A stretch of DNA of 64,000 nucleotides. Origin: Antedon mediterranea (taxonomy: Eukaryota; Echinodermata; Crinoidea; Comatulida; Antedonidae). Numbering within the stretch: position 1 is the first letter of the stretch; each line of letters begins with the position of its first letter. The notes under the pieces are model-generated. The model searched no databases. It worked only from the letters and a program-made list of their open reading frames with translations, and was not told the DNA's origin. This document shows positions 1 through 64,000 of the stretch, in pieces. The stretch lies in NCBI RefSeq assembly GCF_964355755.1, contig NC_092674.1, positions 9,615,001 to 9,679,000 on the forward strand. Direction: 5' to 3'. Made by a program: the position numbers and the translations under genes.

Positions 1-2818
1 CGCGATTTTATGAATTTCGCGTATTTAACATAGGTGAAAAACCAAATAACATTTTGAATTGAAACTTTGCAGAAGTTTAATTTATATCGTGCGCTAACTT
101 TCTGTGGAAAAAAAATTGCGAGTTTTACACAAATTTACGCGCGCACGCGCATTTAAAATTTGAAAATGCGAAAAAACAATTTCTAATCGACTTTCTACGC
201 GTTTCATGTCATTTTGAGCATGTCAAAAATTCCCACCCGCCCGCAATTTTTTACGCGCGCGGTGCGCACGTAGCATTAAATACATTTTTTTTTCGAGTGA
301 TTTATGTTTTTCCAGCCTTTTCTAGTAATTTTACAAACTTTTAAACAATTTTGACTTAAAATGACGTTATACGAGCACGTAGAATTGAACAATTTGCACA
401 GGTTTTTGATGAAAAAAATCAAAAATTCGTCAAAATTAAGCCTTTTTTTAAACAGTCGTAATTTCTATACTAAACAATGAAAGTTATTCTGATTACATAT
501 TCTGGAAGTTGATGAGTTGTAGATATCGGATCATGCATTAATATGGCTAACAGGACATTGTGATGTCATCGTAAGGCCACGCGAATATAAAATTTAGGAT
601 TTTTGTATCTTTCTTCATAGCTCATCACATTTAATAGAGCGCATCTACACTTATCCGTTTTCCATTTTCACCCCGATTTTGATATTGTCTAGATCAATCA
701 ACTATCTTTCGCACGAGTTAAAAATATTTTTATTTTTATGACGTCATCATGCCTAAAAATTTAAATTACGTGTGGCATAAATTTCATATTTACAGTAAAA
801 TTTTATCTGTTTATAGCTCGTAAGAATGAAATGTGATAATCATGATTAAAACGTTTTCTGGAAGCTATTGAATTGTAGATACGAAATCATGTGAACATTT
901 TGCTAATCGGATGTTGTGACGTCATCATATGGCCAGTTATATAAAAAAAGTCGTATTTTCATCTTTTGCGTTATAATTCATTACATTTAAAAGAGCGCGC
1001 ATCAATATTTCACTTATTCAAATTTCTTGTACACGCTAATATGTTGTTGCTGAGATAATTTCCTTCCGAAATTGCTACCTTCGCATTTCATTGTGAAACC
1101 GTCAGCATGTTAAAAATTGGAATAAATACCGGGTCCCGTATTTTCCCCTATTCTACACTGTATGTGATTGTGATATGTATACAGATTATACTGTGTATAC
1201 TATATGACACAAAATAACAGAATTCAGCAATAACAACATAATCATATTCTTCAGTCCAGGTCATAATGCCATAATCTTTTTCTGTGTGCAATATTCCAAC
1301 GTATGACGTGCTCGTGGCGTTTGTCGTGCGGATAACTAACTCGTCAAAGTGACGAGTTTCATGTCTAGTATTTTATTTGTGAGGGTACGGTAAAACCTTC
1401 AATTTAATTTCTCCACGTCAGGCCCGCCGAATCGACGCTGTTCAACGGAAGTTTGTACGATTTCTGTCAATCGTCAACAAATAATTATTTAATTCAACTT
1501 AATTAGTAGGCCTGATGGTGTTCAATTGTTGGTACATTGAGAAAAATGTCATGCGTGATTTACTGAAATGTACGGTGGCTGATTTCCGTAAAACAAAAAA
1601 ATTTATTTTATAACGCCCTAATTATACAATCCGTCCACACGTACATGCGCATGCGTAGTACATCAACAACCCCAGACCCATTAAGAGTTGCGACTTTGAA
1701 TGGATTGAATCAATTTTGTTAAAATAATAATATCATTATTTTGAAGATTAAAAAAAAAAATAGCTTTAATCCACATTTAATTTAACGGCTCTGGCTGTGC
1801 GCTCTATACACGCTCTACGCGTTTATTTTGTACAGCGATTCTCTATAGTAATGCATTGTTTTTACATTTTGTTGTTTAAAATCATCTTCGCAGTAACTTT
1901 ATGATTGCGTTATCTTAACAAAAACCTTAACAAATTGATTGTTTTGATATTTAAAACCTTGTGAATGTTATACATTTTTAAGCACATGACTCGACTCCAT
2001 ACACTACATAGGCATAGTTGGACACAAATGGTCAGTAATGTACCACGTGACTTTTTAAAATCCGTGAATGCTTACAATTGCCCAGATGGCTCTCGAATAC
2101 AGGAACTTTGGTGTTAAGAACTGGAAATTGTAAAAATGAACACAGAGCGAATGCAGTCAAACGCGATGTAATCTGCAAAAAGCTATTGTAATTTGGATAA
2201 TTGACCACAACGATTTTGCTTATTTTTGTCTTTTTCTTTCTCCTTCGAAGTACATCTTCGTACACTACTAGGACATTTCAACTACCTTCCTCTAAAAAAA
2301 CCACGACGAGCTTCTCCAATACGCTTTCCAGTGGTGTAAGCGGGAAATGGCAGTAGGACGGAATGTATTTTGCAAATGAACTATATTTCCATTCATGCAA
2401 AATTAACTAGAAAATAGTGATTAATACAGCATCATTCATAGAGTGCGCTGCAGGCCTAATAATTTGTTAAGGAAATTATTATTATGTCATTATGTTATTA
2501 TTAATTGTACAGTAATATAACACACCTGATTGTATCCTTGCAATTTGATTGGTATTAGGCATCACGTGCCATTTGGAATTCGCCATATCTCATGCAAATG
2601 TGATATCTAATGGTGATAATGAACGGTACTAATGCACGTTCAGCTTTCATTTTGAGGATTTTTGCCACGCGACGTTGTTGACAGATAACGTTCGGAAGTC
2701 AACGCCGTCTAGGAATTTATATTCTTTATACAATGAACGAATTAGTTATTAGTTCTTAAACGCTTTTGCTTTTTAGTTAAGTACAGGTGAACTTATTTAG
2801 GCCTATAGTCTATAGTTT
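1..2818. other. AT-rich noncoding DNA, no gene seen
   Basis: I find no convincing exon. The first 400 bases are rich in GCGC and long A/T runs and share a short motif (ACGTTATACGAGCACGT) with the GGTC-repeat family described at 17425. A diverged direct repeat of about 350 bases lies at 440-1015. Near 2082 there is a stretch resembling the left terminus of the foldback element at 46149 (AGATGG followed by TCTCGAATACA). The only long open frame (2032-2265, minus) has no recognisable family and no splice context. Confidence 0.5.
440..1015. repeat. diverged direct repeat, about 350-bp spacing
   Basis: Two stretches, about 440-650 and 800-1015, share an ordered series of motifs: TCTGGAAG, TTGTAGATA, GATCATG/AATCATG, a TGTGATGTCATC or TGTGACGTCATC block, and CATTTAATAGAGCGC or CATTTAAAAGAGCGCGC. 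They look like an old tandem duplication inside a dispersed repeat. No coding potential. Confidence 0.5.
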
Positions 2819-2822
2819 GTGG

Positions 2823-2853
<31 letters not shown>

Positions 2854-4738
2854 TATTGAACACTTTCATATTTAAATTTAAAAAATAGCTTAACATAATA
2901 ACACTTTCTTATTAATAGTAATACACAATATACATTTCTCTTAAGAACAAAATATAAATAATTTCACAATGTAATAAATATAAATTTTTTTTTTCTTTTC
3001 ACTTAAAAACAAAGTCTATAAATAATTTGTTGTCAATTTTTTCTTATACTGTATAACATATTTCAACTAAATAATTTAATTAAACATAAAACTTTCTTAT
3101 TCAAATAAATAGTTTAGCTTACTAAATAAACAGATCATAAAAGTCTATAAATAATTCAGGATTAAAAAACATAATATAACAAACAGTACTAAGTCCTTTT
3201 TTTTTAATGCAAAGTTACCAGTCAATAAGTTCATGTTTTTCCAAGAAAGGACTCCATTTATTTAAGTAAGTATGATGCTCCCCTTTAGTTTTCAAAATAA
3301 ATTCTTCTTGTTTAACGTGTAACTTAATCTCATTCACGAATCGAGCAATATTAGGCTTAATTTTTCTCATTTTACAGCTATATGTAGTGTCGACAAATTA
3401 GTAAAATAGTATTTAGGGCTTTAAATGATTTTTTTCTAACTCCAAAAAGGCATAATTCGGGGTTGATAATTACATTTATATTAAAATATGATTTCAACCA
3501 TTGTTTAATCTTTCTCCAAAATATTTTAATTTCACAGCATTGTGTAAAAATATGTATTAAGGTTTCTGTTTCTGCTTTACATAAAGCGCATAAAGGCGAG
3601 TCAATTTTCCCAATTTTATACAAAAAGGAGTTATTACCTAAAATTCTATGCACAATTTTATATTGAAACCAGATTAGTGGTGTGGACATAGTAAGTGAGA
3701 AAAACATGGTATTAATAATTTCCCACTCTTTATCAACATATAAAGTATCCAATGCCTTCTCCCACTTAATTTTAGCTTTCGATTGTTTTTTTTCTAGAGT
3801 TGATTAGAGTATTATAAATTAGCTTTGATCCTTTTTTATTTTTTATTACTACGCTAAGGTTAAAAGGTAGTAGTGGGCTATTTATTTTTCCTTTTGGAAA
3901 AATTTGATATAAAGACGTATGTTGTCTGACCGCATGTATTAGGCCTTCATATTGAAGAAAGTTGATGTTAAGATTATGACGTTTACAAAGTTGTTTTAAT
4001 GGAGTTATTCCATGTCTATCAACTAAATCATTTATAAAATTCACCCCATGATTACTCCAGTTTTTATAATAGATACTTTCTCCGCCGACTTTAATATTGT
4101 CATTCATCCAGAGTTTTTGTCTACATATCGATTCGGTGCTCATAGGAGTGTTGTGTTTCACAAATACGCACCACGCCTTTATTACATCCAGCCAAAATGC
4201 ATTGTAAGGCTTAACCTTCGCTAATTTGATTAATTTCGATGATCCGCCTTCTATGAGCCAAGTTTTATGAATATTCAACACGAGTGGAACTAAAAGAGCC
4301 CATCCTGTCTCATTGGACGTTACTAACCGTCTAACCCACGTGATTTTTACCGATTGAATATATGCGTTTATATCGACCATTCGTAAGCCTCCAAATTTAT
4401 TTTCTTGTATAAGTTGATCTCTGGATATTCTATCCACCCCTTTCAATATGAAACGATATAGTTCTGACTTAAGTGATTTTATTACATTTTCAGGGGGATC
4501 GGGTAATGTCGAAAGGATATAGGTAAGTTTGGACAGTAATAAAGACTTCACTACCGTGATTCTTCCCAAAACAGTTAAGTTTCTTTTTGACCAATGTCTC
4601 ATTGTATTTTTTATTGATTTATATACGTCTTCATAGTTCAAATCTACCATTTTATTTAAATTTGTACTGAACCGAATACCCAATGATTCAAAGGGTTCTC
4701 CATGTTTGATCCAATTTATATTATAGTGGATTAATTTT
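2819..4738 (-). mobile_element. 5'-truncated L1/Tx1-like LINE with poly(A) and 13-bp target duplication
   Basis: Read on the minus strand, the insertion runs from 4725 to a poly(A) tail (poly-T on + at about 2829-2854). It is flanked by identical copies of GTGGATTAATTTT at 2819-2831 and 4726-4738. The open frame at 4683-3772 has the look of the region after the reverse transcriptase of L1/Tx1-type LINEs. It continues in another frame at 3752-3378, which holds the zinc-binding motif CALC-x9-H-x4-C of the zf-RVT region. The break between frames near 3760 and the missing polymerase domain show a dead, 5'-truncated copy. Clade assignment is inferred from protein character only. Confidence 0.85.
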
Positions 4739-4807
4739 GATCATATGAATGGATACGAAGTCTGAAAAAAAAAGTCCAGAAATGAATGAATAAATAAATA
4801 ATAAAAT

Positions 4808-5399
4808 TGTAATTATTCTTTTTTTTTTTTTTTTTTTTTTTTCAGTATACATATGCAAAAGAAAAACAAAACCGACACAGCGGTGACATGAGGCAAAACA
4901 AAATAAATAACATTCTTAAAAACTTAAAAAGCAAAAGCAAAAAGCAAACATAAAAAGTAAAAGGTATATCTTCTTAGTTCTCCATTAATCCAAGACAATA
5001 AATTTCGCCTTGGTTTATCAAAATAAAATCTTATAAAATCAGAAGTTTAACAAGTTTCCAGTCCTCATTAAATAACTCTATATTGTCGTTTATCAAATGT
5101 AAGTATACTCTTCTATTTTTATAGTACGACTTAAAAAATTAACCAGTCCTGAATTTGATGGTTTAATATCAGAACATCTAGATATGTAAATAAAATATTT
5201 TACTAAAATGACAAGATTATTTACAGCATTGTAAGCATTACCAAATAAAATGCATTCTCTTGTAAGGGTTTTCTCTAAATTATAATTCCTCCTATTCATT
5301 TGTTTGCTTTTAATTAGTTGAATAACAAAAGCCCACAAAGTATTTGCATGGATACAACCATTAAATATATGCTGAATTGTTTCAGTGTAATTATTCTTT
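4808..5399 (-). mobile_element. short 5'-truncated LINE with poly(A) and 14-bp target duplication
   Basis: A second LINE fragment in the same orientation. The target duplication TGTAATTATTCTTT is perfect at 4808-4821 and 5386-5399, and a poly-T run at about 4818-4842 marks the 3' end. The open frame from about 5385 down to 5093 contains ETIQHIFNGC, the histidine/cysteine part of the zf-RVT motif, so only the last ~100 codons of a LINE protein were copied. The frame appears to continue upstream past the right target repeat, but that part is flanking DNA. Confidence 0.82.
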
Positions 5400-5784
5400 G
5401 CGGGATTCCACATTATCACAGCCACATACACTAGAATATAAGTTTAAGTTCCTCAAAATGATGATGTTTAGGCCTATATTTTCAAATCGGGCATTGCTAA
5501 ATATTGGTCTGACCCCCACATCAAGTTTCGCCCGTACGTTAATGAAGAGTTTGCAGTTATGACGATGGAGGGACAAATGAGCTAGTTCTCAATGTCCGAA
5601 GTTCAAGGTAAAATTCAAGGTAAATTCAAGAAGTTTCTACTGAAACTACTCTCCTTAATATTTGTAAATTTTATTCTTGTAATGTTTTTCTGCTTTTAAT
5701 GTTTCTTCATTGAAGATACCATTAACTACACTGTAAAAACTATAAACACAATGCTAAACACAATTCTTGTAGTCACTTTGGAGA

Positions 5785-5820
5785 CACATAGAATGCTAAA
5801 CATGTTTAGCATTCTATGTG
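5785..5820. repeat. perfect 36-bp palindrome
   Basis: The half-sites CACATAGAATGCTAAACA and TGTTTAGCATTCTATGTG are exact reverse complements with no spacer. The palindrome sits just inside the left end of the CACTG element and contains the TGTTTAG unit in both orientations. It may be a transposase-binding or strand-pairing site, or the fusion point of two inverted array units. Confidence 0.9.
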
Positions 5821-5878
5821 CTTAGGATTATTTCGTGTTTAGCACTAATGTGTTTAGTTTCGTTTTGTGTTTTTACTT

Positions 5879-6165
5879 TAGTGTTTAGAAGAAAAATATG
5901 CTTATCTTTCAAGTGTTTAGCCTTTTCTGTGTTTAGCTCGTTCTGTGTTTAGAAAATCTTAGTGTTTTTGATGTAGTGTTTAGAAGAAAAATATGCTTAT
6001 CTTTCAAGTGTTTAGTTTTTTCTGTGTTTAGCTCGTTCTGTGTTTAGAAAATAGTAGTGTTTTTGATGTAGTGTTTAGAAGAAAAATATGCTTATCTTTC
6101 AAGTGTTTAGCCCGTTTTGCGTTTAGCACAGAAGTGCTTGGAAAAGTATAGTGTTTCAACTTTAT
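5879..6165. repeat. 95-bp tandem repeat, about three units (left subterminal array)
   Basis: The marker AGAAGAAAAATATGC recurs at about 5887, 5982 and 6077, giving a 95-bp period. Each unit holds several GTGTTTAG copies. The array then degenerates to about 6300. It forms the left subterminal zone of the 7-kb element. Confidence 0.85.
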
Positions 6166-6800
6166 AGTGTTTGGAATATCATTTGTGCTTAAATGCAAGT
6201 GTTTAGACCGTTTTGCGTTTAGCATAGACGAGCTTAGCAATGTATTTCGTGTTGTAGACAATTAAGAACACATGCTTACTTGAAATATTTAGCAAACATG
6301 GGCTTACAAATGTGGTATTTTTGCTGTGGTGTTTATAAGAATATACTGTATTCTTTATATCTCTGGGTTTTCATGCTCTGCATTAACACTTTTTCATAGC
6401 CAATAATCACTTATTTTGTTGTTACCTTAAACTCCTATATTGGCCTTTATGCGTATCAGATTGACATCATTAATTAAGAACACAACGGACGAAAGTGATA
6501 TTTTTTAATCAAAACATTTTAATTATTTATTCATGTCTACCAATATAAACTGAAATATTACCTTTTGATAATAACATGAAAGATTAATAAAGGAGTTGAA
6601 TTTAATATACAGCTTCCAACATTGTGTTGACATTATGGAAAGCTGTGAATTGAAATAAAATATTTTGTTATCCTTTAAAATCCAGTATTGAAAAATACCT
6701 AATATTTGAGATACTGTGTCGGATAATGTAATCAAAAACATAATAAATTGCAAATCAACATATAGCATCAGATAACTGCACTTTGACTTTAAAAACATTT

Positions 6801-9800
6801 TCATTGCAGAGAATGCATGATTCTATCCGTTTCCCTGGGGTATTCTGCCTTAGTGGTTCTATGTCTTGATCCATGTCCTCCTGCAAGAGAAAAAGTAATG
6901 AATATTAAAATTAATCTGGTTTATTAATTCATTGACAACCGTATACAAAACAGCATTGTTTAAATTCTGCAATTACCTGCAATAAATAAAATAATAATAA
7001 ATAATGGGATAAAATTTAAAAAAAATATTAGTTCTGATGTCTCCTCTATAATTTTGTCCAGATGCTTAGAAGCATCTTCTATACGGTTACCAAGTCATAC
7101 ACGGACTCTAGATGAATATATTGAAAGTGGAAATTCAGTTTCAGTGCTAAAAGTGGACAAATTATGTTCATCTTCTCCTAGAGAAAGAAAGATGTTTGCT
7201 CAATATCCATGTCAGATGTCTAAGAAGAATAATAAAAGAAATATTATTTTGAAACAAAAAAATTGCATATTGAATTGTTGATGCCATTATCAGTCACGAT
7301 AGCTTACCGTAATGACCATTGTAGTCTTATTTCCATTGAGGTAGGCCTTGTTCCAAGGTTTATTGACATGAAACAGTTTGATATTTTTTTTAATAATTTT
7401 TATTTTAAAAAGACATATAGAAAAAAGTACACTCCACTAGAAGCCTTCAGTTGCCCTAAGACCTCATGAGGCTGACTAGTTAGAACTTCATTTAGACAAT
7501 AGTCTATTTATTTGGAGTGTACTGTTATTTATTGATATTTTAATAATTTTTTAAATAAACATACATTATTTATTTTTTATTTAAAAAATGCATAATATTG
7601 AAACAACTACACTCCACTAAAAGCCTGCAGTTGCCCTAAGACCTCATGAGGCTGTCTAGTTAGAACTTCATTGAGACAATAGTCTGTTTATTTAGAGTGT
7701 ACTGTTATTATTGATATTTTAATAATTGTATAATTTTGTTGTTTTTAAATAAACATACATTATTTATTTTTTTATTTAAAAAGACATATTGAAACAACTA
7801 CACTCCACTCGAAGCCTTCAGTTGCCCTAAGACCTCACGAGGCTGTCTAGTTAGAACTTCATTGAGACAATAGTCTATTTATTTGGAGTGTACTGTTATT
7901 ATTGATATTTTAATAATTGTATAATGTTGTTGATTTTAAATAAACATACATTATTTATTTTAAATTTAAAGACATATTGAAACAACTACACTCCACTAGA
8001 AGCCTGCAGTTGCCCTAAGACCTCATGAGGCTGACTAGTTAGAACTTCATTGAGACAATAGTCTATTTATTTAGAGTGTACATTATTGATATTTTAATAA
8101 TTGTATAATTTTGTTGTTTTTAAATAAACATATATTATTTATTTTTTAATTTAAAAAGACATATTGAAACAACTACACTCCACTAAAAGCTTGCAGTTGC
8201 CCGAAGACCTCATGAGGCTGTCTAGTTAGAACTTCATTGAGACAATAATCTATTTATTTGAAGTGTACTGTTATTATTGATATTTTAATAATTATATAAT
8301 TTTTTTGATTTTAAATAAACATAAATTATTTATTTATTAATTTAAAAAGACATATTGAAACAACTACACTCCACTAGAAGCCTGCAGTTGCCCTAAGACC
8401 TCACGAGGCTGACTAGTTAGAACTTCATTGAGACAATAGTCTATTTATTGGAGTGTACTGTTATTATTGTTATTTTAATAATTGTATAATTTTGTTGTTT
8501 TTAAATAAACATACATTATTTATTTTTAGTATTTTAAAAAGACATATTGAAACAACTACACTCCACTAGAAGCCTTCAGTTGCCCTTAAGACCTCATGAG
8601 GCTGACTAGTTAGAACTTCATTGAGACAATAGTCTATTTATTTGGAGTGTACTGTTATCATTGATATTTTAATAATTGTATAATTTTGTTGTTTTTGAAT
8701 AAACATACATTATTTATTTTTTAGTTTAAAAAACATATTGAAACAACTACACTCCACTAGAAGCCTTCAGTTGCCCTAAGACCTCACGAGGCTGACTAGT
8801 TAGAACTTCATTGAGACAATAGTCTATTTATTGGAGTGTACTGTTATCATTGATATTTTATTAATTGTATAATTTTGTTGTTTTTAAATAAACATACATT
8901 ATTTATTTTAAAAAGACATATTGAAACAACTACACTCCACTAGAAGCCTTCAGTTGCCCTAAGACCTCATGAGGCTGACTAGTTAGAACTTCATTAAGAC
9001 AATAGTCTATTTTTTTTGGAGTGTACTGTTATTATTGATGTTTTATTAATTGTATAATGTTGTTGTTTTTAAATAAACATACATTATTTATTTTTTATTT
9101 TAAAAAGACATATTGAAACAACTACACTCCACTAGAAGCCTTCAGTTGCCCTAAGACCTCATGAGGCTGACTAGTTAGAACTTCATTGAGACAATAGTCT
9201 ATTTATTTGGAGTGTACTGTTATTATTGATGTTTTATTAATTGTATAATTTTGTTGTTTTTAAATAAACATACATTATTTATTATTTATTTTAAAAAGAC
9301 ATATTGAAACAACTACACTCCACTAGAAGCCTTCAGTTGCCCTAAGACCTCACAAGGCTGACTAGTTAGAACTTCATTGAGACAATAGTCTATTTATTTG
9401 GAGTGTACTGTTATTATTGATGTTTTATTAATTGTATAATTTTGTTGTTTTTAAATAAACATACATTATTTATTTTTTATTTTAAAAAGACATATTGAAA
9501 CAAATACACTCCACTAGAAGCCTTCAGTTGCCCTAAGACCTCATGAGGCTGACTAGTAAGAGCTTCCTTGAGACAATAGTCTATTTGTTTTAAGTGTTAG
9601 TTTTACTGTAGGCCTATAATAATATAACGACAATTATTGTTTTCCAATGCATTATTAAATTTTTTTTAAATACAGGTTAGGCCTATTACCATTATAATAT
9701 GTGGTCAGATTCTGAAAATATACAAGAAATTTACCAGACTATGTTAAAACAATTAAAACATTCACATTTTTTTAAAATAAAGAATAAAAGAGCAAAATAT

Positions 9801-9942
9801 AATAGCTTAGTGATATCTAAAAATAAAACTAGATTTTAGATTCTCACCTTCAATTATTTTGGCATCATCTTCTGGGATTCCACACTCAATCAAACAAGTT
9901 TTGATTTCTTCAGCAGAACTGTTATCATCTATTAAATCCATG
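6801..9942 (-). CDS. possible small two-exon gene inside the 7-kb element (hypothetical)
   Basis: Weak candidate. On the minus strand a T-rich AG acceptor leads into exon A (9942-9848), which opens with ATG at 9941, encodes MDLIDDNSSAEEIKTC and about 15 further residues, and ends at a GTGAGA donor. A second acceptor (TCTCTTGCAG) gives exon B (6880-6801), which joins in frame and stops after about 25 codons, for a ~57-residue product. A possible noncoding first exon ends at a GTAAGT donor near 10718, downstream of a TATATATA stretch near 10905. The satellite array would be in the intron. I do not recognise the protein; the first exon loosely resembles the start of a SAM-type helical domain. 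It may be a captured or decayed fragment. Confidence 0.2.
7428..9600. repeat. satellite array, 12 units of about 190 bp
   Basis: Units beginning TACACTCCA start at about 7428, 7608, 7799, 7987, 8174, 8365, 8557, 8748, 8931, 9123, 9314 and 9505 (spacing 180-192). Each unit holds a conserved ~95-bp block bounded by TACACTCCA and its inverse TGGAGTGTA, with a central CCTCATGAGG palindrome, followed by an A/T-rich spacer containing AATAAA. The conserved block therefore looks like a miniature inverted-repeat cassette repeated in tandem. The third to eleventh units are the most alike. The array lies within the 7-kb CACTG element. Confidence 0.95.
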
Positions 9943-11149
9943 CTGAAAAAAAAGAACCAATATAAACATATAGGCCTACCTCACAAATACAGTATATTTG
10001 CAATCTATTTTTACACAATACTATACACTAGATATTTGTGGCAACAACCCTTGACCTTTTAGTGATCAATCATTCAGCTGATTCATTCTCAAAGAATTCA
10101 GCTTACTCTAGCAAATTGAGGATAGTAATGCTTGAGTGATTTCTCTCTCCTAATTCTTGTCCTCATTCTAAATGAAAATATTTAATTTCCTTTCTTTTTT
10201 CCTATAAAATTATAACAGTAATACTAATAGTAAATGACATTAACATGATCATAGCCTATGAAGGAGCTATGGCCTAGTCTAGAAAAATAAGTAAATACTT
10301 TTTGAGTCCAGTTCCTAATATTCACTCAGGGAAGAAATGGAAAGGTTTCCTACCCCATTTCCTACTTAGTAACTTAGTACTTTCTAGGATTTTTATCAAA
10401 TAATCTACAGGGTTAGGATATATTGTTTTGACAACTCAAGTAACATGACCACAGTGCTGTTTTCAATTTTTCCTCTCGACTATTATTAACTGTATTAAAA
10501 GTAAAAAAGATTGTTATTATCGATAGTGGAATGGGCGATTTCTAGGTTTGCCGATTTCTTTGCTTTTCACCTATACTCTCGTTGCTGCTGTTGTCGACCG
10601 TTGGCCAAAACTAGGCCGGCTATACAAGACATCGGCAAGCAACTCTATTATTCTAAAAGGCAAATTTAATATAATCACTATATACATATTACCAATACAA
10701 ACAATGTGAAATAACTTACCTGCAATATATGATTACTTCAATCAACGTAAAAAAGCTAAGAATTAGAAAGATTTTTGTTTCACCTTCCCGACACCACTCC
10801 CATCCAACTCAACGGCTTCTGCTAAAAAGGCGCGCACTAGATTCGCGGGTTTTTCTCCTCATCAATCATAATCAGTCGTTCCTTGGGGTGTTGCTATTGT
10901 ATGTATATATAGATGCACGGCGAGTGGTAAAAGGATGGGAAATGTGGTGTATTTTGGTCGAAACCGATGCATCAATTTACTCTATTAATCAAATTATAAT
11001 ATAATAAAACGTATCTAAATGGATCTATTAACTTTCCAAAACAACATGTTGGTACCGTAAATCGAAATAGCAGAACTTATCAATCCAACAAACAATTTAC
11101 CAAACTAAATGGATCTATTCAATCCAATACACATTTCCAAATGCATGCC

Positions 11150-12480
11150 AGCATAATAAAAATATTAAACACAATAAGTAATGTTATGAAACACAGTGGT
11201 GTTCAGATTTTAAACGTAAATTCTCTAAGAACAATTTAAAGCCCCATTCCCTACGTTTTTTAGATCTAATTTAAGATCACAAACTATATTTAATGTAAAA
11301 ATAATACTATATGGTCCTATTGCGATAACTTTTTTCGTCTTTAAACGGTTAAAAATGTGAAAAATAAATCGATTTTAATAATTATAGCGGCCCGCTATAA
11401 ATCCCAAAATGCATTGCGCGCGGATTGATATTGTTGTTTTTCACCTGTAATTCGCCCACTTTTCGATCGATCGTGAAGCCAAAACAAATGGAAGACTCCT
11501 AACTTTTCAGCGAAAATACCGGGTTTTCCCCAATTTGTATCAACGGAGTCTGGCAAAAATAGAAAGACAATTAATGCAGCAACTATACAACGTCAGGCTA
11601 GGTATATAGCTAGCGTACGATGTTCGTACGTTACCGATGTTTACCAGCTAGGCCTACAAAACTAAGCCTAGCTAGGCTAGGCCTGAGACCGTCCACGAGA
11701 GGTCGATCGCCGCGAGCTACTTAGGTAGTGCATTGTTTCTCACTTTTTATCATAATTTACCATAAAACGTACATTTAAGACAAGGAATGACATGGTTTAA
11801 TGTTTTTAAAGTGATACTATATGTATTATTTTCCAAAAAACGTCCAAAATTGCAGGGAAGGGGTCTTTAAACAAACGCTCTCACTTCTAAACACCAACTT
11901 TAGTAAGCACAAACAAATATTAAACACAATAAGTGTGTTATTAAACACAGTGGTGTTTAGATTTGAAAGTTAAATTCTCTAAACATAATTTAAACAAACA
12001 CTTTCACTTCTAAACACCAATTTTAGTAAGCACAAACAAATATTAAACACAATAAGTGTGTTATTAAACACAGTAGTGTTTAGATTTGAAACGTAAATTC
12101 TCTAAACATAATTTAAACAAACACTTTCACTTCTAAAACACAAATTTTAGTAAGCACAAACAAATATTAAACACAATAAGTGTGTTATTAAACACAGTGG
12201 TGTTTAGATTTGAAACGTAAATTCTCTAAACATAGGCTAATTTTATACAAACACTTTCACCTCTAAACACCAATTTTATTAAGCACAAACAAATATTAAA
12301 CACAATAAGTGTGTTATTAAACACAGTGGTGTTTAGATTTGAAACGTAAATTCTCTAAACATAATTTAAAGAAACACTTTCATTTCTAAACACCAATTTT
12401 AATAAGCACAAACAAATATTAAACATGTAAGTTTGTTTTATTAAACACAATCATGTTTAAGATTCAAACGTTAATTTTTC
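11150..12480. repeat. 123-bp tandem array (right subterminal), interrupted by a MITE
   Basis: The marker TAAACACAATAAGTGTG recurs at about 11921, 12044, 12167 and 12297, with a degenerate copy at about 11165 and another near 12420. Each ~123-bp unit contains CTAAACAC-type motifs in both orientations. The first and second units are separated by the TTAA-flanked insertion at 11236-11870. From 12480 to 12770 the motifs continue without a clear period. Confidence 0.88.
11236..11870. mobile_element. T2-like MITE with TTAA target duplication
   Basis: The ends are TTAAAGCCCCATTCCCTAC on the left and the near-inverse of TTAAAGACCCCTTCCCTGC on the right. The neighbouring tandem units give the empty site: they read CTCTAAACATAATTTAAAC where this copy is split at TTTAA, so the insertion duplicated TTAA. 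The terminus TTAA-AG resembles T2-type MITEs and piggyBac-like TTAA insertion. There is no coding capacity. It is younger than the array it interrupts. Confidence 0.85.
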
Positions 12481-13061
12481 TAAACATAATATATACTAAG
12501 CACGAACAAATATTAAACACAAAAGGCGTATACAACTTAAACACTGGTGTTTAGGACGTGCTTAGAAATGTGATTAGCAATAATGTTAACATTGCAATAC
12601 CCTATTCTAAAAAAGCTAAACACATTGAAATATTGTTGTACAAACGGTTGTGTTTAGAATCTAAACACATGAAATGTTTAGAAATGTGTTTATGTGTTTT
12701 AAAATTAAACACAATGCTAAACATGTTTAGGGTTGATACGTGTATTTTATGTTTAACAGCTAAACACTGTTTTTACAGTGTATATTACCATTTTTGTGTG
12801 TGTGTATTGCTTGTAATCTTTTCTTGTAAGTTTCTTGTATATTTGCTTGATTTTGACCAAATGAATAAAAACAGATTCGTTTGTACAGGTATAGTAGTAG
12901 CAAAGTAATCGGGAGACGTTACGTAACTAATCACTCAAGCATTCTTTACCATTGAGGGGGCGATTTTTAGGCTAGATTAGTGTTGATTTCGAGATGGAAC
13001 GTAACTGCCTGGGTACTATACTGTAGTTCAAATTGTATTCTGTACTGTACTTTCGCATAAA

Positions 13062-16000
13062 ATGGCGATGCTGTGCACCGAGAATTGGCTGTCTTCAAGC
13101 GCAAGCATTCAAACAATTGTTTTGATAATAATCGTGATTCTTTTAGCAGTATGGTTGTTGTCCTCCAAGTCAAATACTAATATGCCGCCAGGTCCCGATG
13201 GTTGGCCGATTATCGGATCGTTGCCACATATTGACAGCAATCCATGTGTGACGTTCGGAAAGTGGGCCTTGAAATACGGTGATATTTTCACAGTGCAGTT
13301 AGGCTGGAATAAAGTTGTAGTTTTGAACAGCGTTGATGCGGTAAATTGTACTCTTAAAAACCAAGGTGATAAGTTTAGCGATAGATCTATTCTACCTTTA
13401 GTAGAATTAGGTTTTTCAATACCAGGTAAGTCAACAATAGACTATTGAATATTATGTCAGCGAATAGGCATTCCTAAACGTACTAGCACTACCAGTCAAT
13501 TTTTTTAAAATTAGTAATTCAACATTACACCGTGATAATTCTCTTTTTGTTGTGTTACGTACGTCATCTCACTCATGGAGGTATTTCTCACTATTGTCCT
13601 ATTACATCATTTATTTAGTTTCGTATTTTAGAGAATTGTAGTATATGATGAGCACGTAGTCATATATAATGGGACATATTTCACCGGTCCGTGTAATAGC
13701 GAGGACCTTTTAAGATGAGCACTGTTTAGATTACAACTTTGGATATTTGCATTTACCGTATTAACCAACACTATAAAGTGAGATATTGCACTAATTATTT
13801 CACTTAAGCCAATACATATTTAATAATTTCGCTTACGTATGAATGGTGAATCAGGCCTACATTCAACTATCCATTCAATTTATGTTTTCATTGATGGTTA
13901 TACCTAGTACTTTTATCTCTATAAACCTAACCCACGGACTGGATTAGTTAACATCCTTTCAGGGTTGGATTATTGTTGATCTATTTCTTCCTAGAAATGA
14001 CCTTGTTGAAGTGACCAGAGTTTTTTTTAAACAAACTTTTTACTCCAATGCAGAACTTATATATCTTTTATATTGTGAGGGCGTGTGTATTACTGATCGT
14101 GAGATCGTGGTTCGAATCCAACCCTTGCGCATTGCTTGTACGCTTTACTTACATTTGCCTCTCTCCATCCAGTTGTATAAAATTTTGGGCTGTTACTACC
14201 TGCAGTATTATTATGGGAGTGTGTTTCCATATGTGTATGATCCAAAGAATGACCGGGGTAATAATGTTCAGCTCATTGAGAGCTTGCTTATGCACTATAT
14301 AAGAATGAATTATTATTTATTTTACAAGTTCTAAAGCATACAGAATCATCCTCATTCGGGTCATAGTACTGTAAACGTAACATGATCGAATACTAGCAAA
14401 AATAACAGGGAAAATTTACTGTTCGCTAAGATAGAGGACTTACAAAATTAATGAGGTGGTTTAAATATGCGCGATCATTTTGCAAAAGATTTTCTGAAAA
14501 GTAGGCCTAATCATTAAAAAAAAAATGAATTTCTGTAAATATAAAGCAATATGAACACGTGAAATGTTTCACTAAATTAATGGAAGGTTGTAGAAGTGTT
14601 TTTCCTTAACCGTAGACGTAAGCACATCTATATATATATATTGGTTGATTCTACTGAAAAATTTAAGAGTAACCAAACTGGCCGCATTTTCGGATAAGAC
14701 AATCAATTAATTGTCTAACCAAAAACGTCATTTATCTCATATACTGTAATATTTGTGGCAAACAGTACGTCGGAGAAACAAAAAACACTCTCCGTATGAG
14801 AATGACACAACATAGATCAGCTATCAAAACATTAAAGCTTGATCAACCTGTAGCCGAACATTTTAATTCAGCTGGTCACTCGATTGCAAATTTCAGAGTT
14901 ATTGCAATTATAGACCACGATGTCAAATGGAGCGACAAAACTCGCAAAGACAAAGAAAACCACTGGGAATTACTACTTAAAACCACAAAACCTTTTGGAC
15001 TTAACATTAGGAACATACTCCCAGATCGGTAAAATTATTCCATTGACTACCAAAATTTAAGTTTCAATATTAACCACCATTTAAGCTGTTTTTTAGTCTC
15101 ATTCCAAAATTGTTTATATCTCTACCAAGCTACCTTCTTTGTTTTCTACTCTTACTCCACCCTGGCTCCCTTTTGTTATATTTCTTTTATTCCTGTCCAC
15201 CCAGGCAGCACTTGTCAGCTTTATACTATGACTTTATCCAAATTCTTTCACTTGCACTGATGAAGGGCTAGTGTTGCCCGAAAGCTCTGCTAACTTTTCT
15301 GGCTGTTTACTTTATCGTTTTGATTTAGCTTTTCGCTTTTTATTTTTGTATCTCCATTGAGATCCAGCCACTGATACCCACAGCATTGTCATTTTTTTCA
15401 GTAATTTGCCTTTGGATTTATATATATATATATGTATATATATGTACAACTGAGGACTAGTGCTGTTCCGCCGTACCACGCCGAGAGTGTTAAAGAGTCG
15501 CTATCCAATCGAGTTCGAACAATACCATGAAAGCCCCAGTGGTCTAATGGTTAGGACATCTGCATATCAAGCAGGCGGTCCGAGTTCGAGTCTCGGTTGG
15601 GACGACTTTTTCTCATTCTCACAGATTTCCTCATCTTTATCGTTTCAAATTAATTAATTAAATTTCAGTATATCACCGGGCGGTTTAGAATTAATGTTCT
15701 TGATATGCAGATGTCCTAACCATTAGACCACTGGGGCTTTCATGGTATTGTTCAAACTCGATTGGATAGCGACTCTTTAACATTCTCGGCGTGGTACGGC
15801 GGAACAGCACTAGTCCTCAGTTGTACACACGCGCAACAGAGATCAAATTGATACGACCTCATCTTACAGTATTTTTATTCACGTGGCGGGATCTCCGAAG
15901 AGATACTTATATATATATAAACACAGTTGGCAAAGAACATTAATTCTTTCATGGTATTGTTCAAACTCGATTGGATAGCGACTCTTTAACATTATCGGCG

Positions 16001-19000
16001 TGGTACGGCGGAACAGCACTAGTCCTCAGTTGTTATTTTAATCGCATTTGTTTTTATGATAATTGTTTGGGGTATTTTAAAAATTGTTTTTTAACTTGCC
16101 AAAATAACGTTTTCAAAGTATATAGTACTTGCATTGTTTGTTATTTGCTATCGACATGAATGTTTGACCATTTTCTATTGATTTAAAAAAAAAAATCGAC
16201 ATATTGGTGACGTCACAAAGGCTTATTTAAATATCGAGTATCGTCGTACGGGCCGAAATAATAAATAGCACGCCTTCTGTTTCTCTCTTTATTTTGCCAA
16301 GTATTTCGCTCACTTTCTAATTTATTATTTTATTGTACATATCATGGCTAATTTAATTAATGAATAAGAAAAAAAAAATCAATATGCCGATAAATATTAA
16401 ACTTTAAAAATGCATGGATTTTTCTACAGGAAGCATTGCTTTTGAAAATGGGCCTACATGGAATGAGCGAAGACGCTGGCTGTTTGGTGTCATAAACCAG
16501 TTTTGTCTAGGAAAAAAGGATTTAGGAAACCGGGTAAATTTAGAAAATCGGATAAATATAGAAGCAGACTACTTGTGTCAAGAAATGGACAAACCTGATA
16601 CGTCTTTTAATCCGCGTCACTATATCAACAACGCGGTTTCAAATATCGTCTGCACTGCTTGCTTTGGTGATAGATTCGAATACACGGATCCACAATTTAA
16701 GGAGCTCATAAAAGGAACACGTTATTTATTCCAACATACTGGCGTTTCGTCTCCGGGAAACATCGTTCCTATACTGTACTACACTCCACTGTACAAAGAG
16801 TTTCGTGGTGTGGTGACGTCAATGAAAGACTTCATTAATGATATTATACGGAAGCATGCCGAAACCTTTGACTCTGGTGATATCCGTGACATCATTGACG
16901 CATATATTTTGGAATCTCAAAAGCATGGTAAAGATGATAATTCGTTTTCTCAAGACACGCTTTGGCGCGCTATTTTTGACTTGTTCAATGCTGGCACAGA
17001 TACAACTAGTTCAACTATCCTTTGGATTATTACATACCTCTTAAACTATCCACAGATTCAGAAAAAGGTAAGTGTTTTATGGCATAGTAGACAATCAATG
17101 AATCAACCAACATTTATCAATGCATGCCATTGGTAAATGGTAAGCAATACATATTAATATAATATAATCTTTAATAGTTACGAGTAATAGAAGATTGCAA
17201 GAAATTGTCACACAAAACCCATAAACGAACAAAATTGAAAGAAAGGAAACAAATAGATAAAGTATATAATAAACATGTGGTCATGAAATCGTTTTTGAAG
17301 TCATAAAATGATGATTTTTTAAATAGTTTTAACGAAATGTGAAGAGAAAAGAGATAAAGGCAATACTAGTATCGAATTGGTTCCAGAAACAAAGATCTTC
17401 ATCATCAGATGAAAGACAGTTTTTAGTCGCGTGGAAGCGACTCTATAGTTCACTATGTCGGTCGGTCGGTCTGTCTGTCTGTCGGTCTGTCTGTCGGTCT
17501 GTCTGTCGGTCTGTCTGTCTGTCTGTCGGTCCGGTATCACTATGCGTTTTATCGCTTTATGACCTTATCTTGATATCAGTTTAATCTAGCTAAGTCAATT
17601 TTTCACAGAATATTTCTTATGGCCAGGAATCGATGTGGTTATGTTTTCACGGTGCGCAATAAAAAATTACGCGGTCTACGCACGATTTAACGAAATCACG
17701 TTTGTAATCATATCTTAACAACCATGAATCACAATTAAATAAAATTTGGTACTCATAAATTTCAGGGCATAAATCATCATATGGCAATACAATTACGTGC
17801 GTAGCGCATGTAACGCATGCGTAAGCGCGCTTAAAATTTTCAAAATTTATTTTCGATGAAATAAGAGTACGTTTCAGGCAATTTTAAGCGTTTACAAAAT
17901 TGCCATGAGTGCGCAGATTTTTGCGCGCGCACTGCGCGTTAAATGTTATTGCGCACTCTTCTTGCCCGATTTCTGTTTTCTTGACTTACTTTTCAACTCG
18001 AAATTACGTTATACGAGCACGTCAAAAGTGACAGGCTACGCACGTGTAAATTAAAAAAATATAAATGTTTTTAAACATTTCAACATTTTTAAACATGTTC
18101 AGTAATTTCGGTCAGTATAGTTCACTATGTCGGTCGGTCCGTCTGTCTGTCGGTCTGTCGGTCTGTTTGTCTGTCGGTCCGGTATCACTATGCATTGTAG
18201 CACGCGACTTAATGGCTGTTGGCCTTGTTTTTTTAAATTTTACTTTATTTATTTTCAATTTTGTTTGTTAAAAAAGGTACAGCATGAAGTTGATGAGGTC
18301 CTAGGCCAAGAGAAGGCACCAAAATATAGTGATCGTCTTTCGATGCCATTCCTGGAGGCCACAATCATGGAAGTACAGCGACTTAGCAACGTTATACCAT
18401 TGTTTAACCGAGCTACTACAGAAAATGTTAACGTACATGGCTACAATATACCAGCAGAAACTCCGGTATTGGTGAATTTCTGGAACATTCATCTTCATCC
18501 AGACAATTGGGAACGACCTTTGAACTTTGAACCGGAGCGGTTTTTATCTGATGATCTTATGACCATTAAGAAACACGAAGCATTTATGCCTTTTGGAATT
18601 GGTAGGTATTCGTTATCCGCGCGAATCCGTGGAAACGCAAAATGTACTGTACATACGTAAACCATATGCGCGCAAAGTAAGATAATGTAGGATAGATGAA
18701 ACTAAATACAAAGGTCTGTTATTATCCATATTGTTCAACAACATGACAACGTTATCAAAATTAAATATGACGATAATATTTCGGGTAGATAATTGACTGA
18801 ACAAGAACATACTGTAGATTGTCTGAAAGCATAAGACGATACCACTCTCATTGCCTCTTCACATAGCCATTTCTTTTTTATTTTAGGTCGAAGGTCGTGC
18901 ATTGGTTATCTAATGGCAAAGATGGAAATATTTATTTTCACGGCAACCCTCATTCAACGGTTTACGTTCAAAGTACCAGATGGTGAACCTACCCCATCGG

Positions 19001-19068
19001 TTAAAGACTATGTCCCAGGTTTATCTCTGGTTCCTAAGCCATTCAAAATATTCGCAATTAAACGTTAA
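13062..19068 (+). CDS. cytochrome P450, CYP2-clan (P450 gene 1 of 4)
   Basis: Predicted heme-thiolate monooxygenase anchored in the ER membrane; substrate unknown. Coding exons: 13062-13425, 16430-17067, 18277-18601 and 18887-19068, with intron phases 1, 0, 1, for a 502-residue product, the usual P450 size. Visible elements: N-terminal membrane helix (about residues 18-34), proline hinge PPGP (42-45), I-helix AGTDTTS (309-315), K-helix ExxR (366-369), PERF (420-423), and heme loop FGIGRRSCIG with Cys447 as the iron ligand. The start is the first in-frame ATG, directly ahead of the anchor. The exon-3 acceptor has a poor pyrimidine tract; its position rests on the paralogues. This is the most divergent of the four genes. 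Intron 1 (3 kb) carries a SINE, a Penelope fragment and a foldback repeat; intron 2 carries a GGTC-repeat element. The family-level call is firm; the subfamily is not resolvable by eye. Confidence 0.93.
14055..14335 (+). mobile_element. tRNA-derived SINE
   Basis: A perfect Pol III B-box (GGTTCGAATCC, 14109-14119) lies near the start. The body carries motifs I recognise from animal tRNA-derived SINEs, including CTCTCCATCCAG, GATCCAAAGAATGACC and TAATAATGTTCAGC, then GAGAGCTTGC and a short ATT-rich tail near 14330. The A-box is weak, so the head is partly decayed. It lies in intron 1 of P450 gene 1. Boundaries are approximate. Confidence 0.65.
14640..15340 (+). mobile_element. Penelope-like retroelement fragment (GIY-YIG end) with downstream ribozyme region
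   Basis: An open frame from 14709 to 15032 encodes a GIY-YIG nuclease domain. The start reads KNVIYLIYCNICGKQYVGET, with the paired tyrosines and the glycine of the motif, then an arginine (LRMRMTQHR), a histidine (AEHFNSAGHS) and a late glutamate region (KENHWELLL). This arrangement is typical of the C-terminal endonuclease of Penelope-like elements. No reverse transcriptase remains upstream. About 220 bases after the stop is a hammerhead-type core, which Penelope-like elements are known to carry in their repeated ends. It is a dead fragment in a P450 intron. Confidence 0.85.
15257..15283 (+). ncRNA. hammerhead ribozyme core of a Penelope-like element
   Basis: CTGATGA (15257-15263) is followed by a stem II candidate GGGC-TAGTGTT-GCCC (15265-15279) and GAAA (15280-15283). 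The two conserved core boxes are intact and correctly spaced by a perfect 4-bp stem. I could not establish stems I and III, so the cleavage site is not assigned. Activity is inferred only from the core and the Penelope context. Confidence 0.6.
15443..16033. repeat. foldback repeat with tRNA-like arms, three copies of one unit
   Basis: A unit of about 127 bases occurs forward at 15443-15570 and inverted at 15700-15826. A shorter inverted copy lies at 15946-16033. The forward and inverted copies differ at only a few positions and could form a long stem with a ~130-base loop. The outer part contains CCGCCGTACCACGCCGAGA; the inner part is the 5' half of a tRNA-like sequence. It lies in intron 1 of P450 gene 1. 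Confidence 0.9.
15533..15604 (+). tRNA. tRNA-like sequence (pseudo-tRNA or SINE head), anticodon loop ATATCAA
   Basis: The 72 bases fold as a cloverleaf. The acceptor GCCCCAG/TTGGGAC has one mismatch (C34 with A602 by last digits). The D stem is GTCT/GGAC, the anticodon stem TCTGC/GCAGG, and the T stem CCGAG/CTCGG is perfect with a TTCGAGT loop. The body resembles tRNA-Glu (GTGGTCTAATGGTTAGGA), but the anticodon reads ATC, which is not a normal eukaryotic tRNA anticodon. With a partial inverted copy next door, it is more likely a repeat head or pseudogene than a working tRNA. A T run follows at 15607. Confidence 0.55.
17425..18225 (+). repeat. GGTC-microsatellite repeat element, copy A
   Basis: It starts with TTTTTAGTCGCGTGG, then GCGACTCTATAGTTCACTATGTCGG and a (GGTC/GTCT)n run (17456-17531). 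A core rich in GCGC motifs (17590-18060) follows, then a second ACTATGTCGG plus (GGTC)n block (18121-18180) and the end CACGCGACTTAATGGCTGTT. Related copies lie at 24440, 35373, 36730 (inverted), 39415 (inverted) and 51075. The ends carry AGTCGC and GCGACT in opposite orientation, which suggests a non-autonomous mobile repeat. It occupies intron 2 of P450 gene 1. Confidence 0.75.
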
Positions 19069-19100
19069 TTGTAAATGTTAATACAGTAGATAAGATAGGA

Positions 19101-19185
19101 TTCAAAGTACCAAACGGTGAATTTACTACATCGGTAGGGTAACCCACTTATTCATTCAAAATATTATAGTTACTAAACGCTAATT
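19101..19185 (+). pseudogene. decayed tandem copy of the end of P450 exon 4
   Basis: Immediately after the stop of P450 gene 1 is a degraded repeat of its last coding stretch. TTCAAAGTACCA, then GGTGAA, CATCGGT, ATTCATTCAAAATATT and AAACG match exon 4 in order, with small deletions and no open frame. It most resembles gene 1 rather than genes 2-4, so it probably arose by local duplication within the gene 1 3' end. It would lie in the 3' UTR. Confidence 0.75.
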
Positions 19186-20446
19186 ATAACATTTAAGATA
19201 ATAATATAGGTTTATATAGTTTTGCTTAGGTTTATTTTCTTTCTTACTCTACTTACTTCATGGTTGTTCTTACTTAATTGAATTTTAGATTTATCAGGTA
19301 ATTATATTCAAACTTAAGTGTGTTACATAAAATATGACTTACGTTACTTATTATTGTTACATATTGCGTATATTACAGTATTAAATTATTGCTGACGTTT
19401 TTTTTATGTTAGCTTGATTTAAGTTATTTTGATTCCTTCTTTTAAATAACTAGCAAACTGCGTTATGTTATTGTTTAAATCCTTAAAGTAGACTAAGATT
19501 GCCTTTCCATTGTTCGTATTAAATCAACACTGTCGCCCTACGAAGAGATCATTATTTTAAAAGGCGATTTGCTGATGCGTGTCGCTTCACATGTGAATCG
19601 CCCAGTGTGCACCGGTTTAATGCTTTCTAAATATTTCTTCTGTGTAGGCTACAATTCCAAATGTATAACTCCGCAATGTAGACTTATAAAGAGTACTATT
19701 GTTCTCATTATCCAACAATGTCGATTAATATGGTAAACAAAGCCCATGACATTCTTGATAAATTCTGCAAATCATATCTTAAGAAAGCATGGGCCTTTAG
19801 ACAACGTATAAAGTTTAACATTATCGAATGATTTTTATATTTTATATTGTATGTAATTTGGTTTAGTTAATTCTGTTTACAGTCATCAAATAATTCACCA
19901 CAGCTGAAATAATTTAATCTATGCTTTCCTGTTTATTGATGTCCCTAATTTGGGTTCCTATAATTGTTCCTTATTATTTTTGCTGGTAGACACTCAGTGT
20001 ATCAAGAGTGTGTATATATTAACATAGTTTCTAAGTACTGTATATTCCTTTGTTCATATACTAATTTATATGCTAATTTAGTGTTCAAGCTAATGTATGT
20101 GGGTTGCATTTAATTGGTATTAGTATTACAGTTTATTTTTTATTTGGTTTTATCAAAGAATATAAATAGGTAAAGAATCAACAGTACGCGCTGTTATACA
20201 TAGAAGGATAGGAAACGCGGACGCTTATTCATGGACGCGTAAGAATCCAGCAGCCGAACGACGGCGGGCTCTAGTCTAGATATGGTTCCCGTCTAATCCC
20301 ACGTTTCGATGGATCGTGATGATCTGATGTGTTCTCGCGTCTGTGCTCTACTAATTTTAATATTATTAATATTTTGATAATCATTTTGATAAATAATCAT
20401 CGTTTTCATTTTTATAGATATTTACAATAAAAGTTTTACCTTACCC
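19186..20446. other. noncoding spacer between P450 genes 1 and 2
   Basis: AT-rich sequence with no exon I can support. No clear AATAAA lies close to the gene 1 stop; the first good match is CAATAAAAG near 20425. A slightly GC-richer stretch at 20190-20340 has no recognisable domain. Confidence 0.5.
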
Positions 20447-20503
20447 ACGCCTGAAGGTGGCGCACTTCTTCTAGCGAAAAAGAAAGGCGCCACCTTCAGG
20501 CGT
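20447..20503. repeat. 17-bp perfect hairpin, 23-base loop
   Basis: ACGCCTGAAGGTGGCGC (20447-20463) and its exact reverse complement (20487-20503) flank a purine/pyrimidine-rich loop. It lies about 430 bases upstream of the gene 2 ATG. No T run follows it, so it is not a bacterial-type terminator. It may be a small MITE or a regulatory foldback. Confidence 0.85.
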
Positions 20504-20930
20504 AGGCAAATAGTAACCCGGATGTGGTTTACACCGCCAACGGAACTGTTGTATCTTCTCCTTTTATTATCTTTGGTTTTATCGAACTTCCGTTTTATCT
20601 GAGTATTATCTGTTTTAATCTAGTCTATCTTTCGTTTCGTTTCGTTTATATTTTTTTATTGTATGTTTAATTGTTTTAAGGATGCACCATTATTATGTGT
20701 GCCGCTGTTCAAAAAGCGTTTTCCAAATAAATTATTATTACTACACTATTTACAAAAGTATAACTTCCTTCTTAGTGGAGGTAATAATACTACAGTACTG
20801 GGTGGGTGATTGTTTAATTTTGGCCGTGACACGATCCCCGGAAAACCATTTAGGTTCGTTCATGCGTATTATTCAAATCCTATTGAATTTCAAAGATTTG
20901 GTTTGGTACACAACGCATAGCAAAATCAAG

Positions 20931-23646
20931 ATGGCTTTGATTTATGACAATTTGTTGTCTTTAATTAGCATCCAAAATGTTGTGTTACTTGTATTCGTAA
21001 TCCTATTGGCATTATGGTTATTGAAGTCTAATAATAATTTACCACCTGGTCCTCGTGGCTGGCCGATTATAGGATCTATACCTTACATGTTCGGAGAACC
21101 ACACGAGACATTCGAGGAGTGGACAAGAATATATGGTGATATCTTCACAGTCAAATTGGGCCGGGAAACAGTAGTCATTTTAAATGGTTCTGATGTTGTG
21201 AAACAGGCCCTTAAAGACCAAGGAGAACGGTTCATAGACAGAAAAATTATACCAATAGTAGAATTTGGTTATACGATAAAAGGTAGGTGAGAATTTGTAT
21301 GGCCCAGGATTATGGACTCGCACAAAAAGGAATTCCGCGAATATAGATCTGAATAACCACCACGCTTGAAATGGTAGGAATTTTTTTGGGTATAATTAAT
21401 CAAGTTCGTACAGCAGGCCTGATCAGTTCCCACTTATTGAATATCTAACAGAGTGTGGCTATTTTGGGAGTGATCTGGTGGTATTACATATTGTCATTCT
21501 ATAGTTTGATTATAATCCCTATTGCCTTCTATTCATCCTTAGGGGGTATTGCTTTTCGAAATGGACATCCCTGGCTTGAACTTCGACGCTGGTCATCTAG
21601 CTTCCTCCGTGACTATTGCCACGGCAAGAAAGGTTTGCTTGGAAGACAGTTGAACTTAGAGAGCCAGTTGACTATAGAAGCAGAACACTTGTGTCAAGAA
21701 TTTGGTAAACGCGAAAAGCCCTTTAATCCATTTCATTGCATAAATAATGCCGTATCGAATATTATTAGTATCATTTGCTTTGGCGATAGATTTGAGTACA
21801 ACGATCCAAAATATAAGGAACTGTTAGAAGGCTTGGGGTACTTGTTTGACTGTACTGGATTCGTATCCGCACTAAATGCATTTCCCATATTATACTATAC
21901 TCCAGTGTACAAACAATTTCGTAAAACCTTGCTACATACAAAATCATTTCTAAATGATATTATAAAACGACATGAAGAAACATTCGATTCTGAAGATATT
22001 CGGGACATCATCGACGCGTATCTGCTAGAACTCCAGAAAGATGACGTTGATACCAGTGTGTTTTCCAAAGACGTACTATGGCGAACAATTCTTGATTTGT
22101 TTGTTGCTGGAACAGATACTGTTACTTCTACACTTGCGTTTACTATCGCGTTCTTAGTCAACTATCCAGAGGTACAGAAAAAGGTAGGCGTCTTGTCGTT
22201 TATACTAGGAGTAATTTAATTTATAAATGTGTTCTGTGAGTACCGATATATAGGTTACTATCAATCAAACTTGATTTGCCTTGTTTTCGTTTGTTTTGTC
22301 TTTTGTGAGATTCACTCACTTTTATTTCATTCTTTACAATTGTTACAATAATCTATATCAATTTTGTTTCAGTAGAAAACTATCTCTGCAGCTTAAATGT
22401 TTTTTTTGTTTTTCTTATTTTTAGTATTTTACATACATTTGCCTTGTTTACACTAAAATGATCATCCTAACTCTCTGAAAAAAGTACATTGGGTATATTT
22501 TCTTAATACTATATCTGTAAAGGCCTACTTAACTAGAAAATATGTGTTAATGAAATAAACATTATTTCTCTATTATAATGGCCTGTACTGTAATTTCATA
22601 TTTTCAATGTAGCTACAAAAGGAAGTGGATGAAGTAATTGGCCAGAAGAAACCAAAATGGAGCGATCGTCATTCGATGCCATACTTGGAAGCCACAATAA
22701 TGGAGATACAACGGCTGGGTAACGTTGTCCCGTTTTTCGGACGGCGTACATCTGATTGTGTTAAAATAAATGGATACGAAATTCCAGCGGATACCACCGT
22801 ATTGGTAAACTTATTTAGCGTACATCGTCATTCAGATAAATGGGCAAGACCTTTGAACTTTGAACCGGATCGATTCTTAGATGATTTAAAGAACATTCAG
22901 AAGCAAGAGGCACTTCTACCTTTTGGAATAGGTAGGTTAGACCTAATACTTCCTCCATTGTAGACTAACATATTAGTTAAAAGTAGTTAAAAGTGGTCCA
23001 AACTGGTCCACAAAATCCACATTTTCAAAAACTAAGACTAAACTGTCTTTCTGCGTTGCACCATCTCGTTTCAAATTTTAGTATACAAGACGATTATAAA
23101 TTATAAATGACGATCTGAAATGTTTGATGATTTTACATGTTTGGCTTATTTAAAGAATCCGATGAGGTAGACTCATCTTTTCCCATTATACTGGATACCG
23201 TCATATTTCATACCATAGTGGAACAAAAAGCATGGGGAAATGAATTCATCAATGGTTGCCCAGGAAGTTGTTAAATTAACAACTCCCTGGGTTGACTTCA
23301 GCCAATCATTGGGACTTGAATTATTACTTAAATAATTATGTTTTTATTGTAATACAAATCAAATTTCGATCATTGGATATTTTACGTATTAATAATTCGT
23401 AATACAGGTATTAACTTTTATGGACAATTAAACAATTATTAAATTTGTCTTATAATTCTTTCAGGTCGTCGGTTGTGTATTGGTGAACTGATGGCGAAAA
23501 TGGAACTGTTCCTTTTTACGGCAAACCTGATACAACGATTTCAATTCAAGGTACCGGAAGGAAGATGTGCTCCATCGGTACACGACTGTCTGTCTGGTAT
23601 AACACGACGTCCTAAACCCTTTGAAATATGCGCCATTAAACGTTAA
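20931..23646 (+). CDS. cytochrome P450, CYP2-clan (P450 gene 2 of 4)
   Basis: Predicted ER-anchored monooxygenase. Coding exons: 20931-21282, 21543-22183, 22613-22931 and 23465-23646, with intron phases 1, 0, 1, for 497 residues. The membrane anchor is about residues 17-31, the hinge PPGPRGWP starts at 38, the I-helix AGTDTVT is 306-312, ExxR (EIQR) is 362-365 and the heme loop is FGIGRRLCIG with Cys442. The frame is open upstream of the ATG, but MALIYD is chosen because genes 3 and 4 start the same way, just ahead of the anchor. Exon 2 and the first 56 bases of intron 2 are almost identical to gene 3, pointing to recent duplication or conversion. No TATAAAAG box like that of genes 3 and 4 was found. 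A possible AATAAA lies at 23721. Confidence 0.94.
23261..23289. mobile_element. 29-bp palindromic CAGGGA-type insertion in P450 gene 2 intron 3
   Basis: The sequence begins CAGGAAGTTGTTAA and ends TTAACAACTCCCTG, a near-perfect palindrome. Flanks: GGTTGCC (23254-23260) and GGTTGAC (23290-23296), a 7-bp direct repeat with one mismatch. It belongs with the insertions at 28373 and 37621. Confidence 0.65.
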
Positions 23647-23720
23647 GCAAATTTCTGATATTATGTATGTATGATATTGAGTTTAGGATTCCTTTGGCTG
23701 CCGGTATTTTTATGGAATTG

Positions 23721-23726
23721 AATAAA
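23721..23726 (+). terminator. candidate poly(A) signal of P450 gene 2
   Basis: AATAAA, followed directly by another AATAAA-like run, 75 bases after the gene 2 stop codon. No transcript evidence is available here. Confidence 0.6.
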
Positions 23727-24439
23727 ATAAATGTTTTTGCATTTTAGTTTACATGAAACAAATTGTATGTTGCACAAGTTTCGACGCATCGTATTGCAAT
23801 GTCTTTCGTATCTATTTCAAACTGTGACTTTCAAACTTTCTAACATGAGAAATGTTTAATGTAAATCTGTAAAATTATTATCTCGCAGGTCTAATGACAT
23901 AATTTTAGTTTATTATGTTGTTGTGTATAGCCATACATTTAAAGAAAACATTGTATTTCGAGTCATTCTGAAGTAGGCCTATGCCTACTCTATTTGGTTG
24001 TCGTTGAAGTGCATTAAAAATAATCAGAAATATCTGCTTCGAACAAAGAAATCTTTGTGGATCATTTAAGTTAATAATTATAATTAATAATTGAAAATGT
24101 AGATTTCATTTATCTTTATGTTTTGTGCGATAATACTGTACATTTTTAACATTCATCCTTTTGGCACAGTAGGCCCTACCATTTATTTAGTCAGGTACTG
24201 TAATTGTAAAATAAATTAAAACTCACTGCTCTAGCCATCAGCTCAAGCTCGGTGTCTAGAGGTATGAACGCCAGCTAGTGTAAACTTATTCTTTATGTTA
24301 ATTCAATACTTTTTTGTGTGGTTCCATTTTTTCCTAACATGACAATAGAACGTCTCTTTATAGTGGGGTTAAGGGCTATGTGATCTCATTTACGTTCTTA
24401 CCCGGTTGCCCAATACTATAGTGTTTTGATTTTTATCGC
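23727..24439. other. noncoding spacer after P450 gene 2
   Basis: AT-rich, with one TAGGCCTA site near 23972 and no exon-like stretch. Nothing else was recognised. Confidence 0.5.
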
Positions 24440-25145
24440 AACTCTAGGCCTATAGCTCACTATGTCGGTCGGTCGGTAAACACTAACTCAAATTCATATT
24501 TTTTTCGTTATTTTGACAGTGGATATTAATACTTGGAGGCAAATATAAATGTCTTTAAAAATTGTTCAACATTTTCTAACATTTTCAACAATTTTCGGTC
24601 GGTTGGTTGGTCGATCGGTAAATAATGTCGGTAAACACTAACTCAAATTCATATTTTTTTCGTTATTTTGACAGTGGATATTAATACTTGGAGGCAAATA
24701 TAAATGTCTTTAAAAATTGTTCAACATTTCCTAACATTTTCAACAATTTTCGGTCGGTTGGTTGGTCGGTCGGTAAATAATGTCGGTAAACACTAACTCA
24801 AATTCATATTTTTTTCGTTATTTTGACAGTGGATATTAATACTTGGAGGCAAATATAAATGTCTTTAAAAATTGTTCAACATTTTCTAACATTTTCAACA
24901 ATTTTCGGTCGGTTGGTTGGTCGGTTGGTAAATAAGGTCGGTAAACACTAACTCAAATTCATATTTTTTTCGTTATTTTGACACTGGATATTAATACTTC
25001 GAGGCAAATAATTATAAAGGTTTATAAACAATTTCCAACAATTTTTTAACATTTTCTAACATTTTCAGCAATTTCGGTCGATTGGTCGGTAGGTCGGTCT
25101 GTCATTAAACAATAACTCAAATTTGCGCTCGCGACTGCAGCCATA
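24440..25145 (+). repeat. GGTC-repeat element, copy B, with 155-bp tandem units
   Basis: It opens with CTATAGCTCACTATGTCGG as in the other copies. The block GTAAACACTAACTC then recurs at 24476, 24631, 24786 and 24941, an exact 155-bp period, each unit ending in GGTCGGTTGG-type runs. A fifth partial unit follows, and the element ends near CGCGACTGCAGCCAT (about 25145). Exact spacing and few differences suggest recent amplification. Confidence 0.9.
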
Positions 25146-25236
25146 AAAACACTCAAAAAATGTATACATGAGGCTAAGGCTTACATGATATTTTGGTTAG
25201 CAGACACTCGGTAAGATGGAAGACATATGGTATAAA

Positions 25237-25270
25237 CAGGGAAGAGGACAAATTTCACTACATCTCCCTG
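25237..25270. repeat. possible imperfect CAGGGA-type insertion upstream of P450 gene 3
   Basis: CAGGGAAGAG at the left end and ATCTCCCTG at the right end are partly inverted. The flanks GTATAAA and GTATACT are only 5 of 7 alike. It sits just upstream of the gene 3 TATA box. It may be an older, diverged member of the palindromic insertion family. Confidence 0.3.
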
Positions 25271-25293
25271 GTATACTAAATAAATGCACATGC

Positions 25294-25301
25294 TATAAAA
25301 G
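25294..25301 (+). promoter_or_regulatory. TATA box of P450 gene 3
   Basis: TATAAAAG inside the block ATGCTATAAAAGTCGG, 288 bases before the ATG. The same block, with GCTAC following, occurs upstream of gene 4. Conservation in two paralogous promoters makes it a strong core-promoter candidate, with transcription likely starting near 25320-25330. Confidence 0.7.
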
Positions 25302-25581
25302 TCGGCGCTACCAGGTTAATTGTTCATTCTAGAAGTTGTGCAATTCGGTAAATACTAAATTCGGAAGAAAACAATCTACAAACCTTCTAAATAAAATGAC
25401 CATGGAGGTGTGTAATTGTTTATTTTGGTCAAGAACACCGATGACCTTGGAAAACAAGCTTGTTCAAAACTGTCAACAATATAATTATGTTCATTCATGC
25501 GTATACTTATACACATTCACGGAATTCTAAAGATTTGGTTTGTTACGTAGACGAGTTGTGACCAAGCAAGACAATATTAAA

Positions 25582-28500
25582 ATGGCGTTGATCTATGATG
25601 ATGTGTTGTCTTTAATTAGCATCAAAACTGTTTTTTTACTTGTATTCCTAATTGTATTAGCATTATGGTTATTGAAGTCTAATAATAATTTACCACCTGG
25701 TCCCCGTGGCTGGCCCATTGTAGGATCTACGCCTTACATGTTTGGTGAACCACATGAGACATTCGCGGAGTGGACAAGATTTTATGGTGATATATTCACA
25801 GTAAAATTGGGCCCGGAAACAGTAATCATTTTGAATGGCTTGGATGTTGTGACACAGGCGTTGAAAGAACATGGCGAGAAGTTCATGGACAGACCACTTG
25901 TACCGATATTAGAATTGGGCTATACAGTAAAGGGTAGGTAAGAATTTGTTTTATTTTAAGAAATAGGCATAGTTAGATTATCTGCGCCTACGATTAGTTG
26001 AACCGGCAAAATTTGGATTAATTATATGTGTTTATATAATATATCTATCACACACGCACATTAAACAATTTACGCTTAAAATGGCGACCAAAATGGTTTA
26101 TGTACGTAGGCCTATTGTCAAAATGTGTTCTACACTATATCTACTAGACCTGAAGGTTTAAAGTTTATCCCAGGGCCCATAAATTGACCTACTTGTGGTA
26201 TACCAAATATTTATACTGTAAGATTCAGAGATTGGACTGTTCCATTCATCGCCAATCAATTAAATCTAGTATCAATCAATCAATCAATCAAAGTAACATT
26301 TATTTCTCTTGTCTTTCATAGAAAATAAAAATTAACAGTAAAAATTATTAAAATAACAGGGGCAACATTCCTAAAAAGCAAAGCTTGTATAAGGCAGCCC
26401 ATAGAAAATGAAAAAAAAAAACAGGACAACACGGGAACCGGAAACAGGACAAAAACAGTAATGAAGACTTTTAGATTCAGGGTACCGAAAAGACTAAATA
26501 TCAAAACTACAATGAGTGAAAGGATAATTAAACATAACTAGATAAGAGGTGCCGTTTCAATTTAAAAGAAAAACTCTTCTTAGACAAAGCACTTTTTATA
26601 TTAACTGGTACGTTATCCCAAAGTTTAGGACCAGTGAACTTAATGCTATGTTTAAAAGAAGTAGTTTTAAAAAAAGGAATACGTATTTGATTTGCGCTCC
26701 GAGTACTGTGGTTATGAAAATTAAGATTGAAACTAAATAAATCATTAAAGTGTGATGGCAGGATCGAGTTTAGCCATGAATAGAGGAAAACACTTTGTTG
26801 AAGATGGTTAATATCCTGAATTTTAAGAAGACCAAATGAAGAAAATAAAGGATTGGAATGGGATAAAGGAGGAGCATTTGCTATGTATCTTACGGTTTTC
26901 TTTTGGATCAATAACAGTTTGTTTAAGTAGGACGGGTATGTATTACCCCAAATAATATTACAGTAAGTGAGGTAAGGGAGGATTAGTGAACAGTAAAGAA
27001 TCCGGAGTATGTTTTGAGGGATGAAAGATGATAATCTATATATGATACCAGAACTTTTGGATATTTTGTTTTCGACTTGAGTAATCTGATGTTTCCAATT
27101 TAGCCAGGGAGTTGTAACAACTCCCTGGTATTACCTTTTTAAAGAAATTTGTTTGTCTTCAACATTATGATGCGCTGTACTCGAGCTGTTTGAGTGGTTT
27201 TCAGCTATTAAAACAATTATTGTAGAAGGAGATAGGTAAATGCGAATAATCCTCGTGTTTTTGTGTGCGAGTATTTTTCAAGATGAACACCAATTAGACA
27301 GTGTAGGCCTATACCACAATCGGAAACCACCCTATTGTGGGTTGGGGAAAATCTTTGAACCTAAATTCGTTTTAATCGTCAATAACTAATTATCTAACCC
27401 AACAGGTGGTTAAATCAGTACTGAAAGTATGAAACAACTTTGTATACAATCGAGTAAAAATTGTAGAAGTACCTAACGCGCGATTTACCGAATGTTGCCC
27501 TTACGTAAATTTATATATGAATTCCAAACTATATTCCGCAAACATAAATAGAATCTATAGTCTTTGCTCTGTAAATTTAATTGTAGCAAGATTATTTTTC
27601 TTTTTCTTTTTGCGCAACTAAACAAATTATGCCTACGTTCATGCAGTCCGGGCCGTGATTTTTTTTTTCGTACATAAGTTGGGGACCCCTTCATGAAACG
27701 TCACAAAATAAACATGAATAATTCATCAGTTAAATTTGTTGTTCCGTGTGCACCCAAGCGTATAGCAACAAGAAGTGATTACACAACTGCGATACGATAC
27801 TTTCTACAGTAGGCCTAGGATTATAAGTAAATTCACGTGATTGCCTTCGCGCACTCTTCTTCACACAAAATGTGTCGAGTCGAGGCTAATCGACAGCTAG
27901 GCAAGACATTAAACTAAGTAGTAATTCATTGGACATAGCCCAAAGAAAGCTTAGACCCACAAGAATAAAGAATGTGTATAATTTGTGTACTGTATTTTTT
28001 TAATTCTGCTATTTTATTATCAAACAATATGCATGTACTCAAAGGAACTTTAAAAATGCGCGTATATGAACACATGAGATGGGAAGATTTGACCCACGAG
28101 AATAAAAATGTATTTTTGTGTAATGTTTATTGTTTAATTTTGCTGACTTATTACTCGGATTGTGTCATACCAAAGAGTGTAACTATCTTTGGTCATACCT
28201 AACACACACACGTCACACACACCCACACAGCTACTACTAGAATAGACATGGGTTTAGAGACTAATAATTAGGCCTAATAGTATTAATAGAAACTATAGTT
28301 TTAACACGTAATTCTTTAGTAAAAAATTATATTAAAAACACCATAAACTAAAGGCTGATTATTTCGACAATCCAGGGAGTTGTTATTAATAACAACTCCC
28401 TGGACAATCCACACAAAACGCCGCTATTCTTCTATGAAATCGCACGCCGCAACAACAGCGGAGATAGGCCTAGAATCGTACCGCACTTGTGTAATCACTT

Positions 28501-31030
28501 CTTGTTGCTATACGCTTGGGTGCACACGGAACAAGAAAATTTAACTGATGAATTATTCATGTTTATTTTGTGACGTTTCACGAGGGGGTCCCCAACTTAT
28601 GTACGAAAAAAAAAATCGCGTCCGGGCCTATGTTTTCGAATCATCCATATACCGTCTACTGTATAGGCCTAGTTATACTGTATCTAATCATGGATCAGTA
28701 ATTTTTTAAATGTGCGTTTGGATCCCAATATTTTCGAGAGTGATAAATGAAAGAAATAAGTTCCTGCTATTTTAGAAAAGTGCTTCATTTTTATTTAAAA
28801 GACCTGTACCTCTTAAAGCGTTCTTAGTGTTTCTGCACATTCAGTAGGCCTAGACTACGTCAGATCATGGACTCATTATTTAGATGAATAACCAGTCGAC
28901 CAATTAAAGCAGCTCTCTCGCTCAAAGCTGCCTCGCATTAGTTATTTGAAGATAATACTTTACCGTGGGCGTACATATGTCTTTCAGGAGTACCGTCAAA
29001 ATATCACCATACACAAACCTATGGTTGATTCTATTTACTTATGTTTCAATTCTAGGGGGTATAGTTTTTGCAAATGGACATCCCTGGCTTGAACTTCGGC
29101 GCTGGTCATCTAGCTTCCTCCGTGACTATTGCCATGGCAAGAAAGGTTTACTTGGAAGACAGTTGAACTTAGAGAGCCAGTTGACTATAGAAGCAGAACA
29201 CTTGTGTCAAGAATTTGGTAAACGCGAAAAGCCCTTTAATCCATTTCATTACATAAATAATGCAGTATCGAATATTATTAGTATCATTTGCTTCGGCGAT
29301 AGATTTGAGTACAGTGATCCAAAATATAAGGAACTGTTAGAGGGGATGAGGTACTTGTTTGAGTGTAGCGGATTCGTATCCCCAGTAAATGCCATTCCTC
29401 TATTATACTACACCCCATTGTATAAGCGCTTTCGTCACACAATATCCAATACAAAATCATTTATTGATGATATTATAAAACATCATGGAGAAACATTCGA
29501 TTCTGAAGATATTCGGGACATCATCGACGCGTATCTGCTAGAACTCCAGAAAGATGACGTTGATACCAGTGTGTTTTCCAAAAACATACTATGGCGAACA
29601 ATTCTTGATTTGTTTCTTGGTGGAACAGATACTGTTACTTCTACACTTGCGTTTACTATCGCGTTCTTTGTAATCTATCCAGAGGTACAAAAAAAGGTAG
29701 GCCTCTTGTCGTTTATACTAGGAGTAATTTAATTTATAAATGTGTTCTGTGATTTTAACACTAATTAATGTTTAAATTTGTACGTTTGAGCATGGAAATT
29801 TAACAACAGAATGTGTTATCATTTTGTTATACAAGGCCTTACTGTAATTCCATATTTTAAATTTAGGTGCAGAATGAAGTCGATACCGTTCTTGGTCAGA
29901 AGAAACCAAAATGGAGCGATCGTCATTCGATGCCATACTTAGATGCCACACTAATGGAGATACAACGGCTGGGTAACGTGTCTCCGTTTTTCGGACGGCG
30001 TACTGCTGACGACGTTGAAATAAACGGTTACACAATTCCAGCTGACACGACGGTATTGATAAACTTATTCTGTGTTCATCTTAATTCGGAAAATTGGGAA
30101 AGACCTCTGAACTTTAAACCGGAACGATTCTTATCAGATGATTTAAAAACCATTCAAAAGCAAGAGGCATTCCTGCCTTTCGGAATAGGTAGGTATATTA
30201 ATTACCAATGCTGGTTGCATACAACTTGGGCTTTCCCTTGTCATTTTCAAATGCAGCGGGTTTTGTATAGCCTACAGCGTATCATCAGATCAACACCCAA
30301 AGTGTGAGTCTGTTAGAAGAGAATTCTGGACATGTAGAGAATTCGAATTTTCGGATCTAAAGCATAACTTACCATTTTAAGGAAGTGTCGATAAGCTACA
30401 GTATTTATATAGATTATTTAATATATTAAAATAGAATGTTTTTAATTGAGACCAATTACCGGTAGTGGTTTTATGGTTTAGAAGTTAAAAACAAAATAGA
30501 GGCATTCAATGTTGGGTCAATTTTTGTATCTATTATGTTGTGTTTAGTTTTATGTTTTTTATGTAAAAGGGTCCTGCGAAAACAGAAGTGTAAACTTCTC
30601 TATGCAGGATCCTTGCCATCATTTATGCTATGAAACTGTATTTATAAACGATGAGTAAATAAATTTGAATTGAATTGAATTTAAATGTCTCGTAAGTGAC
30701 GTATCATTTGCACGTCCCCAAACCATTAATTTTTAATTAGCCACCTTATTTTTTGTAACATAGTATAATTGAATTTCGATTCCTAATCTTGTCCTGTATT
30801 TATATGGACAATTATAAATAAGAATATACTAAATTATAATTCTTTCAGGTCGTCGGTTGTGTATTGGTGAGCTGATGTCGAGAATGGAGCTGTTTCTTTT
30901 TACGGTTAACCTGATACAACGATTTCAATTCAAGGTACCGGAAGGAAGATGTGCTCCATCGGTACACGACTGTCTTTCTGGTTTAACACGACGCCCTGAA
31001 CCCTTTGAAATATGCGCCATTAAACGTTAA
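25582..31030 (+). CDS. cytochrome P450, CYP2-clan (P450 gene 3 of 4), frameshifted in last exon
   Basis: Predicted ER-anchored monooxygenase. Exons: 25582-25933, 29056-29696, 29867-30188 and 30850-31030. The first three match the paralogues in length and phase. The last is 181 bases where genes 1, 2 and 4 have 182: a T run reads CTTTTACGG instead of CTTTTTACGG near 30897-30902. Read literally, translation continues only to a TGA at 30912-30914, giving about 459 residues. That keeps the heme loop FGIGRRLCIG (Cys443) but loses about 39 C-terminal residues that are otherwise intact in the next frame. The cause may be a homopolymer error or a real, young null allele. The I-helix reads GGTDTVT. 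Intron 1 (3.1 kb) holds a LINE fragment, two palindromic insertions and an inverted repeat; intron 3 holds a LINE tail. A possible AATAAA lies at 31143. Confidence 0.88.
26262..27103 (-). mobile_element. CR1/L2-like LINE 3' fragment
   Basis: On the minus strand the frame is open from 27103 to 26528. It reads NWKHQITQVENKISKSSGI, then LPYLTYCNIIWGNTYPSYL and LIQKKTVRYIANAP, the segment after the catalytic motifs of CR1/L2-type reverse transcriptases. The 3' end near 26262-26290 is a (TGAT)n run, a common tail for such LINEs. The 5' end abuts the palindrome at 27104. It is 5'-truncated and lies in intron 1 of P450 gene 3. Confidence 0.85.
27104..27128. repeat. 25-bp CAGGGA palindrome at the LINE edge
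   Basis: CCAGGGAGTTGT and its exact inverse flank a single A. It has the same arms as the insertion at 28373, but no 7-bp duplication is evident (flanks ATTTAGC and GTATTAC). One flank may have been lost with the LINE boundary or by rearrangement. Confidence 0.7.
27645..28627. repeat. inverted repeat, ~145-bp arms about 690 bp apart
   Basis: The left arm (27645-27792) and right arm (28484-28627) are reverse complements with few differences, sharing GTGCACCCAAGCGTATAGCA, AAGAAGTGATTACACAA and GGGGACCCC/GGGGTCCCC. The enclosed DNA has no recognisable gene. It may be a foldback transposon. It lies in intron 1 of P450 gene 3. Confidence 0.85.
28373..28402. mobile_element. 30-bp perfect palindromic insertion with 7-bp target duplication
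   Basis: CAGGGAGTTGTTATT followed by its exact reverse complement, with no unique internal sequence. It is flanked by GACAATC at 28366-28372 and 28403-28409. It looks like a transposon reduced to its terminal repeats. Confidence 0.75.
30540..30690 (+). mobile_element. LINE 3' tail (CR1-like) in P450 gene 3 intron 3
   Basis: The segment holds an imperfect stem (GGGTCCTGCGAAAACAG with CTATGCAGGATCC), then AGTAAATAAA and the short tandem tail TTGAATTGAATTGAATT, a common 3' end of CR1-type LINEs. No coding sequence is left. Confidence 0.6.
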
Positions 31031-31142
31031 GCGTTATAACCAAATTTTCATTGGTTTGGCGCTTTCTTTCGTCTGATAGTCACCGTTGAAGTTTTCGGAT
31101 TTTGTGTTAATACTGTTCGTAATTTGGCTTTAGAATATGGGT

Positions 31143-31148
31143 AATAAA
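31143..31148 (+). terminator. candidate poly(A) signal of P450 gene 3
   Basis: AATAAA about 113 bases after the last exon's original stop codon position. Confidence 0.5.
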
Positions 31149-31344
31149 TCAAACAAAATTACTGTTAACAGAATTTTCGCTGCGTAAGTTGTAGTAGGCT
31201 TATGTGTAGTTTCGACAAATCGTTCTCATCAATTTTCATGTTGATAACTACAGTACTGTGAATAATCCGTGACGTCAGAGAAGGGCAAACATCTGGCCAA
31301 TTTACTTAGCTCCGTGGTGCAGAGTTATTATTATAAATATATGC

Positions 31345-31352
31345 TATAAAAG
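31345..31352 (+). promoter_or_regulatory. TATA box of P450 gene 4
   Basis: TATAAAAG within ATGCTATAAAAGTCGG, 269 bases before the ATG, matching the gene 3 promoter. The leader DNA downstream is also conserved between genes 3 and 4 (for example ACAAGCTTGTTCAAAACT and TTCTAAAGATTTG). Confidence 0.7.
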
Positions 31353-31613
31353 TCGGTGCTACTCTGTTTATACTATGTATTTCTATAAAAGCTGTGCGAT
31401 TTAGAAAAAAGTTTCGAAATAATGATCATATACTATGCATTTTTTAGTTTTGGCCAATAACACCCATGACCTTGAAAAACAAGCTTGTTCAAAACTCTCA
31501 ACAGTATAATTATATTCATTCAAGCGTATACATATTATACAAATTCAGTGAATTCTAAAGATTTGATTTGGTACGTAGACAATCAGTTGTAACCCAGCAA
31601 GACAATTATTAAA

Positions 31614-34600
31614 ATGGCGTTGAGCTATGACGACGTGTTGTCTTTAATTAGCATCCAAACTGTTGTTTTACTTGTCTTCCTAATTATATTGGCATTATGG
31701 TTATTGAAGTCTGATAATAATTTTCCACCTGGTCCTCGTGGCTGGCCGATTGTAGGATCTATGCCTTATATGTTCGGTGAACCACACGAGACATTCGAGA
31801 AATGGACAAGAATATATGGTGATATCTTCACAGTCAAATTGGGCTCGGAACCAGTAGTGATTTTAAACAGCTCTGATGTTGTGAAAGAGGCGTTAAACAG
31901 CAATGGGGACAAGTTCATCGACAGACCGCTTTTACCAATATTAAAATTAGGCTATACGGTAAAAGGTAGGTTAGATTTAGTAACTGACGATAGGTACCTA
32001 ATTGTTTTACAAAATAGGTCTAATAGTGGATTATAATCCATAGATTGGATTAATCTAAAACCAGAGCACTTACAAAAAAGAATTACTATTGTATTACAAT
32101 ACTTTTTGAGTTCCCTAACTACATGATTTCTTTGAAATCTTGATGTATGAATTAAAGACTAATGACCTTAAAAATTATTTGCAAATTTTCATTTCAATAC
32201 AATGACAATATACACCAATAATTAATTTTAATTAATGATTGATAATGATAATTTATAATTTTTCTATTGAACAGGAGGTGTCATTTTTGTGAATGGACAT
32301 CCCTGGCTTGAACTTCGACGCTGGTCATCTAGCTTCCTCCGTGACTATTGCCACGGCAAGAAAGGTTCACTTGGAAGACAGTTGAACTTAGAGAGCCAGT
32401 TGACTATAGAAGCTGAACACTTGTGTCAAGAATTTGGTAAACACGAAAAGCCCTTTAATCCATTTCATTACATAAATAATGCCGTGTCGAATGTTATTAC
32501 TGCTGTTTGCTTTGGCGATAGATATGAGTACAGCGATCCAAAATATAAGGAACTGTTAGAGGGGATAAGATACCTATTAAAGTGTAGCGGATTCATAACT
32601 CCGGTAAATACCATTCCTCTTTTCTATTACACCCCATTGTATAAGCGCTTTCGTCAAACGATGTCTAATGCAAAGTTATTTATTGAGGATAATATAAAGC
32701 GTCATGAAGAAACATTCGATTCTGAAGATATTCGGGACATCATTGACGCATATCTTTTGGAGCTTAAGAAAGATGATGTTGATACCAGTGTGTTTTGCAA
32801 AGACATATTCTGGCGGACCATTCTTGATTTATTTTTTGGTGGAACTGACACTATTAGTTCCACACTTGCGTTTGCTATGGCGTTCTTGGTGAACTATCCA
32901 GAGGTACAGAAAAAGGTAGGCTCTAAACTGCCAGTTGGTTAATTAATAAGCGTGCGTATCAGATTGCATTTAATTCACACTTGTTCCGTTTGAGCGGCAT
33001 GGAAGATGGCGTCATTTTGTTAAATTAAATTTATTTGTAACGGGTGATCACTCCTCTTAGCATGTGTCTTGCGCAATACTAGCACCGCGAATTACATATA
33101 ATAAATTTTACTCGGACCTAGTCTCTCGAACTTCCGAATGAATAAAAAAATGACACTAAGGAATCGTGAGGATTCGGTTCACGGTTAACCACTACACTAA
33201 ACTAAAATTTAAAAACTTTTTATTAAATACAATTATAGAACAAAAGAATATTTAAATTAAACCTAGTATAACCTGGCACTACTCAAGTGAGATAATCGAG
33301 AATGTGCATAATGTTTTAGTTAAGCAAAAGGTGAACCGAATAATCAAAATAATACAGTGAACAGTGCCCGATCCAAATAAAAAAGAATTAATAACAAGTT
33401 GACAGTCTAGTATCTAGTCGACACCAGTCTTCTTCTCTTCCATTCAATAGAAGAGAATTATTAATTGATAGTAGCTGTTTCTTTTTCTCATCTAAATCTT
33501 AAAAGGACCAAATAAATACAGAATAAAACACAGACAGACTGTTTCGTCCAGAGTCCGGACTGTTCCTACAGCAGTTCCCTTATATTTCTTCGATGTCTGT
33601 CTATCTGTATCTGAATTCCTTTCTTTGGTCTCTGTGTTTCTATTTTATAAGAGGGTTAAACCCCACGCCTGTAAGTCCATTCATTGATCCTGATTGATTA
33701 ATGATTTGTTTGTTCATTTGTTTATATTGCTTCTATGAATTGTTGATTAATTAATAATGGTTCTTGACTTGCGTCCTTTTTTATTTAGCTACAAAATGAA
33801 GTGGATGAAGTAATTGGTCAGAAGAAACCAAAATGGAGCGATCGTCATTCGATGCCATACTTGGAAGCCACAATAATGGAGATACAGCGGCTGGGTAACG
33901 TTACTCCGTTTTTTGGACGGAGCACTACAGGTGATGTTAAAATAAGTGGTTACACAATTCCAGCTGACACTACAGTATTGATAAACCTATTCAGCGTCCA
34001 TCGTCATGCAGAAAAATGGGAAAGACCTCTGAACTTTGAACCGGAACGATTTTTATCAGGTGATCTAAAGACCATTCGAAAGCAGGAGCCATTTCTTCCT
34101 TTCGGTTTAGGTGGGTAGCTGATTATTAAGTTGGTTAAATCCATCAATACTTCTATAATAACACCTAAATCAGTGTGGTGCAAAATCAGCAAAAATGTAG
34201 AAAAAAATAAAAGTATCTTTATTCTGAGATAAGTCTATTGTGCGACTAAGAACTTGTTTATTTTGTAAAATTGTGCGCGCGCTGCTGGCAAGAAACATTG
34301 TACGTCTGATCTGAAATTGATACAAATTCTCTCATTTATCCGAGTCTAAATTAAATGTAAATTAAGTTGCGAAACACCTAAAACCATTTCGTGAAATGAA
34401 GAACCATAATACTAGTCCGGTCAATGTAGAAAAAATAATGGTTATACCTAGACAAAATTAGAAAATGGAGAAAAAATGTAGTTGAAGAAATTAGGTCAAT
34501 ACATAACACCAAAATGGCCGCTATCTACAGTACATTATTTTTTCTATTTATACCAGGTATAGTCTATAAAATCTAGAATTTTAAGTCAAACAAAAATGTT

Positions 34601-35917
34601 ATTTTTTAAATTGAACACATAATGATGTGGAGATAAAACTCCACAAATTAGGAACATATGTAAATTACCTAAAGTATGCAAATTGAGGGGAAAATATAGG
34701 GTAGCCTACCCATAGAACGCCAACTAGTTGTAGAGAGATTTTTTCCTAAATTGTTAAATATGTATGTTTATATTCCTTCTTATGAACCTTTTTGTCCAAC
34801 AATTTTCGGAAATGCTGTATTCGACCTCTGACCTTATTTTCAAAGGATTAGGTAATTTTCACTGGATTTACGTATCTCCATAACTACTCTAGGTAGAGAC
34901 ATAATTTAAGTCTCAATACTTTTACCTAGGTCACACATTGGGAACATATGTAAACTAGAAGGACACACTAGTTGCAACCTCCGGAGTAAAAAGAGAAAAT
35001 GGATCGAGAATCGTGATAAAGATTCGTATTGTAGTTTTTACATATGGCTTAAGTAAAATGATAAAAAAAAGTAGTTCAGAATTGGGATCCTGATCCGAAT
35101 TGCCTCCAAAATGTAATGGAGTTGTTCCTGACAACATTTCAATTTGGTAAAGATCTGGAATGGGGATATGTTCAAGCTAAGGTTCATCTTGAACCCTCCC
35201 AGCTGATTTACCATCAGCTCCAGATTTTCTTCTAACGGTTATTTAAAGCCATTGCAAACTGATTGCAATACAAGAAACTTTAAGATGTCATGTCGAGTCA
35301 TAATTTTTTGTTGAGGCTAAAATAGTTCATACATTAAGCTAGTCTGATTATATGGTTTCACTGAAATGCAGTTTTAGTCGCGTGGACGCGACTCTATAGT
35401 TCACTATGTCGGTCGGTCGGTCGGTCGGTCGGTCTGTCGGTCTGTCTGTCGGTCCGGTATCACTATGCGTTTTAGCAAGCGACTTATGGCTGTTGGCCTT
35501 GTTCCTTCTAATAAACAACTTTACATCTTTCTCAAACGTTTCCCTTTATAATGGCAGCCATTTTGAAGTATATTTACCATCTTGAATTTTTAAAAGTTGA
35601 ACAATATTTTTTAAATCTGTGCTTTAATACGGATATGAAACAAATTGCGAATTTGACATTTCTACTGTATCTAAAGTATTCTTCTACTGTGTCTATTCTT
35701 CTACTCTTTTTGACTTTAGTAAACTCTTCTTTCAGGTCGTCGGTTGTGTATTGGTGATCTGATGTCGAGAATGGAAGTGTTCCTTTTTACGGCAAACCTG
35801 ATACAACGGTTTGACTTTAAGGTACCAGAGAGAAGATGTGCTCCATCCGTAAACGACTGTCTGCCTGGTTTGACCCGACGTCCTAAACCGTTTGAAATAT
35901 GCGCCACTCGACGTTAA
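31614..35917 (+). CDS. cytochrome P450, CYP2-clan (P450 gene 4 of 4)
   Basis: Predicted ER-anchored monooxygenase. Coding exons: 31614-31965, 32275-32915, 33789-34110 and 35736-35917, with intron phases 1, 0, 1, for 498 residues. The hinge is PPGPRGWP, the I-helix GGTDTISS, the K-helix EIQR, then PERF, and the heme loop FGLGRRLCIG with Cys443. The third intron uses a GTGGGT donor, weaker than the GTAGGT of the other genes. Exon 2 begins with a long block nearly identical to genes 2 and 3, then diverges from about KCSGFITPVNT onwards, in the region of helices F-G that contacts substrate. The C-terminus reads ATRR rather than AIKR. It shares a TATA block with gene 3. Intron 3 carries a short GGTC-repeat copy. 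It appears intact. Confidence 0.94.
33037..33780. other. unassigned insertion-like DNA in P450 gene 4 intron 2 (possible solo LTR)
   Basis: The stretch begins TGTAACGGGTGATCAC, a start seen in many Gypsy-type LTRs, and contains a TTATAAGAGG box near 33645. I could not find a matching CA end or target duplication. The other P450 genes lack it. Its nature is unproven. Confidence 0.25.
35373..35500 (+). repeat. GGTC-repeat element, short copy C
   Basis: TTTTAGTCGCGTGG and GCGACTCTATAGTTCACTATGTCGG, then (GGTC)n/(GTCT)n, then GGTATCACTATGCGTTTTAG and AGCGACTTATGGC. This deletion derivative of the copy at 17425 lacks the core, so it consists almost only of the two ends and the microsatellite. It lies in intron 3 of P450 gene 4. 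Confidence 0.85.
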
Positions 35918-36729
35918 ATGGCGTCAGTTTTCAGGAATATGAAAATCAGGAGTAAAATTCACATGTATGATCTTAATCAAATTGATTTCCAACGCTCTTC
36001 AGCAAGCCATTTTAAAAGAAAGCTCAGCTACGCTATCTTACAGTATCACAGTATTTAACACATAAATTATTTCCGTATTTGAATAACACTCGCCCCCTTG
36101 TTATTAATTAATTTATAATATAAGAGAAATAATAATAGAACAATATTTTTGTATTTTCATTGTATAAATGTATTTATAAAAAAAAATTGTTGGAAACAAG
36201 CCTTTAGGCTTAAATGGTTGTCCCCTGCTTTCCATGTTTTTTTTTCTCAAGTTGTTGTATTATTTAATGTATTTATTTTCCTACATATTTTATGCTGTTT
36301 CAATATTGTACTGTCCGTGGAAAGCAATACATATTACTTACTTACTTACACTATCGTTTAGAATATAAGTCTCCCACCCCTCCCCTTCTTCCAATAATGT
36401 TCCCACATGTACACAAAATATTGTATTATAACACATTTATATTTAATATTTGTAATGGGATTTACATGATCTACTGATCTACAATCTACCGAGCATGTCG
36501 ATACAATTTTTACTGTATTTTATCTCTTCTTGATATTAATTGTGTTTGTGATTTATTCATATTATAAGGGGAATTTGTTTAACTATAAATGAAAAAACAC
36601 CCTCCCCCTCTAAGAACTCCCTCTCCTAAATATGATTATGTTCATGTATTATTCATGATTTCTGCCTTAACTCGTTAAAAATAATACATCCTGAACTGCT
36701 TTTTACAAGAAAAATAAAAATACTGTATC
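35918..36729. other. noncoding DNA downstream of P450 gene 4
   Basis: AT-rich, with a short (TTAC)n run near 36330-36350. No exon or clear AATAAA close to the stop was identified. Confidence 0.45.
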
Positions 36730-36815
36730 AATATGCAGTCACGTGCTCAAGTTAGTGTTACCGGCCAAACGACCGACCGACAAAACCGACCAACATAGTG
36801 AGCTGTAGAGTAAAA
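36730..36815 (-). repeat. GGTC-repeat element, short inverted copy D
   Basis: On the minus strand it reads CTACAGCTCACTATGTTGG, GGTCGGTCG runs, AACACTAACTTGAGC and GTGACTGCA, the two ends of the family without a core. Confidence 0.7.
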
Positions 36816-36829
36816 ATGGCCCATTTTCG

Positions 36830-37612
36830 GCCATTTATTTTCTGACATAATGGCATGCGCAGAATCGCACTTATGTGGTTTGCGCATGTTACGTCAATGC
36901 ATATTTTATACATGAGTCGATATTTGGCTATTTTTCGAGAAAAAATCCTTGTACTATAGTATAGGTAAATGTTAATAAAATGGCGCAATTTCGACCATTT
37001 TATATTTTGACATAATGCATAATGGTATGCGCATGCGCAAAATTAATTTCCAAATTTGCACCCTTTTATTTGTTGACATAATGGCATGTGCAGAATCACA
37101 TTCATGTGGTCTGCGCATGCTACCTCAATACTTTTTTATACTGTCGATATTTGCCCATTATTTCGAAAAAAATCCCTATACTATTAGCCTATAGTACACA
37201 TTTTTGTAAAATTGCGTAATGTCGACCCTTTTATTTTTAATGACATGCGCAGAATGTATCCAGTCGATATTTAGTTTTTTTTTTAAATGCGCGGAATTAC
37301 TGCGCATATAATTGAATAAGTTGATATTTTGGTCCTTTTTAAAATTTCGAAAAATTTACACGAGGCGCAGAATCACATAATCTGTTTCTGCACAAGTTCA
37401 ACACATAATTCGATAAGTCAACATTTTGGCCATTTTACGAAATTTCTCCCTGTACAGGGATTTCTTTTCAAAAAATTGCCAAAATATCGACTTTTAAAAA
37501 TATGATATGCTATAAAATGATAAATAATTATTATATTAGCCAGTTATGTAAAAAATATGTATTGAGGCAACATGCGAAGAACAGATTTTGTGATTCTGTG
37601 CATGTCACATTA
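36830..37612. repeat. dispersed repeat with GCGCAGAATC and TGGCCATTTT motifs
   Basis: A stretch of repeated motifs (ATAATGGCATG, GCAGAATCACAT, GTCGATATTT, CCCTGTA). Parts recur at about 48285-48350 and, over about 330 bases, at 50060-50400. No coding potential. The family is unidentified. Confidence 0.75.
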
Positions 37613-37620
37613 TGATATAG

Positions 37621-37645
37621 CAGGGAAGAGTATCACTCTTCCCTG
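37621..37645. mobile_element. 25-bp palindromic insertion with perfect 7-bp target duplication
   Basis: CAGGGAAGAGT, three bases, then ACTCTTCCCTG. It is flanked by GATATAG at 37614-37620 and 37646-37652. The arms differ from those at 28373 after CAGGGA, so this is a separate insertion and not a copy of the same palindrome. Confidence 0.75.
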
Positions 37646-37791
37646 GATATAGTAACCAAAATAACGACTTGCAACTATTATGCAATAATAATAATGTAGA
37701 ACCATAGCAACCATTTATTCATGCAAAAAATAAAGGCCCATAATTTGGCAATTTTTCGAAATTTCCCCTTTTTTCGGCGGCGCGCCTTTTC

Positions 37792-38088
37792 TTAAAGATG
37801 TATTGTCCCCTTGAAAAAATAATTATTAATGTCACCTAATAGTTATCCACTTTGACCAAAAATTGGATCGAAAAGAAAATGTATTTACCTAAAAAACTGT
37901 GATTTAAAGCAAAAAAATAGTCAAATTGGGTGCCAGCCAATGGGTTTTTGGTTGAATTTAACTATTTATTTTGCCATTTTATAAGTGAAACCAGTGATTA
38001 ACTTTATTAAAACTACAAAATGATCTATTCTAAGTCTGATTTTATTAATCTTTATTTTTCATGTTTTTGGGGGACAATACATCTTTAA
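37792..38088. mobile_element. 297-bp MITE with 19-bp perfect terminal repeats and TTAA ends
   Basis: TTAAAGATGTATTGTCCCC at 37792-37810 and its exact inverse at 38070-38088. The TTAA at both ends is consistent with a TTAA target duplication, as in T2-type MITEs. The interior has no open frame. Confidence 0.85.
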
Positions 38089-38257
38089 TCATTACAGATT
38101 TCCTCATCTTTATTATTTAGTTAATTCATTAATTTTCAGTATATCACTTGGCGGTATAAATTACTGTAGTTCTATGCCTTTTATTACATTGTACTGTATA
38201 TTGTGTTATAACATATGAGATGAAGGTTGTTGTCAGAAGACACGATACTGTAGGTTA

Positions 38258-38263
38258 TTTATT
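38258..38263 (-). terminator. candidate poly(A) signal of the minus-strand arylsulfatase
   Basis: AATAAA on the minus strand (TTTATT on +), about 50 bases after the stop codon at 38314. Confidence 0.65.
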
Positions 38264-38313
38264 GTCGCTAGACATGATACTGCTCGTGTATTTTAGCAAT
38301 ACGTTTGATTAGG

Positions 38314-41300
38314 TTATACAATTGAACAGTCTAAATGAAGCGGGAAAAGGTCAACGTTATAAAGAGAATTGCACTGGCAACAACTTGGAAATGGTGCACA
38401 GCCAGAGTTACAGCATAGTAATACACTGTTGTTTGTTGACAGTAACACACTTTGTCCAAATGTAACTTTGTTTGACGATTCTTCCATCAATTCTAACATC
38501 ATCTGAACTACACACTGTGATTGATTAGCAATATCGAATCTTTCTTCTGGATCCACCAACAAATCATAAACAAATGGTATTGTATATATTTCAATAGTAC
38601 TATTACCTGCCAAGCACATTGGATCAAAATCTTGTCGATCAAGCGAGTATATATTTGTGGTCATGAAATGTCCTTTGTATCGCTTATTTCGAATGGCAAA
38701 AGGTCCCAAATCTGGGCTAGGTTTCGCGTTGTAATACAGCTGAGTTTTTCTTGGACTCTGGAGAATTAAAGAAATATATAATAACACGCTATGAATCGTC
38801 ATCAAAAATATAAGTAAAAATATATTTATTAGAAAGAAAGAAAAAAAGAAAGGAAAGAATAAATAAAGAAAGAAAAATAAAGAAAGCAATAAAGGAAGAA
38901 ATTCTAAAGGAATAATAAACACACCTTTTCACCGCTAAACATAACATCGCTAATATCATAGCCATCAAGGATAATGTCGAAATAATCCACTGGAGTACCA
39001 CTTAATCTTCTTAAAGTAGGCCAAATATCTAGATGACTTAGAAGCACCATTGAAACACCTTGTTTGATATGACCAGGCCATGACGCAATTGCGGGTACAC
39101 GTGATCCACCATCAAATGTGGAATACTTTCCACATCTCATTGATCCTGAAAACCCACCTAGAGTATGTTCTTTTTGAGCAGGTCTGTGAACAGAATGTTA
39201 ATGGTGTTGTCGTATTCTAAATAGATATCAAGATTCGCTTTGTTGTCACAAGATTACATGATATTTGAAAGGAAATATCAAATATATTGAAATTCAAATA
39301 TATACAAAAATGATAAACATAACAATAACAATAACTTAGCAAATGGTACAAAATAAAATACACAGACTCCAGCCACAAACTAGACACACACACACAATTA
39401 AACAAGGCCTATAGATGGCTGCAGTCGCATGCTTAAGTTACCGTTTACCGACAGACCGACCAACCGACCGAATTTGCTGAACATGTTTAAAAATGTTGGA
39501 AGTTTTTAAAAACATTAATATTTTTTTAATTTACACGTGCGTAGCCTGTCATATTTTACGTGCTTGTATAACGTAATTTCGAATTGAAAAGTGAATCAAA
39601 TATGATATTATTAAAGAAAGGTTGTAAAACAGAAATCGGACAATAGGCAATATTATTATTTAACGCGCAGTGCGCGTGCGAAAATCTGCGCACGGGTGCG
39701 AAAATCTGCGCACTTATGACAATTTTTGATATATCATGAATAATACCACCAAACTTGCGAGTTAGGATGACTATAACGAGGCACGAGGCATTTAATAAAA
39801 AGGCAAATTGTAAGTAATTAGCATAATAAAATGTTTTATTATGCTAATTACTTACTTATTTACATACAATATGTCCTATTGGTATATGAGAATAGTTTCT
39901 CGAAACATGTCACATTTACATTTTAAGGCAATTTGCCTTTTTATTAAATGCCTCGTTATAGTCATCCTAATTTTTGATATGCTTAAAATTGCCCGAAACG
40001 TAGGCCTACTCTTATTTCATCGAATATAAATTTTGACAATTTTGAAAATTTTAAGCGCGCGTACGCAGGCGCTACATGCGCTACGCACGTAATTGTATTA
40101 ATTATGAGAACCACATTTTATTTAATTGTGATTCATGCTTGTGAAGTATGATTACAAGCGCTTACGCATGCGTTACATGTGCTACGCATGTAATTGTTTT
40201 GCCATATGATGATTTATGCCCTGAAATTTATGAGTACCAAATTTTATTTAATTGTGATTCATGCTTGTGAAGATATGATTACAACCCGATTTCCTTAAAT
40301 CGTGCGTAGACCACGTAATTTTTGATTGAAAACATAACCACATCGATTCCTGGTGGCCATAAGGAATATATTGTGAAAAATTGACTTAGCTAGATGAAAC
40401 TGATATCAAGATAAGGCCATATACAAGTTAAGCGTGGTTCCAACTAGAACGCAACGCAACGTAACGCAGCGACGTATCGACGCAAAGTGATGTATTGCGT
40501 AATCGGAACCGACGACGCAACAGTGCTGTAAAAATCGCAGGTTTGATTTCACGCAGGCGGGGGCAAAGACGGCCATTTTCTTACGTTGCGTCGTTTGCGT
40601 TACGTGACGTCGCTAGTGGGAACCACGCTTTAGTGTTTACCGACCGACCGACCGACCGATATAGTGAGCTGTAGAGTCGCCTTGCACGCGACTAAAAACG
40701 ACGATTACAATGCAGTGGGAAAGCCACTTCGCGTTTTGACCGTTAAATCGTGTAAAATCGACTTACTTCCGCATTGACGATTTTGAAGCGCCACCTATCG
40801 TTGAAAACTGAAACCACGATTTTTCGTCGCCTAGCAAATAAGTGCTGTTTTATTTTAAGCTCTCATGAATATTTAAGAACCGACCAACATTACCTATTAT
40901 GGTAAAAGCATTTCCTAATAAGTATAATTGAATAACCAATCGGTTTCCTTCAAAGAAACCGAAGCTAATACAATACATTCGGCGATAGACTTGCCCCAAG
41001 TCTGTATTGTCTTTTTTTTTTTTATTTATTTGTTTTTATTTCGACCGCGATTTTTGTCTGAAAATACAGACTTGTGAAACACGTATAGAAATCGATTTGC
41101 AGACCGCAAACATCCGATAAGAATGACGTAGGTTATCATACCGTATTTGGCTATATGGGGCGGGCGGTATGTAAATATGGATTTCGAATCAACCAATGAT
41201 CATTTTGTTTCAAAATGAAAAAGATCGAGACGTACGTACAGTGCTGAATGTACGATCGAGACTGTTGAAATACAAAATCGTAATGCCAAGTTGTTTTGTT

Positions 41301-44300
41301 TATTAATTGTTTAGTCCTTGGCCTAGGCCTCTTTCGTAGGTCCCACTCAACTCGCACGCATGACCTGCCAAATAAAACGCCAATAAAGTAGCCCTACATA
41401 CCACCACCGGCACACAACAGGGCTACACCACCACACAGAACAGGACTGGGTCTGGGTGGGAATTAAATCAAAATTATCTCCGCGTAATAAATGATCCATT
41501 CAATGTTTGATTTGCGGAGAAGCTATAGCCTATCATATCAAGACGAGTTTTCATGTTCTTGGGAAAAAATCCCATCAAATGTTTACCAGACTACTAGGCA
41601 TTTAAAATAATTTCTAGCCTTCAGAAACTTTCATAAATGTACCCAAGTACACATTGTCTAAACGTAACATAGCGCATGCGCATCATCTTAGTTGTTGAGT
41701 CTTTGAAATTCTGAAATATGAATATTAAAACGGTGTACGAGTGAGTAGCCAATCGCATGCAGCTGAAACTAGTCAACCGGATAATCGTATGCACCAAGAA
41801 TTCTTGGTGTCAAACCACGTGACTTGTGCGTGTTTCCCCAGACGGAGTATCCAAAATCAAGTAGTATACGTATGAAACGCCATATGTGCCAAATTATTTA
41901 TCTTTTTACTAATATTAAGACAAAACTCCGTCTGGAACCCAGACTAATTCGGCGACTGAAGTCGGGACTCGTGAAATTTATAAATGTGGTACGATTTGAC
42001 TACTGTTTTGTTGTCCATTTTCTGAATAGTCGGAGGTGCATCCCAACAAATTAAAAAAATTATAATCAATTGTTTTATCAAGAATAATATTAGTTTAATC
42101 GAGTATGATATATTTCTATCCTGTTCAAAATTTGTTGGTGTATTCTCAGGCCTCGAAAGGTAGGTACATTTTCTAGCTGTGAGCGTGGTTTCGGCAACGC
42201 GAGACACGTGTGTCAGTATAGGCGATAGTAGCGAGACGTGTGTTGTACTGTGTTGATGCTGATCCGATAGTCGTTAAGTTGTACTGATTACGAGTATCAT
42301 TGGTCCTGGCCGGCCTAGCCTGGTGATCTGATCCCCACAAAAAAATACTTTTTTTCAATCAGTATTAATATTATTATTTTATTTTTCATTTATTATTTGA
42401 TTTATTAGGCTCAATAGATGCCTAGCTAGGCTACAGTAGGCCTAGCTAGAGGCTAGATTATATAAATAATAATAGCAAATACTGTAATATTAATTAATAA
42501 AATACAGCTTTTATTTCCCTTACTTTTATGTCATCATATAATATTATAATTATTATTATATACAACCAGACATTAACATTTTTTTTAAATAATATTTATT
42601 ATTTTTTCTGACACTTTCAGGAATCGTTGGTGATGCAGAGTTCTTTGTCTTTGTGACTTCAAACTGAGAGTGAAGTGGATAAAAAGATGACACCGGTACC
42701 TACCGACATTGTCATACCCAAACTATAATTTAATTATTTAAAACAAAATGTTGAATTACAAATATATGTATGTTGCAGAGGATTTAGATGAATTACAATA
42801 CAAATATTTATGTTGAATGCAAACCTACTACACTATACTCTGTAAATTATGTTATTGTCATGTGGTAGACCTTAAAAATTGAATATTTATTGTATGTTAG
42901 GCCTATTTTATATTTTATTAATACTGTATTAGTTTAATATTACTATTAATTTATATTATACAGTACAGTACTACTAGTTTGTACATGTTTTTACCCAAAA
43001 AAAATGAATAAATAATTTGTTATTCAATCTAATTGCTTGTTTGTTCATCAATAACAAAACAATTGTAAGTAAGTATATAACAGTTCTTGTTAGCCGGTTA
43101 TTTCAGGTCATATTATTAATATTAGCTAGGCCCGACGCGCCCGATCACAACGTCACTAAGTGACTTTCCGCCCCTGGAACAATCGCTCGCTAATAGGGCT
43201 AGGCCTCGGACTCGTATAAAAGTTATTATAATATTTATGATAAATATTCCTCAACTAAAATGTATACTGTGATAAATAAACAAGTAATAATATACGTTGT
43301 ATTGGAATGTATTTATTTATATGAATTCTTATACGCGGAAAATTGTAAACATCGCGTATATCGTTCGCTATAAATAAATTCATAAACACGATGACGATGT
43401 GTTTACAAAATGGCGGTTTCGCTAGTTTTCGATGGAACAAATAGTGGTACCTTTAGTTTGAATAGTCGGAGCTGCATCCCAACCACCGAATTTTGTATCT
43501 TAATATCGTATTCTGTAGATTATTAATTTTTCTAACAGGGATTTTAAATTCAGGACTGTTCAATTTTTCTAAATATTTTATTTTAACGATTTTCTAGGGT
43601 ACAATTTCGGAAAAAAGACATTGGTTGATTTTGCCGTTAAATTACAGATTATCGTTTTGTTCAAATACATTTAATTTTACATGACAATATATTAAAACCA
43701 TTTATGAATTTATTTCACTAACAATATTTTTCCGATAATCAGCTAAATTTACAAATATTGTGTTTTTCCAACACCCTAAAATTTAGCAATTTTGAACTAA
43801 ATTAGAAAAGTAGGGCGCCCTCTCCGAGTCGAAATTTGACACGATTTGTCGACTGGCTGTCCCACTGAATGGTATGGACACATGTTAAGACTCCCCGAAG
43901 ACTGAGGCTCTTGTAAAAATTTCACTAAATAAAAACGGAAAAGCGAGAAGACCAAGAGGACGATCGCAATCTACGTTGATCATGAATTTTAAAAGTATAC
44001 AGAAACCATTCATCCCATGACGAGAGGCGTTACTAAATAGTTGAAAGCGTCATGCCGCAAGACGAGAGGCGTTACTAAATAGTTGAAAGCGTCATGCCGC
44101 AAGAAGAGAGGACGAAAGCATGAAGCAATTCCAGTAAGAAAGACGTATGACTAGTTTTTATCAGAAGAGTCGTTATTTCTGTATATAATTCTCTGTATCT
44201 ACATCCTTTATCTCAGAATTTTAAACTTACCCATTATCTGATGTGAACAATACCAATGTATTTTCTAGGAGATCATTTTTTCTTAACTCGTCCATAACCT

Positions 44301-45900
44301 CACCAATCTCCCAATCGAGTTCAGCCAGCGAATCTGTATATTGTCCACCCTTTGTTTGATTCGTGGATCGTCTGCCAGCGAAATGTGGAATGTGTGGATG
44401 AAGGGATGAGTAAAAAAGAAAAAATGGTGTTTCGTTACAAGCAAATTCTTGTATCCAACTTCTGGCTGCTCTTACTTGTCGCTCTGCTAAAGTCGTCAAG
44501 TCTAGAGGTTGCTCAATTATGTCATTTTCCAGCATCAAAGGGCAAGGAACAGAATCATTCTTCATGTCGAAGTCACATTCTATATCTGGGTAAAAGCACG
44601 CACTAGAAAAACAACTTTCATGGCTGTATGGGAGTCCAAAAAAATGATCAAAGCCTTGATTTAAAGGTAGATATTCTTTGGACAGTCCAACACCTAAGTG
44701 CCATTTTCCGATGATGGCAGATTTGTAGCCTTGGGTTGCTAGCATTTCTGGAATAGTTGTCTCATTTAGTGGAAGTCCAAGAGTTGCGTCTGTTGAAAAA
44801 ACTGACATTGCACTTTTATTCCAAATTCCACTACGAACTGGATAACGACCCGTCAGCAAACCAGCCCTGCAATACATTAACAAGTATCATAGGCACATTT
44901 CGTAATACATCATTCGTATGTATCACATGTGATGTTTGTATCACGGAAAGTTGTATTAAAGGGTAAGTATGTTAGTTATTATTATAGAGCGTCGCGTATG
45001 AAACACACGTTACAGTATATCATGGAATTTGCATATGATACTGGACAAATTTAGATACAGTGCCAGGAATCGACTAGAACGCCAGCGTTGTGATTATATC
45101 AATATTATATTTTATTCGTCATAAAACCTCTTTTCCATTAGCGAATATATTTGCACGAATCAAACATTCCTAAGTTATGGTTGCGTATTTGTTCATGTCA
45201 CAAAAAGTATATGAAAATATTAATACGCATGTGCATTAGTGAACACATTATATTCGCGCGAATAAATTCGTCTTGTGAAAAACGGGCTTAATGGTGATGA
45301 ATGGTGTTAAACCTCGTCGTGTTTTATGTACTTACATTATACACGTATGCACCTAACGTTTACCAACCAAATAATTCATGCTATAAAGTATTTTTACTAA
45401 ATGATTGTCCACTACAACGTTAGTGGTTAATGTTACATAAGTGGTTGATGTTTGTTGATTGTTAATGGGTGATACAAGGCCTGGCGTACCAAATGCCGTA
45501 ACATAAGGTACAAACTATTGTTACAATGATTCAATCCCAGACTATCTTTGCAGTCTCATTAAAAATGTGTTTCATTATTATATAGCGCTTAATCTTGGTT
45601 CACATGATGCAACGTAACAACGTTATCGTTCAATATTATGTTACAGTATCAAAGAATTGCCTACCTTGAAGGGCTACAGATTGGACTAGCACTGTACATT
45701 TGTGTAAACTTCAACCCCGATCTCTCCAATTCATCGATATTAGGAGTCATCGATAGCGGATTACCGTAACTTTGTAGGTCAGCGTATCCCATGTCGTCAG
45801 CAAGGAAGATTACAATATTAGGTTTCTCTGTATGACATTTACTGCTATTTAGTAGAATTAACAGTAAATATATCGACTCCATTCTCAGTTGTAACTTCAT
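38314..45900 (-). CDS. arylsulfatase A-like sulfatase (gene 5)
   Basis: Predicted secreted or lysosomal sulfatase that hydrolyses sulfate esters; substrate unknown. Coding exons on the minus strand: 45900-45665, 44866-44231, 39183-38925 and 38757-38314, with intron phases 2, 2, 0, for 524 residues, close to vertebrate ARSA (about 507). Signal peptide at the N-terminus; Met1 or Met7 could start it, and Met7 ([11 protein letters not shown]) gives the more usual length. Metal ligands ADDMGY (34-39) and TSDNG (287-291); CSPSR (75-79) with Cys75 the formylglycine precursor; GKWHLG (132-137); HPHIP (235-239); and RCGK with Lys310. The Cys-rich end [15 protein letters not shown] matches the ARSA C-terminus. 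Intron 2 (5 kb) holds a GGTC-repeat element with a nested MITE and a LINE scrap. It is paired head-to-head with gene 6. Confidence 0.95.
39415..40695 (-). repeat. GGTC-repeat element, near-full inverted copy E
   Basis: Read on the minus strand: TTTTTAGTCGCGTGC, CTACAGCTCACTATATCGG, (GGTC)n, a core with GCGCACGTA-type motifs shared with 17590-18060 and 51080-51450, a GGTCGGTTGG block near 39455-39475, and the end GCATGCGACTGCAGCCA. A Harbinger-like MITE interrupts it at 40431-40629. A 100-base internal inverted repeat lies at about 39740-39970. It sits in intron 2 of the minus-strand sulfatase. Confidence 0.8.
40431..40629. mobile_element. 199-bp Harbinger-like MITE, TTA target duplication
   Basis: The terminal repeats AGCGTGGTTCCAACTAG and AGCGTGGTTCCCACTAG (inverted) differ at one position. 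They are flanked by TTA at 40428-40430 and 40630-40632. A 3-bp TTA/TAA duplication is characteristic of PIF/Harbinger. The interior is rich in AACGCAACG-type motifs. It is nested in the GGTC-repeat element. Confidence 0.8.
40696..43860. other. intronic noncoding DNA (sulfatase gene 5 intron 2)
   Basis: Contains a T run near 41010 and scattered TAGGCCTA/CTAGCTAGGC motifs near 42400-42480. The phrase GGTGCATCCCAAC or GCTGCATCCCAAC occurs at about 42034 and 43470, perhaps marking ends of a repeat. I see no further exon; several open frames here have no family resemblance. Confidence 0.4.
43880..43990 (+). mobile_element. LINE scrap (end of a reverse-transcriptase polyprotein)
   Basis: One frame reads [11 protein letters not shown], a stop, then GSCKNFTK. 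This resembles the WxGHVxRMPED motif near the C-terminus of several LINE proteins. It is very short and broken by stops. Confidence 0.5.
44020..44103. repeat. two-unit tandem repeat, 42 bp
   Basis: GACGAGAGGCGTTACTAAAT and the following 22 bases occur twice in a row, with a partial third start (GAAGAGAGG). Confidence 0.85.
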
Positions 45901-46148
45901 GTTACTTCATAGGAATAGGAATATAGAGAAATGTTTTTATTGTAATAATGCTGTGAATTGTAATTAATTGCTACCAGCAATACAACAATGATAATAATGA
46001 ACGATTAAAGTATCTGTTTAGATTTAAATAATAACAATGACAAATTATTTATTAATAAATACTATAGATTAAATTTTCCTGGTATGCTCAACTTTTATGG
46101 TTTTACTTATTGTTATCAGACATTATACGTCTATATATAAATTATGAT

Positions 46149-49100
46149 TAACTAGATGGTTCTCGAATACACATTAATTTCAGCGTAAAAAATGTACGTA
46201 CCGCAGGACTATAGTACATTGTCGTTTACAGAAAACGAATAAAATAGACACGATGATTTATGTAAAATTAGCACCCTGGAAATTAGGCCTTGTCTTAAAA
46301 ATGAGTCCATTTTTTTAATTTGAACTCATTTAAACAAACCAAATTTGTGTTTTGTATATAACATTAAAGTTGAGGGATGGGGAAGAGGATGGGAAGAACA
46401 ATTTTTAAATATATTCTCTATCACTCAGTAACGAAATACTGTTTTAAATGTTTTATAGGCCTATCAATAATATACCACTAAACACAGTAAAACATTTACG
46501 ATTTATAATACTTTTTTAAAACTGTTCCTGTTATAGTCGATTGAAATAGTAAAGTACATGTAACGATACACCACTACGACGTTTATATTTTTTATAATTA
46601 TTAATTAATACAAACGTTGAGAAGCAACTGTCAGTAATCTACCCACAGTCACAGTAATAAATGTTCTTTGTATATTTTGTTTATATATCTAACAGTAACC
46701 ACATTCACAGTAAGACAATTTCGATTCAAATGGCGACCAAAAATGGTACAGTATTTACAATATTGTCAAAGTATTGCAATACTATATAATTATATAAGTT
46801 TTATTCTCCAAGGGCCCATAAATTTACCTACTTGTGTTAAACCAAGGGCTCATAAATTTACCTACAAACTGGGAGTCTGATAGATTGGAATGTTCCATTC
46901 ATCGCAAATCAATACATTTCTATAAACGTATATTAAATCTATCAAAATAGTATTTTTTAAAGAAAATCGGCCTGTCTTTAACATTATGATACTGTACTCG
47001 AGCTGTTCAACCGGTTTTCAGGTATTAAAAACAATTATCGTAGGAGGAGATAGGAAAATGCGAAGTATCCTCGTATTATTGTGTGCAGGTATTTTTCATG
47101 AGGACATCCATTAGACAGTGTATACCACGATTGAAAAACACCCCTATTTGGGGCAAATCGTTGAACCTAAATTCGTTTTAATTGTCAATAACTAATTATC
47201 TAACTACATTTAATTAGTAAACAGGGTTACATCAGGTGGTTAAAATCAGTACCGAGATTCTAACCAACTTTATATACCATGGAGTAAACATTCTAGATAT
47301 AATAACGCGCGATTTACCGAATTTTGCCCTTACGTAAATTTATATATAGATTCTGACATAGGCGAGCACATTGGAAAAACTTCGGGACCAATCTCTGCCT
47401 TGGAAACCTACCTGATCTATCTGAGATGTACCACGAAATGTAAATTTGATAACATTAGTTTTCACTATGACAATATTGTTCCATATTTCTATCATAGGAA
47501 GATATTATAAAGAGTTTTACAACACAATTTCTGATTTCATCGGTAGATTTTCAAATCAATTTCAATTGTACGCGGTCAAAATAATTTCCGGGTTCACAAT
47601 GAGTTTACGAGTTCACCTTGCAACTACCTGGTTTCAACTAAGTTGGCCGTTAGTTGCTATGCCATTTTAGTTTTTTTGTTTATTTTCGGATCGGACCTCG
47701 CGTGTGCAAATTAATAAAGATCAAAGTAAATATACGCCATAAGGCATCGGAATATATTGTGGGGAATAGTATTATACAACTACATAGGGGAGATCTGATG
47801 ATAAGACATTTTGTTTAAAATCAAGTGAAATCGCGATAGCCGAGTTTTATTGAGTAGCTGGCAGGAATACATGTAGGCTATCTGTGTCACAATAGGACCG
47901 GTATCTCTACCTATGTTGCAAGCCGTCTAAAACGTCTTCTTGGGCCGAAACGGTCCACTCTGTAGCGGAAGTTGTTTGAAGGATGTTAAATAATGTATTA
48001 ATTATTAGGATGGTATTTATTTGAAAAATACCTCCCCAACGAAACATTAATTTGAATAATAATCGACTCCACCCCCAACCCAACTATCTAATAAACGCAA
48101 TTCACATTTATACACACAATGTTGTATTACATTGATAATAACACAATTATACTATTTGTACACTATACTTTAAACTGTTATTAATCATTTAAGACACTGT
48201 GACACAGAGTACGTTTAGTTTTACGAATGTCAAGCATTTTTAATGAAGGTAACCGACAGAAAACGTACAAGGAGAACGTCCTTCTAAATTCTAATAATGG
48301 CATGTGCAGAATCACATTCATGTGGTCTGCGCATGCTACCTCAATACATTTTCGTAAAATGGCGTAATATAATGATGACATAATCTATATATAAATTTAC
48401 GTAAAGGCAAAATTCGGTAAATCGCGCCTTACTTTTAGAATTTTTACTCGATGGTATGTAAAGTTGGTTCGTACTTTCGGTACTGATTTTAACCACCTGA
48501 TGTAACCCTCTAATTAAATTAAGTTAGATAATTAGTTATTGACGATTAAAACGAATTTAGGTTCAACGATTTGCCCCAGATAGGGGTGTTTTCCGATCGT
48601 GGTATACACTGTCTAATGGATGTCCATCTTGAAAAATACCCGCCACAAAAATGCGAGGAGGCTTCGCATTTTCCTATCTCCTCCTACGATAATTGTTTTT
48701 AATAGCTGTAAACCGGTTGAACAGCTCGAGTACAGTATCATAATGTTGAAGACAGGCCCATTTTCTTAAAAAAATACTATTTTGATATAGATTTAATATA
48801 CGTTTATACAAATGTATTGATTTGCGATGAATGGAACATTCCAATCTCTTATGTCGTTCCACAAGTGTCTATTCCCTCAGGCGTCGTAAAGGAAAGTACT
48901 GTATACTCATAACAGAAATTCGATCCATTTTTTTTTTCAATCTGTGCTGCAGAGGTTGGATATAATTTTTTTTAAACGGATAATGAGCTAGCGTTTTCAG
49001 TCGCCGTAATTTAATATTTATTACCGATTAAATCGAATTTATGATTTGCCCCGAATAGAGGTGGTTTTCACAAATTGTTTAACATTATATATAAACATAC

Positions 49101-49595
49101 GTCGTAGTGTATCGTTACATGTACTGTACTATTTCAATAGACTACGACGGTGATAGTTTCAACTCAAGTATTACATCGCAATGTTTTACTGTGTTTAGTG
49201 GTATATTATTTGTAAAACATGTTAATTAATATTTCGTTACAAAATAAAGAATATATTTAAAAATTGTTCCTCTTTGCACCCATCCTTTTCCCCATCTCTC
49301 AACCATAATGTTACATACAAAACACAAATTAAGTTTGTTTAAATTTGACTTAAACAATTGGTCTCATTTTGTGACAACTTTCTCTTTCGGAAGTAATTCC
49401 CAGTGTGCTAATTTTAGTTGAGTACATAAATCACAGTGTCTATTTAATCGTTCCTGTAAACGACATATATTATTGTCTCTGCATTATTGTACATTTGAAA
49501 TCGCCAGTTTTTTAACGCTGAAATTACTGTGTATTCGAGAACCATCTGTGGGCACGACCTAGATGGTACGCGAGCGAAGCGAGCGTACCATCTAG
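46149..49595. mobile_element. foldback element with ~1.2-kb inverted arms and 37-bp terminal hairpin
   Basis: The left arm (46149 to about 47350) and right arm (about 48380-49545) are imperfect reverse complements. Marker blocks such as AGATGGTTCTCGAATACAC, CGTTTACAG, GAAATACTG-type DNA and CAGCTCGAGTACAGTATCAT appear in mirrored order. The centre (47350-48340) matches 62250-63560, but not in inverted form. The right end is a hairpin (49559-49595) with 13-bp arms CTAGATGGTACGC. The left end also begins CTAGATGG, preceded by A; the right end CTAG is followed by T. The hairpin, CTAG end and A/T flanks recall Helitron or Helentron ends, but no Rep/helicase is seen. It separates the two sulfatase genes. 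Confidence 0.65.
49559..49595. repeat. 37-bp terminal hairpin, GAGCGAAGCGA loop
   Basis: CTAGATGGTACGC, an 11-base loop, then GCGTACCATCTAG. A second hairpin of identical length and layout is at 63592-63628. Confidence 0.9.
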
Positions 49596-49644
49596 TAATA
49601 ATAATAATAATAATAACAATAATAATAACAATAATAACAATAAC

Positions 49645-49681
<37 letters not shown>
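49596..49681. repeat. (TAA)n microsatellite with AAC variants
   Basis: About 85 bases of TAA repeats broken by AAC units, directly adjoining the hairpin end of the foldback element. Confidence 0.95.
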
Positions 49682-50059
49682 TTTATTCGCCAAAGTTCTA
49701 AAAAGTACGTTTTACAATTCATCTTGCCGGGAGCAAGTAATAGGCATGAGCCCAAACAGAAAACTGCTCTTACTCCATCATTATTATAAAATACAAAAAT
49801 AACAAAACTAAGTAGTACAAATTAAGTAAAAACAAAACAAAGTTATAATGAGATACACAAATAAGCTGCATTGAATAAACAATATAAACAATTACAACTT
49901 AATATTTTGAGATCAAATGTTTGGTGAGTTGGGCTTTAAAGTCTGAAATTGTAGCACATTGTTTAATTGGGAAGTTGCTCCCATAATCTAGAAAAAATAA
50001 CAAACGATGAATTTAAAAATGTATTGGGCTTAGCCTTCTAATGTATTAACCGCCCTTCA

Positions 50060-50400
50060 CGCCTCTCACAGAATCACTCGAATGTATCCAGTCGATATGC
50101 ACAGAATTATATTACCTCAATATAATTAAATAAGTTGATATTTTGGTCCTTTTTAAAATTTCGAAAAATGTACATGAGGTGCAGAACAACATAATCTGTT
50201 TCTGCACAGGATCAACACATAATTCAACATTTGGGCCATTTTACAAAATTTCTCCCTGTAGGCCTACATGGATTTTTTTTTAAATTGCCAAAATATCAAC
50301 TTTAAAAAAATATGATATGCTATAAAATGATAAATAATTATTATATTGATATGCGCAGAACAGGTTATGTGATTCTCTATATGTCACATTATAAATATTA
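50060..50400. repeat. second copy of the dispersed repeat at 37240-37610
   Basis: It shares GAATGTATCCAGTCGATAT, TTGATATTTTGGTCC, AATCTGTTTCTGCACA, TTTCTCCCTGTA and ATATGATATGCTATAAAATG in the same order as 37250-37560. No coding potential. Confidence 0.85.
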
Positions 50401-51074
50401 GATTCAGGGAAGCATGTAATAAAATTAAAAATATACCTATTACAAACAATAAGGTCTTAAATATGACGTCTAAACAATTATATAGACTCATAATAGATTC
50501 TTAATATATTACACCAACGGCACAGGTTAAGTGGGAATCCATATTTGGCAATCTGCCATAGAAAAAAATATGGGTTAAGAAAGGTTCTGTGTACTTAAGC
50601 CCATGGAATCAGGACTGGAGAAAGTCTGATCATTTTGTTGGTCTTGTGTGGGGTTCGTCTCACTTTCATGATACAATGAAAGATATTTTTTTTCTCTTTT
50701 CTTTCTAAATGTTACAGTGTTAGAAGTACTGTAGTTACAATAAATAATATTTGCTTGATCTCGTCATAAACCACATTTAATTTAAATATATAAATAACAA
50801 AATTGCTATAAAAATACGATAACAATTTAACAAAATCGTACTCTTATGAAAAGGGGTTATTGTCCTAATACGTCATTTCCGGTAGTTAGTTAACAAGGTT
50901 TTATAAATTGTCAATTCAATAAATTTTCTATTAGATCCAAGCAAAATGCACTTCGTTCGTCAACAACAACGAAAGCGACGACGACAACGAAAATGTTTTT
51001 ATTTCTATTTAATTTTATTTTGGTACTTTGAAAGTACTTGAAGAATATGAAGTTTAAAAAAGGCATCTAATTTT
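50401..51074. other. noncoding DNA, nothing recognised
   Basis: AT-rich with a short (CGA)n-like patch near 50960-50990. No exon or named repeat. Confidence 0.45.
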
Positions 51075-51690
51075 TAGCCATAATTTATGGCCAAGAATCG
51101 TTGTGGTTATGTTTTTACGGTGCGCAATCAAACATTACGGGGTCTACGCACGATTTAACGAAATCACGTTTGTAATCATATCTTCAAAAGCATGAATCAC
51201 AATTAAATAAAATTTGGTACTCATAAATTTCAGGTCATATTTCATCATATTGCAATACAATTACGCGCGCAGCGCAAATAACGCATGCGTACGTGCGCTT
51301 AAAATTGTCAAAATTTATTTTCGATGAAATTAGAGTACGTTTCAGGCAATTTTAAGCGTTTAAAAATTGCCATGAGTGCGCAGATTTTCGCACGCGCAAT
51401 GTGCGCGTTAAACCTTATTATGCAATTTTTTGTCCGATTTCTGTTTTACAACATTTCTTTAATAATATCATTAAGAATCTCCATGTAGGGCTTTCTCTTT
51501 CCAGCCCTTGGTTTTCTCCTCTTACCACCTCTTCTGATAATCTATAAGAGTTCCTTTTTCATCTAACACCTTCTCCTCTATAGCAAATTGCAGCATCCAC
51601 TGCAGTATTTTTCGGTTGGTCGGATGGTTGGTCGGTCGGTTGGTTGGTCGGTAAACACTAACTCAAATTTGAGCAAGCGACTGCAGCCTT
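51075..51690 (+). repeat. GGTC-repeat element, right-hand part, copy F
   Basis: The core (51085-51450) matches copy A closely, for example GGTGCGCAAT, GCACGATTTAACGAAATCACG and GAGTGCGCAGATTT. A GGTTGGTCGG block (51610-51655), AACACTAACTCAAATTTGAG and AAGCGACTGCAGCC follow at the right end. The left terminus is missing. Confidence 0.8.
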
Positions 51691-52134
51691 GATATAATTG
51701 ATTTTAAAGAATTATTTATGATTTACCAGTTCTTTTAAATTGTTCTCTTCTTCCTTAAATTGAAGTAGTAGACATAAAGCACTGTCCTTGGTACTCCATG
51801 TGTACATTGTAACGGTTCCAAATAAGATTTATCAATACAAACACGTTTTCATCTTTAGATAAATATAATAAAAAAAATTCAATCGACCCAACACAAATTT
51901 CTTACAAATGATAGAGTGGTAAACTGTATCAAACGGTATGCTTCTTTAATAATGAGATACATCGCATATTGTAAGGTTACTGTGTAAATATTCATATTTG
52001 AATATGAGTGCTGAAATAACTGGGTAGGTAAGAGACCTTGTAGTAATTATTCTTTTCATATACCTCTAACCTAGCATGCTACTAAATTTATATTTCGTTA
52101 ACATATAGTATAGGTCTACCAGCTAAGGCCTAAG

Positions 52135-52144
52135 TATATATAAA
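52135..52144 (+). promoter_or_regulatory. possible TATA box of arylsulfatase gene 6
   Basis: TATATATAAA about 170 bases before the ATG. It is a plausible core promoter position, but AT-rich matches are common here and there is no paralogue support. Confidence 0.35.
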
Positions 52145-52305
52145 CACATCAGCCATAGAACAATATTATTATACATAACTTTAATAATTCATTTATCTTT
52201 GATAACTAAAATTCATTTTGGTAGCATCAGTATTGTAAATAGTATTTCACGAGTTGGAAACAAAATCTGTATTGAGATTTCCAGTAGTAGGCTACATGGA
52301 AAAAA

Positions 52306-55300
52306 ATGTTGACTACAACAATACTATGCCTACTCACTCTAGAATACAGTGTAGCTTATACAGATAAACCTAATGTTGTAATCTTTCTTGCTGACGACAT
52401 GGGATACGCTGACCTACAAAGTTACGGTAATCCGCTATCGATGACTCCAAATATAGATAAATTGGAGAGATCGGGGTTGAAGTTTACACAAATGTACAGT
52501 GCTAGTCCATTATGTAGCGCTTCAAGGTAAGAATTAACAGAAACATTAGGCCCTAGCAATTTAAGTGTAAATAAGTTTTTGTACAACACTGTGTATCTTG
52601 TTTTGAGAAAACATTCATGTGAGTCAATATGCAAGTTTGCCCATATTGTATAGAATTATGCAGTAGTACGATTATGTGAGCTATTTAGGCTAATCTGTCC
52701 GTTGTTATGTGTTTTATTTTTCAACTAGTATCCTGTAATCAAGTCTTTGTATCCCACAATAATATAATCGAATTTCGATCAAATACTGATTCAAATAAGA
52801 ATGTTAATTAATTATTCCAATATATCCTTCAATTTGTAATGTCTATAGTATTAAATAATAGGGCTGGACTACTAACTGGGCGTTATCCTGTTCGCACTGG
52901 AGTTTGGAACACCGATCCGGATGGCGTTGCCGTCTTTACGCCAAAATCTATTCTTGGACTACCATTAAACGAGACAACTATTCCTGAAATGCTAGCCACC
53001 CAAGGCTACAAATCTGCCATCATCGGAAAATGGCACTTAGGTGTTGGACTGTCCAAACAATATCTACCTTTAAATCAAGGCTTTGATCATTTTTTTGGAC
53101 TCCCATACAGCCATGAAAGTTGTTTTTGTAGTCCGTGCTTTTACCCAGATATAGAATGTGACTTCGACATGTACAATGCTTCTTTTCCTTGCCCTTTGAT
53201 GCTGGAAAATGACATAATTGAGCAACCTCTAGACTTGACAACTTTAGCCGAGCGACAAGTAAGAGCAGCCAGAAGTTGGATACAAGAATTTGCTTGTAAC
53301 GAAACGCCATTTTTTCTTTATTATTCATCCCTTCATCCACATATTCCACAATTCGCGGGCAGACGATACATAAATCAAACAAAGGGCGGTAAATATACAG
53401 ATTCACTGGCTGAACTCGATTGGGAGATTGGCGAGGTGATGGACGAGTTAAGAAAAAATGATCTCATAAAAAACACATTGGTATTGTTCACATCAGATAA
53501 TGGGTAAGACGATTTGTTATTTGTTATTTTCTGTAGTTAAAGACCGGTTTGCACTGAACATTATGAACCAAAGTTCTCTGTGTTAATAAATAAATCGAAG
53601 TTCATTAACGATTAAGTGTTAACCCTTCGATTCACATTTTTCTGGGCGTAAATATATCCATACATGTTCCAATTGTTTATTTATAAGACTCCAATCTGAA
53701 ACATCACGTGATTGCGGGGCGCCCTCGCAATCATCTTTTGACAGCGTGAGCATCTCATCCTCTTCACCTCACGCTGTCAACAGATTACCACGAATAATTT
53801 TTACTTTTACATTTTACCAGTTCCTTTTATCCTCCTACACTGATAGGATTTGTGTCAACACACAATATACTTTGACTGGAATTTATCTCACACCTTATCT
53901 TACCCCCATTTTTCGAATTTTCGTACTTTATTGTAATTATGTTGTCTGGTTGTGTCTTAGGCCACTAATCAGAAACATATGCATTTAACTCAATACTAAA
54001 ACAGTTATTTAAAAATAATAGATCTGCCACCTTTTTGGCGAACCCTTAAAATGGAAAAAGATGCCCTAATATGGTATTTACTGTGTTGATGTTTTGGTGT
54101 ATCATCACTACAGTAAATATACTGTGTGTATCTTAAATATAAAATAACTGTAATTTAGCCCTTACTTAAAAGAAAAATCCAGAGGAAATGCAGTCGTAGA
54201 AATATGTTGACTCAAAAAATCAAAAGGCTGTGCTCATATCCAAGTTATTTGGAAAATCTCGCCATCCTTATTTGTCAAGAGAAGTTATTGTTAACATAAT
54301 CAAAATGTTTTATACTGTAGTAGTATTGTGCAAGCTAACTCGCATTCTAGATATCACAATTTTATTTTAAAAATTACTACTACAACTTTGATTTAAAAAT
54401 AAACTTGCACCGATGACAGTTGTATTACTATGGACAAAGACCTGTTTCAAACTGGCAAACTGGTGGAAGTCGGACTCCCTTAGCAATTTTAGCTTGATTC
54501 AATCGGTTTACAAGTAAATCAATATAGTCATGTCGAAAAACGTAATTGATAGGATACTAAATAATTATAAACTATATTGTAATTACAATTCCGGCCTTGT
54601 TTAATTCACCTAATAATAATTGTACGTGTCTACAGTAGGCCTATATCCAAAAAAATTACACGATTTATACGAATTAACTTGGGTTTACTAGTAAGTTACT
54701 GTGTTTTAGGATTGATTACTACCTCAGCCTCACCATGGTTGGGACCGCCCAGCACCAAAAAATCTGAGTACCAGATTATCTTCAGAAGGTTAAAAATAGA
54801 CCACGGCGTAACGTTTAAAAAAGAATGGTGTTTATGTAAGGCTTATTTCTTATTTCAAGGGAGGATTTTAGGAGAATCGTACATGGAAAATTAAAAATAT
54901 CTCCTGGTAAAGTAGACATGGGTTCCCGTTTATTACGCATACTGTGTAGTGTAGCCTACAAAGTTACGTGCGAAGATAACAATTACATTCCTCTATAGGA
55001 TTGATGGTTCCTGTACAAAAGAATTATTTTAAAAAGATGTGTTGTATCATCAAGGTTATTACAACGCCGGCCTTGCTTAATTCACCTAATAATAATTGTT
55101 TTGAACAATTTTAGAATTGCACTCTCACTTTAATCAATGTTGCCCATCCAGATGAACTTGTGTGTTTAGGCAATTGTTTAGAACATCAGCCCAAACACAA
55201 CCAGTTTAACATGTTCTTCCAGTCTAAAGCAGTTAATTATTTCTTTCACAGCATTGCCGTAGTGGTAATGTTAACACCAATATTAATGTCAACGCGGTAA

Positions 55301-57464
55301 AATGTCATATACCTGTAGGTCCAAATCTGTTATTTTTAAATAACTCTTAGAATTAATGCATATTAAACATGGATAGAAAGTAGTACTTCATCATTTTCCA
55401 TTACTTTCGTGTTTCTACGATCTATAGTTTAAGAGTTCTGAGGAATCTGACTTTTTCTGAGGTTAAATGTCAAATTTAAATGGCCTTAAATTTTAAAAGT
55501 TGCGAATTTTCGATTTTATGCTTCTAACCAAATTTGAAGTATCCAGCCGTTTTTTGTGACCATATTTAATGAGGGTGATCCATCCAGCAATTGCTGATCA
55601 TTAGGGACCCTCAGAAAGAGGTTCACAAGACAAACATATACACAAGATCTACATAAACAAAGTCTTATTACAAGTCTTTGGGAGTGGAGTTGTAATTTTG
55701 TCCTTAGAAAAAATCCTGACATGTGACGGGACTTGAACCCGGGACCCTTGGAGTGGTAGCCAAGCATCATAACCACCAAGCCTCCACTCCGCTCCAAAAC
55801 CTCAGCGGGACTTGAACCAGCGAACTGTGAGAAGCTGGATACATAACCATTACACCAAACTCTCATCCACATTACACTAAAATCTCATTTGAAAGCTAAG
55901 GAACCCCACTAATATGAAACGGGCATCAGTATCATCATTGTTGTACTCGCACTATAAGTTGAAGTTTCGAATTTGATCAGTTATATTTATTTATTTTTAT
56001 TTTTTAAAAAACACGCTTTTTATGTATTCATTTATTATGTTGAACACTCCATTTCGTTTCCACAGGCCTGATAAGTACTCACACACACAGGGAGGGTTTT
56101 CAGGATCAATGAGATGTGGAAAGTTTTGCACATTTGATGGTGGATCACGTGTACCCGCAGTTGCGTCATGGCCTGGTCATATCAAACAAGGTGTTTCAAT
56201 GGAGCTTCTAAGTCATCTAGATATTTGGCCGACTTTAAGAAGATTAAGTGGTACTCCCATGGATTATTTCGACATTATTCTTGATGGCTATGATATTAGT
56301 GATGTTTTATTCAACGGTGTAAAGGTGAGGTTAATCATCGCGAAATAACTTATTCTCCATGGTTTACGCTATATTTTACTAAATATAAAATACGTAGATA
56401 CGCTTTATCAGAAAATCGCATTTATCCCTTTCTTATTGTAATAATTCTCATAATATAATCATAAATAATAATATTGGGATAATGTCACTGAAACTGTTTC
56501 ACATTAAAAGAGCGAATTTTCACTCTTTAAAATGTGGTTAAAATTGTATGATGATATCGTTTTAGCGCTTCTAAAATCTTTAACAAGAGTAAGGCTAACC
56601 CTTTAATACTGTTCCTCCTCCACGAAACATCATTAAGGATGTGATCAACATTATTTTACATTAAGAAAGATTTCAAAAACCTAGCAGTTCTGACTGGAAG
56701 AGTAAAAGTATTAATATTTTTTTATAACTATCGCTTTCAGGTTTTAGATAAACAGAACGTAAACGCACTTAAATGGATTTCAGTATTGAATTATTTATTT
56801 TATAATGTGAATTGTGTTTCTCTTTTCATTGTAAATATAAATTTTGAATTTTACTATGTTTTTAATAATATATATATATACATTTTTTTAAACCAAAAAT
56901 TCGGGCTGCATGTTTGTTTTATAAACCTGAATAAATAAATACATTTTTGTTAAATGTACAGTATATATTGGGTCTTCGTAATTAAAATATGCTATGTTTA
57001 CGTATTATATTTCACAGAGTCCACGAGAATCTCTTTTGTATTACAACTACATGCCCGACCCAGAGACAGGACCTTATGCGATTCGAAACAACCGTTTCAA
57101 AGCACTTTTTATTACAGAAAATATATTCGGAACCGATCCAAATGATTTGGACCCAATGTGCCGGTCTGGTAATGCCACTGAAATTCATGAACGACCACTT
57201 ATTTATGATCTACTTGTTGATCCAGAAGAAAGATTTGACATTGCGAGCAACTCGGCATTGGTGACTGAAATGATGGTTAAATTGATGAACAAAGAATCAA
57301 AAGTCTTATTTGGACCAAGTGTTTTAGCTCAAGTAAATTCAACAGTAAAACTGTGTTGTTTATCAAGTTGTGAACCATTTCCAGAATGTTGTCAGTGTCC
57401 TTCTATTTATAGCTTAGATTTATTCCCTATCCAAAATGTATGCAGAGAAGGAAGAAAAGAGTAA
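52306..57464 (+). CDS. arylsulfatase A-like sulfatase (gene 6), CSASR active site
   Basis: Paralogue of gene 5, transcribed away from it. Coding exons: 52306-52526, 52862-53503, 56066-56324 and 57018-57464, with intron phases 2, 2, 0, for 522 residues. Signal peptide about residues 1-18. Metal ligands LADDMGY and TSDNG, GKWHLG, HPHIP and RCGK are all present, and the Cys-rich end CCLSSCEPFPECCQC matches ARSA. The formylglycine motif is CSASR (Cys70), with alanine where most sulfatases have proline; C-x-A-x-R is known to be tolerated by formylglycine-generating enzymes in some sulfatases, so activity is likely but worth testing. Exon boundaries equal those of gene 5, showing duplication of a whole gene. 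Intron 2 holds tRNA-like repeats. AATAAA lies at 57684. Confidence 0.95.
55727..55868 (-). repeat. two tRNA-like sequences in tandem (probable tRNA-derived SINE)
   Basis: On the minus strand two heads occur in a row. Each has an A-box-like stretch (TTTGGTGTAATGGTTATG and GCTTGGTGGTTATGATGC) and a B-box-like GGTTCAAGTCCCG. Neither folds into a full cloverleaf by eye, so these are decayed tRNA-derived repeats and not tRNA genes. They lie in intron 2 of gene 6. An open frame across them (55516-55872) is an artefact of the repeat. Confidence 0.65.
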
Positions 57465-57683
57465 CGTTTCTTTAATACTTCTCCATTGCATTGCAGTGAT
57501 CCCGAACAATAAGTAACTCAAATCATAGACAAAATACCGTATGTGTTTTGCTCATGCCCACAGGATACGTGTATTAAACAGTATACCGTAAACGATGTCC
57601 ATTTCGTGCATGTTTAGTAAATCAAATAACCAGAAATTTATACACATTTCATTTTTTCCTAATGATATTAAAGTAAGACTTGC

Positions 57684-57689
57684 AATAAA
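57684..57689 (+). terminator. candidate poly(A) signal of arylsulfatase gene 6
   Basis: AATAAA 220 bases after the stop codon. Confidence 0.55.
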
Positions 57690-57794
57690 GGATTATCGGA
57701 ATTCCATAGCTTTTGACCAGTAAACGAAATACAAAAACGTGTGTTATATAAATGTTTTGGCTTGGTTCTAACGTAAGTGTATTGCATGTATTAT

Positions 57795-57950
57795 ACAGAT
57801 ATTGACTGCTTAGAGGTTAAATATAAGATTTGATATCCCCGAGGGAATGATATTAAGTTCATGGAAATATATATTCCCCGGGAACTTAATATCATTCCCG
57901 AGGGGATGTCAAATCTTATATTTAACCGATATAAAAGGCAATATCTGTTA
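57795..57950. repeat. ~155-bp foldback (long hairpin)
   Basis: The arms include AGATTTGATATCCCC / GGGGATGTCAAATCT and GGGAATGATATTAAGTTC with its exact inverse. The outer part pairs CAGATATTG with CAATATCTG. The loop is about 20 bases at 57861-57880. It is possibly a MITE. It lies just downstream of gene 6. Confidence 0.9.
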
Positions 57951-58880
57951 TATTATATAGCCAAGAACAAGTCTGCTGGGTTGGGTGAAGCTAGGCTAGG
58001 CCTCCTATAGTATTTGTATTGTACTGTATTTAAACAAGCCTGCCTAGACACCTTACCTTGCGATAATAATATACAGATAATTACTAATTAATGATTCCTT
58101 GGCAATAAAATATTCACTTAGGCCTAGATCGTTTAAATTAACAGAAGAATTTCCATCAATAAGCCTATTAAAAATAATAATATTATAATCAGGTAGGCCG
58201 AGCACAAATTGCATGTTATGCAAATCTGTCGAAAGTACATACATAATAACTGCAGCATGCGAGAAAACGCCGCCACAGTTTGTACTAAAAATCAGAGAAA
58301 ATATTTTTCAAATAGAATAGGGAGTGATAGAGTAGGGAGAAAAATATATTGGTTCTACTTATTCCTGAAAAATGTATCTTGAAACTACGAAATATGGTGA
58401 TCGTGAAGGGAGTGATTTCGACTTTCCCAAATTGTTAAGTTATTGTCTTTGTCATGCTGTTAGCACAGTATTCTTTTAAAAATTAGTTCTAATATAATGT
58501 AATATAATGATATACTTTTATAATTAAGAAATTGAACTTTGTTTCAGAATTCAAATAAGTTCACAAACTTGACCCAGAAAGTCCAGAGGAGAGTTTGTCC
58601 AGATGTTTTAATGACCATTTAGTTTAAAATAGAATCCCTAAAGAAAACACTTAGCTTAATTTTGTGACTTTTCCCACCGTTAAATCAGGAGAGATTGACA
58701 CTATTTAAGTACAGATTTGACAGTGTCATCCATCATAGAAATACCTTATTATACCGTTAATCACTTCTAACTAAATACCCCTGGATCAACTTAGGACCAA
58801 TCGTTACCCTCACAGATGACGTAGTGACATATGCAAATGAACCGAAGCCAATATACCCCCAAGTTTCAGAAGAGCCCAGA
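57951..58880. other. noncoding DNA, nothing recognised
   Basis: AT-rich spacer with one TAGGCCTA near 58116. No exon or named repeat found. Confidence 0.4.
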
Positions 58881-58881
58881 C

Positions 58882-58951
58882 ACACCTTACAGCCACCTCA
58901 CGGAGCACACACCTTACAGCCACCTCACGGAGCACACACCTTACAGCCACT
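58882..58951. repeat. short minisatellite, 27-28-bp unit, about 2.5 copies
   Basis: ACACCTTACAGCCACC and CACGGAGC repeat in tandem. The surrounding DNA (58790-59100) is richer in C and ends near AATAAACAATATGTG, so the block could belong to an LTR, though no ends were found. Confidence 0.8.
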
Positions 58952-59484
58952 TCTCCAGAAGCAGACCTACACACTTCACACCTCACCGACAGCATCACTG
59001 ATCCTCCGTTCCTTATCTATACTTATAGTTGTATATTGTACTGAAGTATTATACTGAATAAACAATATGTGTTACGACAGTTAAGCGAGTAAGAGTCTTC
59101 ATTAGTACCTCAACACAACACTATATTACAATAAGTATGTACTAATGATTAAACTATTTATGACCTCTTATAACACTTTTATTCACTAAAACCAAATGCA
59201 AAAATTACGAATTCAATAAAATAATAAAATAAAAACCTACAACAAATGCTTCAGAACAAAAATTGTCATCCCGGCGGACAAATACATCTGTAGCAAAATG
59301 TTCATAGGTTTACACATTTTCCACGGAAATAGAATGAAAAAGGTGAAGAAGACCTTCTACATCGGAAAATGTACCTCGAAAATTGGATTGATGTCCTACA
59401 AAGATCCTCTACAATGCCCCCAAGTGAGGACCTCGACAACTTTGTCCACTAAGAATATTAAAGCTAGGCCCGATGTTTCCACAC

Positions 59485-60312
59485 AAGCCCCTTTCTCACA
59501 GATGTGCCTGCAATATACCGGTACAGTGCTGGCGTCGTGCCGGTATCGTTACCGGCATATACCCATTCTCATCGGACTATCATGCCGGAAATATAACCGG
59601 TATATACCGGCTTTCTGTGAGAAAGGAGTCGGGCATATTCGGCCAATAAAAAGTCTCTGACAAAATAATTATTGAGGGCGTCCTTTATTGTTATTATTTT
59701 TGTCTAGCGATGATATGGCGGCGAATGTTAAGTTACAGATTATTATCTTCCTTTATAGCATATTTATGCAATACATGCTATGTACAGTATATTGTGCATA
59801 TACTATACAGGTATAGCAATTAATTTGCCGTCATCGGCAATCTGTAAAACACCTTAGAAGGCTGTAGGCCTACAATTTACAAGGCGACGAAAGGTCAGGC
59901 ACCAACAAACAAAGAGCTAATGGCCTAGCCTAGCGGCCTATATAGATTATGCTACAAATTTCTTCTTGTCCCCTTATTTTAAGCAGCTATCTTATCTCAT
60001 TATCCCTCCAGTTCCACATTATTATTGTTAATTGAATTGAATAGGCGCCAAAGTGATACACTTGACTGCGCAAGGTGTCAAAGCCTCGACGGGGAACCCC
60101 GGAATATAACGGCAATACGTTCTCACAGAATGCCCGTCTGGCATTGCGGGGAATATCCCTAGAATATTACTAGGTCTAAAGCAGGTCATGTCGATGCCGG
60201 CATGGTGCCGGCATGATGCCAAGACGACCCGTTCTCACAGAAAACCATACCGGCATGGTAATGGTATATTCCCGCAATATTCCTGGCACACAACTCTGTG
60301 AGAAAGGGGCTT
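59485..60312. mobile_element. composite MITE-like element, 18-bp terminal repeats
   Basis: AAGCCCCTTTCTCACAGA at 59485-59502 and its inverse at 60295-60312. A related internal end (CTGTGAGAAAGGAG near 59615-59630) suggests two nested or adjacent MITEs. The interior is unusually rich in GCCGG palindromes such as TGCCGGCA and TACCGGTA. I could not define a target duplication. Confidence 0.6.
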
Positions 60313-60439
60313 AAGTGAATGCATTTTTCCTCAACTCTTGAATAAGTTGCAAACAATTAGTTTCCTTTAATTTTCTAATTTCGCCTTTAAAAGGGTCTCT
60401 TTAGCATTATGCGGGACCGTGAGTTCACCCAATATTATA

Positions 60440-61190
60440 TTTGGACCATCAATCAGGACAACATCGGATCTAGCTGACGTTAAACAGATATTTTTTCTGT
60501 GGAAGGAGGAGCAGAGAGGAAGCCTGAAACTCATGAAGATCAGCAAATAATTGAACGTTTTCCGGTAGTCTTTAAGATGTCCAACGATACAGCAAGAACA
60601 CAGTCATGACGCCAAGTAAATCTTCCTTGCGTGAGGGCATCCTGACACCCACTCAGGAGATGTAAAGTTGTTAGGTGGCCATGTGAGCATAATTTGCATT
60701 TGGCGAAAGTTTGTATTTTCCAACGTCTTATAATATATATAAACTTTATTTAGACACGAGACTGATGCGTTCAATCAATATTGATTGTTTTTACACAAGT
60801 TCATGATACTGTATTACAAAAAAACCAACACCATATAAATACGACAAAAACGATAGAAAAAATTGAAATTGAAAAGAAACAAAATTACAGCAGAATCCCC
60901 TTCATCTCTGACACCTCTATTTAGAGCCTTTTTTTTTGGATAGTTTGAACTCTTTTCATTAGAGTAAAATATAGATATTTATTTCTGTCGGGAGTGTATC
61001 GGAGGCAGCACGAAGTACAAACGATAACTGCTCCGGAGGCAGGACATGACGAATCATTGTCCATATTTTCTCATCCTTTTCAAGTTCAATAGAATCAATT
61101 ACTTTATTTTGAACCGATAGAGCTTCAAGACTGGTTTTTCTCTCGCGATGTATTTTTCTGAGCTGAGTCAAGTTGGATAGAAAACAAACT
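60440..61190 (-). mobile_element. R2/CR1-like LINE C-terminal remnant, interrupted
   Basis: The minus frame at 61171-60970 reads PEQLSFVLRAASDTLPTEIN, then the remnant resumes near 60720 with KCKLCSHGHLTTLHLLSGCQ and GRFTWRHDCVLA, a zinc-binding C-x2-C...H...C motif of LINE proteins. Between them (about 60720-60965) is unrelated AT-rich DNA, a later insertion. A TGA ends the frame after KRSIIC. The parts agree in order and strand with a single degraded element. Confidence 0.8.
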
Positions 61191-61398
61191 CTCTAGCTAC
61201 TGTAATTGTTGCTATTTGAAAATTAATCCACAGCCAATTTTCATGTAAAAATGAGATAATTTCAAGAAAAATGGCCATTATAAATGTAAATATTGGTCAA
61301 AATTGTATAAGGATAGCTATTCATTTCTATGTTGTATTGTATAGTTATTTAATGCAAGTCATGTAAAGTTAGTCCACACACAAAATGGCCTATCCTTT

Positions 61399-61581
61399 AC
61401 CATTGCACCCGATTCTGCTACTGTCAATAGGTATGTATCTATATAACTATCAGCAAGTGTATGCTGTCTGCATAAATGCTGTACTTTTAACATACATATA
61501 TTATAGAGTATTATAGAGGGTGCTATTATTATAGAGTAAATACAAAAACCTAGGGACAGTAGCAGAATCGGTTGACCATTG
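61399..61581. repeat. inverted repeat with ~27-bp arms
   Basis: The arm containing CCGATTCTGCTACTGTC (61399-61425) is mirrored at 61555-61581 (GACAGTAGCAGAATCGG). The loop is about 130 bases, AT-rich. Confidence 0.85.
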
Positions 61582-61699
61582 TGTAATTTGATAATACTGT
61601 ACCACCAATTACCTAGCTGGGCAAAGTTTGACAGCCTTGTTCTTGCATTGGGCATTCACATTCATTTTGCCAATCACAATTTCGCGTCATGTCTATCAA

Positions 61700-62240
61700 T
61701 GTTCTTCAAGACGTAAATTCAAGGAGCTATAAAATTGGGATGGTAGATGGTGTCGATATCAAAACTTGGAAACAAACCAATTCATCCTGGGAAAAAAGAA
61801 GTTGAGCAAGTTCAGAACCCTTAATTTCTTTTCGAAGTCCGGAAGAACGGTAACTCCAAGTAGAAGGGGAGGATGAATTATAGCGGTGCATATGCTCCTA
61901 TGGGGGTTTAATCATTTTAAAGACATTTGGTAATTTGGCACTGAGCGGTCTCCACGTTTGTCTTTGCGATATCATGTGCCATTATAAAATAAATATCTTG
62001 AAAGGCTTGAAAGGACATCTAACTTTCAACACGATACGGACAGATAAATTGCGCAGCTATGATTTATTTATAAATATTAGCGTATACGCTAAATTATAAA
62101 ATCAATGTAGTTATTGTTCGAATAACTAGATTAACAGTCTCTTCTAAATAATATTATTACTAAAACAATTTAATTTAATTTAAGCATTTAATTTTTTCAT
62201 TTATTCTGTAGAAATTGGAAATGCTGGTAGCATAGCCGGA
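61700..62240. other. noncoding DNA, nothing recognised
   Basis: No exon, repeat or RNA gene could be supported in this stretch. Confidence 0.4.
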
Positions 62241-62655
62241 ATTGGTATCTATATATAAATTATGGTTAATTCTGACATAGGCGAGCACAATGCACAATGT
62301 ACAAATCTCCGCCTTGGATACCTACCTTATCTATCCGAGATGTACTGCGAAACGTAGATTTGATAACATTAGTGTGCACGCCGACGCTATTGTTCCATAT
62401 TTATATCTTAGGAAGATGTTATAAAGAGTTTTTTAACAACATTTATGATTTCAACATTGGATTTTCCTCTCAATTTCAATTCTTCCCGGTCAAAGTAATT
62501 TCCGGGTTTAAGATAAGTTCAACTTAGTTTCTAATATTTTCTCTCTTTTATACACAAGGGAGCAGTTAAAATAATAGATTTGACCCTAAAGGTGACTGGA
62601 AACAGGCCCTTTCCATCAATCAATACAGTGTCCCTTTGGAAGACGAAAAAAAAAA

Positions 62656-62768
62656 TTGGCCATTAATCATAGCCATTTCAGTTTTTTGTTTATTTTAAAA
62701 CATACCACAACTTGGCCATTAATCATAGCCATTTCAGTTTTTTTGTTTATTTTAAAACATACCACACG
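62656..62768. repeat. two-unit tandem repeat, about 57 bp
   Basis: TTGGCCATTAATCATAGCC...AAACATACCACA occurs twice in a row, differing by a T in the poly-T run. It lies inside the second hairpin-ended element. Confidence 0.9.
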
Positions 62769-63591
62769 TGTGTGAAGGTACAGTAGTTAAATAATAGGAA
62801 TTATACTAAAAATTAATAAAGATCAAATTAAATATACGCCATAAAGAATCAGAATATATTGTGGGGAATAGTATTATAAAATTACATAGGGAGATTTGAT
62901 AAGACATTTTTCGAGTGAAATCCCGATAGCTGAGTTTTATTGAGTAAGCTTGCAGGAATAACTGTAGGCTATCTTCCTGTGTCCCGTTAGGACCGAGATG
63001 TCTGCCCATGTTGCAAGCCGTAATGTCTTAATTCTTACTTGGGCCCACTCTGTCACGGCAGTTAGTTTCAAAAGATGATTAAATTAAATAATGTATTAAT
63101 AATTATTAGGATGGTATTCATTTGAATAAACGCCTCTCCAATAAAACATCACTTTGAATAATAACCCCCCCCCCCCCCCCCACAACCCAACTATCTAATA
63201 AACGTCCATCCACATATTTATAATAACAGAATTATACTATTTGTAGTAGAATTCACCGCACTGTTATCTGCAATTTACCAAGCATTTGTTATTCTTTTTT
63301 ACCACTTTTCATATCTATGAGAGGATTTCATTTGATTATAAATGTTACCATATTATTAGAACTAAAAAATTTAACATATATCCCTCGAATAAGCACCTCC
63401 CTCAAATGACCTCCGCCTCCCCAAAGGGCCCTACCAAACAATAAAAACTATACTTTAAAATGTTATTAATCATCTAAAACACTGTGAAACAAAGTAGTTC
63501 AGTTTTACGAATGTCAAGCATTTTCAATAATGGTAACCGACAGAAAATGTATAAGGAGAACATTATCATTCCGAGAACCATTCTACACTTC

Positions 63592-63628
63592 CTAGAGGGG
63601 GAGCGAGCGAAGCAAGCTCACCCTCTAG
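63592..63628. repeat. 37-bp terminal hairpin, GAGCGAAGCAA loop
   Basis: CTAGAGGGGGAGC, an 11-base loop, then GCTCACCCTCTAG. Length, loop and CTAG ends match the hairpin at 49559, while the arm sequence differs by paired changes. Confidence 0.9.
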
Positions 63629-63884
63629 TCACATTTAATTATGGGTGTTCGAAGATTAGCTATAATTGAGTATGCGTCAGAGCCTTAATGTTTGGAGAGA
63701 TCTGAGCGGTCGAGGAGTGTTCTATCCAAATTACCACGGCGTAGTAGTAGTATTAGTTCGCGGTTTAGTACGGTAATAAATAGTGTTTTTTCGCCCTAAT
63801 CTCTTTCCTGTTTGCCGCGATCGCAACAATTCTTAAATATTTTAAATATCAATACCGTATTTGCGTTAAAAGGTATTATCAGAA

Positions 63885-64000
63885 AACCAATTGCCGAATC
63901 CCAGTTTGCTGAATAACAGTTAGATAAAAAGTGATTTTTCCGAATCCCATTGTATGTTGCCGAATCCCGGTTTGCCGAATTTCAGTTTGATAAAAAGAGT
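63885..64000. repeat. short direct repeats at the window edge
   Basis: TTGCCGAATCCC, GTTTGCTGAAT/GTTTGCCGAAT and GATAAAAAG recur two or three times. The array may continue beyond the window. Confidence 0.7.

Follow-up and report, generated by a model that had tools for sequence, protein, structure and literature searches.

Nearly all that is known about the long 3′-tail cut of P elements and about its repair comes from laboratory assays in Drosophila. In these, the cut of the P transposase is staggered by 17 nt (PMC7776569), the resulting 17-nt 3′ tails are repaired by alternative end joining, and the excision products read as duplication, tail, a join on (AT)/(TA) or an insertion, inverted tail and duplication (PMC2895639). 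Within the same superfamily, Galileo of Drosophila generates 7-bp, occasionally 8-bp, target duplications at a palindromic consensus GTANTAC (PMC4168063); it has very long terminal inverted repeats (TIRs) and a THAP domain, and chimeric copies whose two flanks do not match have been described (PMC3573991). The P-MITEs of Anopheles gambiae are at least 205 bp long, with 8-bp duplications and internal sequence, and there non-autonomous P derivatives outnumber coding copies (PMC1562414). P-type elements are also found outside insects; those of zebrafish (Pdre2 / THAP9) have ends starting with CA, 8-bp duplications, a 13-bp TIR (CATACCTGTCAAC) and a THAP domain.

Here we describe short palindromes with CAGGGA-type ends from a crinoid genome (host assembly of 354 Mb) and compare them with these systems. 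The closest likeness is to the P{wa} repair junctions of Drosophila (PMC2895639), in which intact duplications likewise enclose back-to-back TIR tails, with arms that stop at the tail length, junctions at AT/TA, arms of unequal size and filler. They differ in having duplications of 7 bp and tails of 17–18 nt, compared with 8 bp and 17 nt in Drosophila, and in forming a natural genome-wide record rather than a set of laboratory events. The duplication length is that of Galileo, whose target consensus resembles the motif GTTWAAC obtained here from 35 duplications; in contrast to Galileo, the TIR of the parent element is 28 bp long and the related transposases have a ZAD-like N-terminus. Non-autonomous derivatives outnumber coding copies as in A. 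gambiae, but the scars contain no internal sequence. We read the palindromes as footprints left by the natural excision of P-superfamily transposons; the product is known, its scale here is unusual, and we put the probability of this reading at about 0.92.

Palindromes of the window and their flanks

The window, that is, the whole stretch of 64,000 nucleotides that was analysed (C5:9615001-9679000), contains the five CAGGGA palindromes listed by an earlier sequence-only reading, the fourth of which lies at 27105-27127 rather than 27104-27128 (Table 1). Four window palindromes were observed, compared with none in 100 first-order Markov resamplings of the window, and three of these four are flanked by a duplication with at most one mismatch. 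The 7-bp duplications described in that reading were recovered, perfect at two of the five and graded at the others as given in Table 1; its remark that seven bases is an unusual length does not hold, since Galileo of the P superfamily mainly makes duplications of 7 bp (PMC4168063).

Table 1. Palindromes, putative excision footprints and target-site duplications in the window (window coordinates)
Feature	Position	Strand	Length	Sequence	Flanks, structure or basis
Palindrome	28373-28402	.	30 bp	CAGGGAGTTGTTATTAATAACAACTCCCTG	GACAATC on both sides (7/7)
Left target-site duplication	28366-28372	.	7 bp	GACAATC	Exact repeat of 28403-28409
Right target-site duplication	28403-28409	.	7 bp	GACAATC	
Probable excision footprint	28373-28402			CAGGGAGTTGTTAT-TA-ATAACAACTCCCTG	Two TIR ends, each of 16 nt, from the 2.5-kb P-type family, joined at a TA common to both; basis: parent TIR match, precise empty sites
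Palindrome	37621-37645	.	25 bp	CAGGGAAGAGTATCACTCTTCCCTG	GATATAG on both sides (7/7)
Left target-site duplication	37614-37620	.	7 bp	GATATAG	
Right target-site duplication	37646-37652	.	7 bp	GATATAG	
Probable excision footprint	37621-37645			CAGGGAAGAGT(T/G)AAATTACA family	Arms of 11 + 12 nt, central AT; basis: genome-wide footprints of the family
Probable excision footprint	23261-23289	.	29 bp	CAGGAAGTTGTTAAATTAACAACTCCCTG	GGTTGCC/GGTTGAC (6/7)
Footprint-like palindrome	27105-27127	.	23 bp	CAGGGAGTTGTAACAACTCCCTG	No duplication (mismatches at 4 of 7 flank positions)
Older footprint, tentative	25237-25270	.	34 bp	CAGGGAAGAGGACAAATTTCACTACATCTCCCTG	GTATAAA/GTATACT (5/7)

The palindrome at 28373-28402 sits inside a repeat with about 1,000 candidate copies at first look. 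Among 30 copies that were fetched, one was the window itself and one other (C1:28914057) contained the palindrome, while 28 ran through the site without interruption, had GACAATC once (as GAAAATC in one copy) and lacked exactly the palindrome and one GACAATC (30 + 7 bp). Because 28 of the 30 paralogues show this unoccupied site, 28373-28402 is a true insertion, 30 bp long and flanked by a duplicated 7-bp target. No clean empty site was found for 37621-37645, the flanks of which are made of local repeats.

At 23261-23289 the left arm contains one substitution, and centres related to that of this footprint, for example GTTAATT, occur among the genome-wide CAGGGA palindromes. The left flank of 27105-27127 is a repeat with more than 1,000 candidate copies, and similarity to all other listed copies stops at or just before the palindrome; its right flank is unrelated. 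This suggests that one flank was lost or exchanged, and the arrangement would be accounted for if two insertions had undergone exchange and excision came afterwards, chimeric copies without matching duplications being a point of likeness to Galileo (PMC3573991). The arms of 25237-25270 are unlike (CAGGGAAGAG and CAGGGAGATGTA), with 9 of 17 positions paired, and both arm types recur in other palindromes of the genome-wide CAGGGA pattern listing; it is possibly the scar of an older excision, and we list it tentatively.

Some of the scars lie in or near a cytochrome P450 gene cluster, because the last exon of one P450-like gene was found at 23466-23646 (GRRLCIGELMAK...) and the first exon of another at 25583-25940 (LPPGPRGWPIVG...). 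Between these two P450 gene pieces, positions 24472-25066 are occupied by a tandem array in which a 155-bp unit is repeated approximately 3.8 times, with 95% matching between copies. In addition, a 51-bp near-palindrome at 57846-57896 (AATGATATTAAGTTC...GAACTTAATATCATT) has exact 8-bp repeats (CCCGAGGG) on both sides and is possibly a scar or short element from another transposon family.

A 2.5-kb parent element and the junctions of the scars

Reading past the 17-nt arm CAGGGAGTTGTTATTAG led to paired ends approximately 2.5 kb apart. These belong to the parent of the 28373 family, an element with about 11 copies, 2.53–2.55 kb in size where intact, and a perfect 28-bp TIR (CAGGGAGTTGTTATTAGATGGAGTAACA). 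Two copies (L076 and L077, of 2533 and 2547 bp) are 98% identical, and a 7-bp duplication was present in all seven copies of which both ends were read, with a mismatch in one. The TIR begins with CA, and a TIR with this start together with a duplication of 7–8 bp is characteristic of the P superfamily. The parent retains fragments of two genes: a forward ORF encodes a ZAD-like zinc finger, and the reverse strand a PHD finger. In nine copies of the parent family this pair is present in the same convergent order. No intact transposase was found inside an element with CAGGGAGTTGTTATTAG TIRs, the 2.5-kb copies holding two gene fragments only; no match to PF21787 was listed at the parent copies, from which the catalytic domain is absent.

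An 11.6-kb copy (C3:37364601-37376215) was considered as an autonomous element and rejected. Between its ZAD piece and its right end there are 1.24 kb, the spacing also seen in the short copies, and because of this matching distance the extra 9 kb is placed to the left of the ZAD piece, where it is more likely a nested insertion.

Arm length in the scars was narrowly distributed. At the 79 listed non-parent sites retaining at least 17 nt of TIR, the retained length was 17 nt (22 sites), 18 nt (38) or 19 nt (19), and none of the 79 kept 20 nt or more, though the TIR of the parent measures 28 nt. This ceiling of 17–19 nt was measured in one family (CAGGGAGTTGTTATTAG), and some of the 19-nt arms can be explained by bases common to the opposite arm. 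Symmetric forms of 24, 27 and 30 bp correspond to pairings of two TA dinucleotides in the tail CAGGGAGTTGTTATTAG(A), and the symmetric 26-bp form to a pairing of AT with AT; other palindromes combine a full with a trimmed tail, resulting in unequal arms, or contain filler bases.

According to the mechanism that we propose, a P-superfamily transposon would insert with duplication of 7 bp of target. On its cut-and-paste exit, the transposase would cut the 5′-ending strand approximately 17–18 nt inside each terminal repeat, leaving each chromosome end with the target duplication and a 3′ tail of approximately 17–18 nt. The two tails, as copies of the same TIR end, would then be joined by the cell, often via annealing of self-complementary TA or AT and sometimes after trimming of one tail or addition of filler. 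The predicted product is target-site duplication, TIR end, inverted TIR end and target-site duplication, a palindrome of 20–45 bp with nothing inside. The insertion with a 7-bp duplication, the parent with the same TIR and a 7-bp duplication, the arm ceiling, the junction pattern and the kinship of the gene fragments are documented in this genome, whereas we presume, by analogy with Drosophila, which strand is cut and with what polarity, and which enzymes join the ends.

Two sites (L014, C1:31763999-31764043, and C4:13188128) keep 23 nt of the TIR before CAGGGA restarts, above the usual ceiling. They are perhaps joins made after limited copying, or nested events. Since 23 nt is longer than the tail, they would also suit an origin of the palindromes as internal deletion derivatives, formed by interrupted gap repair after excision and not by direct joining of tails. 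We consider this origin very unlikely for the palindromes as a group: interrupted synthesis is expected to produce a broad spread of arm lengths, whereas all 79 listed sites of the family end by 19 nt.

Kinship of the parent with P-type transposases

A genome search with the ZAD-like ORF of the parent returned its own family and the N-termini of P-type transposase loci (best E 6.6e-8), and in a profile search the E value, calculated as for one comparison, was 1.4e-20. One related frame of 617 amino acids matched PF21787 (TNP-like RNase H, 2.8e-19) and PF12017 (Tnp_P_element, 1.2e-5), with a weak match to zf-AD; the E values for PF07776 (ZAD) were 1e-5 in the relative and 1e-4 in the parent, neither of which reaches the curated cut-off. 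The N-terminal domain is a ZAD-like zinc finger instead of the THAP domain that fly and vertebrate members typically carry, which also sets the elements apart from zebrafish Pdre2 / THAP9, and the catalytic family model is still matched by the relatives. Next to the transposases L022, L023 and L031, and encoded by the strand opposite to theirs, is a PHD gene homologous to the parent fragment. A PHD-finger gene convergent to ZAD-like P-type transposases was noted at L110 (C5:16161950-16163797), C5:14668442 and C11:13872115. The convergent ZAD/PHD pair recalls the two-gene layout of the RAG1/RAG2-like transposon.

Judged from these sequence comparisons, the parent most plausibly derives, by internal deletion, from a two-gene ZAD/PHD P-type transposon, and its assignment to the P superfamily rests on common gene fragments, target motif, duplication length and tail length. 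We give even odds to the wider proposal that the genome hosts a two-gene P-type lineage, its transposase bearing a ZAD-like zinc finger rather than THAP and its second, convergent gene encoding a PHD-finger protein. Under this proposal, repeated excision of such elements would have left about 1,700 natural scars recording germ-line rejoining of long 3′ tails. A linked architecture of this kind would broaden the range of P-type transposon forms. In an incomplete literature search, by which novelty is not proven, neither a published genome-wide collection of natural P excision scars nor a ZAD/PHD P-type element was found.

At the transposase loci themselves, none of the CAGGG ends beside L016-L045 paired as TIRs, and for the ZAD elements that contain a transposase the ends could not be matched to duplications of their own. 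For the L022/L031 elements a left end (CAGTTCGGTACATCG) was derived from two copies, and a right end and duplication were not found; the identity of L028 and L029 extends past the fetched range.

The TIRs of hAT elements often begin with CAGGG, and no copy bearing the ends described here was found to contain the catalytic gene; both points would fit footprints from a different superfamily that makes 7-bp duplications, be it hAT, Dada or one not yet described. We regard such an origin as most improbable. Excision of hAT elements leaves changes of only a few bases, not 17–18 nt of each TIR, and hAT duplications are of 8 bp, whereas nearly all copies here have 7 bp; moreover, both gene fragments of the parent belong to elements with P-type TNP-like RNase H transposases.

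Genome-wide abundance and further TIR families

Genome-wide figures are pattern counts and samples. The pattern CAGGGA-N(10-30)-TCCCTG was found 1708 times compared with 54 for the reversed control pattern, and CAGGGAGTTGTT-N(0-30)-AACAACTCCCTG 217 times compared with none for its control; the 217 matches partly represent one scar amplified inside another repeat (L002-L013), for example as a 24-bp form with flanks TTTTTAG/CTAAAAA. This amounts to about 1,700 candidate P-type excision scars dispersed over the genome. For one family, 25 footprints were fetched and their ends chosen blind to the flanks; the flanking duplication was exactly 7 bp in 21 and exactly 8 bp in one, and an exact duplication of 5, 6 or 9 bp was present in none of the 25.

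The sequence-only reading had taken the palindromes for transposition of DNA reduced to its terminal repeats, for which it looked to a genome-wide excess of 7-bp flanking repeats, to copies lacking the insertion and to longer elements with the same ends. Each of these was found, in the 21 exact duplications, the 28 empty paralogues and the 2.5-kb elements, respectively, and transposition with 7-bp duplications is upheld. Movement at a size of 25–30 bp, in which such TIR pairs would be cut and inserted by a transposase acting in trans, would leave the same clean duplications and precise empty sites at a single locus, but we find it scarcely credible: the cores vary from site to site in length, symmetry and filler, the arms end at 17–19 nt of a 28-bp TIR, and a 2.5-kb parent exists. 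MITEs have a homogeneous internal sequence at many sites; here there is no internal sequence and the junction varies by site. In addition, P transposase requires internal binding sites well inside the element ends, which the palindromes lack. That they are palindromic protein-binding sites or hairpins made by mutation, with flanking repeats by chance, would suit their strong symmetry and can be dismissed, given the exact duplications at 21 of 25 sites and the empty paralogous sites, which rule it out for 28373-28402.

Read as excision footprints, the palindromes make the crinoid genome a large natural set of repaired cuts from several related families with knowable starting sequences, from which tail length, target preference and germ-line end joining could be read without experiment. 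Short perfect palindromes between 7-bp repeats would accordingly be annotated as transposon scars and not as tiny mobile elements.

The family of 37621-37645, CAGGGAAGAGT(T/G)AAATTACA, gave approximately 1,800 strand hits compared with 29 for the control. Among 17 scorable footprints of this second family, five had an exact 7-bp duplication, five had one with a single mismatch and one had an exact 8-bp duplication, and the family is more decayed than that of 28373-28402. Further TIR types seen in the genome-wide palindromes were CAGGGAGTTGTAAAAT, CAGGGAGATGTA and CAGGGAGGTATA; from the several types observed, a group of related families has therefore been active. In the second family, and in the CAGGGAAGAG family, the arm ceiling appears to be approximately 20–22 nt. 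A 427-bp CAGGGAAGAG element (L112) was set aside, being located inside a larger inverted structure with no usable duplication. Identical 42-bp palindromes of the CAGGGAAGAG family were also found approximately 2.92 kb apart at C1:2878763/2881679 and again at C1:11811027/11813953, as though they formed part of the repeated ends of a different mobile element.
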